A model generated the notes under the pieces. It saw only the letters and a program-made list of their open reading frames with translations, searched no databases and had not been told where the DNA came from. Below are positions 1 through 64,000 of a DNA stretch of 64,000 nucleotides, piece by piece. The stretch is from Truepera radiovictrix DSM 17093 (GTDB lineage: Bacteria; Deinococcota; Deinococci; Deinococcales; Trueperaceae), in the NCBI RefSeq assembly GCF_000092425.1, contig NC_014221.1:3043001-3107000 (forward strand). The letters run 5' to 3'. Within the stretch, counting starts at the first letter, position 1. Every line of letters starts with the position of its first letter. A program made the position numbers and the translations under genes.

Positions 1-190
1 GATCGCCGACGACGTCGAGCTGACCGTCTCCGACATCAGCGAAGAGGACGCCGTGCTGATCGCGGCCGAGCTGCGCAGCATGGGCGTCAGGGCTATCGTG
101 CAGGGTTCGCGCATCTGCTCGAAGTGCGGCCAGCGGGTGCCGGAGCAGGCCTTTTGCATCGCCTGTCGCGCCAAGCTCACCCCGAGTTAA
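1..190 (+). CDS. C-terminal part of a zinc-ribbon protein (5' end outside window)
   Basis: Reading from base 2, an open frame runs to the TAA at 188-190 and encodes about 62 residues. The last 30 residues contain two CxxC pairs (CSKC and CIAC) separated by ten residues, a treble-clef or zinc-ribbon pattern expected to bind one Zn. The part before it looks like a small alpha/beta segment ending in a typical hydrophobic strand. The start lies outside the window, so the family cannot be named. The gene is followed by a terminator-like hairpin. Confidence 0.6.
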   Translation, partial: IADDVELTVSDISEEDAVLIAAELRSMGVRAIVQGSRICSKCGQRVPEQAFCIACRAKLTPS

Positions 191-209
191 ACGCCTCTAG
201 CACCCCCCA

Positions 210-230
210 CGTTGGTGACAACGGCGTTTT
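210..230 (+). terminator. Terminator-like hairpin after the first gene
   Basis: Bases 210-214 (CGTTG) pair with 219-223 (CAACG) around a GTGA loop, followed by GCGTTTT. The stem is short and the U tract is only four bases, so strength is uncertain. A weak -35/-10 pair (TTGGTG at 212-217, TATTGT at 235-240, 17-bp spacer) overlaps it and could serve the next gene. Confidence 0.4.
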
Positions 231-351
231 GGGGTATTGTGGCCTACATCGCTCTTTAGCGGACGCCTCGAGATAGCGCGTCCCAGCTCGCGGCATCCCT
301 GTCGGTCCCGCTGAGAGCGACGTGCTCACCCAACCCGGCTAAGGAGGCCCC

Positions 352-1200
352 ATGCTCGCCATTATTACCGACTCGACGTGCGACCTACCCGCCGAGGAGC
401 TCGAGCAGCTCGGCGTGCGGCGCGTGCCGCTCTACGTCAACTTCAAAGGGGGGGTGTACCGCGACTGGCTCGAGATCACCCCCAAAGACATCATCGAGGG
501 GGTGCAAGCGGGCGCGCCGATCCCGAGCACCAGCCAACCGAGCCCGCAGGACTTTACCGACGCCTACGACGCCGCCAAAGCCGAAGGGGCCGACGAGATC
601 CTCTGCATCACCATCTCGAGCGGGCTTTCGGGCACCTACGCCTCGGCGACCCTCGCCGCCGAACGCCCCGACATCAAGGTGCACGTCTTCGACTCGCGAG
701 CGGCGAGCTTGGGCATCGCCATGATGGTTAAGCGCGCGGTCGCCCTGCGCGACGCGGGCGCGGGGATCGACGCGATCTTGGCCGAGCTCGAGCGCCTGCG
801 CGCGCAGGCGCTTTTGCGCTTTACCGTCGGCACGCTCGACTTCCTCAAGAAAAACGGCCGCATCGGGGGGGCGCGGGCGCTCCTCGGCAGCCTCCTCAAC
901 GTCAAACCCATCTTGTCGGTCACCGACGGCAAGGTCTCGCCGGTCGGGCGCGCGCGGGGGAGCAAAAAGGCCACCAAGATGATGCTCGACGACCTCGAGG
1001 CGCTCCAAAAGCAGGGGACGCCGGTCGTCTACTTTCTGCATATCCAAGACCCCGGGGCGGCCCAAGCGCTCCGCGAGGAGCTGCGGGCGCGCAACGTCCC
1101 CTTCGAGGACGGCGGCACCTACGAGATCGGCGCGGTGATCGCCACCCACGTCGGCCCCGGCACCTACGGCTTCTACGCCTACCCGGCGCCGCCAGCGTAA
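352..1200 (+). CDS. DegV family (fatty-acid-binding) protein
   Basis: The 282-residue product begins with the DegV signature TDSTCDLP and has the TSQPSP motif near residue 60 plus the conserved SGLSGTY segment near residue 90. DegV/FakB proteins bind a fatty acid between two alpha/beta domains; in firmicutes FakB presents exogenous fatty acids to the kinase FakA. Length is normal. The ATG is preceded by AAGGAGG at the right distance, so the start is secure. No FakA-like kinase lies nearby, so ligand and partner are unknown. Confidence 0.9.
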   Translation: MLAIITDSTCDLPAEELEQLGVRRVPLYVNFKGGVYRDWLEITPKDIIEGVQAGAPIPSTSQPSPQDFTDAYDAAKAEGADEILCITISSGLSGTYASATLAAERPDIKVHVFDSRAASLGIAMMVKRAVALRDAGAGIDAILAELERLRAQALLRFTVGTLDFLKKNGRIGGARALLGSLLNVKPILSVTDGKVSPVGRARGSKKATKMMLDDLEALQKQGTPVVYFLHIQDPGAAQALREELRARNVPFEDGGTYEIGAVIATHVGPGTYGFYAYPAPPA

Positions 1201-1260
1201 GCGCGGCCCCCGCGAGGTTTTTCATCTCGGCGCGGCAAGCGCGCTCCTTAAGATGCGGGG

Positions 1261-2742
1261 GTGTTTGCTCAGCTCACCTCTGCTACCACCCTAGGCGTCA
1301 ACGCCTTCGCCGTTCAGGTCGAGGTCGACGTCTCGGGGGGGCTCCCCGGCATGCTCATCGTGGGGCTGCCCGATGCCGCCGTGCAGGAGTCGCGCGAACG
1401 GGTGCGCGCGGCGGTGCGCAACGCCGGGCTCCCCTTCCCCGCGTCGCGCATCGTGGTCAACCTGGCCCCCGCCGACGTCCGCAAAGAGGGGCCAATGTTC
1501 GACCTGCCGATCGCGCTCGCGGTGCTGCTCGCCCAGGGCGTCATCCCGCAGAGCGCCCTCGACAGGACGCTCGTCGCGGGTGAGCTCGCCCTCGACGGCT
1601 CGCTGCGGCCCGTGCGCGGCGCCATCAACCTGGCGCTCTACGCCGCCCAAGCGGGGGTCACGCGCCTGCTTCTGCCCCCCGCGAGCGCCCCCGAAGCGGC
1701 CGCCGTCGGGGAGATTGCGGTCTACGCGCCCGCCACGCTCGCCCAAACGGTCGCCTTTCTCACCGGTGAGCTGCCGCTAGCACCCGTCGCCCCCGAGGCT
1801 TCCGAACCCGCCCCGCCCCCCCTCGATCTTTTCGACATCAAGGGCCAGAGCGCCGCCAAACGCGCCCTCGAGGTCGCCGCCGCGGGCGCTCACAACCTGC
1901 TCCTTACGGGGCCGCCGGGGAGCGGCAAGACGATGCTCGCGCGGCGGCTCCCCGGGCTCCTGCCGCCGCTCACGCGCGAGGGTGCTATTGAGGTGACCCG
2001 CATCCACTCGGCGGCGGGGCTGCACTGCGGCGGGCTCGTCCACGCCCCCCCCTTTCGCAGCCCGCACCACACCGTCTCGGACGCCGGCCTCATCGGCGGG
2101 GGGAGCGTCCCGCGCCCCGGCGAGGTCTCCTTGGCGCACCGCGGCGTCCTCTTTATGGACGAGTTCCCCGAATTTTCGCGGCGGGCTCTAGAGGTTCTGC
2201 GCCAACCCCTCGAGGACGGCGTCGTCACCATTAGCCGCGCCCGCGCCGCGCTCACCTTCCCCGCGCGGTTTATGCTCGTCGCCGCCCAGAACCCCTGCCC
2301 CTGCGGCTTTTACGGCGACCCGCAGCGGAGCTGCTCGTGCGCCCCCGGAGCGCGCCAACGCTACCGCGAACGCCTCAGCGGGCCGCTTCTAGACCGCATC
2401 GACCTGCGCCTCAGCGTCCCGCGGCTCGCCCCCGAAGAGCTGCTGCGCGCCCCGCCGGGCGAACCGAGCGCGCGGGTGCGGGAGCGGGTGGTGGCGGCGC
2501 GCACGCGCGCGCTCGAACGCCAAGGGGTGCCCAACGCCGAACTCGGCGGCGCGGCGCTCCGCCGGCACGCCGCTTTAGGCGCGAGCGCGGTGGCGTTCGC
2601 GCAGACGCTCGCCAAGCAGCTCGGCCTCTCCGGACGCGGCTTCGACCGGCTTTTGCGCGTCGCGCGCACCGTCGCCGACCTCGCCGGCGCTAGCCAGCTC
2701 GAGGAGGCGCACCTCGCCGAGGCGGCTGCGTACCGCGCCTAG
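1261..2742 (+). CDS. comM: YifB/ComM-family Mg-chelatase-like AAA+ ATPase
   Basis: The 493-residue protein has the N-terminal ChlI-like fold, a Walker A (GPPGSGKT) near residue 220, a Walker B ending in LFMDE, and the cysteine-rich [10 protein letters not shown] segment typical of YifB/ComM. ComM is a hexameric helicase that drives branch migration during natural transformation. The GTG start at 1261 has no Shine-Dalgarno sequence but lies 6 nt after a -10-like TAAGAT (1249-1254), so a leaderless transcript is likely. The end overlaps the convergent small membrane gene by 4 bp. Confidence 0.92.
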
Positions 2743-2996
2743 CGCGGCCCCCTACCGCTCACCCCGGGTTCACCAGCGCCCTCTGCACCCCCCTCTGGCT
2801 CCTCCTGCATAGAGGGCGCGGCGTCCCGCTCGGGCGGCAGCGCCTTGGGCTCCCTGGACTGCCGGTACTCGTGCACCAGGTAGGAGATGATGTAACCGAT
2901 GCCGGCTCCCATGGCCGCGATGCCGACGAACAGCACCGTGTAGAGCAGCACCTGATAGAGCGGCAGAGGGATGTCGAAGCGCGGACCGAAGCTCAC
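2739..2996 (-). CDS. Small single-span membrane protein
   Basis: I chose the GTG at 2996 (85 residues, beginning [14 protein letters not shown]) because GGAAAGGGGG lies just upstream and the longer reading adds an uncharacteristic basic extension. It has one transmembrane helix at about residues 12-40 and a charged, Pro/Glu-rich cytoplasmic tail. It is divergent from the cytochrome oxidase operon. I recognise no family; a small oxidase- or envelope-associated role is only a guess. Confidence 0.55.
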
Positions 2997-3194
2997 CCCG
3001 CGCCCCCTTTCCAACGTGCGTCCATACCTCACCTTACACGCCTCGGATCCCCGCGCCCCTAGCACCACCCCGCGTGTGATAGATTAGGCGGGTAGGACGA
3101 CCTCACAACCCATAGATGGCTACGGCGAACGCTAGCTCCCCCCGATCAACCTGTACGGTCCAGCGAGCGGGGCGCTAGCCGCGAAGGAGGAAGG

Positions 3195-4259
3195 GTGGAA
3201 CGATTGAGGCGGCCCCAAAGGGGCCTGTGGGGAGCCGTTCTCCTGGCAGGGCTCCTCAGCGGTTGCGCCATCGACGGTCCGCAGTCCATTTTCAACCACG
3301 CCGGACCGATCGCGCGCGCGCAAGGGGAGCTCTTTATCTATATCTTCTGGTTTGCCGTCGGCGTCTTTGCCGTCGTCACCGCCGCCCTCGTCTACACCGT
3401 GGTGCGTTACCGCAGGCGCGGCGACGACACGGTGCCCGAGCAGGTTCACGGTGTCGCGTGGCTCGAGGCGCTCTGGACCGCCGCCCCCGCGGTGATCCTG
3501 GTGCTCATCGGGGTGCCGACCGTGTCACTCATCTTCGCCACGGAGCGCCGCATCGAACCCACCGAGGCGGACCTGCACGTCAACGTCACCGGCTACCAGT
3601 GGTGGTGGCAGTTCGAGTACCCCGAGCTGGGCATCACCACCGCCAACGAGCTCCACATCCCGACCCATCGCCGCATCGTCTTACACCTCCATTCGGGGGA
3701 CGTGTTGCACTCGTTTTGGGTGCCGCGCCTAGCGGGCAAACGCGACCTCATCCCCAACCAAGACAACCAGCTCTGGTTTATCGCCGAGGAACCGGGAACG
3801 TACTACGGCCAGTGCGCCGAGCTCTGCTTGGGCGCGCACGCCTACATGCGCTTTCGGGTGATCGCCAGCGACGAGGCCAGCTTTCGGGCGTGGGCCGCGG
3901 ACTTTCAGGGGGCGGCGCAGACGGTCGCCCAGACGCTCGGCGCCGAGGCCGCAGCCGGCCGCGAGCTCTTTAAAACCAAAGGCTGCGCGACCTGCCACGC
4001 GGTCGCGGGCTACGCCGAGGGCCAGAAGGGCCCCGACCTCACCCACTTCGGTCAGCGCACGACGCTCGCCGCCGGTTGGGTCGAGAACACCCCCGAAAAC
4101 CTCGCTGCGTGGCTTAGGGATCCCCAGGCGATCAAACCGGGCAACTACATGCCCACGCTCTGGGCGCCCGACGACCCCAACCGCGACGCCGAGATCGCCG
4201 CTCTGGTCGCCTACTTGCACAGCCTAGGACGCAAAGGCGAGCAGCAGGCGCAGCGGTAA
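3195..4259 (+). CDS. ctaC: Cytochrome c oxidase subunit II with fused cytochrome c domain (caa3 type)
   Basis: The 354-residue lipoprotein has a lipobox (LLSGC), two transmembrane helices, a cupredoxin domain and a C-terminal cytochrome c domain. CuA ligands are visible: H172, C207, the glutamate between the cysteines, C211, H215 and M218. The heme c motif is CATCH (C264, C267, H268), with M319 in NYMPTL as likely axial ligand. The protein takes electrons from cytochrome c and passes them through CuA to subunit I. The GTG start follows AAGGAGGAAGG. It is the first gene of the oxidase operon. Confidence 0.96.
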   Translation: MERLRRPQRGLWGAVLLAGLLSGCAIDGPQSIFNHAGPIARAQGELFIYIFWFAVGVFAVVTAALVYTVVRYRRRGDDTVPEQVHGVAWLEALWTAAPAVILVLIGVPTVSLIFATERRIEPTEADLHVNVTGYQWWWQFEYPELGITTANELHIPTHRRIVLHLHSGDVLHSFWVPRLAGKRDLIPNQDNQLWFIAEEPGTYYGQCAELCLGAHAYMRFRVIASDEASFRAWAADFQGAAQTVAQTLGAEAAAGRELFKTKGCATCHAVAGYAEGQKGPDLTHFGQRTTLAAGWVENTPENLAAWLRDPQAIKPGNYMPTLWAPDDPNRDAEIAALVAYLHSLGRKGEQQAQR

Positions 4260-4264
4260 CCTCC

Positions 4265-4303
4265 GCAGGAGACACTCGCAGGAGACACCCGTAGGAGACA
4301 CCA
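4265..4303 (+). repeat. Three 13-bp tandem repeats, each holding a Shine-Dalgarno sequence
   Basis: The unit is close to GYAGGAGACACYC and occurs at 4265, 4278 and 4291. The last copy runs into the subunit I ATG, so AGGAGA is presented three times, 13 bp apart, in the 43-bp gap between subunits II and I. Only the third copy is correctly spaced for initiation. Confidence 0.85.
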
Positions 4304-6270
4304 TGGCGATTGGCAGACACCCCCTCCCGCAAACCCCCAGTCAGCGCGCCCTCCTCAAACGCCCAACGGCCGAGACGGGTTTGTGGAGCTGGCTCACCAC
4401 CGTCGACCACAAACGCCTCGGCATCCTCTACTTTCTGACCACCTTTACCTTTTTTATCCTGGGTAGCGTCGAAGCCTTTATCATCCGCTTGCAGCTCGCC
4501 GCCCCCACGCAGCAGCTCGTCTCCCCCGACCTTTACAACCAGCTCTTTACCGTCCACGGCGTGACGATGATCTTTCTCGCCGTCATGCCCCTCGGCACGG
4601 CTTTCGCCAACTACTTCGTGCCGCTACAGATCGGCGCGCGCGACCTCGCCTTCCCGCGCCTCAACGCCTTCGGGTACTGGGCGTATGTGGCGGGCGGGCT
4701 GATCCTCTACTCGAGCTTTTTTCTGGGGGGCGCCCCTGACGCGGGCTGGTTCGCCTACGCCCCCATGACCCTGCGTGAGCATAGCCCCACCGCCGGCATC
4801 GACTTCTACGTCGTCGGCCTTCTCATCAGCGGGATCGGCACGCTCGTGACCGCCATGAACCTGATCGTCACGATCATCAACATGCGCGCTCCGGGGATGA
4901 GCATGATGCGCATGCCGCTCTTTCCCTGGATGATGCTGGTGACCTCGTTCCTGGTCATCTTCGCCTTTCCGCCCCTGACGATCGCGCTCATCCAGCTGCT
5001 CATGGACCGCACCTTCGGAACGCTCTTTTTCAACCCCGCAGCGGGCGGGCTGCCGATCTTGTGGCAGCACCTCTTCTGGATCTTCGGTCACCCGGAGGTC
5101 TACATCGTCATCTTGCCCGCGTTTGGCATTATCAGCGAGGTCATCCCGACGTTTTCGCGCAAACCGCTCTTCGGCTACCCGCTGGTGGTTCTGGCGGGGA
5201 TCTTCATCGGCTTTATGGGCTTTGCGGTCTGGAGCCACCACATGTTCACCACCGGCCTAGGCCCGATGGCGAACGCCGCCTTTGCCATTACAAGCTTTAT
5301 CATCGCCATCCCGACCGGGGTCAAGATCTTTAACTGGATCGCCACCATGTGGGCGGGGCGCATCTGGTTCACCACCGCCATGCTCTTCGCCGTCGCCTTT
5401 ATCTTTACCTTTACGCTGGGGGGCATTACGGGGATCATGGTCGCGGTCCCGCCCTTTGACGCTCAGGCCCAGGACTCGTACTTCGTGGTGGCGCACTTTC
5501 ACTACGTGATGGGGGGCGGGGCGCTCCTGTCGTTTTTTGCGGGCATCTACTACTGGTTTCCCAAGATGACGGGGCGGCTCCTCAGCGAGCGGCTCGGCCG
5601 CTGGGTGTTCGCGCTCGTCGTGGGCGGCTTTCATCTGGTCTTTTTCCCGCAGCACTTTCTCGGCCTCAACGGGATGCCGCGCCGCATCCAGACCTACGAA
5701 GCGGGCATCGGTTGGGACCTCTACAACTTCATCTCGACCATCGGGGTCTTTGTCCTCGGGGCGGGCGTGCTCATCTTTATCTACAGCCTGCTGCGCGACC
5801 TGCGCCACGGCGAACTCGCCGGCGACGACCCGTGGGACGGGCGGACGCTCGAGTGGAGCATCCCCTCCCCCCCACCGCACTACGACTTCGCCGACCTGCC
5901 CGTCGTCAAAGACCGCGACCCCGTTTGGCTCGCCAAGCATCCCGAGCTCGTCGAGCGCCGCGACCCCTTGTCCGAAGGGGCCGACGACGACGCCGACACG
6001 CCCAACACCCCCGACGAGGCCGACCTCAGCGTCCACCTCCCGGGGCAGTCGTGGTACCCCTTTCTGGCCTCCGTGGGGCTTTTCGTGGGCGGCTTTGCGC
6101 TCATCTACCACAACTGGCTCCTCGGCACCCTGGCGCTCGGCTTTATCACCCTCTGCATCTACGCGTGGGCCTTCGAGGGGGTCGGCGGCACCTACATCAC
6201 GATCGACCCCGAGCGCCGTAAAACCGGCCTCGCAGCGATCGCAGCCAAACAGACGAAAGGGGCGTCATGA
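4303..6270 (+). CDS. ctaD: Cytochrome c oxidase subunit I (A1 type, extended C-terminus)
   Basis: The 655-residue catalytic subunit of the proton-pumping oxidase shows all expected ligands: low-spin heme a H85 and H400, CuB H263 with the cross-linked Y267 in GHPEVY, H312 and H313, and heme a3 H398. The GHPEVY glutamate (E265) and K341 in the K channel mark an A1-type enzyme. After the core, a charged linker leads to two extra helices (about residues 585-635) resembling the first helices of subunit III, as in caa3 oxidases whose subunit III has only five helices. The ATG follows the third tandem AGGAGA. Confidence 0.97.
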   Translation: MAIGRHPLPQTPSQRALLKRPTAETGLWSWLTTVDHKRLGILYFLTTFTFFILGSVEAFIIRLQLAAPTQQLVSPDLYNQLFTVHGVTMIFLAVMPLGTAFANYFVPLQIGARDLAFPRLNAFGYWAYVAGGLILYSSFFLGGAPDAGWFAYAPMTLREHSPTAGIDFYVVGLLISGIGTLVTAMNLIVTIINMRAPGMSMMRMPLFPWMMLVTSFLVIFAFPPLTIALIQLLMDRTFGTLFFNPAAGGLPILWQHLFWIFGHPEVYIVILPAFGIISEVIPTFSRKPLFGYPLVVLAGIFIGFMGFAVWSHHMFTTGLGPMANAAFAITSFIIAIPTGVKIFNWIATMWAGRIWFTTAMLFAVAFIFTFTLGGITGIMVAVPPFDAQAQDSYFVVAHFHYVMGGGALLSFFAGIYYWFPKMTGRLLSERLGRWVFALVVGGFHLVFFPQHFLGLNGMPRRIQTYEAGIGWDLYNFISTIGVFVLGAGVLIFIYSLLRDLRHGELAGDDPWDGRTLEWSIPSPPPHYDFADLPVVKDRDPVWLAKHPELVERRDPLSEGADDDADTPNTPDEADLSVHLPGQSWYPFLASVGLFVGGFALIYHNWLLGTLALGFITLCIYAWAFEGVGGTYITIDPERRKTGLAAIAAKQTKGAS

Positions 6271-6878
6271 GCACCCTGTCGCACACCCCGGCGGCGGCGG
6301 AACACGCCGAACACCGCAGCACCAGCCTGTCAGACCGCAAGCTCCTGATGTGGATCTTTCTCGCCTCGGACTGCATGTTTTTCGCCGCGCTGATCGGCAC
6401 CTACTTGGTCTACAAGGGGCGCAGCTTGGTCGGCCCCTACCCGACCGAGATCCTCGACATCCCGCTGACCACCATCAGCACCTTTGTGCTCCTCATGTCG
6501 AGCTTTCTCATGGTGCTCGCGCTGCACGCCATCCGCCTAGGCGACATCCCCAAGTTCCGCCTCTGGACGCTCGGGGTCTGCCTCTTCGGCTCCATCTTTT
6601 TGGGGTTTCAGGTCTACGAGTTTAGCCACTTCGTCCACGAAGGGCTCACCCTGCAGCGCAACCTCTTCGGTACCACCTTCTTTACCCTGACCGGCACCCA
6701 CGGCATTCACGTGTCGGTCGGGGTGCTCTGGCTGCTCTCGCTGCTTATCACCTCGTACGTGCGCCCGATGAGCGCCAAAGACGCCCTGGGGGTCGAGATC
6801 GCGGGGCTCTACTGGCACTTCGTCGACATCGTCTGGATCGTCATCTTCACCGCCGTCTACTTGGTCGAGTTTATCTAG
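6267..6878 (+). CDS. ctaE: Cytochrome c oxidase subunit III (five-helix form)
   Basis: The 203-residue membrane protein has five hydrophobic segments and the conserved EFSHFVHEG, GTHGIHVSVG and YWHFVDIVWI motifs of subunit III. The two helices missing from the usual seven appear to be at the end of subunit I. The start overlaps the subunit I stop (ATGA), indicating translational coupling. Subunit III stabilises the proton-uptake side of subunit I. Confidence 0.96.
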   Translation: MSTLSHTPAAAEHAEHRSTSLSDRKLLMWIFLASDCMFFAALIGTYLVYKGRSLVGPYPTEILDIPLTTISTFVLLMSSFLMVLALHAIRLGDIPKFRLWTLGVCLFGSIFLGFQVYEFSHFVHEGLTLQRNLFGTTFFTLTGTHGIHVSVGVLWLLSLLITSYVRPMSAKDALGVEIAGLYWHFVDIVWIVIFTAVYLVEFI

Positions 6879-6885
6879 GAGGCCC

Positions 6886-8280
6886 ATGCACAAGCCCGAG
6901 CACGAAACCTCGCCGCACAAACCGGAGGGCCACCCCGAGGCGCACGGTAGCAGCGTCGGTTTCTACATCTTCGTCGCGGTGGTGCTCGCGATTATCACCT
7001 ACATCGAGTTCGCGCTGGTCGAGCACCAAGAGACCTGGTTCGCCTGGATGTCGCGCCCCTGGCTCTTTTTCTGGTTGGTCGTGCTCTCAGCCATCAAGTT
7101 CTTGATGGTGGTAATGTTTTTTATGCACCTCAAACAGGACCACCGCGCGTTCACCGGCTTTTTCTCCTCAGGTATGGTCATCGCCGTCGGGACCCTGGCG
7201 GCGCTCGCGGCGCTCTTTAGCGTGCGCAGCATCGCCGAAGCGCAGGCGCCGGCCGAACCCGAAGGCGCCCCCACGGAGGCGCACGGGGCGCCTCACAGCG
7301 ACCCCCAAGGCGACCCCCACGGTGATCCTCACGCCATCGGGGCCGACTTCGGGCTCGAGGACAACCGCGACCCCCTCGAGCGCTTCGCCCACCCCGCACC
7401 CAAAACGCAGGACGTCACCCGCACCGAGCTCCGCCCGACCCTCCCGGGCAGCGCAGACGGCAGCGGCGCCGGGCTCGGCGCCGACGTTTTGGCGATGACT
7501 GGCGGGGCGCTCCCGAGCGCCTCTACCGAGGACCCGCTGGTCAACCCGACGGGCCTCATCGTCGGCGAGTCCCCCTTCCCGCTCGCCGAAGCGGCCCCCG
7601 AGATCACCCTGCCGAACTTTTTCGCGGCCGACGGTACCCCGCAGCCGCTCGCAGGCACCCCAGCCGAGGGCGAGGCCACCGAAGAGGCCGCGGCGCCCCC
7701 CGCGGAGACCGACGCCGCGCAGGCTGAGGCCGAACAAACTGGCACCGAACAACCCGAGGCGGCGCAAACCGACACGGCACCAACCGACGCCACGCAACCC
7801 GACACCGCAGACACCGCGGCGGCGCCAGCCGAAACCGCCCCCGCCGAGGCGGGCGCGCCTTTGCTGCGCGAGGTCGACGTCAGCACCGGCGAGGGCGTCT
7901 ACACCGCCAACTGCGCCTCGTGCCACCAGGCCAACGGTCAGGGGCTCCCGGGGGCCTTCCCGCCGCTCGCCGGCCACGTCCCCGACCTCGCGCTCGCCGA
8001 GGGCGGCCGCGACTACCTCGTGCAGCTCCTCCTCTACGGCCTCCAAGGGGAAGTCGGGGTCGAGGGCCAAGCCTATAACGGCGTGATGCCCGCTTGGCCG
8101 CAGCTCTCCGACGAGCAGATCGCGGGCGTGCTCAACTACACGTTGAGCGCGTGGGACAACCTCGAGCGCATGCCCGAGGACTACCCCGCGTTTACCCCCG
8201 ACGACGTCGCCGCCCAGCGCGACGCTGGCCTCTCCCCCGCCGACGTCTACGAACGGCGGCAGGCCTTAGAGCTGCCCTGA
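6886..8280 (+). CDS. Cytochrome oxidase subunit IV fused to a cytochrome c domain
   Basis: Residues 20-120 form three transmembrane helices with the pattern of prokaryotic subunit IV (CtaF/CyoD, including KFLMVVMFFMHLKQDH). A linker of about 200 residues, rich in Ala, Glu, Thr and Pro, follows, and a class I cytochrome c domain ends the protein, with heme motif CASCH (C343, C346, H347) and a likely axial methionine M401 in GVMPAW. The start lies 7 nt after subunit III with AGGAGG in front. Normal subunit IV is about 100 residues, so this is a fusion that gives the oxidase a second tethered cytochrome c. Confidence 0.9.
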   Translation: MHKPEHETSPHKPEGHPEAHGSSVGFYIFVAVVLAIITYIEFALVEHQETWFAWMSRPWLFFWLVVLSAIKFLMVVMFFMHLKQDHRAFTGFFSSGMVIAVGTLAALAALFSVRSIAEAQAPAEPEGAPTEAHGAPHSDPQGDPHGDPHAIGADFGLEDNRDPLERFAHPAPKTQDVTRTELRPTLPGSADGSGAGLGADVLAMTGGALPSASTEDPLVNPTGLIVGESPFPLAEAAPEITLPNFFAADGTPQPLAGTPAEGEATEEAAAPPAETDAAQAEAEQTGTEQPEAAQTDTAPTDATQPDTADTAAAPAETAPAEAGAPLLREVDVSTGEGVYTANCASCHQANGQGLPGAFPPLAGHVPDLALAEGGRDYLVQLLLYGLQGEVGVEGQAYNGVMPAWPQLSDEQIAGVLNYTLSAWDNLERMPEDYPAFTPDDVAAQRDAGLSPADVYERRQALELP

Positions 8281-8281
8281 G

Positions 8282-9082
8282 ATGACCGGGCGCTGGCTCT
8301 TAGACCCCGTGCTGATCGGCGGCCTCGTCACGCTGGCGCTCGTCTACGCCCTCCTCACCGGCCCCTTGCGCCACCGCCTTGCGCCCGGCACCCCCTATCC
8401 GCGGCGCAAGGCGCGCTTCTTTTACGCCGCCATCCTCGCGCTCTACCTCACCGAGGGCTCGCCGCTGCACGACTTCGCCGAGGTCTACTCCTTTAGCGCG
8501 CACATGCTCCAGCACATGCTCTTAAGCTACCTCGCGCCGAGCCTGATGCTGCGCGGGCTCCCCGACTGGGTCCTGCGCCCTTTGCTCCTGCACCCCCGCG
8601 TCAAACCCGTCGCCAAGGTGCTCACCCACCCGGTGGTGGCGTTTTCGGTGTTTAGCCTCTTTTTTTCACTCTGGCACATCCCCGTCATCTACGAGGGGGC
8701 GCTCCGGAACCCCGCGCTGCACCACCTCGAGCACGTCCTCTTCTTCATCGCCGCCCTGATGCTCTGGTGGCCGCTCCTCAGCCCGCTGCCCGAGCTGCCG
8801 CGCCTCTCGTACGCGGGCGCTTTGGTCTACCTCTTCGTGCTCCCCATCGCCCAGCTGCCCGTATTTGCGGCGGTGACCTTTGCCGATCACGCGATCTACC
8901 CCACCTACGCCAGCGTCCCCCATCACCCCTTCGGCGACGCCCACGCCGACCAGGTCTTCGGCGGGGCGCTCATGAAAGTGGGCGGGCTTTTCACCTTTGG
9001 GCTCCCCTTTATCCTGACGTTTTTCGCGTGGTACCGGCAGGACAACCCGTCGCACTACCGCAGGCGCGCCTCGACGCCTTGA
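8282..9082 (+). CDS. ctaG: Cytochrome c oxidase assembly factor CtaG (Caa3_CtaG family)
   Basis: The 266-residue protein has six to seven predicted transmembrane helices and conserved histidine-rich segments (HMLQHMLLSYLAP, SLWHIPV, HHLEHVLFF, DHAIYPTY) of the Bacillus-type CtaG family, which is unrelated to the Cox11-type CtaG. It helps assemble caa3 oxidases, probably in copper delivery. The ATG starts one base after the preceding stop, so it is the last gene of the operon. Confidence 0.92.
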   Translation: MTGRWLLDPVLIGGLVTLALVYALLTGPLRHRLAPGTPYPRRKARFFYAAILALYLTEGSPLHDFAEVYSFSAHMLQHMLLSYLAPSLMLRGLPDWVLRPLLLHPRVKPVAKVLTHPVVAFSVFSLFFSLWHIPVIYEGALRNPALHHLEHVLFFIAALMLWWPLLSPLPELPRLSYAGALVYLFVLPIAQLPVFAAVTFADHAIYPTYASVPHHPFGDAHADQVFGGALMKVGGLFTFGLPFILTFFAWYRQDNPSHYRRRASTP

Positions 9083-9118
9083 GGCGCGCTCGACACCCCG
9101 CGGCAGGAGGTCAGGACC

Positions 9119-9553
9119 ATGCGCAGAGGGCTTCTGCTCGGAGCCGTGAGTATCGGCACCCTTCTGGCAGCCTGCACGAACGCCGCTGAGAGGGGCGACA
9201 GCGTCCACTTTTTGCGCTGGCGCACCCCTACCGAGGGTGTCGAGCTCGCCCTGACCGAAGGTACGCTCGTTTTGGAGGCCTCGTGTCTGCGCCTCCAACC
9301 TCGCTCTGGCGGCACCGACTACGCCCTCATCTGGCCCCTCGAGTTCGGCTTTAAAGCCGAAGGGAACACCGTGACCATCCTCGGCGTAGGAGGTCAGCGC
9401 GTGGCCAAGGTCGGCGATGTGCTCGAGGTAGGAGGTGGCGATTACGGCGAGCTGACGGCCGAGGAGTTCGAGCGCTTCGTCATCGGCAGCCCTCGGTGCG
9501 GCGGACCTTACTGGCGGGTGGGCGGCGTCGAGGTGACGGCCTCCAAACCTTAG
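9119..9553 (+). CDS. Predicted lipoprotein of unknown function
   Basis: The 144-residue product has a lipoprotein signal peptide with lipobox LLAAC at about residue 19. The mature part is mostly beta strand with a cysteine pair (C62 and one near the C-terminus) that could form a disulfide. GGCAGGAGG precedes the ATG. It lies 36 nt after ctaG on the same strand and could be co-transcribed with the oxidase genes, but nothing in it shows a respiratory role. I recognise no family. Confidence 0.7.
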   Translation: MRRGLLLGAVSIGTLLAACTNAAERGDSVHFLRWRTPTEGVELALTEGTLVLEASCLRLQPRSGGTDYALIWPLEFGFKAEGNTVTILGVGGQRVAKVGDVLEVGGGDYGELTAEEFERFVIGSPRCGGPYWRVGGVEVTASKP

Positions 9554-9640
9554 CGCCAACCGGAGCGTCGCGTACCCGCTTGACTGCCTTACGGGTCGCG
9601 CCACCCTCGGCGCCGCTTGGAGGATGCGGTATCGTAACGC

Positions 9641-10264
9641 ATGCCCGTGACCGCCATCGCCTTCGACTGGGGAGGCATCTTTACCGAAAACACCTTCGAC
9701 TCGAGCGCCGTGCGCAACCTCGCCCGCCTCGCCGGGGTCAGCGAGGCGCAGCTCGGCGAGACCTACTTCCCGCTGATGGAGCTTTTCGAGGCGGGCGCCT
9801 TTGACTTCCCCGAGTTTTACCGCCGCTTCGTGGAGCGTTCTGGGCTCGAGCTAGACCCCACCCGGTTTCGCGAGACCTTTTTGGGTTCGGTCGTGGAGCG
9901 CCGCGAGATGTTTGGGGTCCTCGCCGCCATCCCCGCGCACTACACCGTCGGCATGCTCTCGAATAACGTTCCCGTGCTCTGCGACCGCGTGCGGAGCGAC
10001 CCGCGGATGGCGAGGATCGAGCACTTCATCTTTTCAAACGAGATCAACGTGCGCAAACCCGCGCCCGAAGCGTTCGCCGCTCTTGCCAAAGCGCTCGGCC
10101 GCCCCCCCGAGGAGACGGTCTTTATCGACGACAACGAGGCCAACATCCGCGCGTGCGAGGCGCTCGGCTTTCGGGGGCTCTGGCTCGAGTCCTACGAGGG
10201 TTTTGCGGCGCGGTGGCAGCGCCTGTTGCCCGAGCTGCCCCTCCCGGCGCCGCACGGGGTATGA
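9641..10264 (+). CDS. HAD-superfamily hydrolase (IA, variant 3 type)
   Basis: The 207-residue protein has the HAD motifs: nucleophile Asp in FDWGGIF, motif II serine in LSNN, the lysine in RKPAPEAF, and the acidic FIDDNEAN loop. The second Asp of the usual DxDGT motif is Gly, as in the variant-3 group (YihX-like, often sugar-phosphate phosphatases). No Shine-Dalgarno sequence is seen; the ATG is 5 nt after TATCGT (9630-9635), suggesting a leaderless start. The substrate is unknown. Confidence 0.88.
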   Translation: MPVTAIAFDWGGIFTENTFDSSAVRNLARLAGVSEAQLGETYFPLMELFEAGAFDFPEFYRRFVERSGLELDPTRFRETFLGSVVERREMFGVLAAIPAHYTVGMLSNNVPVLCDRVRSDPRMARIEHFIFSNEINVRKPAPEAFAALAKALGRPPEETVFIDDNEANIRACEALGFRGLWLESYEGFAARWQRLLPELPLPAPHGV

Positions 10265-10599
10265 GCGACACCGACGAAAAGCGCACCTTTAAGCTGCTCC
10301 AGGGCTACATCTGGTTTCCACGCGACGCGCAGGTCGAACTCGGCGACTTTCTGCCCGAGCGCCTAGAGCCCGACATCTACCTCCTCTGGGACGAGGTGCC
10401 GCCGCCGTTTGCGTTTTTCGACGACGGCACGCTCGCGGCGACGCAGCGCGTGTTTCAGTTTACGGCGCTGGCGAAGGGGCGGACCGAACGCGAGGCGCAG
10501 GGGTTGGTGCCGTGGCTCGCCGAGACGCTGCAAAGGCGGCTCGAGGCCACCCCGCCGGGGGTCGGCTGGCAGGTGATGGAGGACCTGCGGAGCCTCTAG
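10261..10599 (+). CDS. Conserved-looking hypothetical protein
   Basis: The ATG overlaps the HAD hydrolase stop (ATGA), giving a 112-residue acidic protein with no signal peptide or membrane segment. The middle contains an aromatic stretch (DIYLLWDEVPPPFAFFDDG). Coupling to the HAD gene suggests co-expression. The family is not recognised. Its end overlaps the convergent membrane gene by 4 bp. Confidence 0.65.
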   Translation: MSDTDEKRTFKLLQGYIWFPRDAQVELGDFLPERLEPDIYLLWDEVPPPFAFFDDGTLAATQRVFQFTALAKGRTEREAQGLVPWLAETLQRRLEATPPGVGWQVMEDLRSL

Positions 10600-10817
10600 A
10601 CCGCGTCAGACGCCGTGTCGAAAGCGAGGCGCGCACCGAAGTAGAGCGCCACCCCCAGGGCGAGGAGCCCCAGACCGCGCGCGCTCCCCAACACGAAGAG
10701 CTCAAAGGCGCCCACGGCCGTGCAGGCGAGGAAAAAGGCCAGCAAAAGCCAGCCGAGAAACCCGATAAAGGCCCCCAACGCGCGGTCGATCAGCTGCGGG
10801 GGCCGGCGCCGCGGCAC
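10596..10817 (-). CDS. Small two-helix membrane protein
   Basis: The 73-residue product starts at GTG and is almost entirely two hydrophobic helices (about residues 14-38 and 43-63) flanked by Arg-rich and acidic ends. It begins 2 nt after the stop of the DUF11-like gene, so the two form one minus-strand transcript. Function unknown. Confidence 0.55.
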   Translation of the reverse strand: MPRRRPPQLIDRALGAFIGFLGWLLLAFFLACTAVGAFELFVLGSARGLGLLALGVALYFGARLAFDTASDAV

Positions 10818-10819
10818 GC

Positions 10820-11311
10820 CTACTCGATCACCACGCGGTAGACGAAGCGCACCTCTTGTTGGGGCTCGAGCGGCACCAGCAGCGTCCAGCGCACCGCCGC
10901 GTAGTCGGCGGGGTCGACCACCGTCTCACCGGCGAGCACCGGCGGCTCGCTAAAGGTCTGGCCGTCGGCCGAAAACTCGGTGCGCACCTGCTGCGAGCTC
11001 GGCGTCGCGGAGCCGTCGACGTAGCTCGCCCCTTCGGGGATCGGCCCGGTCACGCTCACCGTTCCGGCGGGGAGGGTCGTCGGGTCCTGGTTGGTAGCGG
11101 TCACGCGGTACTCGACCACTTGGCCGGGGCGGGCCGTCTCGGACTCGGTGAGGCGCTCCTCGGTGGTGCCGTCTTCCGCCGTCACTTGCGAGACGATAAA
11201 CGCCTGGATCGCGATGCGAATGGGGTTGTCGGTTTGCCCTTCTTGGGCCGACGCGGTACCGAACAGAAGCGCGAACACCATGAGCGCGCCAAGTGCACCT
11301 AGTTTCAACAT
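10820..11311 (-). CDS. Secreted DUF11-like (beta-sandwich) protein
   Basis: I chose the ATG at 11311 because GGAGG lies 6 nt upstream and a clean Sec signal peptide (cleavage near ASA/QEG) follows. The 163-residue protein has one DUF11-like module: TARPGQVVEYRVTATNQ, then TVSVTGPIPEGASYVDGS, ending in beta strands. Such modules are found in cell-surface proteins of Deinococcota and are assumed to be structural. It is the first gene of a two-gene unit with the small membrane protein. Confidence 0.75.
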   Translation of the reverse strand: MLKLGALGALMVFALLFGTASAQEGQTDNPIRIAIQAFIVSQVTAEDGTTEERLTESETARPGQVVEYRVTATNQDPTTLPAGTVSVTGPIPEGASYVDGSATPSSQQVRTEFSADGQTFSEPPVLAGETVVDPADYAAVRWTLLVPLEPQQEVRFVYRVVIE

Positions 11312-11430
11312 CCGTGCCTCCAAACAAACTGTACTCGCCCGCGAGGGACGTCGCGTGAGCGGGACGTGAAGGGAGTTTACCAAACGCTTCACCGGTACCC
11401 GCCTCCGGGCGCGAGGCCAGAGCACGAAAA

Positions 11431-11451
11431 ACCGGGCCGCTAGGGCCCGGT
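11431..11451 (-). terminator. Rho-independent terminator of pdxS
   Basis: ACCGGGC (11431-11437) pairs with GCCCGGT (11445-11451). Read on the minus strand the stem is followed by TTTTTCG, so it fits termination of pdxS transcripts. Confidence 0.75.
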
Positions 11452-11481
11452 CGCGTCTTTGCAGCTCGAGCTAGCGCGCGG

Positions 11482-12420
11482 CTACCAGCCCCGCCCCGCC
11501 ATCAGCTCGCTTTCGGCCAGGGTGTCTAGGTTGATGCCGACCATCGGCTCGCCCAGGTTGCGCGAGACCCGCGCCAAGATGTCGGGGTCGTTAAAGTGCG
11601 TTACCGCCTCGACGATGGCGCGGGCGCGGTTGAAGTGGGCACGGTTGCGCTCCTCGGGGTTGGTGATGGTCGCGCCCGCTTTGAAAATGCCCGAGCCGAC
11701 GAAGACGCCGTCCATCCCGAGCTGCATCATCAGCGCGGCGTCAGCCGGGGTCGCGATCCCCCCTGCGGCAAAGTTCACCACGGGGAGTTTGCCGTGCTCG
11801 TGGACGTACAGCACGAGCTCGTAGGGCGCCCGCAGGTCACGCGCGGTGCTCATCAACTCGTCGCGGGGCAGGCTCTGGATCCGGCGGATCTCCCCCATGA
11901 TGGTGCGCGCGTGCCGCACGGCCTCGACCACGTTGCCGGTGCCCGCCTCACCCTTCGTGCGGATCATGCTGGCGCCTTCGCCGATGCGGCGGAGCGCCTC
12001 GCCCAAGTCTTTGGCGCCGCAGACAAACGGCACCGTAAAGGCGTGCTTGTCGACGTGGAAGTTTTCGTCGGCGGGGGTCAAGACTTCGGACTCGTCGATA
12101 AAGTCGACCCCCAGCGCCTGCAGGATCTGCGCCTCGACGAAGTGGCCGATGCGCACCTTCGCCATCACGGGGATCGAGACCGCTTCGATGATCTCCTCGA
12201 TCATGCTGGGGTCCGACATGCGGGCGACGCCGCCCTGCGCGCGGATGTCGGCGGGGACGCGCTCTAAGGCCATCACGGCGGTCGCGCCCGCGTCCTCGGC
12301 GATCCGCGCCTGTTCGGCGTTGACGACGTCCATGATGACGCCGCCCTTAAACATCTCGGCAAATCCGGTTTTGACCCGCAGCGTGCCGACGGTTTGGGTG
12401 GGGTTGGGTGTTTCAGCCAT
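11482..12420 (-). CDS. pdxS: Pyridoxal 5'-phosphate synthase, PdxS subunit
   Basis: PdxS condenses ribose 5-phosphate, glyceraldehyde 3-phosphate and ammonia to PLP; the ammonia is made by the glutaminase PdxT. The product (312 residues from the ATG at 12420, preceded by GGAGG) has the expected (beta/alpha)8 sequence, with the catalytic lysines in [10 protein letters not shown] and [12 protein letters not shown] longer in-frame reading to 12486 lacks family similarity. pdxT is not adjacent and does not occur elsewhere in the window. Confidence 0.97.
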
Positions 12421-12566
12421 GAGTGCCTCCGCGAACGTCTCTAGCTCTAATTGTGCCGCACGGCGCCGCAAGGTGCGGGTGTGCACGTGACAGATAGACG
12501 CCCCTATAGTATACGCCCTATTCAGATCCTCTTAAATTTGAGCGCTTCGTGTATAGTACATTTACT

Positions 12567-13943
12567 ATGTCTCATTCCGAAGATAAAGACGAGCAACAGC
12601 AGCTTGAAGACTATAAGCGTTGGATCTCAATGCTCCCTCGGCAGTTTGTTCCTTACTACGATGCGAATCCTAATGAGCCGATCATGCTCTATCAGGACGA
12701 AATGACGCTGAGAGAACGTAATGGATACGAGATCACAAGCAAAGGTACGTTATCCGCCTTTTGGTTCCCAACCCCTGGTGTCCGTTTCAAGTTGAAAGCT
12801 GATCCAAAGAATCCAGCATCATGGTTTATAGTCAGAGATCCTCTATGCAGGTTGGATGTGCCAGGTTTGAACCTCTCTGTGGACGTTTTTCTGACTAGGA
12901 TGACGCCAGGCATTGCTGAAGGCTTACTCAACTCCCCTACTGTCCTTGGACCAGATAGCGACCTTGCTTACTTGCAGCTTCATATCGTCAACTTTGTTGA
13001 TTACCATGGTGAAGCTATTGCTGTAACCGATACCCGAGTTCATACGGCTCAACTCACTATGGAGAATAGTGGTTGGCATCTCACAATCCAGCTAGTTAAG
13101 GACGGCAGGAAGCGTATAGAAAGGCTGAAAAAGGAGTACGGATATGCGATCACACATGTTGCGAAGCTCGAATGTAGGCACGGCAGAGCGCTAACTACTG
13201 ACGAAGCCATAGAGGCAACCCATAATCTGAACAGACTTTTTTCATTCATCAAGGGTGCAGATGTTGCTTCCGTGTTAACCGTTGGCTTTGACACATCAGA
13301 TAGAAAAGTCTGGGAATATTGGAATCCTCTGTTTCTTGGTGACAACGCTAAGTATCCCGAGCGCAATTGGTTTCCTCATGACCAGCCTACAGGGCTTGAT
13401 CGGCTTTTTTCCGGCTACATGGACTTACAAGCCGATGAGGCATGGAGCGAAGTTATCGACTCAGCTATCACTTGGTATGTCAAGAGTTCATGTGCGACGA
13501 GCGTGGAAGTGGCTATTTTGTTTGCTCAAATGGGTCTAGAGCTGCTGAGCTGGGCGAGCTTTGTGGAAGTGGATCAGAAAATTAGTGCGAACGGCTTTGA
13601 AAAGCTTCCCAATGCCGACCGGATGACACTACTGCTTTCTACTTTGTTGATCCCAACAGCTATTCCGGATCAGCTTAAGGCGCTGCAAGCCTTTGCGCGG
13701 AGCAAAAACATGTCGTCTGGCGCAGAGGTTATCGCCCATTTGCGCAACAACATCGTGCATCCCAACCTGCGAGCGAAGATCCGTGTCCTGCCATCTGAAG
13801 CTCAGATAGAGGCTGTCAAACTCTGCCTTTGGTATCTGGAGCTATCTTTACTCAAACTCTGCGGCTACCACGGCACCTATAACAATAGACTGGATACCTC
13901 TAATCGGCATATGTGTCAGCCCGTGCCGTGGGCTGATACCTAG
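12567..13943 (+). CDS. HEPN-motif protein, possible ApeA-like defence RNase
   Basis: The 458-residue protein ends in a helical region containing RNNIVH (R393 to H398), an Rx4H motif as in HEPN ribonucleases. The N-terminal 300 residues are mostly beta and unassigned, an organisation resembling ApeA-type proteins (large N-terminal sensor, C-terminal HEPN); I infer this from memory of the family. Codon use is much more AT-rich than the neighbours, indicating recent transfer. I chose the ATG at 12567; TATAGT lies 9 nt upstream and no Shine-Dalgarno is visible. It stands alone between pdxS and trpD. Confidence 0.6.
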   Translation: MSHSEDKDEQQQLEDYKRWISMLPRQFVPYYDANPNEPIMLYQDEMTLRERNGYEITSKGTLSAFWFPTPGVRFKLKADPKNPASWFIVRDPLCRLDVPGLNLSVDVFLTRMTPGIAEGLLNSPTVLGPDSDLAYLQLHIVNFVDYHGEAIAVTDTRVHTAQLTMENSGWHLTIQLVKDGRKRIERLKKEYGYAITHVAKLECRHGRALTTDEAIEATHNLNRLFSFIKGADVASVLTVGFDTSDRKVWEYWNPLFLGDNAKYPERNWFPHDQPTGLDRLFSGYMDLQADEAWSEVIDSAITWYVKSSCATSVEVAILFAQMGLELLSWASFVEVDQKISANGFEKLPNADRMTLLLSTLLIPTAIPDQLKALQAFARSKNMSSGAEVIAHLRNNIVHPNLRAKIRVLPSEAQIEAVKLCLWYLELSLLKLCGYHGTYNNRLDTSNRHMCQPVPWADT

Positions 13944-13975
13944 TCAGCATGAGTGCAATTTCAGCGGCACGGGCT
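13918..13975. repeat. 11-bp inverted repeat at the end of the HEPN gene
   Basis: AGCCCGTGCCG at 13918-13928 and CGGCACGGGCT at 13965-13975 are perfect inverted copies separated by 36 nt. The left arm lies in the last codons of the gene. No U tract follows, so this may be a weak terminator or a trace of the insertion boundary. Confidence 0.6.
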
Positions 13976-13990
13976 CAGCCAGTCCAACCT

Positions 13991-15046
13991 TTACAAGTCT
14001 TCAGGTTGCCGGGTAAACGCGACGTACTCGAGCAGCTTCTCCGCCGCCGCCCCGCTCTCCAAGATCTCGTCGGCCTTCGCTACCCCCGCCTCGATGGTCG
14101 GCGCCTCGTCGGCTAAGTAGAGCGCCGCCCCGGCGTTAAGCAGCACCACGTCGCGCTTCGCCCCGTGCAGCTCGCCATTTAAGACCGCGCGGATGGTCAC
14201 CGCGTTCTCCTCGGGGCTCCCCCCGGCGATCTCCGGTTTTTCGTAGTAACCCAGCCCGACGCGTGACGGGTGCACGGTGTAGGTGCGGGTTACCCCGTCG
14301 GGGCCGAGCTCGGTGACGCGCGTCTCGCCGCAGACGGTGAGCTCGTCGATGCCGTCGCCATAGACCACCAGGGCGCGCTCGACGCCGAGGCCGGCCAGCA
14401 CGAGCGCCAGCGGTTCGGTGAGCTTGGGGTCGTAGACGCCCAAGAGCTGCCGGTTGGCGCCCGCGGGGTTGGTCAGGGGGCCTAGGGAGTTGAAGATGGT
14501 CCGCGCTTTTAAGTCCGCGCGGATGGGGGCGACGAACTTCATCGCGGGGTGATGGGCGCGGGCAAAGATAAAGGCGAGCCCGAGCGTCTCGATGCTCCGC
14601 GCGAGGCGCGCCGGGGAGGCCTCGAGCCGCGCCCCGAGGGCCTCTAGGACGTCTGCCGCCCCCGAGCGGCGCGTCACGGCGCGGTTGCCGTGCTTGGCGA
14701 CCTTCACGCCGCCCGCCGCGAGCACGAAGAGGCTCGCGGTCGAGATGTTGAAGGTGTCGACGCCCGTGCCGCCCGTGCCGCAGGTGTCTAGCAGCGGGCC
14801 GTCCACGGCGACGGGCACCTTGACAGCCCGCGCGCGCATGGCCCGCGCAAAGCCGATGATCTCATCGACCGTCTCGCCGCGGGTGCGCAGCGCCGCCAAC
14901 AGGGCCGCCGCCTGCATCTGGCTGAGGCGCCCGTCCATAAGCGCGCCCATCACCTCCTCGGCCCTGGCCTGATCGAGCGTTTTGCCGTCGAAGACGTCGC
15001 CAAGGAGCGGCGCGATGTCAAAGGGTGCGTGCGGGGCGTCGGTCAC
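13991..15046 (-). CDS. trpD: Anthranilate phosphoribosyltransferase
   Basis: The 351-residue enzyme transfers phosphoribose from PRPP to anthranilate, the second step from chorismate to tryptophan. It shows the PRPP-binding CGTGG, the NISTAS segment, KHGNRAVTRRSGAADVLEALG, and the anthranilate-site NPAGANRQLLG motif. The GTG start (GAGGAACGTT in front) overlaps the end of the preceding glycosyltransferase by 4 bp, so it is translationally coupled. Length is typical. Confidence 0.97.
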   Translation of the reverse strand: MTDAPHAPFDIAPLLGDVFDGKTLDQARAEEVMGALMDGRLSQMQAAALLAALRTRGETVDEIIGFARAMRARAVKVPVAVDGPLLDTCGTGGTGVDTFNISTASLFVLAAGGVKVAKHGNRAVTRRSGAADVLEALGARLEASPARLARSIETLGLAFIFARAHHPAMKFVAPIRADLKARTIFNSLGPLTNPAGANRQLLGVYDPKLTEPLALVLAGLGVERALVVYGDGIDELTVCGETRVTELGPDGVTRTYTVHPSRVGLGYYEKPEIAGGSPEENAVTIRAVLNGELHGAKRDVVLLNAGAALYLADEAPTIEAGVAKADEILESGAAAEKLLEYVAFTRQPEDL

Positions 15047-15909
15047 AACGTTCCTCTTTCACTAGCGGGATCTCGTTCGCTAAGAGCGCCCTCGAGGTAG
15101 GCGCGTTCATAAGCGTAGCGCTCGGGGGCCAGCGCGCGCCAGAGCGCTCCGGGCCTGAGGGCGACCCCCTTGAGGGCGAGCAGCGCGGGGTGCACCCCCA
15201 AGCGGTAGGCGAGCTCGGGGTGCTGGCGAGCGATGCGCGCCGCGTTGCGCCCCGCGCTGCGGGCCTTGTGCAGGTTGCCCCCGCGCACCGGGTTGGGGCC
15301 CAGGTGCTGCGCGCGCGCCTCCGGGAGCGCCCGAAAGGGGAGCCCGTACCGGTGCAGGGCGTAGCCCAAGAGCACGTCCTCGCCGCCATAACCCTCCAAG
15401 CGCTCGTCAAACCCCCCCACGGCCCGAAAGGCCGCCGCCGGCAGGCTCACGTTCGCCCCGTTGAGGTTCCAAAAGCTCACGCGTTTGGGCCGCCACGTCT
15501 CGACCTGACCGCTGTGCACGAACTCGAGCCCCCCTACCGCCACGCAGGGCGCCGCTTGCGCCGCGAGGTGCGCCGCGAGCGTCTCGGGGTGGGGCGAGCA
15601 GTCGTCGTCGGAGAGGTAGAGCACCGCTCCCGTGGCGGCCGCCGCACAGGCGTTGCGCGCCGCCGCGACGCTTAAGGGCACCTCAAAGCTCAGCACCGTC
15701 ATCCGGTAGGGCGCTGAGGCCTCCTGAAGCGCCTCGAGCGTCCCGTCCGCGTCACCGTTGACCCCCACCACGAGCTCGAAGTGCTCGGGCGAGAGGGTCT
15801 GCGCCGCGAGCGCCCGCAGCTTCTGGAGCAAGAGCTCGCGGCGGTTGTGGGTGACGGTGATGATGCTGAGCCTTGACGGCGCCACACTAAACTCGTCCCG
15901 CGTGCTCAC
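15043..15909 (-). CDS. GT2 family glycosyltransferase
   Basis: The 288-residue protein has a GT-A fold: SIITVTHNRRELL at the start, the DDD metal-binding motif in YLSDDDCS near residue 107, and the acceptor-side GGEDVLLGY near residue 200. No membrane helix is evident. It lies between trpG and trpD, overlapping trpD by 4 bp, although no link with tryptophan synthesis is known. Its sugar and acceptor cannot be told from sequence. GTG start with weak ribosome binding. Confidence 0.85.
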   Translation of the reverse strand: MSTRDEFSVAPSRLSIITVTHNRRELLLQKLRALAAQTLSPEHFELVVGVNGDADGTLEALQEASAPYRMTVLSFEVPLSVAAARNACAAAATGAVLYLSDDDCSPHPETLAAHLAAQAAPCVAVGGLEFVHSGQVETWRPKRVSFWNLNGANVSLPAAAFRAVGGFDERLEGYGGEDVLLGYALHRYGLPFRALPEARAQHLGPNPVRGGNLHKARSAGRNAARIARQHPELAYRLGVHPALLALKGVALRPGALWRALAPERYAYERAYLEGALSERDPASERGTL

Positions 15910-15942
15910 GTGTCACCGAACGTAGGCGCGCAAGACAAGCCC

Positions 15943-16518
<576 letters not shown>

Positions 16519-16559
16519 CGGAAACCTTTGCCAACGATCGAAGACAAGCAGCAAAAGGT

Positions 16560-16601
16560 AAGTACCGAGCAATGAGTCCTGAGTACCGAGTTACTGTTAC
16601 T
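16560..16601. repeat. Degenerate GAGTACCGAG-type repeats downstream of the four-helix-bundle gene
   Basis: AGTACCGAG, GAGTCCTGAG and GAGTACCGAG follow each other within about 40 bp. A similar string of CACTCGG units occurs at the other side of the same gene. Confidence 0.55.
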
Positions 16602-16626
16602 TGCGTTTAGGCACATGGCTTGACGC

Positions 16627-17022
16627 TCACTTTCTCCTATCGATCGACGCTCTGAGTCCCCCCAAAACCCTAGCGACTTCTTCGGCTTGTTTCATCAGCT
16701 CTTTAAACGCGCCCTGACTGAGATAACCAACGTCTTTAGCTAGGTAGAGCTGTGAACGCAATTCTGCACATGAGGCTTTGGCAATCACCACGTAACGGTG
16801 AAATTCTGCCGGACTGCTGCGTTCAAAGCCCTCCGCAACGTTTGACATGACGGATACTGCAGCCCGCTGCATTTGGCGTGCTAAGCCCACATCCCTCGCA
16901 AACTCACCTGTTTTGGTGACGAGATAAACGTTTCGGGCGAGCACTCTCGCCTTTTGCCAGGCGATGATGTCTTCAAACCGTAAAAATCCTTCACTCGGCA
17001 CTCGGAACTCATCTCTCGGCAC
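16627..17022 (-). CDS. Four-helix-bundle (S23/IVP family) protein
   Basis: The 131-residue product matches the 23S-rRNA-intervening-sequence/four-helix-bundle family: [38 protein letters not shown], then [22 protein letters not shown]. Homologues include the Avd accessory protein of diversity-generating retroelements, but no reverse transcriptase is nearby. Base composition is more AT-rich than trpE or trpG. It starts (GTG) 2 nt after the trpE stop and its first codons are made of the GTGCCGAG-type repeats. It is probably an acquired cassette within the trp operon. Confidence 0.88.
16991..17022. repeat. CTCGG repeats forming the first codons of the four-helix-bundle gene
   Basis: CACTCGG, CACTCGGAACTC and CTCTCGGCAC are near-copies in about 32 bp. 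They encode the odd N-terminus containing [11 protein letters not shown] and match the repeats on the other side of the gene in inverse sense. Confidence 0.55.
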
Positions 17023-17024
17023 TG

Positions 17025-18479
17025 CTAACTTAGCCCCTCCGTCGCCAGCTCGACCGCCCGCACGAGCGCCGCGAGCTTGTTCATGCTCTCTTGGTACTCG
17101 AACTCGGGGTCGGAGTCGGCGACGACGCCGCCGCCCGCTTGCAGGTGGATCTTGCCGCCCGCAACGACCGCCGTGCGCAGCGTCAGGGCCATGTCCATGG
17201 CGCCGGAGACCGACACGTAACCGAACGCCCCCGCGTAGGGGCCGCGCCGGGTGGTCTCGAGCTCGTCGATGATCTCCATCGCGCGCACCTTGGGGGCGCC
17301 CGAAGCGGTGCCCATCGGCAGGGTCGCGGCGAGCGCGTCGAGCGGCGTCTTACCGTCGGCGAGCTCGCCCGTGACCGTCGAGACGATGTGCATGACGTGG
17401 CTGTAGCGCTCCACGCGCATAAGCTCCGAGACCTGCACGCTGCCGTAGCGGCACACCCGACCGAGGTCGTTGCGCCCTAAGTCGACGAGCATGATGTGCT
17501 CGGCGCGCTCTTTGGCGTCCGCCAGGAGTTCGCGGGCCAGGGCGTCGTCTTCGGCGGCGTCGCGGCCGCGTTTGCGGGTGCCGGCGATCGGCCGGGTCTC
17601 GACGCGCCGACCGTCGCTGCGCACCAGGCTCTCGGGGGAGGAGGCGACGAGCGTTACGGGACCCAGGTCCAGGTAACCCAGGTACGGACTCGGGTTGATC
17701 ACCCGGAGCGCCCGGTAGAGGGCGAAGGGGTGCACGCCCAACTCGGCGCTGAGGCGCTGGCTCGGCACCACCTGGAAGATGTCGCCGGCGTGGATGTAAC
17801 CGACCGCTTTCGCCACGGCCGCCATGTAGGCCTCTTTGGAGACGCTCGGCCGGAACTCGGTGCGCCGCCCCGCCCGGTCGCCCGGCACCCCCGGCAGCGG
17901 CCCGCGCAGCTTCGCGTAGAGGCTCTCGACGAGCTCGCGGGCGCGCGCCTCGTCGGCAGCGTTGCCGACCTCGGCGGGGGCCACCAGGAAGATGCGGCGC
18001 CTCAGGTGGTCGAAGATGACGAGCGCTTCGGGTTCGATAAAGAGCAGGTCGGGCAGCCCCAGCTCGTCGGGGTTGCTGTCGGGGAGCCTTTCGTAGGTGC
18101 GGACGAGGTCGTAGGCCGCGTATCCGACCATCCCGGCCCAGAAGTCGGGCAACTCGGGGGGCGTCTCGGCCGCGCGCACGGTGAGCTCCCACAACAGGCG
18201 CAGCGGGTCGTTGCTCTCGCGCTCCTCTGCCCCCTCGGGCGTCGAGACGCGCACCGTGCGGCCGCGCGCCTCGAGCCGCCGCCGCTCGCCGGTGCCGATA
18301 AACGAGTAGCGCGCGACGCGCTCGCCCTGTTCGACGCTCTCCAAGAGAAAGCTCGGGTGCCCGGCGACCTTGAGGTAGGCCGTCAGGGGGGTTTCGAGGT
18401 CCGCTAAGACCTCCTTATAGACGGGTTTGACGCGGGTTTCGGGGGACACGCTCGGTTGTGGCGCAGCCGTAGGGGACAT
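17025..18479 (-). CDS. trpE: Anthranilate synthase component I
   Basis: The 484-residue enzyme makes anthranilate from chorismate using ammonia from TrpG. Conserved chorismate-site motifs are visible: the [15 protein letters not shown] stretch, [20 protein letters not shown], and [18 protein letters not shown] at the C-terminus. The N-terminal LLES motif, part of the Trp feedback site, is present in [12 protein letters not shown]. The ATG is preceded by GAGAGGCGAG. A possible Trp-containing leader peptide lies upstream. Confidence 0.97.
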
Positions 18480-18518
18480 CTCGCCTCTCTTTCACGGGGA
18501 CTTCGAGCCGGGTTCGCG

Positions 18519-18593
18519 TTACGCGGACGGGGAAGGGCACGCGCTTGGGCGCCGCCATCGCCGAGGCTCGAGCCAGGAGAGAGGGGGAAACAT
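18519..18593 (-). CDS. Possible trp leader peptide (24 codons, two Trp codons)
   Basis: An ATG at 18593, 6 nt after the -10-like TATACT, opens a 24-codon frame containing Trp at positions 7 and 13 and ending with TAA at 18519, 39 nt before trpE. Two Trp codons in so short a frame upstream of trpE suggest attenuation. No clear terminator with a U tract is seen between it and trpE, and the Trp codons are not adjacent, so the role is uncertain. Confidence 0.35.
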   Translation of the reverse strand: MFPPLSWLEPRRWRRPSACPSPSA

Positions 18594-18599
18594 GCGGGC

Positions 18600-18605
18600 A
18601 GTATA
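18600..18605 (-). promoter_or_regulatory. -10 box of the trpE transcript
   Basis: TATACT read on the minus strand, 6 nt before the leader-peptide ATG. No good -35 hexamer is visible. Confidence 0.5.
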
Positions 18606-18631
18606 CCGCACGTAGCGACGCCCGCGCCCGC

Positions 18632-19036
18632 CTAAACGTCCTCGCCGTAAACCTCGAGCTGCGCGCGGTGCCCCGGCGCGCGGCCCAAGCGGGCGTCGAG
18701 GGTGATGAGGGGAGCTTCAAGGATCTCGGCGAGCGCCACGTAGGTCGCGTCGTAGGCGCTGAGATTCGCCCGCAGCTCCCACACGCGCTCGGCGAGCGGC
18801 ACGTGGGGGTGGCGCTCGCACCTCAGCTCGCGCAGCCGCGCAAAGGCGCGTTCGGCGCGCGCGGGGGAGATAAAGCGCTGCCGCTCGTAACGCCTCAGCG
18901 CGTGTAAGACCTCGAGATCGAAAAGCTGCGGCACGTGAAGCGTCCCTGCGCGCAAGACGCGCTCGCGCAACGGCGCGTAGGCGGGTTCGATCCGGAGCAA
19001 AAAGCTCACCCCGGCGGAGGCGTCGAGAACGATCAC
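18632..19036 (-). CDS. vapC: VapC-like PIN-domain ribonuclease (toxin)
   Basis: The 134-residue protein has PIN-domain acidic residues: Asp in MIVLDASAGV, Glu in FDLEVLHAL, Asp in SAYDATYVALAE, and Asp in LITLDARLG. VapC toxins are Mg-dependent RNases neutralised by the antitoxin encoded just upstream (13-nt gap). ATG start. Its end is close to the trpE promoter, so trp transcription starts just beyond it. Confidence 0.88.
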   Translation of the reverse strand: MIVLDASAGVSFLLRIEPAYAPLRERVLRAGTLHVPQLFDLEVLHALRRYERQRFISPARAERAFARLRELRCERHPHVPLAERVWELRANLSAYDATYVALAEILEAPLITLDARLGRAPGHRAQLEVYGEDV

Positions 19037-19048
19037 GAGCGGCAGCGC

Positions 19049-19282
19049 CTAGTCGTCGCGAAGTCGGCGGATCACGCTAGCAGGCGCCTCCTCGGGGGGT
19101 AGGGCGAGCGGCGGCTCCGCGTCGATGCGCCGCACGAGCTCCTCTAAACTCGGCGTCTCCGCCGCGATGGTGGCCTGCTCGAGCAAAAAGTCCGACAAGG
19201 TCATCCCCCGCTCCGCCGCCCGCATCTTGAGTTTGCGGTGCAGCGCTTCGGGGACGTTGCGGATCTGGATCATCTTGGACAT
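19049..19282 (-). CDS. vapB: Ribbon-helix-helix antitoxin (FitA/VapB-like)
   Basis: The 77-residue protein begins MIQIRNVPEALHRKLKMRAAERGMTLSDFLL, the RHH/Arc fold of FitA-like antitoxins, and has an acidic, Pro-rich C-terminal tail that would wrap the toxin. I chose the ATG at 19282, with GAAG upstream; the longer reading has no family match. It is probably autoregulated with VapC by binding its own promoter. Confidence 0.82.
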   Translation of the reverse strand: MSKMIQIRNVPEALHRKLKMRAAERGMTLSDFLLEQATIAAETPSLEELVRRIDAEPPLALPPEEAPASVIRRLRDD

Positions 19283-19411
19283 GCTCTTCACATTAGCACA
19301 TGCGGCTCGCATGCGATGTCCAACCCCCTCGACGGTGATCTTCCAGCCCGTGTCGTCGGAGATCCTCTCGCAGAGCGTTGCATCCGTCTCATCAAACGCT
19401 TAGGATGGTTT

Positions 19412-19978
19412 ATGTTGCTCTCTTTACTCTACCCGCCGACGCTGGACATCTTTTGGCTCGGCCTCTTTTCCAGCGCGGGCCCCTTTGTCGCGGTGCTGCT
19501 TGTCCTCTTCGGCCAGCATGTCGAGAGGGGGCGGGCCCTCTTGCTGGCCAAGTGGGTAGCGCTCGCCTACCTGGCACTGGCCTTCACGGCCCGCCTCCTC
19601 AACCTGCGGCATCTCCTTCAGGGCTTCGACCTCACCGACACCCCCGTCAGCTTGGTCATTCTCGGGGGGCTCTTCTGGGCGCTTCTCGCCGCACGTAGGC
19701 TGGCTGAAAGGCCACGAGACGCCGTCCGGCAGTTCGCGGTCGCCGCTGCCGCCATACTCTTGGTGGACATCCTACGCGAGCTCATCAACCTCGTCCCCCG
19801 CAGCAGCGTGGCGCGTAGCACCGACCCGTGGCCTATGGTGATGCTGCTTCTCCTCGCGCTGCTGACGCTCTTATGCGACCGCTTTAGCCGCCAGGGTCAC
19901 GCCACTATAGCGCCTTTGGTGCAACATCCCGAGGAGCAGGCACCCACCTCCACGCCAACCTCCGCCGCGCGGGGGTAA
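19412..19978 (+). CDS. Polytopic membrane protein, unknown
   Basis: About 188 residues with five hydrophobic segments and a hydrophilic, Pro/Thr-rich C-terminal tail. An upstream ATG at 19316 is also in frame, but codons between the two have low third-position GC and overlap the vapB promoter area, whereas 19412 has TAGGA 6 nt upstream. I recognise no family. Transcribed divergently from vapBC. Confidence 0.55.
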   Translation: MLLSLLYPPTLDIFWLGLFSSAGPFVAVLLVLFGQHVERGRALLLAKWVALAYLALAFTARLLNLRHLLQGFDLTDTPVSLVILGGLFWALLAARRLAERPRDAVRQFAVAAAAILLVDILRELINLVPRSSVARSTDPWPMVMLLLLALLTLLCDRFSRQGHATIAPLVQHPEEQAPTSTPTSAARG

Positions 19979-20031
19979 TTGGCGCAGCGCCCGCATCTGC
20001 CGTGCTCGAAAGCGGACGACATGCGAAGCCC

Positions 20032-20679
20032 TCAAGCGTCGGGCAGCGCGCGGCAGCCCTCACGGCTATCCAGGACGAGGACGCCTTTGGGCGTCTCTAG
20101 CTTCGCGCGTAGCAGAGGGTGCTCGGCCGCGACCACGGGTACGCCAATCTCAAGGGCGGTGTAGAGCCGCGAGAGCGCTTCGTGGTGGGGATGACCCACG
20201 GAGAACTCGAGCAACCTGCACCCTTTAGGCGCCGTCTGAGCGGGGTGGTGCGCACCCCCGAAACGCACGAAAAAGGGCAGTGAAGCGCCGAACGCGTGCC
20301 CCTTTACAAAGGCCGTCTGCCACGTTACAAGGGTGCCTTCAGGCGTTCGCCTCGAGCCGCGCGTCAGCGACACCGTCAGTCCGGCTGCGATCGCCAACCG
20401 TTCGACAAGGTTCAGGTCACCGCTCACCGCAAACGCAAAGAGCCTCGGGACGAACTCGGGCGGTGCCTCCTTAGGCAAAGCAGCCCCGCTCGGATGGGTG
20501 GGATGGGGGGCGATAAGCTCGAGGTACGCCCTTTCACCCAAGGACAGCAGGCTGTTGTGCGTCCCTCCAACGCTATGCGAGCCGCCACGGGCGGGGGCTA
20601 CGCCCGTCAGGTCAAAAAAGCGGCGCTCGCCCTCCTCTAAGCGCCACTCCTCCCAGAGCAGGTGGTCGAGCGCGTGCAC
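20032..20679 (-). CDS. Glyoxalase-like (VOC) domain protein
   Basis: The 215-residue protein begins ALDHLLW and contains GGTHNSLLSLGERAYLELIAP, the hallmark of the Glyoxalase_3-like VOC group: an N-terminal metal His, then NxLLxLG and a Glu. The second half ends with a KLETPKGVLVLDS strand pair. The reaction is unknown; homologues are annotated only by fold. GTG start with GGGGGCGC upstream, 21 nt after fabI. Confidence 0.75.
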   Translation of the reverse strand: MHALDHLLWEEWRLEEGERRFFDLTGVAPARGGSHSVGGTHNSLLSLGERAYLELIAPHPTHPSGAALPKEAPPEFVPRLFAFAVSGDLNLVERLAIAAGLTVSLTRGSRRTPEGTLVTWQTAFVKGHAFGASLPFFVRFGGAHHPAQTAPKGCRLLEFSVGHPHHEALSRLYTALEIGVPVVAAEHPLLRAKLETPKGVLVLDSREGCRALPDA

Positions 20680-20700
20680 GCGCCCCCAGTCCTGTACCCC

Positions 20701-21501
20701 CTACTCCTGCCCCGGCGCCTCTAAAAACATCCCCATCGCGTGGTAGCCCGCGTCCACGTAGATGGTCTCCCCCGTGACGCCGCCGCCCAAGTCGTCGGCT
20801 AGAAGCGCGAGCGCGAGCCCCGCGACCTCCTCCTGGGTGATGTTGCGCTTTAGCATCGAGAGCTTGCCGGCGACCTCGAACATACTGCTAAAACCCGAGA
20901 TGCTGCGCGCCGCGACCGTGCGCAGCGGCCCCGCGCTGATCGCGTTCACGCGCACCCCCTGCGGGCCCAGGTCGTAGGCCAAAAAGCGGACGCTGGCCTC
21001 CAAGGCCGCCTTGGCGACCCCCATCATGTTGTAGTGCGGCACCACGCGCTCGGCCGCGAGGTACGAGAGCGTGACGATGCTCCCCCCCCGTTGCATCAGG
21101 GGTTGCGCCCGCCGCGCGGCCGCCACGAGCGAGTACGCGGAGACGTCTAGGGCTGTCGTCCAGTCCTCGCGTGACACCTCGTAAAAGGGGCGCTCGAAGG
21201 TCGCGGGCGGCGCGAAGGCGACGGCGTGCACCAAGAAGTCGAGGGTACCGAACTCCCGCGACAGCGCCTCAAACACGGCGTCGAGTTCGGCGTCTCGGGT
21301 GACGTCGCACTGGAGCAAGAGGGGGTCTTGCAGCCCCGCGGTGAGCTTCTCGAGCGTGCCTTTTAGCCGCTCCCCCTGGTACGAGAAGGCGAGCCGCGCC
21401 CCCGCCCCGGCCAGCTTCTCGGCGATCGCCCAACCGATGGAGCGCTGATTGGTGACGCCGAAGACGACGCCCGTCTTACCGCTTACGTCGAGGGTGTACA
21501 T
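20701..21501 (-). CDS. fabI: Enoyl-[acyl-carrier-protein] reductase (NADH)
   Basis: The 266-residue short-chain dehydrogenase has the FabI N-terminus (KTGVVFGVTNQRSIGWAIA), SYQGERL, and the catalytic Tyr and Lys in PHYNMMGVAKAALE (Y-x6-K spacing). It performs the last reduction in each fatty-acid elongation cycle and is the triclosan target. No Shine-Dalgarno; the ATG is 6 nt after TAGCTT (21508-21513), suggesting a leaderless start. Confidence 0.95.
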   Translation of the reverse strand: MYTLDVSGKTGVVFGVTNQRSIGWAIAEKLAGAGARLAFSYQGERLKGTLEKLTAGLQDPLLLQCDVTRDAELDAVFEALSREFGTLDFLVHAVAFAPPATFERPFYEVSREDWTTALDVSAYSLVAAARRAQPLMQRGGSIVTLSYLAAERVVPHYNMMGVAKAALEASVRFLAYDLGPQGVRVNAISAGPLRTVAARSISGFSSMFEVAGKLSMLKRNITQEEVAGLALALLADDLGGGVTGETIYVDAGYHAMGMFLEAPGQE

Positions 21502-21524
21502 GGCGCTAAGCTACCACGCGCGCC

Positions 21525-22289
21525 CTACCCGGGCGGCGGGGTGAGCGGGCCGAGGAGCGCGTGAAGGCCCGAGACCGCGTCCTGGCGCAAGGAGAGCGTG
21601 GCGTAGGGGGTCAGGGGCGTCGGCTCGGGGTTGATCTCGACGACCACCGCGCCCCTCTGCGCGGCGAGGCGCCCCAAGCTGGCCGCCGGTTCGACCACCC
21701 CCGAGGTGCCGATGACGAGCGCCACCTCCGCGCGCGAAAAGGCCGCAGCGGCCGCTTCAAACGCCCGCTCGGGCAGATGTTCGCCGAACCACACCACGTT
21801 GGGCCGGGCGCGGCTGCCGCAGCGCGAGCAACAAGGTGGCAGCGCAAAGCCCGGGGCGAGCGCGTCCAGGTGTCCGCAGCGCTCGCAGCGGCTCTTGGTG
21901 AGGTTGCCGTGGAGCTCGAGCACGCGCCTTGAGCCCGAGCGCGCGTGCAACCCGTCGACGTTTTGCGTCACCAGGGTGAAGTCGGGAAGTTGCGCCTCGA
22001 GCCGCGCGAGGTGCAGGTGCGCGCCGTTCGGCGCGGCGGCAGCGGCCGCGTGAAAGCGCGCGGCGTACCACTCCCAGACGAGCAGCGGGTCGCGGGCGTA
22101 GGCCTGGGGGGTAGCGAGGTCTTCGGCGCGGTGCTCGCGCCAGAACCCGAGCGCCCCGCGAAAGGTCGGCAGCCCCGAGGCGGCGCTTACCCCCGCCCCC
22201 GTCAGCGCGGCGACGCGGCGCGCCCTAGCGAGGCGCGCGCGAACGGCGCCCAGCGCCGCCTCAGCGCCCCCTCCCACCGGCACCGACAC
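21525..22289 (-). CDS. SIR2-family NAD-dependent deacylase (class III)
   Basis: The 254-residue sirtuin contains GAGVSAASGLPTFRG, TQNVDGLH, the catalytic His in ELHGNL, and a CxxC...CxxC zinc module. The YAARF motif gives the Tyr and Arg used by class III sirtuins (CobB, SIRT5) to bind succinyl- or malonyl-lysine. The GTG start is 2 nt after the CBS-protein stop, so the two are co-transcribed. Confidence 0.93.
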   Translation of the reverse strand: MSVPVGGGAEAALGAVRARLARARRVAALTGAGVSAASGLPTFRGALGFWREHRAEDLATPQAYARDPLLVWEWYAARFHAAAAAAPNGAHLHLARLEAQLPDFTLVTQNVDGLHARSGSRRVLELHGNLTKSRCERCGHLDALAPGFALPPCCSRCGSRARPNVVWFGEHLPERAFEAAAAAFSRAEVALVIGTSGVVEPAASLGRLAAQRGAVVVEINPEPTPLTPYATLSLRQDAVSGLHALLGPLTPPPG

Positions 22290-22291
22290 CT

Positions 22292-23782
22292 TTAGACCTG
22301 GGTGCGCTCGCGCGGCCCCGGCTCGGCAGTGCCGGAGGTGGGGCTCGGCAGGGCGCCGCTCACGCCGAGCGCGTCGTGGAGCGAGGCGAGCACCGAGATC
22401 ACCCGGCGCTCGTCCGCCTCTTCGATGGTGAAGCTGCAGGTGCCGATGTCGAGCGTTTCGCCGGGTTGCGGGATGTGGCCGAAACGGGAGATGAGAAAGC
22501 CCGCCAGGGTGTCGTACTCCCCCCCCTCACCGAGGGTGAGCTTGAGCTCGGCGCCGACCTCCTCGAGGTGCGCCGAACCTTGAATGCGGAAGACGCCCTC
22601 GTCGAGCGGCACGATGGGGGCGGCCTCCTCCTGGTCGGTCTCGTCGTAGATTTCGCCGGTGATCTCCTCGATGATGTCCTCGAGGGTGACGATCCCGGCG
22701 GTACCGCCGAACTCGTCGACGACGATGGCGATGTGGTTTTTGCGGGCGCGCATGTCGCGCAGCAGGTTGAGGATAGAGAGCGTCTCGGGAACGTACTGCG
22801 CGGGCGTCATGAGGTCGGCGACGCGGGTCGTGTGGAGCGCCTCGCTGCGGCCTAAATAGGCCAAGAGGTCGCGGGCGTAGACGGTGCCGCGCACGTTGTC
22901 GATGGTCTCGCTGTAGACGGGCAGGCGGCTGTAGCCGTGTTTGGTCACGAGCTCTAAAAGCTCCTCCAAGGTGGCGTCTTCGGAGATCGCCACGACGTCG
23001 ACGCGCGGCGTCATGACCTCGCGCACGACGGTCTCCTCGAGGTCGATGATGCCGCGGATCATCTCCTGCTCATGGGCCTCGATGACCCCCGACTCCTCGG
23101 CGCTGCGGAGCATGAGGCGCAGCTCGTCTTCGGTAATCAGCGGGTTGGCGGTCGTCTCGAGGCGAAAGAGCCGCAGGATGAGGTTGGCGATAAAGGTGAA
23201 AAAGCGCCCGATGGGGTAGACGACGACCGAGAGGTAGTAGACCGGCCGGATGACGACGCGCGACAAGGGGACCGCGTTTTGCACCGCGAACGACTTCGGC
23301 GTGATCTCGCCGAAGATCAGCACGAGAAAGGTCATGAGGCCCGTGGCGTAGGCGAGCGCCAGGGACTCGCCGACCCCCAAGGGGGCGGCGAGGCGCAGCG
23401 TGATCTGCGTGACCAAAGCCGTCGCGGCGATGTTGACGAGGTTGTTGCCGATCAGCAAGGTGGTGATAAAGCGCGCGCGGTCGCGCTCCAAGAGCGCAAA
23501 CGCGCCCGTGGGGTCCTGGCCCTCTTCGCGCAGCTGGCGGATCTTCCAGTGCCCGACCGCCGTGAGCGCCGTTTCGGCGCCCGACATAAAGGCCGAGAGC
23601 GCAAAGAGCAGCACGAGCAGAAGGACCTGAGTGGGGGTCACGCCGCCCTCGGTCGGGGTCACGGGGGCGGCGAAGGCGACCGCCGAGCTAGCGGCGAGCC
23701 AGACGGCGGCTACGGGGGTCAGCAAAGGGGGGAGGAAGCGACTAGATCGGGGAGGGACGTCGTCTTGAGGATCCTCAGGCAT
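22292..23782 (-). CDS. CNNM/CBS-domain transporter-associated protein (CorC/HlyC type)
   Basis: The 496-residue protein has, in order, an N-terminal hydrophobic segment, a DUF21/CNNM membrane domain (SGAETALTAVG through EITPKSFAVQNA), two CBS domains (VMTPRVDVVAI and DLMTPAQYVPE), and a C-terminal CorC/HlyC domain. Members act in Mg/Co efflux or metal homeostasis; the haemolysin name is historical. ATG start without a clear ribosome site; TATGCT lies about 15 nt upstream. Confidence 0.92.
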   Translation of the reverse strand: MPEDPQDDVPPRSSRFLPPLLTPVAAVWLAASSAVAFAAPVTPTEGGVTPTQVLLLVLLFALSAFMSGAETALTAVGHWKIRQLREEGQDPTGAFALLERDRARFITTLLIGNNLVNIAATALVTQITLRLAAPLGVGESLALAYATGLMTFLVLIFGEITPKSFAVQNAVPLSRVVIRPVYYLSVVVYPIGRFFTFIANLILRLFRLETTANPLITEDELRLMLRSAEESGVIEAHEQEMIRGIIDLEETVVREVMTPRVDVVAISEDATLEELLELVTKHGYSRLPVYSETIDNVRGTVYARDLLAYLGRSEALHTTRVADLMTPAQYVPETLSILNLLRDMRARKNHIAIVVDEFGGTAGIVTLEDIIEEITGEIYDETDQEEAAPIVPLDEGVFRIQGSAHLEEVGAELKLTLGEGGEYDTLAGFLISRFGHIPQPGETLDIGTCSFTIEEADERRVISVLASLHDALGVSGALPSPTSGTAEPGPRERTQV

Positions 23783-23903
23783 CAGTAAGCGGAGTTTAGC
23801 ATAGTCACCCCTTGAAAGCGCCCGCGTCTACAACCGTGACGACTGGTTGCAACCCTCGGCGGCGCCCGAGAGGCAGCGGGGGCGCGTGGGGAGCTGCGCT
23901 GGG

Positions 23904-23909
23904 TATACT
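23904..23909 (+). promoter_or_regulatory. -10 box upstream of the deoxynucleoside kinase pair
   Basis: TATACT with a short leader that includes GGGAGG before the GTG at 23936. The -35 region is not recognisable. Confidence 0.45.
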
Positions 23910-23935
23910 CGGGGGCGTGTTGGGAGGAACGCCGC

Positions 23936-24565
23936 GTGTCGTTTATCGCCGTTGAAGGCCCCATCGGGGCGGGGAAGACGAGTTTGAGCCGGCTGCTCGC
24001 CGAGAGCTTGGGGGCGCAGCTGGTGCTCGAGGTGGTCGAAGAGAACCCCTTTTTGGCACCCTTTTACCGCGACCCCGAGCGCTACGCCTTTAGCGCCCAG
24101 ACCTTTTTTCTGCTGTCGCGCTTTAAGCAGGTGCAGGAGATGCGCCAGGGGTCGCTCTTTTTTACCCACACCGTCGCCGACTACCTCTTCGATAAGGACG
24201 TCATCTTCGCCTCGCTCAACCTGCGCGGCGACGAGTGGCGCCTCTACGAGGAGCTCTACACCCAGCTGCGCCCCAAGCTCCCCGAACCCGACCTCACCGT
24301 CTACCTGCGCGCCACCCCCGACCTGCTCTTAGAGCGCATCGCCAAACGCGCTCGCCCCTTCGAGCAGGACCTGGAGGCGGCTTACCTGCAGGCCTTGGGG
24401 GAGGCCTACGACCGCTACTTCGAGCGCTACGCGGGGCCCCTATGCGTCATTGAAGCGCGCGAGTACGACTTTGTCGAGAACGCCCGCGACCGCGAGCGGC
24501 TGCTGGGGCTGCTGCTGGGGCGCGCCCAGAGCGACCCTGAACGCGCGCAGCAAAGGGCCGTTTGA
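23936..24565 (+). CDS. Deoxynucleoside kinase (dGK-like)
   Basis: The 209-residue kinase has a P-loop GPIGAGKTSL, EVVEENPFLAPFYRDPERYAF, and VADYLFDKDVIFASLNL, the motif typical of the deoxyguanosine kinase branch of bacterial pairs, where the dCK/dAK branch has DRSIYED. The lid contains arginines (LERIAKRARPFEQ). It phosphorylates deoxynucleosides for salvage. The GTG start follows GGGAGG. It overlaps the second kinase gene. Confidence 0.9.
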   Translation: MSFIAVEGPIGAGKTSLSRLLAESLGAQLVLEVVEENPFLAPFYRDPERYAFSAQTFFLLSRFKQVQEMRQGSLFFTHTVADYLFDKDVIFASLNLRGDEWRLYEELYTQLRPKLPEPDLTVYLRATPDLLLERIAKRARPFEQDLEAAYLQALGEAYDRYFERYAGPLCVIEAREYDFVENARDRERLLGLLLGRAQSDPERAQQRAV

Positions 24566-25197
24566 TGTTCGTCGCGGTCGCCGGCAACATCGGCGCGGGC
24601 AAGTCGAGCCTGACGCGCCTGCTCGCCGAGCACTACGCGCTCGCGCCCATCTACGAGGCGGTGGACGAAAACCCCTACCTCGAGGACTTCTACCGCGACA
24701 TGCGCCGCTACGCTTTTCACTCGCAGATGTTTTTCCTCGCCAAACGCCTCGAGCAGCACGCGCGCCACGTCAACCCGGGCGACCGCGTGATCCAAGACCG
24801 CACCATCTACGAAGACGCCGCGGTGTTCGCGCAGAACCTCTTCGAGGAGGGCGTCTTGGGGGCGCGCGACTTTGGCGTCTACCGCGCGATGTACGAGGCC
24901 GCCACCCAGGTGCTGCGCCCGCCCGACCTGCTCATCTACTTGCGCGCGGAGCTGCCGACGTTGCGCCGCCACATCGCGCTGCGCGGCCGCCGCTTCGAGC
25001 TCGGCATCGAAGACGCCTACTTGGAGCGCCTGAGCGCGCTCTACGAGCGCTGGTTCGCGAGCTACACGCTCTCACCCAAGGTGGTGCTCGAGGTCGGCGC
25101 GCTCGACTTCGTCCACCGCGAACGCGACCTGCAGGCGGTGCTCGCGCGCCTCGCCCCCTGGCTGGCCGAACCGGTGCTGCCGCTAACGGCGCGTTGA
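24565..25197 (+). CDS. Deoxynucleoside kinase (dAK/dCK-like)
   Basis: The 210-residue kinase has P-loop GNIGAGKSSL, EAVDENPYLEDFYRD, and the DRTIYEDAAVFA motif of the deoxyadenosine/deoxycytidine kinase branch. The ATG shares one base with the stop of the first kinase, so they are translationally coupled. Together they resemble the dgk/dck pair of Bacillus and probably cover all purine and one pyrimidine deoxynucleoside. Confidence 0.9.
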   Translation: MFVAVAGNIGAGKSSLTRLLAEHYALAPIYEAVDENPYLEDFYRDMRRYAFHSQMFFLAKRLEQHARHVNPGDRVIQDRTIYEDAAVFAQNLFEEGVLGARDFGVYRAMYEAATQVLRPPDLLIYLRAELPTLRRHIALRGRRFELGIEDAYLERLSALYERWFASYTLSPKVVLEVGALDFVHRERDLQAVLARLAPWLAEPVLPLTAR

Positions 25198-25221
25198 CCT
25201 AAGACGCCTAGAAGGAGCCGC

Positions 25222-26736
25222 GTGAAACTCGCCCACCTCATCCGCGCCGCCCTCGGCCCCGACGCCACCTGGTCGCACCTCCCGCTGCCCGAGGTCGAGG
25301 TGCGCCGCATCGTCCAGGACACGCGGGAGCTCACGCCCAGCGACCCGGCTACCGAACCCTTCATCTTCGTCGCGCGGCGCGGCGCCGCCGTCGACGGGCA
25401 CCGCTTCGCCGCGCGCGCCGTCGCGCAGGGGGCCGTCGCGGTCGTCGGCGAGGCCACGCCGGAGGAGCAGGCGAGCTTCGCGTGGCGCCACGCGGCGCCC
25501 TACATCCAGGTCCCCGACGACCGCGCGGCCCTGGCCCAGCTCGCCGCCACCCTCTACGGGCACCCCTCCAGAGCGCTCTTTACCGTAGGCGTCACGGGCA
25601 CCGACGGCAAGACGACCACCGCCACGCTGCTGCACCACCTGCTGCAGGGGGACCGGCCGACGGGGCTGTTGTCGACCGCGGGGGTCCGGTTGGGGGAGGC
25701 GGAGGGGGGGCTCTTCGGGCACTTCACCACCCCCGAGGCGCCCGAGGTGCAGCGCACGCTCGCGGCGTTTGTCGCGCGCGGTCTGCGCGCCGCGGTGATC
25801 GAGTCGAGCTCGCACGGGTTCGCGCAGCGGCGGCTCGACGCCATCGACTACGACCTCGGCATCCTCACCAACCTCTCCCCCGAGCACCTCGACTTCCACG
25901 GCACCTTCGAGAACTACCGCGCGGCCAAAGCGCAGCTCATGGCGCGCGCCAGGACGAGCATCCTCAACGCCGACGACCCTAACTACGCGTACTTCGCGGC
26001 GCGCGCGCGGCGGATCATCACCTACGGGGTGGTGCGCGCCGCGACCTGGCGCGCCACCGAGGTGCGGGAGCTGCCGGGGGCGCTCGAGTGGCGCCTCACG
26101 CACGCCGGCCGCAGCTACCCCGCCCGCCTCCCCATGGTGGGGAGCTACAACGTCTACAACGCGCTCGCCGCGCTCGCCGCTGCCTGTGAAGCGGGGGTGC
26201 CCTTGGCGGGGGCGCTGGCGCGCCTCGCGACCTTTCCCGGCGTGCCGGGGCGGATGCAGGTGGTGCAAACGGCGCCCTTTGCGCTCGTGGTCGACTTCGC
26301 CCACACCCCCCCCGCCCTCGAGAAGGCCCTCGCGGCGCTCCGGCCGCAGGTTCGGGGCAAGCTGATCGTGGTCGTCGGCGCGGCGGGCGAACGCGACCCC
26401 GGCAAACGCGCACCCCTCGGCGCCGCCGCCGCGCGGGGCGCCGACCTCGCGGTCTTCACCGAGGAGGACGCGCGCTCGGAGGACCCAGAGGCGATCTTGG
26501 CGCAGCTGCGCGCGGGCGCTCAAGGGGCGGGGGGGCGCCTCGGGGAGACGTTCTGGCTCGAGCCCGACCGCCGCGCGGCCATCCGGCGGGCTGTGACGCT
26601 CGCCGAGGCGGGCGACCTCGTGCTCTTAGCGGGCAAGGGGCACGAACGGACGCTCGAGCGCCGCGACGAGACGCTCCCCTGGGACGAGGTCGCCGAGGCG
26701 CGGCGCGCGCTCGCGGAGCGGGGTCTAGGCCCCTAG
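25222..26736 (+). CDS. murE: UDP-N-acetylmuramoyl-tripeptide ligase (MurE)
   Basis: The 504-residue Mur ligase has the ATP site GVTGTDGKTTT, the NLSPEHLDFHGTFENYRAAKAQL block, and a C-terminal VVGAAGERDPGKR domain. It adds the third amino acid of the peptidoglycan stem. The usual specificity motif, DNPR for meso-diaminopimelate enzymes, reads EDAR here (residues 415-418), so the diamino acid may differ; ornithine is used in this phylum. The GTG start follows GAAGGAG. Confidence 0.92.
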   Translation: MKLAHLIRAALGPDATWSHLPLPEVEVRRIVQDTRELTPSDPATEPFIFVARRGAAVDGHRFAARAVAQGAVAVVGEATPEEQASFAWRHAAPYIQVPDDRAALAQLAATLYGHPSRALFTVGVTGTDGKTTTATLLHHLLQGDRPTGLLSTAGVRLGEAEGGLFGHFTTPEAPEVQRTLAAFVARGLRAAVIESSSHGFAQRRLDAIDYDLGILTNLSPEHLDFHGTFENYRAAKAQLMARARTSILNADDPNYAYFAARARRIITYGVVRAATWRATEVRELPGALEWRLTHAGRSYPARLPMVGSYNVYNALAALAAACEAGVPLAGALARLATFPGVPGRMQVVQTAPFALVVDFAHTPPALEKALAALRPQVRGKLIVVVGAAGERDPGKRAPLGAAAARGADLAVFTEEDARSEDPEAILAQLRAGAQGAGGRLGETFWLEPDRRAAIRRAVTLAEAGDLVLLAGKGHERTLERRDETLPWDEVAEARRALAERGLGP

Positions 26737-26800
26737 CCTGCGGGCCACACACCACCAGCCACACGCCACTCGCTACCAACCACCCGCCACGAGCCCGCCC

Positions 26801-28030
26801 CTATGGGGTCTCCGGCAAGGGGTTGGGTACGGCGCCCGCGGCCGCCGCCTCGTCGATGAGCGCGTCGCCCTCGGGGCCGTTGGGGATGGGGAGGTAGCGC
26901 TCGGGGAACTCCCAGATGACCAGCTCGGGTGGGGTGTCGCGGAGGGTGGCGGCGTCTAAAAAGGCGTGCATCGGCGGCAGCGGGCCGAGGCCCTCGTCGG
27001 CGACGTTGAGGACGTCCGCGCCGAGGGCCTCGCGCAGCGCCCCCGCGAAGTTCCAGCGCTCCCCCGCGCTGTACGAGGTGCCGACGAGCACCACGGGGAT
27101 CTCGGGGGTGTCGAAGAGCCCACCCTGCTCCCTTTCGCCGACCGCTTCGGTGGTGCGCGGCTCGAGCGTCTCCGGCGGCGGCCCGAGGTGCTGCAGGGGG
27201 CCGAGCGGGACAAAGGCCAGAAGGTCCCCCTCGAAGGGTTCGGGGGGGAGGGTGCGCGTCTCGTACGCGGCCCTAAAGAGCTCCGAGTCCTCCGGCAGCG
27301 CCGGGCGCAGCGCCGCGGCGAGCGCGCGCGCGGCGACCTGCGCGCCAAAAGGGGTCCAGTGCGTGTCGGTGCGTAAGAAGACGGGCGCCTCCGCCCTCGC
27401 CTCCAAGAGCGGCGTCAGGAGGTCGGGGGCGAGCACGCCGCGCGCTACGAGCGCCGAACGGAAGGCGTCGTAGCGCGCCGACACCTCCGCGGGTAAGCGG
27501 TAGCGCCCGAGTTTGTCGTCGTAGACGCGCGCCTTGGCGGGTACGAGCGCCAGAGCGAGCTCGGCGCCGTGCTCGGCGAGCGCCCCTTGCACCCGCACGA
27601 CCTCCTCCAGGGTAGCCGCGAGCCGCGCCGCCTCCTCCGGGTAGACGGCGAACTCCTCATCGGTAAAGAGCCAGTCGTCCTCGCCGATGAGCACCCCGGG
27701 GCGCCCCTCGCCCAGGAGGGTGTACTCGAGCACCCCCCAGGTGGTGATGGCGGCCTCCCGAAAGGGCAGCGCGGCGTCTAGGTCACGCTCAAAGCGCGCC
27801 GTGCGCTCGCCGCGCCGCCACGAACCGCTCTCGGGGAACCTCAGCGCTTCGGGGGTCAAAGCGACCGCCGCCGCCCCCAGGGCGACGCAGAGCAGGAAAA
27901 AGGCGCCCGGCAGCCACCGGAGCCCTTTGGGGAGGAGCGAGGCGTCGGTGCGCGGCTCCGCCTCGGCGCTCGCCGCGCTAGCCGGCGAGGGAGGCTCTTG
28001 GACGGCTTCCAGGGGGTGATAACGCTTCAT
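26801..28030 (-). CDS. AlgJ/AlgX-like SGNH O-acetyltransferase
   Basis: From the ATG at 28030 the product has 409 residues: a short cytoplasmic tail, one membrane anchor (about residues 39-60) and an extracytoplasmic SGNH-hydrolase-like domain. The family motifs are DTHWTPFGAQVAA (catalytic Asp and His) and the serine in VLVGTSYSAGERWNF. AlgJ and AlgX move acetyl groups to alginate; here the polymer is unknown. The longer reading to 28405 overlaps algI in another frame and is rejected. Last gene of the acetylation operon. Confidence 0.85.
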   Translation of the reverse strand: MKRYHPLEAVQEPPSPASAASAEAEPRTDASLLPKGLRWLPGAFFLLCVALGAAAVALTPEALRFPESGSWRRGERTARFERDLDAALPFREAAITTWGVLEYTLLGEGRPGVLIGEDDWLFTDEEFAVYPEEAARLAATLEEVVRVQGALAEHGAELALALVPAKARVYDDKLGRYRLPAEVSARYDAFRSALVARGVLAPDLLTPLLEARAEAPVFLRTDTHWTPFGAQVAARALAAALRPALPEDSELFRAAYETRTLPPEPFEGDLLAFVPLGPLQHLGPPPETLEPRTTEAVGEREQGGLFDTPEIPVVLVGTSYSAGERWNFAGALREALGADVLNVADEGLGPLPPMHAFLDAATLRDTPPELVIWEFPERYLPIPNGPEGDALIDEAAAAGAVPNPLPETP

Positions 28031-28044
28031 CGTGCGAGCAGCGC

Positions 28045-29451
28045 CTAAAACTGAAAGTAGAGAAAGGGCGAAAAGGCCTGCGCGGAGAGCCGCATCACCC
28101 CGAGGACGAAGACGGGTAGGATCGCTAGGTGCAGCGCGGCGAGCGCGCGGCCGCGGGGCGACCAGACGAGGGTGCGCCAGTAGGGGGCGAGGTAGATGAG
28201 CACAAACCCGAGAACGAGGGTGACGAGCTCGAGCCCCGAGAGCTGCACCCAAAAGGCGTCCCCGGCGACCCAGCCATTGGCCCCGAAAAGCCCCCGGTAG
28301 AGCGCCCAGGCGCTCCCAAAGTCGGCCGCGCGGAAGGTCACCCAGCCGAGCACGACAACCAGCATCGTCTTGGGGACGGCCACGAGAGCGGGCAGGGGTG
28401 CCCACAGCTTTTTACCGCCCAAAAAGCGCTCCAACGCCAGAAACCCGCCGTGCCACGCCCCCCAGACCACGAACGTCCAGGCGGCCCCGTGCCAGAGCCC
28501 CCCCAAGAGCATCACCAGGGCCAGGTTGACGTAGGTGCGCCCCGCCCCGCGGCGGTTGCCCCCCAGGGGGATGTAGAGGTAGTCGCGCAGCCAACTCGAG
28601 AGCGAGATGTGCCAGCGCGTCCAGAACTCGGTGATCGAGCGGCTGACGTAGGGGTGGTTGAAGTTCTCGCGGAAGCGAAAGCCCATCATGAGCCCCAACC
28701 CGATGGCCATGTCCGAGTAACCCGAAAAGTCGAAGTAGAGCTGCGCGGTGTAGGCCAGGGCGCCGAGCCACGCCTCGGGGGCGCTCGGGTCGGGGAGCGC
28801 GAAGACGCGGTCGGCCAGCGGCGCGACCGCGTCGGCGACGAGCACCTTTTTGCAAAACCCCACCATGAAGCGCAGCGCCCCCTCGGAGAACTTCTCCAGG
28901 GTGTGGGTGCGCGCCGCGAACTGGTCGGCGAGGTCTTTGTAGCGCAGCACGGGCCCCGCGATGAGCTGCGGGAAAAGGGCGATAAAGGCGCTTAGGTCCC
29001 AGAAGCTCCGCGCCGGGGGGGCGTCTTGGCGGTAGACGTCCACGATGTACGAGATCGCTTGGAAGATATAGAAGGAGAGCCCGATGGGCAGCACGACCTC
29101 CCAGAGCGTCAGCGGGCGCGCCCCGAGGGCGACGAGGAGGGCGTTAAAAGACGCCACCCCGAAGTTGAAATACTTGAAGTAGGCGAGCGCCGCGAGGTTG
29201 CCGGCCACCCCGAGCGCGAGGGCGGCGCGCGCGCGCCGCGGCGTGCGGGCGCGCGCGACCGCGCGCCCCGCGAAAAAGCTAAAGAGCGTGACGCCGACTA
29301 GGAGCAGGAGGAAGTCGAGGCGCCACCAGGCGTAAAAGAGGTAGCTCGCCACCAAAATGAGCGGCGAGCGGAAGCGAAACGGCAGGAGGTAGTAGAGCGC
29401 CAGAAAAAGCGGCAGGAAGAGAAACAAAAAGACGTGGGTGGAAAAGACCAT
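28045..29451 (-). CDS. MBOAT O-acyltransferase (AlgI-like)
   Basis: The 468-residue polytopic protein begins VFSTHVFLFLFLPLFL, typical of AlgI/DltB relatives, contains HPYVSRSITEFWTRWHISLSSW near the middle, and has the MBOAT catalytic His in LGGLWHGAAW. It passes acetyl groups across the membrane to the periplasmic transferase. I chose the ATG at 29451; a longer reading adds a low-complexity Arg/Ser extension. It lies 20 nt after the algF-like gene and 14 nt before the AlgJ/X-like gene. Confidence 0.92.
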   Translation of the reverse strand: MVFSTHVFLFLFLPLFLALYYLLPFRFRSPLILVASYLFYAWWRLDFLLLLVGVTLFSFFAGRAVARARTPRRARAALALGVAGNLAALAYFKYFNFGVASFNALLVALGARPLTLWEVVLPIGLSFYIFQAISYIVDVYRQDAPPARSFWDLSAFIALFPQLIAGPVLRYKDLADQFAARTHTLEKFSEGALRFMVGFCKKVLVADAVAPLADRVFALPDPSAPEAWLGALAYTAQLYFDFSGYSDMAIGLGLMMGFRFRENFNHPYVSRSITEFWTRWHISLSSWLRDYLYIPLGGNRRGAGRTYVNLALVMLLGGLWHGAAWTFVVWGAWHGGFLALERFLGGKKLWAPLPALVAVPKTMLVVVLGWVTFRAADFGSAWALYRGLFGANGWVAGDAFWVQLSGLELVTLVLGFVLIYLAPYWRTLVWSPRGRALAALHLAILPVFVLGVMRLSAQAFSPFLYFQF

Positions 29452-29470
29452 GAACCGGAGCTCGGCGCGG

Positions 29471-30130
29471 TTACTCGAGCGTCTGCGTGGTGTTGACCTC
29501 GAAAAGCCCGCTCGGCGCGTCCGCGGGGCCGAAGACGAAGGCGCTGTAGACGCCGCCGCGCTGCAGCGCGACCTCGTCAAAGGTGGCGATCGGCACGTCC
29601 GCCTCGAACACCCCGAAGGCCGTGGTGATGGGGTTGACGTCGATGCTCGCCGACGCCCCCGGCGCGACCCCGGCGATCACCTCCGTCTCCCCGTCGGCCG
29701 TCCTTAAGTCCACGGCGGCGAGGTCCGAGAGGTTGTAGAGCGTCAGAAGCGCGCGGGCGCTGTTGTCGAGCGTCGGGTCCTCCAAGAGCAAGGCGCCCTC
29801 GTCGGTCAGTGCGACCGTGTAGAAGCGGCCCGCGCTCACCTCGAGCGTCTCCTCGAGGGCTCCGGCCAAGAGCGTGCGCTCCCCCTGGCTGACGACCTGG
29901 TACGGCGTGACGCTCCCAAAGGCGATAGCGTCAAACGTGCTCTCGCCGACCTCCGGCGTCACCTCGGCGAGGTCCTGCGCGGCGTGCACGACCCGGACAA
30001 AAGCGGCGTCGGGCGGCGGCGCCGGCGCGTAGAGCTCCTGCGCCGCCCCCTGCACCCCCCAAAGAAACGCCCAGAGCACCATCCCCACGTAGAGGGGCCG
30101 CGACGTACGTCCCAACGATGCTGTTTTCAT
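29471..30130 (-). CDS. AlgF-like periplasmic acetylation protein (DUF4397-like)
   Basis: The 219-residue secreted protein starts at an ATG preceded by GGAGC. After the signal peptide, [19 protein letters not shown] closely resembles the mature N-terminus of Pseudomonas AlgF (LYGPSAPKGSTFVRVYNA in my memory). Two beta-sandwich repeats follow ([11 protein letters not shown] and later [11 protein letters not shown]). AlgF is essential for alginate acetylation and links AlgI with AlgJ/X. It is the first gene of the three-gene unit. Confidence 0.72.
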
Positions 30131-30194
30131 CAGTGGCTCCTTAAACCGCTCTAAACTGGTTGACTCTAACATGCTCGCACGGGCGTGCAGAACG

Positions 30195-30235
30195 GAAAAG
30201 GGTGAGCCTTACGGAGCCGTTTTCTCACCATTTTC
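30195..30235. repeat. 12-bp inverted repeat between algF-like and pdp genes
   Basis: GAAAAGGGTGAG (30195-30206) and CTCACCATTTTC (30224-30235) pair with one mismatch around a 17-nt loop. It lies in the divergent intergenic region and may be an operator or a leader hairpin; no U tract supports termination. Confidence 0.5.
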
Positions 30236-30326
30236 GGCCCCTTGTCTGTTTGGCGCCAGCTGGGTAGCGCGCCACAAGACGCCGCGCCGTGGCGCCGAGA
30301 CCGTTTCGCTATCGCTACAATGGTTT

Positions 30327-31607
30327 ATGCGCGCAACCGACATGATCGACAAAAAACGCCACGGGGGTGAGCACACCCGCGAGGAGTTAGAGGCCTTTAT
30401 CGGGGGCTACGTCGCGGGTGAGGTGCCCGACTACCAGGTCGCGGCGTGGCTCATGGCGGTCGTTTTTCGGGGGATGACGGTCCGCGAGACCGCCGAGCTG
30501 ACCGCCGTCATGGCGCACTCGGGCGACCTGCTCGACCTGAGCGGCCTCCCCCACACCGTCGACAAGCACTCGACGGGTGGCGTCGGCGACAAGACGAGCC
30601 TCGTGCTCGCGCCCCTCTTGGCCGCCGCGGGCGCCGTGGTCGCCAAGATGAGCGGGCGCGGCCTCGGGCACACGGGCGGCACCATCGACAAACTCGAGAG
30701 CATCCCCGGCTTTCGCACCGACTTAAGCGAGCGCGACTTTTACCGGCAGGCCGAAACCGTCGGCGTGGTCATCACCGGCCAGTCCAAGGAGCTCGCCCCC
30801 GCCGACGGGCTCCTCTACGCCCTGCGCGACGCCACGGCGACGGTGCAGTCGCTCCCACTCATTGCCGCTTCGATCATGAGCAAAAAGCTCGCCGGCGGCG
30901 CGCGCACCATCGTGCTCGACGTCAAGGTGGGTAGCGGCGCCTTTATGAAGACGCCCGCCGAGGCGCGCGAGCTCGCCCGGACGATGCTCGGTATCGGGGA
31001 GCGCGCGAACCGGAACGTGCGGGCGCTCCTCAGCGACATGTCCGAACCCCTGGGCCGGGCGGTCGGCAACGCGCTCGAGGTCGACGAGGCGGTGCGCTGC
31101 CTCCAGGGGGAGGGGCCGGAGGACCTGCAGGCGCTCTGCTTGGCGCTCGCCGAGGCGGGGCTCGCGGCGGCGGGGCTCGACGCGAGCCGCGCGGCGCTCC
31201 AGGAGCTCATCTCGAGCGGGCGGGCGTTTGCAACGTTCGAGGCGTGGGTGCGGGCGCAGGGGGGCGACGTGAGCCAGCTGGGCCACCTCGAGCGCGCCCC
31301 CGACAGGCACACCCTCCGGGCGCCGCGCAGCGGTTACGTGGCGCGCCTTGAGGCGCTCGAGGTCGGCCAAGCGGTCAAGGTCTTGGGCGGCGGCCGCAGC
31401 AGAAAGGGGGACGCCATCGACCCGGGCGTCGGGGTGGTGCTGCACGCCAAGGTCGGCGACGAGGTCGCCGCGGGCGACGCGCTCGCGACCCTCTACCACC
31501 GCGGCGGGCGGGGCTTCGAGGAGGCGCTCGCGCGCCTCGAGGGGGCCTTTACGCTCGCCGACGAAGCGGCCGCGGCGCCCGAGCTCGTGCTCGAAACCCT
31601 CGCCTAG
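30327..31607 (+). CDS. pdp: Pyrimidine-nucleoside / thymidine phosphorylase
   Basis: The 426-residue enzyme has the family signature [21 protein letters not shown], the phosphate-binding [13 protein letters not shown], and a C-terminal PYNP domain. It splits thymidine or uridine with phosphate to base and (deoxy)ribose 1-phosphate. [13 protein letters not shown] at 30327 matches the usual N-terminus; TACAAT (30316-30321) is 5 nt upstream, so the transcript is probably leaderless. The in-frame extension back to 30171 is rejected. Confidence 0.93.
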
Positions 31608-31613
31608 GCGCCC

Positions 31614-32012
31614 GTGACAGAGCCCCTGCGCCTCCCCGGCGCGGTCGTCGAGGGGATGCTGGCGCACGCGCGCGCGCGTGACCCCGAGGAGTGCGTGGGG
31701 CTCGTCTTCGGCCGCGAGGGCGCCGCGACGCGCCACGTCCCCCTAACCAACACCGCCGCGGCGCCGCGCACGCGCTTTTTCGCCGACCCCACCGAGCTGC
31801 TGCGGGCGCTTATAGACGCCGACGCGCGCGGCGAGGCGCTCCTGGCGCTCTACCACTCGCACCCGGACGGGCCGAGTGCGCCCTCTGAGACGGACCTCGC
31901 GCACGCGCACTACTCCGCCCTCACCCTCATCGTTACGCTCCGGCCGGAGGGAGTGAGGGCCTTTTGGTTAGGTGAGGCGGGTTTAGAGGTGAGGCTCGAG
32001 GTTATGAGTTAA
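31614..32012 (+). CDS. JAMM/Mov34 metallopeptidase-like protein
   Basis: The 132-residue protein has a complete JAMM motif: Glu in PEECVGLVFG near residue 25, then HSHPDG near residue 83 and Ser/Asp in SAPSETDLAH. Bacterial stand-alone JAMM proteins resemble the Mec+ peptidase that releases amino acids from sulfur-carrier proteins. The moeB-like gene 5 kb away could belong to the same chemistry, but this is inference. GTG start, 6 nt after pdp. Confidence 0.88.
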   Translation: MTEPLRLPGAVVEGMLAHARARDPEECVGLVFGREGAATRHVPLTNTAAAPRTRFFADPTELLRALIDADARGEALLALYHSHPDGPSAPSETDLAHAHYSALTLIVTLRPEGVRAFWLGEAGLEVRLEVMS

Positions 32013-32079
32013 GACCCGTAAAACTCCCTCGAGTCGGCCTCGAGAGGGCTGAACGCAACGGTTACGAGCGGTTTCTTTT

Positions 32080-32265
32080 CTACTCAAAAACCACGGACAC
32101 GCCGTTACCCTCAAAAAAGATGTCCGCGCCGGTTAGGTCTCTCAAGCTTGCATACTGCGTCAAGCCGTTTAACCGGAATGTACCGGGTTCGGTAGCAGTG
32201 AATGTGAAGGTGTGGCTGTAGACGCTCGTCTCTCCCCGCATGACCGCATGATCGCCAAACTCTTT
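32080..32265 (-). pseudogene. C-terminal fragment of a third small two-cysteine lipoprotein
   Basis: The minus strand encodes FGDHAVMRGETSVYSHTFTFTATEPG and ends VSVVFE-stop, matching the C-terminal part of the lipoproteins at 34775 and 40271 (GTFIVQRGETRLFEHTFTFTSTVPG in one). It is cut at 32265 by an IS701-like element; the N-terminal half lies at 34402-34760. Confidence 0.8.
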
Positions 32266-32316
32266 ATATAGGACTTACGCACACCGTTCAAATGAGGAGA
32301 ACTGCTGAGATGGGTC

Positions 32317-32604
32317 ATGGATTATAGGCAACACCGGCTGGACTACTGTCAGTTTTTAATTGCTAGCCAGATCAACTACACCCAAACCTACCTAGCGGAC
32401 CATAACGACAGCTATAGCCATGACAGCATGAATCGCTTTTTGCGTTTGGACAAGCTCACGCCGAGAACAATATGGGAGAACGTGCGAGACGACGTTGTGC
32501 CGAGCGAGCAGGGCTACGTCTTGTGCGACGACGTGGTCTTAGACAAACGTCACAGCCGAGAAGCGCATCTGGTGCGAAGGCAGTGGAGTGGGAATGAGAA
32601 GCGA
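32317..32604 (+). pseudogene. IS701-family transposase, N-terminal part
   Basis: The frame encodes YRQHRLDYCQFLIASQINYT and YVLCDDVVLDKRHS, which holds the first catalytic Asp of this DDE family, and VRRQWSGNEKRVI. Similarity stops there at the junction with the IS3 element. The matching C-terminal part is at 34204-34395. Confidence 0.75.
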
Positions 32605-32686
32605 GTCATTTACCCTCTGTGCCAAAATGTTGAGTGCCGGTCTTTCCAGATAGTTTCTTGAGCAGAGGGCAGGATAGGTAGAGCGA

Positions 32687-33076
32687 ATGGATAAGGTCAC
32701 CACCACAAGAGCGCACGCCAGCTCGGAGGTCAGCGTACCGAGAAGATTTTCTACGAAGTACAAACTCGCTATCCTCGCAGAGATCGAGGCGGCCAACGAG
32801 AAGGGAGAGGTTGGACAGATTCTCCGTCGTGAAGGGTTGTACTCCTCGCTCATCTCGGAGTGGCGCAAGCAACGAGAGCGGGGTGCACTCGAAGCGATGA
32901 GCGGCAAGCAGCGCGGCCCCACGAAGGACAAGCTTGCTGCTGAGAATAAGCGGTTGCGAGAGCGACTTGCCCAGCTAGAGGAGCGTTTGGGTACGGTCGA
33001 GGAGTTGATTGATGCCCAGGGAAACGCTTTTGCGCTCTTGCAGGAGATGTCCCGCAAGAGCGACGGGGCGAAATGA
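32687..33076 (+). CDS. IS3-family transposase orfA
   Basis: The 129-residue protein has an HTH domain (FSTKYKLAILAEIEAAN, RREGLYSSLISEWRKQ) and a leucine-rich coiled coil (AAENKRLRERLAQLEERLG), the orfA layout of IS3 elements. Its end overlaps orfB (ATGA). It looks intact, but orfB is broken, so the element is probably immobile by itself. Confidence 0.85.
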   Translation: MDKVTTTRAHASSEVSVPRRFSTKYKLAILAEIEAANEKGEVGQILRREGLYSSLISEWRKQRERGALEAMSGKQRGPTKDKLAAENKRLRERLAQLEERLGTVEELIDAQGNAFALLQEMSRKSDGAK

Positions 33077-33498
33077 ATGAAATTTTGGACGAGCAAGTGA
33101 AACGCTTCGCCCCTCGTGTTGGCACCTTGCGTGCCTGTCGGGCGTTCGGTGTGAACCCGAGGACGTTTCGCCATCGTCGCCAAGCACAAAAAGGCCAACT
33201 GCCAATTAGGAAGTCGAGTCCACACAAGCCGCGCTCGCCGCATCCGGCCGCGCTCACCACTGAGGAGAGGCGGCAGATTCTCGGGGTCTTATGCTCCGAG
33301 CGCTTCTGTGACCTTCCTCCTGCGCAGGTGTTCAACACCTTGCTCGACGAAGGAACGCACCTCTGTTCAGTCCGGCAGATGTACCGTTTACTGGCAGAAC
33401 ACGGCCTTTTGTTCGAGCGGCGTCGTGGCGGTCATTTCCGTCGTGGTCTATACCCCATTCCACAACTCGAGGCAGCCGCGCCCGATCAGTGCTGGACT

Positions 33499-33540
33499 AG
33501 GTCATCGCCACTAGGCGAAGGGTCTAGTGACCCTAACCTG
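33499..33540 (+). repeat. Double-hairpin mini-element, copy 1 (42 nt)
   Basis: An outer stem AGGT/ACCT (33499-33502 with 33536-33539) encloses hairpin CGCC-ACTA-GGCG (33506-33517) and hairpin GGGTC-TAGT-GACCC (33520-33533). The two loops ACTA and TAGT are complementary. It is inserted in frame in orfB, adding 14 codons between CWT and WDITKL. Confidence 0.7.
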
Positions 33541-33975
33541 TGGGATATCACGAAGTTGCCAGGTTCTGCGAGGGGTGTCCATTACCACCTCTACACCGTT
33601 CTGGATATCTTCAGCCGGGAAGTGGTGGGGTGGATTGCGGAGCACGATACGGTGGCTACGCGTGAATCCGAGATGGTCGCACGTGAGCTCATCGACAAGA
33701 GCTGTCAGCGCGAAGGGATCAATCCCAACCAGCTCACCCTCCACGCCGACCGCGGCTCACCCATGGTGGCGCGTAGCATGGCCGACCTGCTAGACGAGTT
33801 AGGTGTTTACAAAAGTCACTCCAGGCCGCGCCTCTCAAACGACAACCCCTACAGCGAAGCACAGTTCAAAACGCTAAAGTACCGCCCTGACTATCCGCAG
33901 CGTTTCGAGTCTATCCAGACTGCCCACAACTGATGCCGAGAGTTCTTCGACTGGTACAGCTACAGCCACTACCAC

Positions 33976-34014
33976 AGATGCTAGGGTCACTAGACCCGCC
34001 CTGGTGGGCGCATG
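33976..34014 (-). repeat. Double-hairpin mini-element, copy 2 (39 nt, opposite orientation)
   Basis: Read on the minus strand: outer stem ATGC/GCAT, hairpin GCCC-ACCA-GGGC, hairpin GGGTC-TAGT-GACCC, then TA. The second hairpin is identical to copy 1, while outer stem and first hairpin differ but still pair (compensatory change). It interrupts the HYH-SGIGYL segment of orfB with two TAG codons. Confidence 0.7.
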
Positions 34015-34203
34015 AGCGGTATCGGCTACCTCAGACCGGCTGATCTGCACGCTGGTCGTCACCACGACATCTTAGAACGTCGTCAGGAAATTCTCGACCA
34101 AACTCATGCCGCTCACCCAGAGCGCTTTAACCGCCGACCCAAACCAGCCACCCCACCCGTAAAGGCTTGGATCAACAAGCCGACTCTTCAAACTCGTTGA
34201 CAT

Positions 34204-34395
34204 AAGCGGCAATCAGCTATTGACAAATTCCGTTTACGCAATCACATCGCTTGTTCTTTCCTGGTCTGGGCGCGTCTCAAACGGTTGGCTCAGCAGCTTG
34301 ACAGCAATGTCTACCGGCTCAAGTTCTCCTTACTTGAAGACTACATGAGGCAGCAGCTCAAGAATACTTCCATCCCTATGGTCTTACGTGCGTAA
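34204..34395 (+). pseudogene. IS701-family transposase, C-terminal part
   Basis: The frame encodes FRLRNHIACSFLVWARLKRLA and KFSLLEDYMRQQLKN to a TAA at 34393, matching the end of IS701-type transposases. It is the distal half of the gene starting at 32317. Confidence 0.7.
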
Positions 34396-34401
34396 GTTCT
34401 A

Positions 34402-34760
34402 TGTATATGGCTCGTATCATTTGACAGCGCGATGCTGTCGGGTAGGGGCACCCCGCCCGGTTCGCAGAGACCAACTTTCGAGACAACCTCCTCCCCATCT
34501 ACGCGTGAGAAGCAAGCTCCTAGAGTAAGGTCGTGCCAGACCCGTTCGGTCAGGTGAGTACAAGTTGGCACCTGAAACGAGGCTGAAAGGGTGACGGTAA
34601 CGCTTTCGCCCACCTAGGCTTGATTGAGATCAAGCTCGGTTTCAGCAGAACCTTCGACACCATAACCTCCTTCAAAGGGCTCACACGAGTAAGGGAACCA
34701 ATTGCAAGACGATAGCAACAGGCTCAGGCTGACAAGAGAAGAACAAACGATTCTTTTAAT
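34402..34760 (-). pseudogene. N-terminal fragment of the third small lipoprotein
   Basis: From 34760 the minus strand reads KRIVCSSLVSLSLLLSSC (lipobox LLSSC) and later GESVTVTLSASFQVP and LTLGACFSRVDG...GLCEPGG, clearly homologous to the lipoproteins at 34775 and 40271. The start codon position is ATT instead of ATG, there is an in-frame TAG before VGESVTV, and the IS701-like element ends the frame at 34402. It was the third gene of the module. Confidence 0.8.
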
Positions 34761-34774
34761 CTTCCCTCACTGCT

Positions 34775-35299
34775 CTACTTGAAAACGACCCGAACGGGTG
34801 TACCCCCGGCGTAATTCACCCTGGACGGACTTTGTCCCTGAAACTGCCTCACTGGTTCAATAGAGAACTCTCCCGGCACGGTCGAGGTAAAGGTAAAGGT
34901 ATGTTCAAAGAGGCGAGTCTCTCCGCGTTGAACTATGAACGTACCGTACTCTCTGACATGGTGCGTGCCGGCTAGCAGCTGAAATTCAGAAGGTAGAGGT
35001 AGGTCTTCATCTCTACATAAGCCGCCTCTAACTTCTGAAGCCGCTTCACCGAAGAATACGCAGGCACCCAATTTTAGGTCTTCGTGAACGTTCTCAGTTA
35101 AGCGGCTTTGACTAGGCAGCTCGAACCCACCTGTGAGGGTAACGGTGACAGAATCTCCTACCTTGGTCTGCGTTTTATCTGCTTCCGCAGTCAGCGCAAT
35201 CTCAAACCCATCGTATCTCTCCGGGTCGGGATTGAAAAACCCGCAGGCGGCTAGCAGGATGCAGAACACTGAGAGGTACAAGTACAAAGATAGTCTCAT
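34775..35299 (-). CDS. Small two-cysteine lipoprotein (module partner, copy 1)
   Basis: The 174-residue lipoprotein has lipobox LLAAC at about residue 19. The mature part is beta-rich and Ig-like: VGDSVTVTLTGGFELPSQSRLTE, then LGACVFF...GGLCRDEDLPLPSEF with two conserved cysteines (probably a disulfide), then RGETRLFEHTFTFTSTVPGEF. Three relatives are in this window. It begins 13 nt after the metalloprotease gene, so the two form an operon. No known family recognised; function unknown. Confidence 0.8.
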   Translation of the reverse strand: MRLSLYLYLSVFCILLAACGFFNPDPERYDGFEIALTAEADKTQTKVGDSVTVTLTGGFELPSQSRLTENVHEDLKLGACVFFGEAASEVRGGLCRDEDLPLPSEFQLLAGTHHVREYGTFIVQRGETRLFEHTFTFTSTVPGEFSIEPVRQFQGQSPSRVNYAGGTPVRVVFK

Positions 35300-35312
35300 A
35301 AAGTTAAGCCTT

Positions 35313-37144
35313 CTACTTGTCGCACATGCCGGTAACGGCTAACGTGTTGTACTTAACGACAGAGCAGTACAAATCTCGTTGACTGCTGCTGAGCTTGGGG
35401 CTGATGCGGTTCTTGAACATGTACGTGAAGTTTTCTACAGGATGAGCATTGTAGAAATGGCTGGCAACCCTTGCGTAGCGTTGTTTCACGGATTCTAAGC
35501 TGTTGTAATACTTGACTGCATCAGCATCCGTGTCGGGAATCAAGTTCTGCGCGTTCGTATTGCTTAGAGCATGAGCGTCCGTCACATCCCAAAGGTACTG
35601 AGCGACACGTCCGGGAACCGCTGCGCCTGCTGGTTTGCTGCTAATGGAAGGTTTAACTTCAGGATCAAAAAGGTTGGTATCACGCCATCTATTACTTAGA
35701 ACCCTGGTCGTAATAGATTCAAACCAGAGAGCGAAACCCTCCAACATACCCGCACAGCCGTCCACATGCGACCATACACTCCATCCTGTCGAACCGTAGC
35801 ACCACGGAAAATCCGAGAGACCTGTTTTTACAGCCTTTTCGTGAGAACTTTGGTATGCACTTTCCCCAAGCATCCGGCGGTAGTACACCTCATGACCATA
35901 TTCATGAAAGAGCGTAGGGTCATAAGCTCCATCAGCGGGTTTTATGTACATGCGACCATAGTACGCACGCGAACGGGGAATAATCTGGCTGCTGTCCGGG
36001 TAAACGACCGATAGGGGAAAGGTGTCGTACAGACCATGGGAAGTTCGTTCCCAGTCATGGACTCTATTCACTTTGTAGAAAACGCGCTGGGCAAGCTGAA
36101 TGTTGCTGGCCGAGTTTTTAGTCGAAGCGTACACGGTCGTGTTTCTAAGGCTTGTCGGGGTGTTGATGCGACCGGAGGGGGAGACGACTTGTGTTTGCCA
36201 AGTGCGTAAGGGATAGGTATCTATCGTCCGGGTGTGTATATAGATACCCGTTTGCGTCCAAGCCAAAATCTTAAACGTTGTCGTTTTCTCGCAGCCGGCG
36301 GTGAACTCGAGTGCCCCTCCTGCCCCAACATGGCGCGTTTGGTTAAGAGTTCTGTGAGAAGAAGGGGCGGTCATATCGCCGGAGATATAGACGCGCGTCG
36401 AGCTTGGGAGCGGTTGAAAGCTTCCGTCAACATAGGACTTGAGAAAGACTTTCGTCAATGCTCTTGTGCAGCTAGCGGCAGTTGAGCTTGGCTCGCCCGT
36501 ACCTACCTGCGAACCGGCATTAGAAACGATGATGTCCATAGGCTCGCCCAAGTTGCCGTTCTCTTCGGGGAACCGAACGTCGTTGACGATGACGTCGCCC
36601 GGTTTGTCGCTGCCATACACTTCGAGCGCGTCCAAACCATCAAGGACAGGGAGCGAGGCGTAATACTCGTCGAGGGTGACAGGTTCACCGATGATGGTTT
36701 CGGCTTGAGCTTGAAAGTCACTCTCGTGTGACGGTTCAAAGTTGACGTAAAGCACGTTCGCAGCCGTGCCCTCTGCAAAAGAGGCGCGGACGCTCAGCAT
36801 ATTGAGTTGCGCTTTGGTCGCCCTACCGCTCAGGCGCACCTCCGCGCGACCGGCTCCATCGGAGGTAACGGAAGCTTCGCTGATGCTCGGGATGATGCCC
36901 CAGTTGTTGATGTCGAGTGTGATGGTGTCGTTGGGGGGGAAGTCCTCGAGCTCGACGATGATGGGGAACGAATTGCCGAGCGGGATGCTCTCCCGCAGCG
37001 CTTCAACCGTCAAAGTAGGCAGTGCAGCTTCTTCTCGAGCAGCGCTAAACTCCTGCGGCACACTCGGCTCGGTCGTCCGGCAGCCCGCCAATACCAATAG
37101 AACGCCTATGTATGTATGTATGTATGTATGTATCTCGGCTTCAT
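35313..37144 (-). CDS. HExxH lipoprotein metalloprotease, copy 1 (phase-off in this sequence)
   Basis: The frame encodes a lipobox (LVLAGC), a beta-rich N-terminal half and a C-terminal gluzincin-like zinc site: HEYGHE (35889-35906) and a later Glu in GMLEGFALWFES. It is homologous throughout to the protein at 40807. The conserved ATGAAG start at 37144 is separated from this frame by six TATG units and runs into a stop after 12 codons; four or seven units would restore it. An in-frame ATG at 37205 would give a hydrophilic leader with no proper signal peptide. Probably a phase-variable surface protein; substrate unknown. Confidence 0.78.
37107..37133. repeat. (TATG)6 tetranucleotide repeat in the metalloprotease signal peptide
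   Basis: Six TATG units plus TAT, lying 4 codons after the conserved ATG on the minus strand. Slippage by one unit shifts the reading frame; four or seven units would be in frame. Confidence 0.95.
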
Positions 37145-37249
37145 CCTGCTCGTCCCCTCGCCCAAACGAAATTAGCCGAACGGCGCAGCGCACAGACCCG
37201 TACACATCACACGCTGTTTACTTTTACCCGCTACTCCGTTACTAGGGGG

Positions 37250-37313
37250 AGTGTAGAGCAAAAGCAAGCGCCCTACCAGAGCAAACTCAGCAAAAACTTA
37301 ATCGTTTCTTAAC
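37250..37313 (-). promoter_or_regulatory. Promoter of metalloprotease copy 1: TTAAG direct repeat and TACACT box
   Basis: On the minus strand TTAAG-N6-TTAAG (37298-37313, 11-bp period) is followed 42 nt later by TACACT (37250-37255). The same two blocks, 41 nt apart, precede copy 2. An 11-bp direct repeat is the pattern bound by PhoB/OmpR-type regulators. Confidence 0.55.
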
Positions 37314-37438
37314 CTGGGCGCGCCGAGTCTACCGTGCTCTGTTTCGGCTACGAATGATGACTAAGCTTGTTAGTCGAGGACCTAAAAAACTATCGCGAGC
37401 AAGCGACGGTGAAGGGCGTAACTGGCTATGCTGGAGGG

Positions 37439-38206
37439 GTGACCTTTAGCCGCGAGCAGTTAGACCGCTACAGCCGCCAGCTCCTGCTGCCGGGGGTCGG
37501 CGCGGCGGGGCAGCGCAAGCTCCTCGAGGCCAAGGTGCTCGTCGTCGGCGCCGGCGGGCTCGGGTCGCCTGCGCTCCTCTACCTCGCGGCGGCGGGGGTC
37601 GGCACGCTCGGAATCGTCGACGACGACGCCGTAGCGCTCTCCAACTTGCAGCGCCAGGTGCTCTACACGACGCGCGACCTCGGCGAGCCCAAGGTGAGCG
37701 CGGCGGCGCGGCGGCTTCGGGAGCTCAATTCGGACGTGCGGCTCGAGCCCCACCCCGTGCGGTTGACAGAGGGCAACGCCGGCGCGCTGGTCGCCCCTTA
37801 CGACCTCGTCCTCGACGGTTCGGACAACCTAGAGACGCGCTACCGGCTCTCGGACGCCTGCGTGGGCCTCGGCAAACCGCTCCTTTACGGCGCGCTGTCG
37901 CAGTTCGAGGGCCAGCTCAGCCTGCTGCACGCGCCGACCCCCGCGGGCCCCGGGCCGTGCTACCGCTGCCTCTACCCCGAAGCGCCACCGGGGGGCGCGC
38001 CGAGCTGCGCGGCGGCCGGGGTCTTCGGCGCGCTGCCGGGAACCATCGGCAGCCTCATGGCCGTCGAGGCCATCAAGTACCTTGTGGGGTTGGGCGCGTC
38101 GCTCGCCGGCACGCTGTTACACTACGACGCGCTCGACTCGAGCTTTCGCCGCGTGCGGCTCGCGCGAGATCCGCACTGCGCGAGCTGCGGCGACGGGAGA
38201 CGCTAG
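37439..38206 (+). CDS. moeB: ThiF/MoeB/HesA-family adenylyltransferase
   Basis: The 255-residue E1-like enzyme has YSRQLLLPGVG, the nucleotide loop GAGGLGSPALLYLAAAGVG, LSNLQRQVLY, and two CxxC zinc pairs (CYRC and CASC). It adenylates the C-terminal Gly-Gly of sulfur carriers such as MoaD or ThiS. The GTG at 37439 fits the family N-terminus; GGAGG is too close to serve it, but TATGCT (37427-37432) is 6 nt upstream, suggesting a leaderless start. MoeB versus ThiF cannot be settled here. Confidence 0.88.
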   Translation: MTFSREQLDRYSRQLLLPGVGAAGQRKLLEAKVLVVGAGGLGSPALLYLAAAGVGTLGIVDDDAVALSNLQRQVLYTTRDLGEPKVSAAARRLRELNSDVRLEPHPVRLTEGNAGALVAPYDLVLDGSDNLETRYRLSDACVGLGKPLLYGALSQFEGQLSLLHAPTPAGPGPCYRCLYPEAPPGGAPSCAAAGVFGALPGTIGSLMAVEAIKYLVGLGASLAGTLLHYDALDSSFRRVRLARDPHCASCGDGRR

Positions 38207-38318
38207 GCGGCCGGGCCCACCGACCCGGGCACAACACGCGTGATAGCGTAGGGGGATTGTCTTTGGCGAGGCGGTGCTGCGCGCCGCACCCACCCACAGA
38301 CGCGACACGAGGTGAACT

Positions 38319-39353
38319 GTGACACGACGCGCCTACACGATCACGCTGATTCCAGGCGACGGCATCGGTCAAGAGGTCGTTCCCGCCGCCGAGCGCTTGC
38401 TCCGCGAGACGGGGCTCCCTTTAGAGATGCACTACGCCGAAGCCGGTTGGGACACCTTTCAAAAGGTCGGCAAAAGCGTCCCCGACGAGACCCTCGAGCG
38501 GGTCAAGGCCTCCGACGCGACGCTCGCCGGCGCCTTTACCAGCCCGAGCGGGTCGCAAAAGGTGCCGGGCTTTCAGGGGGCGATCCGCTACCTGCGCCGC
38601 ACCCTGGATCTGTTTGCCAACCTCCGCCCGACCAAGTCGCGCCCCATCCCCGGCTCCATGAAAAACGTCGACATGCTCATGGTCCGCGAGAACACCCAGG
38701 GGCTCTACGTCGAGCAGGAGCGGCGCTACGGCGACGTCGCGATCGCCGACTGCGTGATCACCAAAGGGGCCTCGGAGCGCATCGCCAAGGTGGCGCTCAA
38801 AGAGGCGCAGCGGCGGCGGCGCAAGCTCGCGGTGATCCACAAGGCCAACGTCTTGCCCCTTACCACGGGGCTCTTTTTAGAGACCGCGCTGGAGGCCGCC
38901 AAAGCCTTCCCCGAGGTCGAGACCTACGACATCATCGTCGACGCGGCGGCCATGAAGCTTGTGCGCGACCCGCAGAGCTTCGACGTGCTGGTCACCACCA
39001 ACTTGTTCGGCGACATCCTAAGCGACCTCATGGCGGGCCTCGTGGGGGGTTTAGGCCTCGCGCCGAGCGCGAACATCGGCGAGCGGACGGCCATCTTCGA
39101 ACCCGTCCACGGCTCCGCCCCCGACATCGCCGGCAAGGGCGTCGCCAACCCCGCCGCGACCTTCTTGACCGCCGCGATGATGCTCGACTACTTGGGCGAG
39201 GCGGCGACCGCCAAGCGCATCGACCGCGCCGTCGACACGGTTTTAGAGGAGGGGCCGCGCACCGCCGACCTGGGCGGCAAAGCCGACACAGAGGAGTTTA
39301 CGGACGCGGTCATCGAGGCGTTTAGGAGCCTCGCACCGCACGAAGCTGCGTAG
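38319..39353 (+). CDS. hicd: Homoisocitrate dehydrogenase
   Basis: The 344-residue beta-decarboxylating dehydrogenase is very similar, as I recall it, to the Thermus enzyme of the alpha-aminoadipate lysine route: [32 protein letters not shown] (substrate-choosing arginine region), [36 protein letters not shown], and [15 protein letters not shown]. It converts homoisocitrate to 2-oxoadipate with NAD. The GTG start has GAGGTGAACT in front. Other lysine genes are not in the window. Confidence 0.92.
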
Positions 39354-39387
39354 CGCCGACGGGCGACGGGACGCTGCGCCAAAGGCC

Positions 39388-39417
39388 CGCAGCCCCGCAC
39401 CAGCGCGCGGGGCTGCG
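39388..39417 (+). terminator. Terminator hairpin after hicd
   Basis: CGCAGCCCCGC (39388-39398) pairs perfectly with GCGGGGCTGCG (39407-39417), followed by TTGT. The stem is strong, the U tract poor. Confidence 0.65.
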
Positions 39418-39445
39418 TTGTCCCGACCTCTCACGGCGGCCCTAC

Positions 39446-40268
39446 TCAAAGAGAGCCTGAAACAGATGAGGACACAACCGAGGTCAAGAAAGGCTTGATG
39501 GATGTCGGCTCGACGCTCATAACGGACCTTCAAGCGGCGGAAACGGTTAAGCCATGAGCCAGTGCGCTCAATCACCCAACGGTAACGGCCCAAACGCTCG
39601 CTACTGTCGACTCCCTTACGGGCAATGCGGGGCGTGATAGAGCGTTTGCGCAGTTGATGACGACAGTTCCAGCTGTCATAGGCTTTGTCGGCGTGCAGCT
39701 TCTCGGGCCGCTTGCGAGGTCGTCCCCGTGGGCCTTTGATGGGTTCGATACGTTCTAACAGCTCGGCCAGCACCTGCGATTCATGCCGGTTTGCGCCGGT
39801 GAGAAGGGTGGCTAAGGGGATGCCCTGCCGCTCGACCACAACAGGGCGCTTCGTGCCCTGTTTGCCCCTATCCGCCTCCTTCGCCCCCCCTGGCGCGGGC
39901 ACACTAAAGCAGTCCACACAAGCACGTTCCCAATCGATCTGGTTTGCCTCCCCGAGCCTGTCGAGGAGCACCCGGTGAAGCCGATGCCAAACGCCTGCTT
40001 CCTGCCAGTCCCTAAGCCGTCGTCAGCACGTCACCCCACTGCCGCAGCCCATCTCCTGCAGCAGCAGCTCCCACGCAATGCCGCTCTTGAGCACGGACAA
40101 GATGCCCGTCGGCGCAGCACGGTCGGCAACTCGAGGGCGGCCCCCTTTGGGCTTGGCGGGCTCTTTGGGCAGTAGCGGTTCCATGACGTTCCACAGCGCA
40201 TCGGTTACTAAGGGCTTCGCCATGCGCTACTTTAGACGATCTTGCCATGAGGTTTTGAAAGGTGCTCT
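39446..40268 (-). mobile_element. IS5-family insertion sequence
   Basis: It holds one transposase gene of IS5 type. Ends are imprecise: AGAG-rich and AAAC-containing inverted blocks near 39450 and 40268, with CTA on both outer sides (39442-39444 and 40267-40269), the kind of 3-bp target copied by many IS5 elements. It lies directly beside the stop of the lipoprotein gene at 40271. Confidence 0.65.
39449..40223 (-). pseudogene. IS5-family transposase with in-frame nonsense codon
   Basis: The protein frame starts KPLVTDALWNVMEPLLP, has Asp in CVDCFSVPAPGG, Asp in LHADKAYDS, and Glu in RWVIERTGSWLNRFRRLK, the IS5 DDE set. A TGA at 40021-40023 replaces what should be Trp in the CWRRLRDWQ block; reading is otherwise continuous. 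There is no stop inside the element's left end: the frame runs on to 39243 into hicd antisense. Confidence 0.8.
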
Positions 40269-40270
40269 AA

Positions 40271-40816
40271 CTACTCGAAGAATATCTCGGTACGGAAGCC
40301 GTTAGCGAAATCTGGTGTGCCCCATTCACCTCTTACAAATCGCATGTTTGGAAAAAGGACGACTTTCCCGGCTTTTGTCGAGGTAAAGGTAAACTCGTGA
40401 ACCAAGTCACGGGTTTGTCCTCGTTTTACGACGACATCGCCGAGATCAGTTATGAACTTACTGCCGTTCAGCATGTTTAGGTGTGATGGAAGGGGGGTGT
40501 CGTGCTCTCCAGAGGAAAGACAGAAGCCTCTTGGGTCAACGACATGTTCTTCTTGCACATCCGAGGCAAAACACGCTCCAAGCAGGACGTTCTCTAGCAC
40601 TTGAGAAGGCACTCTGCTCTGACTATGCAAAACGAGGTCGGTCGTAAGCGTTACTGTTACGGGTTGGGCTATTTTAACAGTAGTTGCAGATACTTCCGCC
40701 GTCGGCGGAAGCACCCCTATAGAGTCGAACGCGTCTACGGACGGATTGCACGCACTGAGAAGAGCGGCAAGCAACAGCCAAGCAACTATTCTGACCTTTA
40801 CCTGACCTAATTGCAT
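40271..40816 (-). CDS. Small two-cysteine lipoprotein (module partner, copy 2)
   Basis: The 181-residue lipoprotein has lipobox LLSAC, then PVTVTLTTDLVLHSQSR, LGACFASDVQEEHVVDPRGFC (the conserved cysteine pair) and RGQTRDLVHEFTFTSTKAGKV. It is homologous to 34775-35299 and to the split copy. Its ATG lies inside the end of the metalloprotease gene (10-bp overlap), so expression is coupled. Unknown function; probably an exported partner or inhibitor of the protease (inference). Confidence 0.82.
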   Translation of the reverse strand: MQLGQVKVRIVAWLLLAALLSACNPSVDAFDSIGVLPPTAEVSATTVKIAQPVTVTLTTDLVLHSQSRVPSQVLENVLLGACFASDVQEEHVVDPRGFCLSSGEHDTPLPSHLNMLNGSKFITDLGDVVVKRGQTRDLVHEFTFTSTKAGKVVLFPNMRFVRGEWGTPDFANGFRTEIFFE

Positions 40817-42567
40817 GACGATACCGTAATTGTGTTAGCGACCATGACTCTCCTATGCGCCTCACAAGTTCCGAGTGACCTTGTATCCGGGCGGATGTTC
40901 TGCTGCCATACCTGATCAATGCTTGAGTGTGTAGCCATTCCGCGAAAAAAGTTTGCTACTCGCGTGTAGCGTAAATCCAGTTCCTCGTTTGTGCGCACAA
41001 ACGCATCACTGTCGTCATCTTTGAGACGAGCCTGCGAACCGCTATCGTCAGCGATGTCATAGAGATATGCAGCAACGTTTCCGGGCACGCGAGGCCCTGA
41101 AGGAGCGCTCGATGGTCGAAACTCGGTACGTCTGTACAACCGTGTATTGAGCCTCGCAGTCGCTACTTGCTCAAAAAACACTGCCCACCCCTCCAAAAGG
41201 CCAGCACAGTTACTCTCATCTCCCCAGAGAGACCAACCAAGCGCACCCAAACAGGCTGGATAACTTACAGGTAGCCCTGATACAGCCTCTTGATGAGCAC
41301 GGTTATACGCCGATGCTCCCATCATCCTTCGGTAGTAGACCTCGTGGCCGAACTCGTGGTAAATCCCAGCGTCATAGAGCGCAAAACCATCCGCGTACAT
41401 GATGCGCCCTATTCCAGCAAGGCTGCCTTTGGAACTAATGTACGGATAGAACGCATCGACAGGAAAGCTACTATAAACAGTGGACGCTTTTCGCTCCCAG
41501 TTGTAGACCTGATTGAGCCTAAAAAACAGTCTCTGCGACTTACGACTAAAAGAGCTAGCGGTTGATGGAGCCATCTGAATATTACGGTTACGCACAGTAT
41601 CCGCGTTAAAACTACCGGACGAGGCGCGCTCACTCTTCTTCCACATTACAGGCTTGTTGAAGACCTCACCTGTATGCATAGATATACCGGTACTGGTCCA
41701 AGCAAGAACTTTGAAGTGCAACTGAGTGCTGCAACCAAGGTAAAATTCTAAACGTCCGTTGTTTCCCACAAGCTTAACTTGTTCCCTATATGTGTGGTCA
41801 GAGATGTAAACACGCGTGTTGACAGGAAAATTCACAGCCTGACCATCGACCGTGGTCTTTAGATTAATGTAAGTGAGCCTCCTTGTACAATCCGTTGCCT
41901 GAGGCATCGCAACGCTCTCGGAACCGACATCAAACATAATGGCATCGAGCGGCTCTAGTTGCCCGTCCTCGCCCACCAGCCTTACGCCGTCTAAGACGAC
42001 ACCGGAAGCGTTCTCCTGATGTGCGTAAAGGTCTTGAGGTGTTTTAGCTACAGGCAGCGTTTGGTAGTAATCCTCTATAGTGATGGGAGATCCGATGATA
42101 TCGCCGTCGTCCGCTGCTTGGGCTTGAAACAAACCCTCTTGAGGGGGCTCGAAGTCTATGTACAACGTTCCCGTGACAACACCGCCATCTTCCATGCGGC
42201 CTATCGCGTCCAAAGAGACAAGCTTCGGTTGGTGAGCACTACCTCTCAACGATAATTCAGCGTAGCCAGCAGCGTTGGTCTGCAATGTCGTCGCATCGGT
42301 TCCAACTTGCATGCCGTCTGCGAACAGTTGCACCTGGATCTGCTCACCTGGAGGGGCATCCTTGACGACAACTCTGATAGGAAACGAATCGGCTAACGGA
42401 ATATCATCCCGCAGCGCCTCAATCGTCAAGCTTGGTAGAGGGGTTTCTGCTTGAGTTGGGTTGAACCGACGCTCCGTGGGGGAGATTGCGGTCGTTTTAC
42501 ACGCTATGAGTGCCACAACGACCAAGCAAAGACCTATGTATGTATGTATGTATCGCCCCAGCTTCAT
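40807..42567 (-). CDS. HExxH lipoprotein metalloprotease, copy 2 (phase-on)
   Basis: The 586-residue protein has a lipoprotein signal with lipobox ALIAC, an Ig-like N-terminal part (PLPSLTIEALRDDIPLADSFPI), and a zinc site HEFGHE (H404, E405, H408) with E459 in GLLEGWAVFFEQ as the probable third ligand, the gluzincin spacing. A Cys pair (PACLGALGWSLWGDESNC) around the active site is shared with copy 1. ATGAAG at 42567 is preceded by GGGGGTAAGG and the (TATG)4 repeat keeps it in frame. Base use is less GC-rich than the flanking genes. Confidence 0.85.
   Translation of the reverse strand: MKLGRYIHTYIGLCLVVVALIACKTTAISPTERRFNPTQAETPLPSLTIEALRDDIPLADSFPIRVVVKDAPPGEQIQVQLFADGMQVGTDATTLQTNAAGYAELSLRGSAHQPKLVSLDAIGRMEDGGVVTGTLYIDFEPPQEGLFQAQAADDGDIIGSPITIEDYYQTLPVAKTPQDLYAHQENASGVVLDGVRLVGEDGQLEPLDAIMFDVGSESVAMPQATDCTRRLTYINLKTTVDGQAVNFPVNTRVYISDHTYREQVKLVGNNGRLEFYLGCSTQLHFKVLAWTSTGISMHTGEVFNKPVMWKKSERASSGSFNADTVRNRNIQMAPSTASSFSRKSQRLFFRLNQVYNWERKASTVYSSFPVDAFYPYISSKGSLAGIGRIMYADGFALYDAGIYHEFGHEVYYRRMMGASAYNRAHQEAVSGLPVSYPACLGALGWSLWGDESNCAGLLEGWAVFFEQVATARLNTRLYRRTEFRPSSAPSGPRVPGNVAAYLYDIADDSGSQARLKDDDSDAFVRTNEELDLRYTRVANFFRGMATHSSIDQVWQQNIRPDTRSLGTCEAHRRVMVANTITVSSCN
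42535..42553. repeat. (TATG)4 tetranucleotide repeat in metalloprotease copy 2
   Basis: Four TATG units plus TAT, at the same place in the signal peptide as the six-unit repeat of copy 1. Here the ATG frame is open. Confidence 0.95.
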
Positions 42568-42671
42568 CCTTACCCCCTGTTTGTACAGCTGTAGCCAGAC
42601 CGCGCCGTGCTTAGTGGGTTCAGCTCCTAGGCATCTCCGACCCTTTTATTTTCCGGTCTTAAGCTGAACGC

Positions 42672-42734
42672 AGTGTAGAGCTACAGAGGCGACTTGTCCA
42701 CATCAGATTCACCAAAACCTTAATCATTCCTTAA
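42672..42734 (-). promoter_or_regulatory. Promoter of metalloprotease copy 2: TTAAG direct repeat and TACACT box
   Basis: On the minus strand TTAAG-N6-TTAAG (42719-42734) lies 41 nt before TACACT (42672-42677). The block matches the copy 1 promoter, including CAAAA next to the repeat. Confidence 0.55.
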
Positions 42735-42857
42735 TCTAGGCTGGGGCGACGGCTCACCCTGCACAGCGCATCTCACGGGACGTTTTGGTATAACGCAGTA
42801 GACTTCCTGCCCGTCGCGCAGGCAACCTAAGCTTTAGTTTCGTCCCTCAGGAGCTCT

Positions 42858-43718
42858 ATGTACGCCCTTCGCCAAGCGCTGCGCGCCATCCGCAAAAACT
42901 GGATCGCGAGCATTTCGACCTTGACCACCATGACCCTGTCGCTAACCATCCTGGCGGGGTTTAGCCTTTTGAGCCTCAACCTCAACCTGACCTTGGGGGC
43001 GCTGCAAAACGAGCTCGAGCTCGCCGCGTACTTAGCGCCCGAGGCCGACCCCGAGGCGGTCTTCGCGCAGGTGCAGGAGCTACCCGGCGTCACGAGCGCC
43101 GAGCTGGTCTCCCCCGAGGCCGCTTTGGGGACGCTGGTCACCGAGCTGCCCTACCTCGCCGAACCCGCTTCGCGCGTCGGCAACCCGCTCCCCTACTCGG
43201 TGTATTTGCAGGTCGCCGACCCCGCCGACACGGCGCAGGTCGCGGGGGCGCTGCGGAGCCTCCCCGGCGTCGCGGAGGTCGAGGACGCCCAGGAGGCGGT
43301 CGCGACCTTTCTCGCCATCAACGAGGCGCTGCGGCTTGTGGGCTCGGTGTTGATCGTTATCCTGCTCTCGAGCGCGCTTTTCGCCATCGTCAACTCTATT
43401 CGCGCCGCGATTACCGCCCGGCGCGACGAGATCGAGGTGATGCGGCTCGTGGGCGCGACCCGCGCCTTTATCCGCGCGCCCTTTTTGCTCGAGGGTTTCG
43501 TGCTGGGGCTCCTAAGCGCCCTCTTGACGCTCGCCCTCGTGCTCCCCGGTTACAGCCTCGTCACGCAGCGGCTCTCGGAAAACCTCCGCTTCGTCCCCTT
43601 GGTGCGCGACCCCGCCGCCCTCGCGCAGGTCGCCTTGCTGCTCGTCGCCCTGGCACTGTTGGTGGGCATCGTCGGCAGCGCGATCTCGGTGTCGCAGTAC
43701 CTGCAGGAGGAGGTCTAA
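42858..43718 (+). CDS. ftsX: Cell-division protein FtsX
   Basis: The 286-residue protein has the FtsX layout: a cytoplasmic N-terminus (YALRQALRAIRKNWIASI), one helix, an extracellular domain, then three helices, with RRDEIEVMRLVGATRAFIRAPFLLEG in the last part. FtsX with the ATPase FtsE transmits signals to murein hydrolases during division. CAGGAGCTCT precedes the ATG. ftsE is not next to it and not in the window; the next gene encodes the expected LytM-type partner. Confidence 0.93.
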   Translation: MYALRQALRAIRKNWIASISTLTTMTLSLTILAGFSLLSLNLNLTLGALQNELELAAYLAPEADPEAVFAQVQELPGVTSAELVSPEAALGTLVTELPYLAEPASRVGNPLPYSVYLQVADPADTAQVAGALRSLPGVAEVEDAQEAVATFLAINEALRLVGSVLIVILLSSALFAIVNSIRAAITARRDEIEVMRLVGATRAFIRAPFLLEGFVLGLLSALLTLALVLPGYSLVTQRLSENLRFVPLVRDPAALAQVALLLVALALLVGIVGSAISVSQYLQEEV

Positions 43719-43720
43719 GG

Positions 43721-45082
43721 GTGTGGTTCCCGGGGGCGCGCGTGCGCCGCACCCTGCTCGCCGCCCTCGTGGGGGCAGCGCCCCTGGGGGGCGTCGCGCG
43801 CGCCCAGGAGAGCGCGCAGCTCGAAGCCGACATCGTCGCCTTCGAGGAGCTCCTCAACGAACGCATCAGCCAACTGAGCGCCCTCGAGGCGGAGCTCCAG
43901 GAGACCGAGGCGGCGCTCGCCGAACGGGTCGCCGAGCGCGACCGCTTGAGCGCCGAGGTCACCGCCCTAAGCGCCGAGGGCGAGGCGCTCGAAGCGCAGA
44001 TCCGCGACCTGAGCGCCCAGCAGGAGACGGCCGCGGCGCGCATCGAGGCGCTTCAGCTCGAGCTCGCGGGGCTCGAGGCGCAGCTCCGCGAGCTCCTCGT
44101 GAGCCTGCACAAGCGGCGCACGGGGCGTTACGCGCGGCTCCTCGCCGAGTCGGCGACGCTCTTTGAACTGCGCGTGCGCAACTACTACCTCTCGCGCCTT
44201 ACCGAGCGCGACGTCGCGCTCCTCGAGCGCTTCGAGGCCGGGGTCGCCGAGCTCGAGGCCGAACGCGCCGCGCGCGCCGAGCAGCTTGAAGCCTTGGCGG
44301 CGCGCGAACGGGAGCTCGAGACCAACCGCGCGGCCCTCGAGCGGGCGCAGGTGGAGCTCGCGGCGGCCGTCGCCGCCCTCGAGGGGACGCGCGCGGGGCA
44401 GCTCGCCCAGCAGCAGGCGCTGTTAGAGGAGCAGAGCCGCATCGAGGCCGACCTCGTGGGGGCGCGCGCGACGCTCGCCGAGGTGCTCGAACGCCAGCGC
44501 CAGCGGGCCGCCGAACGCGCCGAAGCCGAGCGGCGGCGCGCCGAAGCCGCGCGCCTAGCCGAGCAGCGCGCGGCGAGCGAGGCGGAGGCCGCCGCGCAGG
44601 CAGCCGAGAACGCCGAGGACGACTTCGCTGCCGAAGCCGCGCGCTTAGAGGAGCTGATCCGCGCCCTGAGCGAACCCGCCCCGGCCGCCGAGACCGACTT
44701 CATGGCCCCTATCCCCGACCCCGTGGTCGTGCGGGCGTTTGGCGAGGGGGGCGCTTCGGACATCTGGCTGCAGGCCGAAGAGCCCGGCACGGCGGTGCAG
44801 GCGGTCAAGTCGGGGGTGGTCTACCAGGCGTCGCGCATCACCGCCAACAGCGGTTACACCGTCGCCATACAGCACGAGGGCGACCTCATCTCGGCCTACA
44901 CCAACCTGCAACCCCCCGAGGTCGAGGTCGGCGAGCGGGTGCATCAGGGGCAGATCCTGGGCTACCTAGGGGGCGGCATCATCGCGCCCAACGTGCTGCA
45001 GTTTCGCTTGGGGACGCAGTCGGGGGCGCAGATCATCTACCAAGACCCCGCCCCTCTGCTCGGCGTCGCCGCGAGCGAGTAA
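43721..45082 (+). CDS. EnvC-like murein hydrolase activator with degenerate LytM domain
   Basis: The 453-residue secreted protein has a signal peptide, a long coiled coil (residues ~30-310, Ala/Glu/Leu-rich) and a C-terminal M23/LytM fold (PVVVRAFGEGGASDIWLQ to LQFRLGTQSG). The zinc ligands of active M23 enzymes are replaced: HxGxD is GASD, the HLS histidine is TNL, and HF is QF. Such domains activate amidases rather than cut peptidoglycan; the amidase at 51175 is a candidate target. The GTG start is 2 nt after ftsX. Confidence 0.85.
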   Translation: MWFPGARVRRTLLAALVGAAPLGGVARAQESAQLEADIVAFEELLNERISQLSALEAELQETEAALAERVAERDRLSAEVTALSAEGEALEAQIRDLSAQQETAAARIEALQLELAGLEAQLRELLVSLHKRRTGRYARLLAESATLFELRVRNYYLSRLTERDVALLERFEAGVAELEAERAARAEQLEALAARERELETNRAALERAQVELAAAVAALEGTRAGQLAQQQALLEEQSRIEADLVGARATLAEVLERQRQRAAERAEAERRRAEAARLAEQRAASEAEAAAQAAENAEDDFAAEAARLEELIRALSEPAPAAETDFMAPIPDPVVVRAFGEGGASDIWLQAEEPGTAVQAVKSGVVYQASRITANSGYTVAIQHEGDLISAYTNLQPPEVEVGERVHQGQILGYLGGGIIAPNVLQFRLGTQSGAQIIYQDPAPLLGVAASE

Positions 45083-45123
45083 CGAAGCACCGGCCCCCCG
45101 ACGCCACCCGGGCGGCGGGTACG

Positions 45124-45129
45124 TATAAT
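45124..45129 (+). promoter_or_regulatory. -10 box (TATAAT) of the cyclase gene
   Basis: A perfect TATAAT 6 nt before the GTG start codon, implying a leaderless mRNA. Confidence 0.6.
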
Positions 45130-45135
45130 TTTCTC

Positions 45136-46767
45136 GTGAGCCTCTTTTGCCCCCGCTGCGGCGCCGACAACCCGCGCGCGATGCGCTTTTGCGGGATGTG
45201 CGGCGCGCCCCTCTCCGCCGCGCCGGCGCGGCGCGAGCGCCGGCGCGTCACCGTGGTGTTTTTCGACCTCGCGGGGTTTAGCGCGCTCACGCGCGACTTC
45301 GACCCGGAGGCGCTGCGCGACCTCGCCGACGACGTGCTCACGGTCGTCGCGGGGATCGTCGAAGCCCACGACGGCTTCGTCGACGCCTTTCAGGGCGACG
45401 GGCTCATCGCCCTGTTCGGGGCGCCGCACTCGCACCCCAACGACCCCGAGCGCGCAGTTTTGGCCGCCGCCGAGGGGTTGCGGGCGGTCGAGGAGATCGG
45501 CCGCGCCAAAGGCTACCCGCTTAAGGGGCGCGCGGGGGTTAACACGGGGCTGGTGATCGCGGGCGAGCTCGGGGCGGGCCGGAAGGGCTACACGGTGATG
45601 GGGAGCGCGGTCAACCTAGCAGCGCGGCTCGAGGCCGCGGCGACCCCCGGCGAGGTCTGGGTCGGCCCCGAGACCTACCGCGCCACCCGTCACGCCCTGC
45701 GCTTCGTCCCTAGCCCGCTCCTTAACCTGCAGGGGTTCCCCGACGTCACGCAGGCGTACCGCCTCGTCGAGGAGGTGCGGCAACGCGACCCGTACGCGCA
45801 CCTGCCGTTCGTCGGGCGCGAAGCCGAGCGGGCGCGGTTGTGGCGCCTTTTGGAGCGCGCCGAGCGCGAGGGGCGCCTGCTCGAGCTCTGGCTCGTCGGC
45901 GAGGCGGGGAGCGGCAAGACGCGGCTCGCCCGCGAGCTCGCCCGCGACGTCGAGCGCGCGCGCCGCGCGCAGGTGGTGTGGCTCGAGGCGCCCCCCATCG
46001 CCCTCCCCGACGCGCCGGCGGCGCGGTGGCCCGACAACCTCCTGGCCGCTCGCCAGCACCCACTCCTCGTCGTCGTGGACACGCCCCACAGCGCCGCGCA
46101 ACCTCACCTCGAGGCGCTGCGCCGCGCCCCCATCCGGGGGCTCGTGCTGCACCTGGCGCGTAAACCCCCCCTCGAGGGAGCCGGTGCGCACGAGGTGCTC
46201 GCCCTGCCGCCGCTCGCCACCGACGACTGCCTGCGCATCCTCGGCGAGCTCGTCGACCCCAACCTCGGGCTCGTCACCCGCTCGCTGGTCCACGAGACGG
46301 GGGGCAACCCCGCTTATACCATCGAGCTCGCACGCACCCTGCGCAGTGCGCGCACGGGGGCCTTTTCGGGGTCGCTCTCCTCGCTGCTGCAAGCGCGGCT
46401 CGACATGCTCACCCCCACGCAGCGCCACCTCCTGGCGCAGCTCGCGCTGGTCGGCGAACGCACCTGGTGGGGGCTCGCCCAGCGGCTCGCAGCGAACAGC
46501 CGCGCCGACCTCGAGGCGCTGCTCGCCGAGGACGTGCTCGTACGCGAAGAGGTCTCGAGCCTCCCCGGCGAGGTCGAGCTGCGCTTTCGCAGCGAGCTGC
46601 TGCGCCGCGCCGCGCTGCTGATGGTGCCCTTAAGCGAACGCCCCGCGTTGCACCTGCAGATCGCCCGCTGGCTCGCGCCGCGCGCGGGTCCCGAGCTGCG
46701 CGCGCTCGTCGCGCATCACCTCGGTGAGGCCAAGCACCACGCCCCGGCGCTCGAGCACGAGCGCTAG
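45136..46767 (+). CDS. Class III nucleotide cyclase / AAA-like ATPase protein with zinc ribbon
   Basis: In order: a zinc ribbon (CPRC and CGMC), a class III cyclase domain (metal Asp residues in VFFDLAGFS and FQGDGLIALFG; Asn and Arg in SAVNLAARLE) and an ATPase domain with P-loop GEAGSGKTRLA. It is 543 residues, about half of usual cyclase-ATPase-TPR proteins, which continue with helical repeats. The base-specificity position usually Asp is Ser in VMGSAVN. Expected product is cAMP, and the ATPase part probably regulates; both are inferred. Confidence 0.82.
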   Translation: MSLFCPRCGADNPRAMRFCGMCGAPLSAAPARRERRRVTVVFFDLAGFSALTRDFDPEALRDLADDVLTVVAGIVEAHDGFVDAFQGDGLIALFGAPHSHPNDPERAVLAAAEGLRAVEEIGRAKGYPLKGRAGVNTGLVIAGELGAGRKGYTVMGSAVNLAARLEAAATPGEVWVGPETYRATRHALRFVPSPLLNLQGFPDVTQAYRLVEEVRQRDPYAHLPFVGREAERARLWRLLERAEREGRLLELWLVGEAGSGKTRLARELARDVERARRAQVVWLEAPPIALPDAPAARWPDNLLAARQHPLLVVVDTPHSAAQPHLEALRRAPIRGLVLHLARKPPLEGAGAHEVLALPPLATDDCLRILGELVDPNLGLVTRSLVHETGGNPAYTIELARTLRSARTGAFSGSLSSLLQARLDMLTPTQRHLLAQLALVGERTWWGLAQRLAANSRADLEALLAEDVLVREEVSSLPGEVELRFRSELLRRAALLMVPLSERPALHLQIARWLAPRAGPELRALVAHHLGEAKHHAPALEHER

Positions 46768-46917
46768 CGTGACGCGTCGCACCCCGCCCAACCGGCGCTT
46801 CTGACACCCGGCGAGCGCGTATGAGCCGTACGAGCGCACAGGCTCGTGTACAGGCCACGAGCCCCCGAGGGTCCATGCGGGCGCGAGGACGCGGTGAGGA
46901 CGCGGTGTCGACAGCGC

Positions 46918-47679
46918 CTAGGGTGCCCACCCCCGCAGCGCGGGTTCGGCGGCCGCGGCGCGCGCCACCGCCTCACGCGCGCTCCCGGAGACCTCCCCGC
47001 GCAGCGCCCCCCAACCGCGCGCGGCGAGCGCCTCACCGACCTCGGCAAGCTGGCCCTGCTGCCAGACGAGCGCGTCGAAAGGCGCACGGCCGCGGGGGTA
47101 GACGAAAGCCGTCGGCTGCCCCACGGGGGGGGCGCCGGCGCGCTGCACCTCCCCCCACGCCGTCACGGCGCGCCGCTGCTCCCCCTGCCCCGCCGCCTCC
47201 AACGCGAGGCACCAGAGCGCGACGGCGAGCACCTCGTTAAGCCACGGCGCGCGGCTCCTGAGGTCGGCCGCGTAGAGCGCGGCGTGCGCCCACTCGAGCC
47301 CGACGAGCGCGTCCATCAACGCGCGCACCCCCGTCGGCGCCTGCCGACCGGCGCTCGCCGCGCGCAGCAGCACCGCGTCCCAGCGGCGCAGCAAGCGGTT
47401 GGGGTAGTCCGCGGGCGCCACCACGCTCACCCCGCCGGCGGTGCGGCGCGTGAGCGGCCAGCCGTAGGGCGCTGAGAGGAGCGCGCGCCAGTCGCTCGCG
47501 GCGAGGACCACCAGCGCGGGGGGCTCGAGCGCGCCCAGGTGGCGTTCGGCGGCGCGGTGGAGCGCCCCGACGAACGCCTGAAGCTGCGCCGCTCGCAGCC
47601 GCTGCCCAGCCGAGAAGCGCGTCTCCGGCACCCTCCCTGGAAGGGTCTGCAAAAACGTCCTGCGCGCAAACGGGTCCAC
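46918..47679 (-). CDS. Hypothetical cytoplasmic protein
   Basis: I chose the GTG at 47679 (253 residues, beginning DPFARRTFLQ) because TAGGGGG lies just upstream. The protein is helical and Ala/Arg-rich, with conserved-looking blocks ALVVLAASDWRALL, VSVVAPADYPNRLL and WLNEVLAVALWCLALEA. No signal or membrane segment. I do not recognise a family. Confidence 0.6.
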   Translation of the reverse strand: MDPFARRTFLQTLPGRVPETRFSAGQRLRAAQLQAFVGALHRAAERHLGALEPPALVVLAASDWRALLSAPYGWPLTRRTAGGVSVVAPADYPNRLLRRWDAVLLRAASAGRQAPTGVRALMDALVGLEWAHAALYAADLRSRAPWLNEVLAVALWCLALEAAGQGEQRRAVTAWGEVQRAGAPPVGQPTAFVYPRGRAPFDALVWQQGQLAEVGEALAARGWGALRGEVSGSAREAVARAAAAEPALRGWAP

Positions 47680-47758
47680 CCCCCTAGCGTACCGGTCGGC
47701 GCCTGGCGCCGACGTTGCGCCCCGTCCGTACCCCCGCACGGCCGAGCGGCGCGGGCGG

Positions 47759-47784
47759 TATACTCGTGTACCGCGACGTGTACC
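47759..47784 (+). promoter_or_regulatory. -10 box with CGTGTACC direct repeats (possible operator)
   Basis: TATACT (47759-47764) is followed at once by two copies of CGTGTACC (47765-47772 and 47777-47784) 12 bp apart, then TGTATACGG. Repeats just downstream of a -10 box suit a repressor site for the dehydratase gene. Confidence 0.4.
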
Positions 47785-47875
47785 TGTATACGGCTGGCCG
47801 TTCTAAGATGGCCCTACCGCGCTTCGCGCACCCCGACCGAGCGACACACCGACCTCCCGCGACTAAAGGACCGCC

Positions 47876-48868
47876 ATGCTCATCCCCTTAACCGACATTC
47901 AAGCCGCTAGAGACCGCCTCGCCCCCTACCTGCCGACGTCGCCCGTGGTGCGCGCGGCGAGCTACTGCGACCGCACCGGCGCCGAGGTGCGCTTTAAGCT
48001 CGAGCTCCTCATGCCGACCCACGCTTTCAAGGTGCGCGGCGCGCTCAACGCGCTGCTGCTCATGGACGAGGCGCGGCGCGCGCGCGGCGTGGTGACCGCC
48101 TCGGGGGGCAACCACGGCCTCGGGGTGGCCTACGCCGCGCAGCTCCTCGGGGTGCGCGCCACCGTCGTGGTGCCCGTGACCACGCCGAGCATCCGGACCG
48201 AGACCATCCGGCGCTTCGGCGGGAGCGTCGTCGTCTGCGGGCGCGACTGGAACGCGGCCAATCAGCACGCCCTGGCGCTCGGCGAGGCCCAGGGCGCGAC
48301 CTACGTGAGCCCCTTTGACGACCCGGCCATCATGGCGGGGCAGGGCACCCTCGCGCTCGAGCTGCTCGAGCAAGCCCCCGACACCGAGGTGATCCTCTGC
48401 TCGGTGGGCGGCGGCGGCCTCATCTCGGGCGTGGCCTCGGCGGTGCGGCAGCTCCGCCCCGAGGTGCGCGTGATCGGCGTCGAGACCCTGGGCGCCGACT
48501 GTATGGCGCAGTCGCTGGCGGCGGGCAGGCTCGTCGAACTGCCGCAGTTTACCTCCATCGCCGAAAGCCTCGGGACCCGGCGCAGCACCGAGCGCCCGTT
48601 TGCCATCGTCCGCGAGGCGGTCGAGCGGATCATCACGGTGAGCGACGCGCGCGCCTTTGACGAGCTTCTCTGGACGCTCAACCACGAAAAGCTCCTCTGC
48701 GAACCGGCCGCGAGCTGCACCCTCGCCGCTCTGACCGACCCCGCGACCGACCTCGCGGGGCGCCGCGTGGCCGTTGTCCTCTGCGGCGGCAACATCACCC
48801 TCGAGCAGGTTCGGGGTTGGGAGGCGCGCTTCGGCTCCCGCCAGCGGGTGCCGGAGGCTGCGCTCTAG
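47876..48868 (+). CDS. PLP-dependent threonine/serine dehydratase-like enzyme
   Basis: The 330-residue fold-type II PLP enzyme has the Schiff-base lysine in THAFKVRGALNAL, ASGGNHGLGVA, and the phosphate loop SVGGGGLISG, with CGGNITLEQ at the end. It lacks the C-terminal ACT regulatory domain of biosynthetic IlvA, so it is probably catabolic (threonine or serine dehydratase, or serine racemase-like). Precise substrate is open. AAAGGACCGCC precedes the ATG. Confidence 0.88.
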   Translation: MLIPLTDIQAARDRLAPYLPTSPVVRAASYCDRTGAEVRFKLELLMPTHAFKVRGALNALLLMDEARRARGVVTASGGNHGLGVAYAAQLLGVRATVVVPVTTPSIRTETIRRFGGSVVVCGRDWNAANQHALALGEAQGATYVSPFDDPAIMAGQGTLALELLEQAPDTEVILCSVGGGGLISGVASAVRQLRPEVRVIGVETLGADCMAQSLAAGRLVELPQFTSIAESLGTRRSTERPFAIVREAVERIITVSDARAFDELLWTLNHEKLLCEPAASCTLAALTDPATDLAGRRVAVVLCGGNITLEQVRGWEARFGSRQRVPEAAL

Positions 48869-49142
48869 ACGCTAGCGACAGCGACGCTCCGAGCGCACGC
48901 AGCCAGAGCGACGCCGCACCCCGCTACAGGCGGGGCACATCTTCCGGGGCGCGTTTTACCGTAAACTAAGCTATGCTTAGGGAGCCGCAGCGCACGCCTA
49001 CTTCGCAGCATCAGCCGAGGCCCACGCGCGACCACACCACCTTGCAGCGCACGCGGTAGCTCCAGCACGCAGCGACCGCGCCGGGTCGCCCTTGGGACGT
49101 TCTAGCGCCGCCGACCTCACGCGGCGCTACGTAGGAGGAAGC

Positions 49143-49664
49143 ATGTACATCGAAAACTTCTGGCTCTTTGTCATCGTCGTGATGAGCGTCGGTGCGATTT
49201 TGGGGTTTTCCTTCTTTTCGCTCCGCTACCGCAACTCGAAGCGGATCGAACAGCTGCAGCAGCAGCTCGAGGCGAAAACCGAGGAGCTCGCCAACTACCG
49301 CGGCGACGTCAACGAGCACTTTTTGCGCACCGCCGAGCTGATCGACGAGCTCACCAAGAGCTACAAACTGGTCTACGACCACCTCGAGAGCGGCGCCTAC
49401 CGGCTCGTCGGCGAGGAGACCTTCCGTCAGCAGCTCGCCGAGCGCAAACAGCCGCAGCTCGCGGCCTTTAGCACCGCGCCGAGCCGCGAACTCGGCGCCG
49501 AGGGTGAACGCACCCCGCTCAACGCCGCCGCGCTGGTGATCGAAGAGGACCTTTTCGAACCCGAGCCGGTCGCCAAACGCCCGAGCGGCCCTCCCGAGGC
49601 GCGGCGGCGGACCCCCGCCCAAAGCCCGCGCGCCGGCGACGACGAGGTGCGCCGCTCGGCCTAG
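49143..49664 (+). CDS. zapG: YhcB/ZapG-like membrane-anchored coiled-coil protein (DUF1043)
   Basis: The 173-residue protein has one N-terminal helix (residues 5-25), a coiled coil rich in Gln and Glu, then GDVNEHFLRTAELIDELTKSYKLVYDHLESGAYRLVG, the part most like YhcB, and a disordered charged tail. YhcB/ZapG links division and envelope synthesis in proteobacteria. GGAGGAAGC precedes the ATG at 49143. Its stop overlaps guaD by 4 bp. The similarity is from memory and moderate. Confidence 0.75.
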   Translation: MYIENFWLFVIVVMSVGAILGFSFFSLRYRNSKRIEQLQQQLEAKTEELANYRGDVNEHFLRTAELIDELTKSYKLVYDHLESGAYRLVGEETFRQQLAERKQPQLAAFSTAPSRELGAEGERTPLNAAALVIEEDLFEPEPVAKRPSGPPEARRRTPAQSPRAGDDEVRRSA

Positions 49665-50968
49665 CGCTCCCCCCCCGCGAGGTGCGCCCGCAGCGAGACG
49701 CCCGCAACCCAGACGTCGCGCACGCTCTCCTCGCGGGCGAGGGTAAAGAGCGCCCCTAGACTCGCCTCCGGCGAGGGGCTGTGGCGCAGCACCTCCTCGA
49801 GGGTGCTCCCGGGGGGCGGCTTGAGGAGGACGAGGTCCGCCTGCCGCCCCGGCGACAGGTCGCCAAGCGCCTCCTGGCCCAGCGCGAGCGCCCCCGCGCG
49901 CGTCGCGAGGTAGAGCAGGTGCGCCGGGCCGAGCGGCACCCCGTCGGGTTGGAGCATCTGCCCCTGATACGCCATCAGCCCCTCTTTGAGGAGGCTAAAC
50001 CCCGTCCCCCCACCGACGTCGCTGCCGAGCGCCACCCGGACGCCGCACGCGAGGTGGCGCCGCAAGCTGAAAAGCCCGCTCCCGATAAACATGTTGCTGC
50101 TCGGGCAGTGCGCGACCGCCGACCCGGCCGCCGCGAGGCGCCGCAGCTCCCCCTCACGCACGTGCACGTTGTGCGCAAACACCGAGCGCGCGCCGACGAG
50201 ACCGAAACGCTCGTACGTCGCGAGGTAGTCTTCAGCCCACGGAAACAGCTCGGCGACGGTGCGGATCTCGTCGCGCGACTCGTTGAGGTGCGTCTGGAAC
50301 CAGACGTCCGGGTACGCCCGCAAAAGGGCCCCCGTCACCTCCAAAAGGGCGTCGCTGCACGACAGGGCGAAGCGCGGGGTCAGGGCGTAACGCAACCGCG
50401 AGCGCCCATGCCAGCGGCTGATGAGGGTCTCACAGGTACGGTAGGCGGTCTCGGGGTCGGTGTGCAGCTCGGGGCGCAACAACCGGTCGGCGAGGACGAG
50501 CCCGCTTGTGAGGCGCAGCCCGACCCGCTCCGCCTCCTCGAAGAGCGCCTCTTGCGCCCCCGGGAAGTGCGAGCCGAACACGAGCGCCGTGGTCGTCCCG
50601 TTGCGCAGCAGCGCGCGCACAAAGCGCGCCGCGAGCGCGCGCGCGTAGGCGAGGTCGGCGAGCCGCGCCTCTTCGGGGAGGGTGCGCTCGCGCAGCCAGT
50701 CGAGCAGCGTGAGCCCCATCGCCCCGATGACCCGCACCTGTGGGTAGTGCACGTGCGTGTCGACGAAACCGGGGAGCAGGTAGCTCTCGGGGTCGCCGGC
50801 GAGCGCCGCGCTTTGGTAGCGCCCGCGCAGCGTGGCCGCGTCGCCGACGGCGACGATGCGCTCCCCGTCGATCACCAGGGCGCCGTCTGAAAACGCCTCG
50901 AGCGCCCCCGCCTCCGTAAAGGGGTTTTTGGGGGTGTGGAAGAGTCGCGCGCGCAGCAGCGTAAGCAT
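49661..50968 (-). CDS. guaD: Guanine deaminase
   Basis: The 435-residue amidohydrolase has PGFVDTHVHYPQ (metal His pair), FQTHLNES, HNVHV, SSNMFIGSGLF and the metal Asp in GSDVGGGTGFS, the set of bacterial GuaD. It converts guanine to xanthine. I use the second ATG (50968): the first ATG (50980) lies inside TATGCT (50976-50981), which is 7 nt upstream and fits as the -10 box of a leaderless mRNA. Confidence 0.93.
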   Translation of the reverse strand: MLTLLRARLFHTPKNPFTEAGALEAFSDGALVIDGERIVAVGDAATLRGRYQSAALAGDPESYLLPGFVDTHVHYPQVRVIGAMGLTLLDWLRERTLPEEARLADLAYARALAARFVRALLRNGTTTALVFGSHFPGAQEALFEEAERVGLRLTSGLVLADRLLRPELHTDPETAYRTCETLISRWHGRSRLRYALTPRFALSCSDALLEVTGALLRAYPDVWFQTHLNESRDEIRTVAELFPWAEDYLATYERFGLVGARSVFAHNVHVREGELRRLAAAGSAVAHCPSSNMFIGSGLFSLRRHLACGVRVALGSDVGGGTGFSLLKEGLMAYQGQMLQPDGVPLGPAHLLYLATRAGALALGQEALGDLSPGRQADLVLLKPPPGSTLEEVLRHSPSPEASLGALFTLAREESVRDVWVAGVSLRAHLAGGER

Positions 50969-51174
50969 CCCCCTTAGCATAGCGCGCTAGGCGGGCCCCT
51001 TCGCGCCGCCCCCGAAGATGGGGCGCCGCGCACCCCGCTATCATCAACGCGTCATCGACACGTCATCACCATGCCACCACACGCCATCACAGCCGTAACA
51101 GCCGCCTTTGCAGCGGTGTAGGGAGGGTGCTCTCAGCAAGCTCCCAAACTCCGCGTGCTAGACTCTGAAACGCC

Positions 51175-52911
51175 GTGAAGCGTCCCCTTGCTCGCCTCTT
51201 CGCCCTAGGTGTTTTGGTTATGGCGTCGGCGTCGGCGCAGACCTGCTCGGACTACATCGCCATCAGCGGGGTGCTGTTAGAGGGGCCGACCGCCTGCTAC
51301 TTCGGCGACGAGCGGGGCCCCGAGGCCGCTTTTATCCGCACCGACCACCTCACCCGCGCGTTAGCGCTCGAGTCCACCTACGACCAGGAGACCGGGCGGC
51401 TCCGCTTCCGCCAGGGGGAGCTGGTCTTCGAGCTCGCCACGACGAGCGACCCCGAAGCGGCGCTCGAGGCGCAGCCGGAGGCGCTGATCATTGGCGGCGA
51501 GGCGCAGCCGGCGCGACCGGCGGTGCTCGCGGGCTCGAGCTACCTGCCGCTGACGACCGTCGTCGCGGTTCTAGGTGGGCAGAGCCACTGGAGCGAGACG
51601 GCGCGGATGATCGAGGTCTCCTTTAGCGACCTCGCGCAGGACCCCGCCCCCGAGGCGCTCACGGCCGCAGCGCCAGATGAGGCGGCTTCGGGCGGCACGC
51701 CGACCGACCCGACGACCGACGACGCGAGCACCACGGGCGACGTCGGCGGCGAAGCGGGGGACGGTGCACCGCCCCCCGTCGCGGAGCGCCCCGTCGATCC
51801 GAACGCCGTGCTTTTGAGCGCGCCGCGCTACGGGGTGCACGACGGCTACACGCGGGTCGCGCTCGACCTGCCCGCGGGGCTGGGGTACCAGCTCGCCGTC
51901 GAGGGGGACAACTTTATCGTGCTCTTTACCGGCGCGCGCGCCGAACCCTTTCAGGTCGCGCCGCAGAGCCCGCAGCTCGCCACCTTGGGTTACGCCGAGG
52001 TCGGCGATACGCTCGCCTTGATCGCCAGCACCACCTACCCGCTCACCCCCGAGGGGGACGGTTTTGACGTCGGTCTCATGGGCGACGAGGAGCGCGTGCT
52101 CTACATCGACTTCGCCCCCGAAAAGCGCGGCGAAGCGGTCGCGCGCCTGCAGGACCTGCCGCGGCGCACCGCGAGCGCCCCCGTCCGCAGCGTCCGGCGC
52201 CCCGAGCACGTCCCTAAAACCGTGGTGATCGACCCCGGTCACGGCGGCCACGACCCCGGCGCGGTCAGCCGCTACGTCGTCGAAAAAGACCTCGTGCTCG
52301 CCGTCGGCCTCAAGCTCGAGGCGCTTTTAGAGGCGCGCGGGATCAACGTGGTGATGACCCGGCGCGACGACACCTTCGTCGACCTCGAGACCCGCGCCGA
52401 GTTCGCGATCCCCTCCGAGCACAACCTCTTTATCTCGCTCCACGCCAACTCGGTCGCCGACAGCACGGCCCACGGCATCGAGACCTGGGTGTTCGGCAAA
52501 CCCCAAGACGAGTCGCTGATCAACCTCGCCATCCTCGAAAACGGCGGGGGGGGGCTCGGGCGGGCGCGTACGGCGCAGGCGCAGGAGATCGCCGCGAGCA
52601 TCTCCGGCGACCTGTTGCGCGAGGAGAACCTCTCGTTTAGCATGATGTTCGCCGAGGCGCTGCAAAACGAACTCGTCTTCGCCACCGAGAGCGAAAACCG
52701 CGGTGTGCGCCAGAACTACTTCTCCGTCTTGCGTAACGCCCGCGTCCCCGCCGTGCTGGTCGAACTCGGCTTCGTCAACCATCCGGTCGAGGGGCCGCGG
52801 CTCGCCTCGGAGGCCTATCAGACGCTCCTCGCCGAGGCGCTCGCCGAGGGCATCGAGGCGTTTTTAAATGGCGGCGGCGACCTCGCGCTGCGGCGGGCCT
52901 CGAGCAACTAG
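51175..52911 (+). CDS. N-acetylmuramoyl-L-alanine amidase (Amidase_3) with AMIN-like domain
   Basis: The 578-residue secreted enzyme has a signal peptide, a stalk-like N-terminal domain (copper-amine-oxidase-like strands), an Asp/Thr-rich linker, an AMIN-like beta domain (residues ~200-320) and a C-terminal Amidase_3 domain. Zinc ligands are visible: His in DPGHGGHDPG, Glu in VEKDLVLA, His in SLHANS, and the catalytic Glu in LVELGFVNHP. It cleaves the bond between MurNAc and L-Ala. The GTG start is 10 nt after TAGACT. Confidence 0.92.
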   Translation: MKRPLARLFALGVLVMASASAQTCSDYIAISGVLLEGPTACYFGDERGPEAAFIRTDHLTRALALESTYDQETGRLRFRQGELVFELATTSDPEAALEAQPEALIIGGEAQPARPAVLAGSSYLPLTTVVAVLGGQSHWSETARMIEVSFSDLAQDPAPEALTAAAPDEAASGGTPTDPTTDDASTTGDVGGEAGDGAPPPVAERPVDPNAVLLSAPRYGVHDGYTRVALDLPAGLGYQLAVEGDNFIVLFTGARAEPFQVAPQSPQLATLGYAEVGDTLALIASTTYPLTPEGDGFDVGLMGDEERVLYIDFAPEKRGEAVARLQDLPRRTASAPVRSVRRPEHVPKTVVIDPGHGGHDPGAVSRYVVEKDLVLAVGLKLEALLEARGINVVMTRRDDTFVDLETRAEFAIPSEHNLFISLHANSVADSTAHGIETWVFGKPQDESLINLAILENGGGGLGRARTAQAQEIAASISGDLLREENLSFSMMFAEALQNELVFATESENRGVRQNYFSVLRNARVPAVLVELGFVNHPVEGPRLASEAYQTLLAEALAEGIEAFLNGGGDLALRRASSN

Positions 52912-53182
52912 CGCCCGGCCCAAACGGCCCTCGCGGGGAGCGCCCAACTGTTCTCGAGCCCTGAGCTACCTACAACGCGGCCCGAACGGGCGTCCTCGGC
53001 CCACCCCTACAGGCGCGCCTCGGGCGGCGACGGTAGGTCCGACTTCGTGCCCGCGTTGGACCAGCCACCTTCGTACCGCCGCTCTTGCCGCGTCTGATAG
53101 CATGGCACCATGACGCAGCGGCTTCTCTCGGCACCCGGGCGTTCCCACCCGCTCCCCCCTCGCCACTCCCTTCGCGCGGCGC

Positions 53183-53653
53183 ATGGCTGAGCGCGACACC
53201 CCGACCCCCGCGCCCGACGCGGCCGGCCCCGTAGCGACCGACGAGGTCGCCGGCGCCGGCGGGGTGGTGTTCCGCCCCTCGGGCGAGGTGCTGCTCCTCG
53301 GCCACCGCGAGGGGAGCTGGGTCTTCCCCAAAGGGCACGTCGACCCCGGCGAGAGCCCCCTCGAGGCGGCGCTGCGCGAGGTCGCCGAAGAGGCGGGGGT
53401 GCGCGCGCACTGCCCCGACGAGACGCAACGCGACGAGACGCGCTACGTCAACGCGCGCGGCCAGGCGCGCCGCATCACCTGGTTTCTGCTCCTCACCGAC
53501 GACCGCGCCCCCGCGCTCCGCGAGGCGCTCTTTCCGCGGGGGGGCTTTTTTACCCCCGAGGCCGCCGGCGCCAAGCTGAGTTTCCCCGAAGACCGCGCCC
53601 TTTTGGGGCGGATGCTGCGGCGCTTCGAGGCGCTGCGGCGGGAGGCGCGGTGA
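53183..53653 (+). CDS. Nudix hydrolase
   Basis: The 156-residue protein has a complete Nudix box: G-x5-E-x7-REVAEEAGV in GHVDPGESPLEAALREVAEEAGV-type spacing near residue 53. It splits a nucleoside diphosphate linked to another group; the substrate is unknown (NADH-, ADP-ribose- or Ap4A-type). The next gene starts 4 bp before its stop. Confidence 0.88.
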   Translation: MAERDTPTPAPDAAGPVATDEVAGAGGVVFRPSGEVLLLGHREGSWVFPKGHVDPGESPLEAALREVAEEAGVRAHCPDETQRDETRYVNARGQARRITWFLLLTDDRAPALREALFPRGGFFTPEAAGAKLSFPEDRALLGRMLRRFEALRREAR

Positions 53654-54653
53654 CCGGTGCGCGCGGTACCCTCGGGCCCCTGTCGGGGGGGGCGTGGGTG
53701 CGGCTCCTGTCACAAGCGGGGCTCTCCGGCACGCTGCTGCTAAGCAAGGGGGAGAGAGCCACGCTCTTCGTGCTCGGGGAGGGGCGCGTGCAGGGGTGGG
53801 ACGTCGGCGCCCCCTACGGGCTCGGCGAGGTCGGTGGCCGCTTCGCCTTCTGGCCGCACGCCGAGCGCCCCCAACCGAGCCTCGAGCCCCGCTACCCGAA
53901 AGCGGCGGGGCCGCTGCGCGCGCTCCCCGCGCTTCTCGAAGAGGCGCTCTTAAGCACCGCCGAGCTCAACGTGCGCGCGCTGTTCGCGCGCCTCGCCAAA
54001 GAGGCCTTTAGCGGCGCGCTGGTCTTCGAACGCCCGCACGCGTCGGGGGTCGTCGTGGTGAGCCGGGGGCGACCCGCCGCGGCGGCGCTCGAGGCGCGCG
54101 CGGGGCTGCTCTACGGTCCCGCAGCGCTGCGCCCGCTGCTAGAGGGCGAGGCCGCCGCGCTCTCCCTCTACCCCCTCCCCGAACCCCTCTGCTCGAGCTT
54201 TCTCGCACTGGTGCTGGCCTTTGAGGCGGGGGTGCGGGGGGGGCGCCGCCGGAAGCGGCGACGGGCACCTTGGTCGGCGAAACGGGGTACGCGTTTATGC
54301 GCGGCGGCGAGGTCTACTTGGAGCTCCTCACCCCCCCCGCCTTGGAAAGCGGCTTCGTCCCCGCTTGCGAAGCCCCCCCGAGCCTCCCTTTGCCGAACGA
54401 CCCGACCGGTTGGGAGGGGCGCCGCTACGCCCTCACGCTGCGCGGTCGCGACGCGCTCGACCCCATGACGGAGCTGTCGATGCGCTTTCGCAGCGAGTTC
54501 GGCCGCACCGGTCAGCGCGCCCTCGAGGGGTTTCGCCGCGCCGCGGCCGCCGAAGCCGTCGCCGAGGCGCTCGGCCTCGAGGCGGGAGCGTTTCGCACCC
54601 TTTTGGAGCGCCTCGAAGCCGAGGGGTTCATCCGGCGCCTCGAGGTGCGTTGA
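53650..54653 (+). pseudogene. PATAN/DUF4388-domain gene, frameshifted at a G8 tract
   Basis: Frame 1 (from 53650, GTG) encodes a PATAN-like beginning: LSGGAWVRLLSQAGLSGTLLLS, then a second similar module. At 54236-54243 eight G residues cause a break: downstream family-like sequence (TLVGETGYAFMRGGEVYLELL to a winged-helix-like LLERLEAEGFIRRLE) continues in another frame to 54653. Seven-to-eight changes would not fix it; six or nine G would. PATAN proteins act in gliding or pilus regulation. Sequencing error, slippage switch or true mutation remain possible. Confidence 0.7.
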
Positions 54654-54709
54654 GGGGCTACATGACGCCCCGCTGAAGCGCCTCTCAGCTATCACTGACA
54701 CACCTTGGG

Positions 54710-54715
54710 TATACT
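54710..54715 (+). promoter_or_regulatory. -10 box at the head of the polysaccharide cluster
   Basis: TATACT about 210 nt before the first gene (54927). The long leader contains no gene I can support. Confidence 0.4.
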
Positions 54716-54926
54716 CGCTAGGCTGCGTGCGGGTGCTCGGGCACCGCCGCGCTCCTCCAAAGCCTCCGCATGCACGGCCGCGCCCACAAAAACGCCGCTA
54801 GCGCGCTGAGCGCTAAAGGTGGCGCCCGACGGCCGCGAGACCGTCGCCGGGGTGCGCCCGAACACCTCAACGAAGGGCATCACGAGTTATGACGCACACA
54901 CTGCAAGACCTTCCCGGGGGACGCCG

Positions 54927-56537
54927 GTGACGTCGCCCTCCACGCCACCTCCGGCCGCGCCCCCCGCCGAGGAGGTGTCGCTGCGCGACCTCTACCTGGT
55001 CATCGTGCGCGGTCTGCCGATTATCCTCGGACTCGCGCTGCTCGCTGGCTTCGGCGCGTTTTTGCTCAACGCCAACCGGCAACCGGTCTACCTCGCCGAG
55101 AGCACCGTGCTCGTCACCCCACCCCCCATTCAGATCGGCGGCGGCGACAACCTCAGTTTCAGCCCCGCCTACGAGGTCTCCCTGCAGACGTACGAGACGC
55201 TCGCCTACAGCCAGATGGTCCTGGAAAACGCCGTCGCGCAGACCGACCTCACCCCGCAGACGCTCGCGGGTCTCGGCTCGCTGCGGCAGCTTATCGGCCC
55301 GCAGCGCCCCGACCAGGTGGTCCCCCTCTCGGTCGTCCACCGCGTGCGCAACGCCGACCCCGAGCTCGCCGCGCAGCTTGCCGACGCGTGGGCGCAGAGC
55401 ACCCTCGAGGCCGTGCGCGAGTCGCTGTTCGCCTCGCTCAGCCCGGTCGACGCCACCACCGCCCAGGAGGTCGCGCGGCTCAGCGCCAACGTCGAGGAGG
55501 TCGAGGCGCGCTACCGCGCGTTCGCCGCCGAGGACGAGGGGCCCCAGCTCGAAGCCCAGCTCATCGCGCTGACCCGCGACCTGACCGACGGGCGCGCCCG
55601 CGAGGGGCAGCTGCAGCGGGAGATCGCCGCAGCCGAGGCGCGCATCGCCGCGCTCGAGACGCTGCAAGCAGAAGCCGGTACACCCGCTGCCGCCGACCCC
55701 AACCTCACGGCGACCCTGCTCGAGCTGCTGAGCGCCCAGGTGTCGCTGCGCGAGACCGCGCCGCCGGCCCCGCGCCTCCCCGCCGACCCCTACGGCCCCC
55801 TCAGGGAGGAGCTCGAGGCGCTTTTCGGGGCGCTCGACGTCAGCGCCGAGGAGGCCGCGGCGCTCGCCGAGCTCGCCGCGGCGGTCGACCGCGAGGCCAG
55901 CGACGCGCTCGCCGAAGCGCTCGCGCGCCAGGGCGACGCGCTGCAGCGCGCGCGCCAAGAGGAGGCGGCGCGGCGCTTTCAGGGGGCGCTCGTGCGCTAC
56001 GCGGTGCTCGCGCAAGCGTCGCCCCAAGCGCCGGGGCAGGGCGACGCGGCGCAGGGCAACGACGTGCAGGACGACGCCGCGCAGGCTGACGCGGCGCCGG
56101 CTGACGCCGTCGCTCTGCTTAACAGCGCCGCGTTGCAGACCGAACGCGTGACGCTCGCGGGGCTCGAGGCCGAGCTCGGGGCGCTGCAAGCCGAGCTCGA
56201 GGACTATAGCGAGGCGGCCGCGGAGCTCCGCGGCCGCCTCGCCACGCTCGACCAGGAGCGCAGCCGCCTCACGCGCGAGCTCGACAGCGCGCTGAGCGCC
56301 TACAACACCGTCGCCGAGCTCCAAGCGAGCGTCTCCTACCTCACCGAACTCGCCCCGACGAACGCGCGGATTTTAAGCGAAGCGTCGGTGCCCAGCGCCC
56401 CAGTCGGCCCGCGCCGCGGCTTTAACACCGCCCTCGCCGCCGCTCTGGGCGCGGTGGTCGGGCTCGTCTTCGTCTTTTTGCGCGCCGCCGTGCGGCCGCG
56501 CACCCACACCACGGTCTCAAGAAAGGTTCACGCATGA
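54927..56537 (+). CDS. Wzz-like polysaccharide chain-length regulator / co-polymerase
   Basis: From the GTG at 54927 (GGGGGACGCC upstream) the product is 536 residues: a Pro-rich cytoplasmic start, TM1 (residues ~30-50), a long extracytoplasmic coiled coil of Ala/Glu/Leu repeats, and TM2 near the C-terminus (FNTALAAALGAVVGLVFVF). The LNANRQPVYLAESTVLVTP segment after TM1 is typical of Wzz. It controls polymer length with a Wzy polymerase. The upstream in-frame extension lacks a signal and is not used. Confidence 0.82.
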   Translation: MTSPSTPPPAAPPAEEVSLRDLYLVIVRGLPIILGLALLAGFGAFLLNANRQPVYLAESTVLVTPPPIQIGGGDNLSFSPAYEVSLQTYETLAYSQMVLENAVAQTDLTPQTLAGLGSLRQLIGPQRPDQVVPLSVVHRVRNADPELAAQLADAWAQSTLEAVRESLFASLSPVDATTAQEVARLSANVEEVEARYRAFAAEDEGPQLEAQLIALTRDLTDGRAREGQLQREIAAAEARIAALETLQAEAGTPAAADPNLTATLLELLSAQVSLRETAPPAPRLPADPYGPLREELEALFGALDVSAEEAAALAELAAAVDREASDALAEALARQGDALQRARQEEAARRFQGALVRYAVLAQASPQAPGQGDAAQGNDVQDDAAQADAAPADAVALLNSAALQTERVTLAGLEAELGALQAELEDYSEAAAELRGRLATLDQERSRLTRELDSALSAYNTVAELQASVSYLTELAPTNARILSEASVPSAPVGPRRGFNTALAAALGAVVGLVFVFLRAAVRPRTHTTVSRKVHA

Positions 56538-57889
56538 ACGTCACGATCATCGGCACCGGTTACGTCGGCCTCACCACGGGGGTCGCGCTCGCCTACTTGG
56601 GGCACCGGGTCACCTGCGTCGACAAAAACCCGCGCATCGTCGAGCGCCTCGCCAAAGGTGAGGCGACGATCCACGAACCGGGCCTCGAAGAGCTCTTGCG
56701 GCGCGCCGCGTCGCACCTGCGCTTTCAGACCGCGATTCCCGACCTGAAGGGTCAAGGGGTCGTCTTTATCGCCGTCGGCACCCCCACCAAGCACAACGGC
56801 GACGCCGACTTGCAGTACGTCGACGCCGCCGCCAAAGAGGTCGCCGAACGCATCCAACCGGGCGCTCGGCTCGTGGTGGTCAACAAGTCAACCGTCCCCA
56901 TCGGCAGCGCGCGGCACGTCGAGGGGATTATCCGCCGGAGCCTCGAGGGGCGCGGCACCGAGGCGCAGGTGTGGGTCGCCTCGAACCCCGAGTTTTTGGC
57001 CGAGGGGCGCGCCATGCACGACACCCTCTACCCCGACCGCGTGGTGATCGGCGCCGACGACCCCGCGGCGGTCGGTCTCCTGCACGACCTCTACGCCCCG
57101 CTCCTCGAGCAGACCTTCGCCCCCCCCGTCGAGACCCCGCGCCCCGAGCGCTACGCGCTGCCGCCCCTTATCACCACCACCCCGACCAGCGCCGAGCTGA
57201 CCAAGTACGCCGCCAACGCCTTTTTGGCGACCAAGATCAGCTTTATCAACGAGTTTTCGCGCCTCGCCGAACACGTCGGCGCCGACATCACCGAGGTCGC
57301 GCGGGCGATCGGGCTCGACACCCGCATCGGCCCCAAGTTTTTGCAAGCCGGTATCGGTTGGGGGGGGTCGTGCTTCGGCAAGGATACCCGCGCGATCCTC
57401 GCGACCGCCAAGTCGTACGACTACGCCATGCCGATCGTCGAGTCGGCGATCTTGGTCAATGAGCGCCAGCGCCTGCACGTCATCGACAAGCTGCAGCGGC
57501 ACCTCAAGGTGCTGCGCGGCACCACGGTCGGGCTTTTGGGCCTCGCGTTTAAAGGCAACACCGACGACCTGCGCGACGCCCCGGCTCTGACCCTGATCGA
57601 GCACCTGCATGAGCGCGGCGCGGTCATCAAGGTGCACGACCCCGTGGCGATGGACAACGCCAGGCGGCTCTACCCGGAGCTGCCGGTCACGTACTGCTGC
57701 GATCCCGAGGCGCTCGCTGCGGGCTGCGACGCGCTCGTGGTGGTGACCGACTGGCCGGAGTACACGCGCTTGCCACTAGGGGCGATGAAAGCGCGTATGA
57801 AAGGGGAGCTTCTGCTCGACGCGCGCAACCTGCTCAACCCCGAGAGCGCGCGGGAGGCGGGGCTCACCTACGTCGGCATCGGCCGCTAA
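56534..57889 (+). CDS. ugd: UDP-glucose 6-dehydrogenase
   Basis: The 451-residue enzyme has the NAD site NVTIIGTGYVGLTTGVALAYLGH, VGTPTKHNGDADLQYV, NPEFLAEGRA, and the catalytic Cys in GGSCFGKDT. It makes UDP-glucuronate, so the polymer probably contains an acidic sugar. The ATG overlaps the wzz-like stop (ATGA), showing coupling. Confidence 0.96.
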   Translation: MNVTIIGTGYVGLTTGVALAYLGHRVTCVDKNPRIVERLAKGEATIHEPGLEELLRRAASHLRFQTAIPDLKGQGVVFIAVGTPTKHNGDADLQYVDAAAKEVAERIQPGARLVVVNKSTVPIGSARHVEGIIRRSLEGRGTEAQVWVASNPEFLAEGRAMHDTLYPDRVVIGADDPAAVGLLHDLYAPLLEQTFAPPVETPRPERYALPPLITTTPTSAELTKYAANAFLATKISFINEFSRLAEHVGADITEVARAIGLDTRIGPKFLQAGIGWGGSCFGKDTRAILATAKSYDYAMPIVESAILVNERQRLHVIDKLQRHLKVLRGTTVGLLGLAFKGNTDDLRDAPALTLIEHLHERGAVIKVHDPVAMDNARRLYPELPVTYCCDPEALAAGCDALVVVTDWPEYTRLPLGAMKARMKGELLLDARNLLNPESAREAGLTYVGIGR

Positions 57890-57904
57890 GCGGAGGCCAG
57901 GGCG

Positions 57905-58828
57905 TTGACGCCGGCGCCGCCCGCCTACCCCCTCGTCTACATCGTCCTCGTCAACTGGAACGGTTGGCGCGACACGGACGCGTGCCTAGCGTCGCTCAAG
58001 GCGCTCGACTACCCCAACGCCCGCGTGGTGGTGGTCGACAACGCCTCGACCGACGGCTCGGTCGCGGAGCTGCAGCGGCGTCACCCCGACCTGACGCTGC
58101 TGCCAAGCGGCGCCAACCTGGGCTTCGCGGGCGGCAACAACGTCGGGTTGCGCTACGCCCTTGAGCAGGGCGCCGACTACGTGTGGCTGCTGAACAACGA
58201 CACCTTGGTCGAACCGGACGCCTTGACGCACCTCGTCGCGCGCGCGCAGGCGGGCGCTGCGGGGCTGCCGGTCGGGCTCTGCGGTTCGACCCTGATCTAT
58301 GAGAGCCGGCGCGACACGGTGCAGGCGCTCGGCGGCGCGCGTTACAACCGCTGGTGGGGGACGGTCGCGCACATCGGGCGCCACAGGCCGCGGGAGCTGC
58401 CCATCGACGCCGCGGCGGTCGAGCGGCAGCTCGACTACCTCATCGGCGCTTCGATGCTCGTGTCCAGGCCCTTTCTCGAGACCATTGGGCTGATGCAGGA
58501 GGACTACTTTCTCTACTTCGAGGAGCTCGACTGGGCGGTGCGCGCGCGCGGGCGCTTCGCGCTGGCGTACGCGCCCCAAAGCGTCGTCTACCACAAGGAG
58601 GGCGCGAGCATCGGCGGCAACGACCGGGCGCGCGCGGCCAAGAGCTTTACGGCCGACCGCTACGCGCTCCAAAACCGCGTCCGCTTTACCCGCCGGTTTT
58701 ACCCGTACGCCCTGCCGACCGTATACTTGGGGTTGGGCGTCGCCCTTATCAACCGCGTCCGCCGCCGCCAGTGGGACCGGGTGGGTTTGATCGCGCGTAT
58801 CCTGCTGCGCGGCGGCGAGATCGTTTAG
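57905..58828 (+). CDS. GT2 glycosyltransferase (rhamnosyltransferase-like)
   Basis: The 307-residue enzyme has VYIVLVNWNGWRDTDACLASL, VVDNASTDGS, LNNDTLVEPDAL (metal motif DD-like ND), GASMLVSRPF, and FLYFEELDWAVRARG, the layout of the WbbL/rhamnosyltransferase branch. TTG start, with GGAGG nearby. It could use the GDP-D-rhamnose made by gmd/rmd, although WbbL-type enzymes normally use dTDP-rhamnose. Confidence 0.85.
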   Translation: MTPAPPAYPLVYIVLVNWNGWRDTDACLASLKALDYPNARVVVVDNASTDGSVAELQRRHPDLTLLPSGANLGFAGGNNVGLRYALEQGADYVWLLNNDTLVEPDALTHLVARAQAGAAGLPVGLCGSTLIYESRRDTVQALGGARYNRWWGTVAHIGRHRPRELPIDAAAVERQLDYLIGASMLVSRPFLETIGLMQEDYFLYFEELDWAVRARGRFALAYAPQSVVYHKEGASIGGNDRARAAKSFTADRYALQNRVRFTRRFYPYALPTVYLGLGVALINRVRRRQWDRVGLIARILLRGGEIV

Positions 58829-58850
58829 GGCGCAAAGGGGTTGGAGCGAC

Positions 58851-60245
58851 ATGTGGGGAGAGCAGATGGCACAGATCGTTCGGGTGCACCGCCGCAGCGC
58901 GGGCGCGCCGGTGGGGGTGGCGAGCGCGTGGGCGCGCGCCGGACGCGCGCCACTCGTCGCTGCAGCGGTGCTCGCCCTCGCCCTCCTCTACTCGTTTCCG
59001 TGGCTGCGGATCCCCGACGTCCTCGGCGTGCCGCTCCCCTTTCAGCGCCTGATCGCCTGGTGCGGTCTCGCCGCCCTTGGCGTGCGCGTCGCGCTGCAAG
59101 GGCGCTTTCGCGCGAACGCGGCGGCGCGCCTCTACCTGGGCGTCGCGGCGCTGTTTTTTATCGTGTTGGGTTTTTCGACGTGGGTCAACATGACGCGCAG
59201 CGAGGTGTTTCACACCCTGCGCTACGCGAGCGAGATGTCGAAGTACGTGGCGGTCTTCGGTACCGGATTTCTGGTGTACTACGCGCTCGAGCACGGCCTT
59301 GTCAAGGTCGTCTGGCTCGAGCGGCTGCTCCTCGTGTCGGGCGCGTTGTCGATCGCTTTTGCCTACCTCTTCCTCTTCCTCTACTGGGCGGGGTTTCGTT
59401 CGACCAACGAGATCCTGACCAACTCCTTTGGCGGCGCGCTGGGCGTCTGGCCGACCGCCTCGTTTCTCCCGCGGCTCGCCGGGACGACCGCCGAACCGCA
59501 GCAGCTCTCGGTCATCTTTAACACGGCGCTGATGCTGATGCTAAGCCGCACCTACGTGCGCCGCTGGTGGCCGGTCGCGCTCGCCGGGCTGCTCGTGCTC
59601 GTGCTGTCGCAGTCGAAGTTCGCGCTTATCTCGCTGGTCGCTATCGCGCTCTTTGTCGACGCCACGTATAAACGCCACCGCTTCGTCTTCGCCGCGCTCG
59701 TGGTGCTCATCATCCCGCCGGGGCTCAACTTGTTAAGCACGCTCCCCGTCTTTCGCACGACCTTAAACCAGGGGCTCGAGGCCCAGGCGTTTACCGACCG
59801 GCTCGAAAACCTGGGGATCTTGGCCGCGATCATCCGGAGCAACCCACTCGAAGGCATCGGTATCGGGCAGTACGGCGTCTACCGCGGCGCGCTCTTGTTT
59901 AACGACCCCTTCGACAACCCCAACTACAACGCCGGCAACGACCTATTCACCATCTTCGCCGAGGCGGGGATGTTCGGCTTTTTCTTGATCGCGCTCCTTT
60001 TCGGGGCGCTGTTCGGCAAGTTCGTAGGGGTGCTGCCGCGCCTGCGGGGGCAGCAGCGAGAGAGCTACCTCGCGGTGCTCATCGGCGCCGTGACGATCTT
60101 TTTAAACATGCTGATCGGCTACGCCTTTTTGCACGCCTTTTTCTGGGTCAACTTGGGGATGCTCCTCTACCTCTACCGCGCTTGGGGGTGGCGCCCCGAC
60201 CCGGCCCCAACGTCGCTGTCCGCACCCCCTCGAGGTCACCTCTAA
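58851..60245 (+). CDS. O-antigen polymerase/ligase-like membrane protein (Wzy-like)
   Basis: The 464-residue protein has ten to twelve hydrophobic segments and, near residue 330, the periplasmic loop NPLEGIGIGQYGVYRG typical of the O-antigen ligase/polymerase domain. Its place next to a Wzz-like gene suggests a polymerase. GGAGCGAC precedes the ATG. Confidence 0.78.
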   Translation: MWGEQMAQIVRVHRRSAGAPVGVASAWARAGRAPLVAAAVLALALLYSFPWLRIPDVLGVPLPFQRLIAWCGLAALGVRVALQGRFRANAAARLYLGVAALFFIVLGFSTWVNMTRSEVFHTLRYASEMSKYVAVFGTGFLVYYALEHGLVKVVWLERLLLVSGALSIAFAYLFLFLYWAGFRSTNEILTNSFGGALGVWPTASFLPRLAGTTAEPQQLSVIFNTALMLMLSRTYVRRWWPVALAGLLVLVLSQSKFALISLVAIALFVDATYKRHRFVFAALVVLIIPPGLNLLSTLPVFRTTLNQGLEAQAFTDRLENLGILAAIIRSNPLEGIGIGQYGVYRGALLFNDPFDNPNYNAGNDLFTIFAEAGMFGFFLIALLFGALFGKFVGVLPRLRGQQRESYLAVLIGAVTIFLNMLIGYAFLHAFFWVNLGMLLYLYRAWGWRPDPAPTSLSAPPRGHL

Positions 60246-60247
60246 GG

Positions 60248-61306
60248 ATGCCGCCGCTTTTCGTCAACGCCCGCTTTTTGACCCAACCCATGACCGGCGT
60301 GCAGCGCTACGCCGCCGAGGTCGCCAGGCGCCTTAAACGCGCGCGCCCCGCGACGCGCTTTTTGGTCCCTCGCAACGTGCTCCACACGGGTCTCGCCGAC
60401 GAGCTCGGCGCCGAGGTCACGGGGCGCCTCACCGGGCACGCCTGGGAGCAGCTCGAGCTCCCCTTCTACACCCGCGGCGGCGGTCTCCTGAGCCTCTGCA
60501 ACACGGGCCCCCTGCTAAAGCGCCGCCAGGTCGTCACGCTCCACGACGCGGCGGCTTTTGCCATCCCCGAAGCCTACGCGCTCGCCTTTCGGAGCTGGTA
60601 CAAGGTGCTCTTCGTCGGGCTCGGGCGCGCGGCGCGGGGCGTGCTGACCGACTCGCACTTTTCCGCCGCCGAGCTGCAACACTACGCGCACGTTCCCAAG
60701 CACAAGCTCCGCGTCGTGTATCTGGGCAAAGAGCACCTCTTGCAGACCCCGCCCGACCCCGCGGTCTTGACCCGTCACCACCTGACGCGCCCCTTTGTGC
60801 TCGCCGTCAGCAGTTTGAGCCCGCACAAAAACTTCGGCGCCGTGGTGCGGGCGCTCGAGCACCTCGGTGAGACCCCCTTCGACACGGTCATCGCGGGCGG
60901 CATAAGCCCGCGCGTCCACGCCCGCACCGCGCAGCTCCCCGCCAGCATCAAACACGTCGGTTACGTCAGCGACGGCGAGCTGCGCGCGCTCTACGAGGGG
61001 GCGAGCGCCTTTATCCACCCCGCCCTCTACGAGGGGTTCGGCCTCCCCCCCTTGGAGGCGATGGCGTTGGGTTGCCCCGTGATCGTCTCCAAGGCCGCCT
61101 CGCTGCCGGAGGTGTGCGGCGACGCGGCGCTCTACTTCGATCCACACGACCCGAGCGACTTAGCTGATAAGATTCGGCAGCTTATGCAAGACGCGCCCCT
61201 GCAGGCGCGCTTGCGCCACGAGGGGCCGGTGCAAGCCGCGCGCTTTAGCTGGGAGCGCTGCGCCGACGAGGTGCTCAGCTTCGCCGAGAGCGCCCTCGCC
61301 CCCTGA
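60248..61306 (+). CDS. GT4 glycosyltransferase
   Basis: The 352-residue enzyme has [19 protein letters not shown] at the start and the GT4 donor site [28 protein letters not shown] with Glu and Pro residues for a nucleotide sugar. [29 protein letters not shown] is the family block. I chose the ATG at 60248 (TAAGG upstream) just after the Wzy-like stop. Acceptor unknown; GDP-mannose-type donors are common in this group. Confidence 0.87.
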
Positions 61307-61429
61307 CGTCAGGGCGCAGGGGCTCGCCGCCGAGAGGTCGCGGGTGGCCGCTCGGGAGCGCTTTTCGCTGGCTGCCGGAGCAGCTTTGCACGGGGCGCCG
61401 TACGCGCCGACCAAGACCTGCTAGGGTAA

Positions 61430-63318
<1,889 letters not shown>

Positions 63319-63332
<14 letters not shown>

Positions 63333-64000
63333 GGCGGCGCGCGTCGCCATCGTTCACGACTGGCTCACGGTCTACGCGGGGGCCGAACGGGTTTTAGAGC
63401 AGATGCTGCTGGCGCTCCCGCAGGCCGACCTCTACAGCCTGGTCGACTTTGTGCCCGAGGACGCGCGCGGCTTTCTCGGCGGGCGGCGCGCCCGAACCTC
63501 GTTTCTCCAACGCCTGCCGCGCGCGCGGACGCACTACCGCAGCTATTTGCCGCTCATGCCGCTAGCGGTCGAGCAGTTCGACCTCTCGGGCTACGACCTG
63601 GTGATCTCGAGCTCGCACGCGGTCGCTAAAGGGGTCCTCACGGGCCCCGATCAGCTGCACCTATGCATTTGCTACTCGCCGATCCGCTACGCCTGGGACC
63701 TGCAGCACCAGTACCTGGAGGAGTCGGGCCTGACGCGCGGCGTCAAGGGGGCGGCGGCGCGCCTGCTGCTCCACTACGTCCGGCTCTGGGACGCGCGCAC
63801 GGCAAACGGCGTGGACGACTTTATCGCCATCTCCGGCTTTATCGCGCGGCGCATCCAGAAGGTCTACCGCCGCGACGCGACGGTCATCTACCCGCCGGTC
63901 GACACGGACGGGTTTGCGCTCCGCCCCGACAAGGAGGACTTCTACCTCACCGCCTCGCGCCTGGTCCCCTACAAAAAGATCGACCTCATCGTCGAGGCGT
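63319..64000 (+). CDS. GT4 glycosyltransferase (WbaZ/mannosyltransferase-like), 3' end outside window
   Basis: About 227 residues are visible: [26 protein letters not shown] at the N-terminus, [11 protein letters not shown], and [11 protein letters not shown], typical of WbaZ-like mannosyltransferases, reaching the donor-binding start ([15 protein letters not shown]). The ATG overlaps the end of rmd by 14 bp. The gene runs off the window. Confidence 0.86.

Follow-up and report, generated by a model that had tools for sequence, protein, structure and literature searches.

A tetranucleotide tract at the start of a predicted metalloprotease lipoprotein gene in Truepera radiovictrix: a candidate contingency locus in Deinococcota

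Contingency loci are thought of chiefly as tools of host-associated bacteria. Among the closest described systems to the locus reported here are lic1A, lic2A and mod of Haemophilus influenzae, in which a tetranucleotide tract sits early in the coding sequence, such that one register is ON and two are OFF. The first survey of H. influenzae counted tracts of five or more units (PMC4235727), and the same cut-off for tetranucleotides served in a survey of phase variation in Neisseria (PMC5953494). Tracts of 3-12 AGTC units have been classed as ‘mutable’, with rates of 1e-7 to 1e-5 per division, and tracts of >10 units as ‘hypermutable’ (PMC4235727).

A tract of the same kind is present near the start of one of two paralogous genes for predicted protease lipoproteins (copy 1 and copy 2) in Truepera radiovictrix, a free-living, radiation-resistant bacterium of hot springs. 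The window analysed here, the 64,000 nucleotides from 3,043,001 to 3,107,000, is one part of the T. radiovictrix genome, a single contig of 3,260,398 bp, and all unit counts derive from this one genome of the species. The 5′ region of copy 1 comprises the following features.

37142..37144, minus strand: ATG start codon of copy 1, which opens a 12-codon frame ending with TAG at the tract exit
37107..37133, minus strand: tetranucleotide tract of copy 1, 27 bp as a maximal run, ATA + (CATA)6 on the coding strand
35313..37106, minus strand: protease frame of copy 1, 597 codons plus stop, out of frame with its own start; lipobox LAGC, HEYGHEVYYRR

Read from 37144 on the minus strand, the sequence is ATGAAGCCGAGATA(CATA)6GGCGTT..., which is translated as MKPRYIHTYIHT*. 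An earlier note had claimed that the frame opened by ATGAAG at 37144 stops after 12 codons and that the protease frame is off-register from this ATG, and translation bears out both statements: a TAG is reached on leaving the six CATA units, and from 37106 to 35313 the protease frame continues for 597 codons without a stop. When copy 1 was re-translated by script with 1-10 units, the full protein was obtained only with 1, 4, 7 or 10 of them, in agreement with the note's expectation that two units fewer or one more would join the ATG to the protein. With 3, 6 or 9 units, a TAG is positioned where the ribosome exits the tract, and with 2, 5 or 8 units a stop follows less than about 20 codons past it. 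Copy 1 thus carries a non-triplet tandem tract in its 5′ coding region, the unit number of which sets the reading frame.

The note had also described the homologous gene as in frame with four units, and this proved accurate for copy 2, which opens at ATG 42567 and carries (CATA)4.

40807..42567, minus strand: in-frame gene of copy 2, encoding a protease lipoprotein of 586 aa with lipobox LIAC and HEFGHEVYYRR
42535..42553, minus strand: tetranucleotide tract of copy 2, 19 bp as a maximal run, ATA + (CATA)4

The two proteases are 38% identical, and their silent sites are saturated: the same codon is used at 37.7% of identical residues, where 34.9% would be expected if codons were fully randomised. 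Despite this saturation, both copies encode YIHTYI with perfectly repeated codons. Among long genes sampled from this genome, ATA accounts for 1.7% of Ile codons and ACA for 2.5% of Thr codons. The chance of the six YIHTYI codons per copy is 4e-7 with genome codon usage; with that of the cassette to which these genes belong, which is richer in A+T, it is 0.003. We rejected recent gene conversion between the copies as the source of the shared tract because the flanks, including most of the 5′ untranslated region, have diverged, as have the silent sites. Slippage by itself can maintain the purity of a tract, and so its persistence is no proof of selection for switching.

The copy 1 tract exceeds what chance would produce. 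No match was found in 100 shuffles of the window, and (CATA)4 or more occurs in the 3.26-Mb genome only at the two protease copies; among 111 Deinococcota genomes, runs of more than four CATA units are present in this genome only. Within an 864-kb sample of the genome (40 spread stretches plus the window, with 5 kb of the sample masked), the 27-bp tract surpasses in length every other microsatellite with a period of 1-8 bp. Among tetranucleotide runs it is followed by the 19-bp tract, and the third longest measures 13 bp. In simulated 1-Mb sequences matched for dinucleotide composition, runs reached no more than 14-16 bp. Copy 1, with six units, also passes the usual cut-off of five, whereas the four units of copy 2 fall short of it.

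We take the encoded protein to be a predicted zinc metallopeptidase lipoprotein, based on the motif HE(F/Y)GHEVYYR and a conserved EG(W/F)A...FE located approximately 51 residues downstream. This arrangement, HExxH followed by a downstream glutamate, is of the gluzincin type, and residues H404, E405, H408 and E459/E466 (copy 2 numbering) are invariant in three homologues; our guess is that either E459 or E466 would be the zinc-binding glutamate. By eye, each homologue has a signal peptide with a lipobox and cysteine (LAGC in copy 1, if joined to its start; LIAC in copy 2; LSAC in the Deinococcus radiophilus protein described below), and it is the lipobox that suggests a surface location. The protease gave no sequence match in Pfam, NCBIfam or PDB, and its predicted structures (pLDDT 38 and 32) were unusable.

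No relative of the protease was found in 40 related genomes or in the other 110 genomes of the phylum, where two weak matches of <50 residues were unconvincing, nor in assembled genome contigs, viral contigs or phages, and a genome of the same genus is without the gene. The sole homologue found is on plasmid pRadio4 of D. radiophilus (NZ_CP086383.1). This protein is 26% identical to copy 2 and, as in Truepera, has the HEYGHEVYYR motif and a lipobox; also as in Truepera, a TTAAG box is located upstream of the gene and a small lipoprotein gene downstream, the likeness of the latter being judged by eye. Unlike both Truepera copies, it has no CATA tract, its start being MKSRSMLLLGCLGLLSACG, and no family member outside the T. 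radiovictrix pair carries one. The PLSDB gene table omits the pRadio4 gene, which spans the start of its database record; once both ends of the record are joined, a 609-aa protease followed by a 164-aa lipoprotein can be read.

In Truepera, each protease gene is likewise followed by a gene for a small lipoprotein, and further features of the region are listed here.

34775..35299, minus strand: gene for the 174-aa small lipoprotein that accompanies copy 1, beginning 13 bp past the protease stop
40271..40816, minus strand: gene for the 181-aa small lipoprotein that accompanies copy 2, with a 10-bp overlap with the protease end
34401..34661, minus strand: third small-lipoprotein gene, a relic interrupted by TAG
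37297..37314, minus strand: direct-repeat box GGTTAAG-N4-GATTAAG upstream of copy 1
42719..42736, minus strand: direct-repeat box GATTAAG-N4-GATTAAG upstream of copy 2

Protease and small lipoprotein together are likely to constitute an acquired, mobile cassette, because the G+C content of the cassette genes is low (51-54%, compared with 67% in the window), transposase-like frames adjoin them, and the neighbouring ThiF/MoeB-like gene has a different gene upstream of it in the genome of the same genus. The transposase-like frames, at 32687-33933 and 39243-40248, flank the cassettes and appear by eye to be IS3-like and IS4/IS5-like, which suggests mobility. More partial or interrupted copies of the small-lipoprotein gene lie at 32152-32265 of the window and at about 1,901,600-1,902,700 of the genome, with no protease gene adjoining.

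The upstream boxes are instances of a pattern, RNTTAAG-N4-RNTTAAG, that occurs at 11 sites in the genome, of which two overlap on opposite strands; the reversed pattern has 0 occurrences. Its 11-bp period resembles the sites of OmpR/PhoB-type regulators. The pattern is frequently found 5′ of genes for lipoproteins or envelope proteins, both protease copies included, and a related form is present at the D. radiophilus cassette.

Upstream of the tract, the protease frame stays open to 37205, so copy 1 might be expressed as it is, from GTG 37205 or GTG 37193. Here the earlier note was mistaken in placing an in-frame ATG at 37205: that codon is GTG, and an ATG lies close by at 37207 but in a different frame. 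With a generic anti-Shine-Dalgarno sequence, both canonical starts match strongly, with duplex energies of -7.8 kcal/mol for ATG 37144 of copy 1 and -10.7 kcal/mol for ATG 42567 of copy 2, against a 5% quantile of -7.1 kcal/mol at random background positions; GTG 37193 has a weak match (-3.2 kcal/mol), and GTG 37205 has none (-0.6 kcal/mol). Moreover, the leader starting at GTG 37205 would be 42 residues long with an acidic N-terminal part (net -2), in contrast to the +2 n-region of copy 2, which has no counterpart of the upstream GTG starts, and copy 1 retains the canonical ATGAAG with its own ribosome site. We therefore consider expression from either GTG improbable. Programmed frameshifting at copy 1 was rejected, since the CATA tract holds no known slippery site. 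The Illumina reads numbered 6.39 million and totalled 230.2 Mb, and at 36 bases each they barely exceed the 27-bp tract; an incorrect unit number in the assembly nonetheless strikes us as very improbable. The weakness of 454 sequencing concerns homopolymers, not tetranucleotides. The T. radiovictrix RQ-24T chromosome (68.1% G+C) was finished at 153x by a combination of 454 and Illumina sequencing, with over half of this coverage from long 454 reads (PMC3072082).

The main rival is a recent, one-way knock-out, wherein a single slip to six units in the sequenced lineage made copy 1 a young pseudogene and no switching has been selected. Such an event shares the anatomy of a switch locus, and if recent it would leave copy 1 looking just as it does. 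Six units are few for a fast switch (PMC4235727), and the presence of only two (CATA)4+ tracts genome-wide, with no further long tetranucleotide tract in the 864 kb, does not point to a broader group of switched genes. The partner-gene relics, which contain stops or are fragmentary, indicate that decay is visible in this gene set, yet it is absent from copy 1. There, HExxH and its conserved neighbouring residues are preserved, and no stop or other added disabling change occurs in 1.8 kb of sequence across 597 codons. A comparison that takes the D. radiophilus protein as outgroup assigns 45 unique changes to copy 1 and 56 to copy 2 (chi2 1.2), and thus gives no sign of accelerated evolution in copy 1. 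The perfect tract kept in both paralogues, set against their saturated silent sites, also speaks against a chance knock-out, and on balance we judge this explanation to be unlikely, though a good deal more credible than an upstream start.

We favour the reading that copy 1 is a translational contingency locus, driven by slippage and caught in the OFF state, that controls a zinc-protease lipoprotein, and we assign it a probability of roughly 0.58. The note's proposal of a contingency locus is partly upheld, in that the tract follows the start codon, the gene behind it is intact, the product is predicted to be exported, a paralogue is in the ON register and the tract goes beyond chance; it is weakened by a count of six units, below classic lengths, in one genome. 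According to this model, a ribosome would initiate at ATG 37144 and read through the CATA tract, which would code for the front of a cleavable lipoprotein signal peptide. With six units, translation would terminate at the TAG on exit from the tract, and replication slippage would alter the unit count. Because the residues encoded by the tract are expected to be removed with the signal peptide, 4 or 7 units should give the identical mature lipoprotein, the predicted zinc metallopeptidase. Since the partner gene begins within 13 bp, its product may drop along with that of copy 1 whenever the latter is OFF. The four units of copy 2 would place this gene in the ON state, and it could switch as well, at a lower rate.

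Published rate classes and cut-offs imply that a six-unit tract would switch at a modest rate, far lower than that of the classic Haemophilus loci; by unit count it belongs to the ‘mutable’ class, and not among hypermutable tracts with rates of 1e-5 or more per division. Long microsatellites have been associated with host dependence (PMC4060949), and we counted the free-living habit of T. radiovictrix against a switch. More tentatively, and somewhat short of even odds in our estimation, the two paralogues might switch independently (ON/ON, ON/OFF, OFF/ON, OFF/OFF) as parts of a mobile cassette of two genes, hitherto undescribed, in a radiation-resistant, free-living species of Deinococcota.

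The earlier note knew of no description of such a locus in Deinococcota, and our literature search likewise returned only general surveys or work on other organisms, with no account of repeat-driven phase variation in this phylum, although most subscription papers lay outside its scope and it is therefore weak evidence of absence. If the model is correct, a switch exists in a free-living extremophile from a phylum known for faithful genome repair, which raises the question of what fluctuating pressure (phage, predators or competitors) selects it. NalP of Neisseria meningitidis is lipidated. This surface protease is subject to phase variation and trims other proteins on the cell surface (PMC3723659). 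It offers a functional comparison only, with no sequence relation claimed: NalP is an autotransporter governed by a poly-C tract, whereas the Truepera gene has a tetranucleotide tract and its product is predicted to be a zinc metallopeptidase. The H. influenzae loci mostly have tracts of 15 or more units and their switching has been measured, whereas the Truepera copies have six and four units in the genome sequence; repeat unit, product and phylum all differ. What T. radiovictrix presents is a candidate, rather than a proven case, of a mechanism that is already known, in a host phylum that is new as far as we could find.

Follow-up and report, generated by a model that had tools for sequence, protein, structure and literature searches.

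Pure CATA repeat arrays in the signal-peptide codons of two paralogous HExxH lipoprotein genes of Truepera radiovictrix suggest a pair of contingency loci

Phase variation by simple repeats has been studied mostly in host-adapted bacteria. Among described systems, the closest parallel to the loci reported here is the autA/autB pair of Neisseria meningitidis, secreted paralogues that each carry the same tetranucleotide array (AAGC) just behind the start codon, within the codons of the signal sequence, and whose reading frame is set by the number of units (PMC5118866). The autB arrays, of 2-10 units, vary among patient isolates, and OFF alleles of autA and autB are usually otherwise intact (PMC5118866). 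The tetranucleotide loci of Haemophilus influenzae are, like those of Truepera, intragenic arrays, many of them in surface-structure genes (PMC2651432), although they number about 12 to 14 per genome versus two in the part of the Truepera genome surveyed here. The Truepera loci differ from autA/autB in protein family (HExxH lipoproteins), in repeat unit (CATA instead of AAGC) and in organism (an environmental member of the Deinococcota), and are known here from the sequence of one genome. No prior report of phase variation in Truepera or Deinococcus was found in the open-access literature searched, the Deinococcus matches having been judged by title and abstract. While the type of switch is already known, its occurrence in a paralogue pair of the Deinococcota thus appears to be unreported in that literature.

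The window analysed is a 64,000-nt stretch from T. radiovictrix, a free-living, radiation-resistant hot-spring bacterium whose genome is a single contig of 3,260,398 bp. Two paralogous two-gene operons are predicted in it, each opening with the gene of a putatively secreted lipoprotein that carries an HExxH (metalloprotease-like) motif, and each with a pure CATA array inside the predicted signal-peptide codons, right behind the start codon. The features of one of them, which includes the gene referred to as copy 2, are as follows.

40807..42567, minus strand: copy 2, predicted lipoprotein with HEFGH motif, 586 aa, start ATG at 42567
42535..42553, minus strand: TATG x4.75 array ((CATA)4.75 on the coding strand), copy 2 codons 5-11, in frame (ON), 100% pure
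40271..40816, minus strand: small lipoprotein gene after copy 2, starting within the end of copy 2 (10-nt overlap)
42672..42700, minus strand: promoter-like TGGACA-17-TACACT of copy 2, a weak consensus match; TCTACACT is common to copy 1

On the coding strand, copy 2 reads ATGAAGCTGGGGCGATA-(CATA)4-GGTCTTTGC, with (CATA)4 beginning at nucleotide 18 of the gene, a pure array of 19 nt, and GGTCTTTGC... continuing after it. Translation in frame starts with MKLGRYIHTYIGLCLVVVALIAC, contains a lipobox-like L-I-A-C and remains open for 586 codons; the predicted lipoprotein signal, LCLVVVALIAC, fits a hydrophobic stretch plus the lipobox [LVI][ASTVI][GAS]C when read by eye. The initial annotation, in which copy 2 was described as carrying four repeat units, in frame, together with a lipoprotein signal, is thus borne out by the array, the translation and the length of the open frame. 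At the other end of the gene, the stop region of copy 2 runs 10 nt into the small lipoprotein gene (40807-40816), suggesting translational coupling, and through this overlap a loss of frame may reach the second gene too.

The second operon likewise has a small lipoprotein gene behind the first gene, with a different number of units in its array.

35313..37144, minus strand: copy 1, paralogue of copy 2, ATG at 37144; with n = 6 units it reads MKPRYIHTYIHT followed by a stop
37107..37133, minus strand: TATG x6.75 array ((CATA)6.75 on the coding strand), copy 1, out of frame (OFF)
34775..35299, minus strand: small lipoprotein gene behind copy 1, 34% identical to its paralogue at 40271-40816

The copy 1 array is a pure 27-nt tract, (CATA)6, near the gene start, and translation from ATG 37144 runs out of frame into a stop at codon 13. 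Beyond the array the frame runs for about 600 codons with no further stop, such that products of 607 or 611 aa would be encoded at n = 4 or 7, respectively, and the signal in the n = 4 frame (VLLVLAGC) matches the lipobox by eye. That copy 1 is OFF and still lacks a second stop over this length indicates that it went OFF recently or can return to ON; the intact frame is as expected of a switched-off rather than a decayed gene. A hexamer run (AGGTAA, 2.8 units, 34885-34901) inside the small lipoprotein gene of the same operon has an in-frame unit and is probably unremarkable.

Both arrays are uninterrupted tandem repeats of a unit that is not a multiple of three, located in the first codons of their genes, and computed translations showed that a change in unit number toggles both copies between a full-length and a truncated product. 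Over the modelled range of n = 0-10, n = 1, 4, 7 and 10 gave a full-length product from both genes, and translation ended after 4 to 35 codons at every other n. The single genome available has 6 units in copy 1 and 4 in copy 2. In the mechanism that we propose, slipped-strand mispairing would add or remove one CATA unit and shift the frame; the signal peptide and the protein would be made at n = 1, 4, 7 and so on, an early stop would end translation at other values of n, and a change of three units would add or remove the tetrapeptide HTYI while keeping the signal peptide. Under this scheme the state captured in the T. radiovictrix genome would be ON for copy 2 (n = 4) and OFF for copy 1 (n = 6). 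We consider it probable that the two arrays form a pair of simple-sequence-repeat contingency loci that would switch secreted HExxH-containing lipoproteins; from the sequence we infer slippage in vivo, its reversibility, its independence at the two loci, protease activity, surface location and an adaptive role. If slippage acts separately on each array, the four expression states suggested in the initial annotation would be possible. Since the slippage rate falls with tract length and four units make a short tract, switching may be slow. Relative to the tetranucleotide cut-offs of 5 units used in Neisseria work (PMC5953494) and 3 units used in H. influenzae work (PMC2651432), copy 1 (6 units) passes the stricter one and copy 2 (4 units) lies below it and above the other.

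The CATA motif was searched genome-wide, and other repeat motifs were surveyed in a sample of 864 kb (26% of the genome). CATA/TATG tracts of at least 3 units occur only at these two places in the 3.26-Mb genome, CATACATACATA is present in the whole genome only at the two arrays, and these were also the only pure tetranucleotide tracts of at least 4 units in the sample. A third-order Markov model of the genome predicts about 7e-6 TATG-class tracts of at least 16 nt per 3.26 Mb; dinucleotide shuffles of the window yielded zero occurrences of TATGTATGTATG, and (CATA)4 was absent from the other 110 genomes of the phylum searched. Sequencing error was considered as a source of the repeat counts and judged unlikely, the RQ-24T genome having been finished at 153x coverage with two platforms (PMC3072082), which makes a miscalled repeat unit improbable.

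The proteins encoded by copies 1 and 2 are 37-39% identical. Over the 566 aligned codons downstream of the arrays, identity amounts to 38% for the protein, 48% for nucleotides, 34% for third positions and 30% for fourfold sites, and dS is saturated to the point that no estimate is possible. The two genes are, as initially described, diverged paralogues. The accompanying statement that the repeats sit at exactly the same place holds relative to the start and the signal peptide, but the offsets from the ATG are one codon apart (14 vs 17 nt). Drift would not easily account for a pure array of one and the same motif in both signal peptides, at matching positions and against a background of saturated silent sites; the array may have been retained, copied by local gene conversion or regrown independently, retention being the most economical. 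Selection on the repeat itself, as proposed in the initial annotation, is the best-supported reading in that the array appears to have outlived silent-site saturation, the unit counts differ, and the copies are in opposite states, with the OFF one otherwise undamaged; overall, the proposal is partly supported.

Different explanations of the arrays may nevertheless be offered. They might be short microsatellites whose mutation is too slow for bet hedging, copy 1 being a gene in early decay after a single recent frameshift and copy 2 the one that works. The low unit numbers, the low-GC and IS-rich setting of the arrays, the 49 pseudogenes of the genome (PMC3072082) and a Deinococcus radiophilus homologue devoid of the repeat (see below) would fit this scenario, which we nonetheless regard as unlikely. 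With silent sites diverged to saturation, neutral drift should have left at least one array impure, and no further lesion is seen in copy 1. Much less probable still is that the peptide YIHTYI has been conserved instead of the DNA repeat, or that a short and recent gene conversion homogenized the 5′ ends of the paralogues. YIHTYIG is indeed common to both open frames at the place of the array, and both genes share AGGATGAAGC before it; the codons, however, follow exact CATA periods in both copies, and the chance of drawing these six codons (TAC ATA CAT ACA TAC ATA) from the genes' own codon usage is about 3e-3 for copy 2 and 5e-4 for copy 1, which argues that the DNA rather than the peptide was kept. 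The repeat number is, moreover, unequal between the copies, the flanks of the arrays present no long identical tract, and a reading from the ATG of copy 1 does not yield the full peptide joined in frame to the lipoprotein.

It might also be argued that copy 1 is not OFF, on the grounds that at n = 6 no stop interrupts the frame between GTG 37205 and the end of the gene, such that translation from that GTG would read through the array to yield a 630-aa product. This we find very unlikely, for the GTG is not preceded by a Shine-Dalgarno-like sequence (gtaaaagtaaacagcgtgtgat), whereas ATG 37144 has GAGGGG at the proper distance of 9 nt upstream; the product would carry DEQDEAE shortly before its hydrophobic stretch, making for a poor signal peptide, and the ATG-AAG start is conserved between copy 1 and copy 2. 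Given the lack of a Shine-Dalgarno-like sequence and the acidic stretch, copy 1 is treated here as OFF, with some doubt, and a pair of contingency loci remains our preferred reading.

As to what the proteins may do, the motif HE[FY]GHEVYYR is found in copy 1, copy 2 and the D. radiophilus protein and is followed downstream in all three by EG[WF]A with a conserved E, which suggests a zinc metallopeptidase of the gluzincin type with this residue as putative third ligand. Searches of Pfam, NCBIfam and PDB sequences returned no supporting peptidase match (only Big_1 below the cut-off in Pfam, E 0.18), and a two-sequence AlphaFold model (pLDDT 36) was unusable for the fold. The earlier designation of these genes as metalloproteases is thus in keeping with the HExxH ... 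EG[WF]A motif but draws no support from the three databases.

No homologue outside T. radiovictrix was found in 41 related genomes, in 111 genomes of the phylum (searched with the protein, a profile and the D. radiophilus protein), in genome contigs, in viral contigs or in phages; the genome-contig scans used few short peptide patterns, and distant relatives may therefore have been missed. A plasmid search returned one distant homologue (25% identical, E=3e-22) on pRadio4 of Deinococcus radiophilus (NZ_CP086383.1). Together with a small lipoprotein gene, this unannotated gene takes up positions 1-1552 of the record and continues past the first base into the far end, and its crossing of that point is the probable reason for its absence from the gene table. 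Like the Truepera copies, it encodes a predicted lipoprotein with a HEYGHEVYYR motif, is preceded by a TTAAG-N6-TTAAG element (4773-4788 of the examined pRadio4 segment) and has behind it the small lipoprotein gene, which is weakly similar to the Truepera ones; in contrast to them, its signal-peptide codons harbor no tandem repeat. Homologues without a repeat at this place had been named in the initial annotation as evidence against selection on the repeat, and one such homologue thus exists, but at its level of identity it shows only that the repeat is not family-wide. Either the repeat is younger than the operon, or pRadio4 has lost it.

The element shared with D. radiophilus lies upstream of both Truepera operons.

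42719..42734, minus strand: TTAAG-N6-TTAAG upstream element of copy 2, a response-regulator-like direct repeat
37297..37312, minus strand: TTAAG-N6-TTAAG upstream element of copy 1

The TTAAG direct repeat has an 11-bp period, and the N6 spacing accounts for 27 of the 58 genome matches with spacers of 0-25 nt, palindromic sites being scored on both strands. The element was also observed upstream of several genes predicted by eye to encode lipoproteins or envelope proteins, and of glmM-like and exbB/tolQ-like genes. Collectively, these sites have the look of an envelope-gene regulon under a response regulator, and a two-component-type regulator is likely; if such a regulator acts, a regulated promoter would be combined with a random frame switch in these operons.

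The genes of both operons have a G+C content of 50-54%, compared to 66.7% for the window, and transposase genes are found nearby (HTH_Tnp_1/rve, 32687-33933; DDE_Tnp_1, 39243-39971), both of which are consistent with the operons being acquired DNA. Between the two operons are ThiF-family and isocitrate/isopropylmalate dehydrogenase genes of normal G+C. A fuller reading, which we put forward tentatively and with rather more doubt than confidence, is that of a repeat-based contingency system in the Deinococcota, whereby an environmental, radiation-resistant bacterium would switch two secreted lipoprotein proteases randomly and independently, possibly along with the small lipoproteins encoded behind them, the repeat having been gained after the genes arrived on mobile, low-GC DNA. 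If true, the mechanism would have uses beyond host immunity, such as coping with phage, predators or a changing nutrient supply, and the pair would offer a non-pathogenic two-locus system in which the independence of switching is directly measurable.

Elsewhere in the genome, four tandem octamers, CCACACGA, were noted in the leader of an rpoD-like primary-type sigma-70 gene, about 20 nt before its start codon (genome 3219710 onwards; segment coordinates 2711-2745), a run that is possibly a length-variable regulatory repeat.
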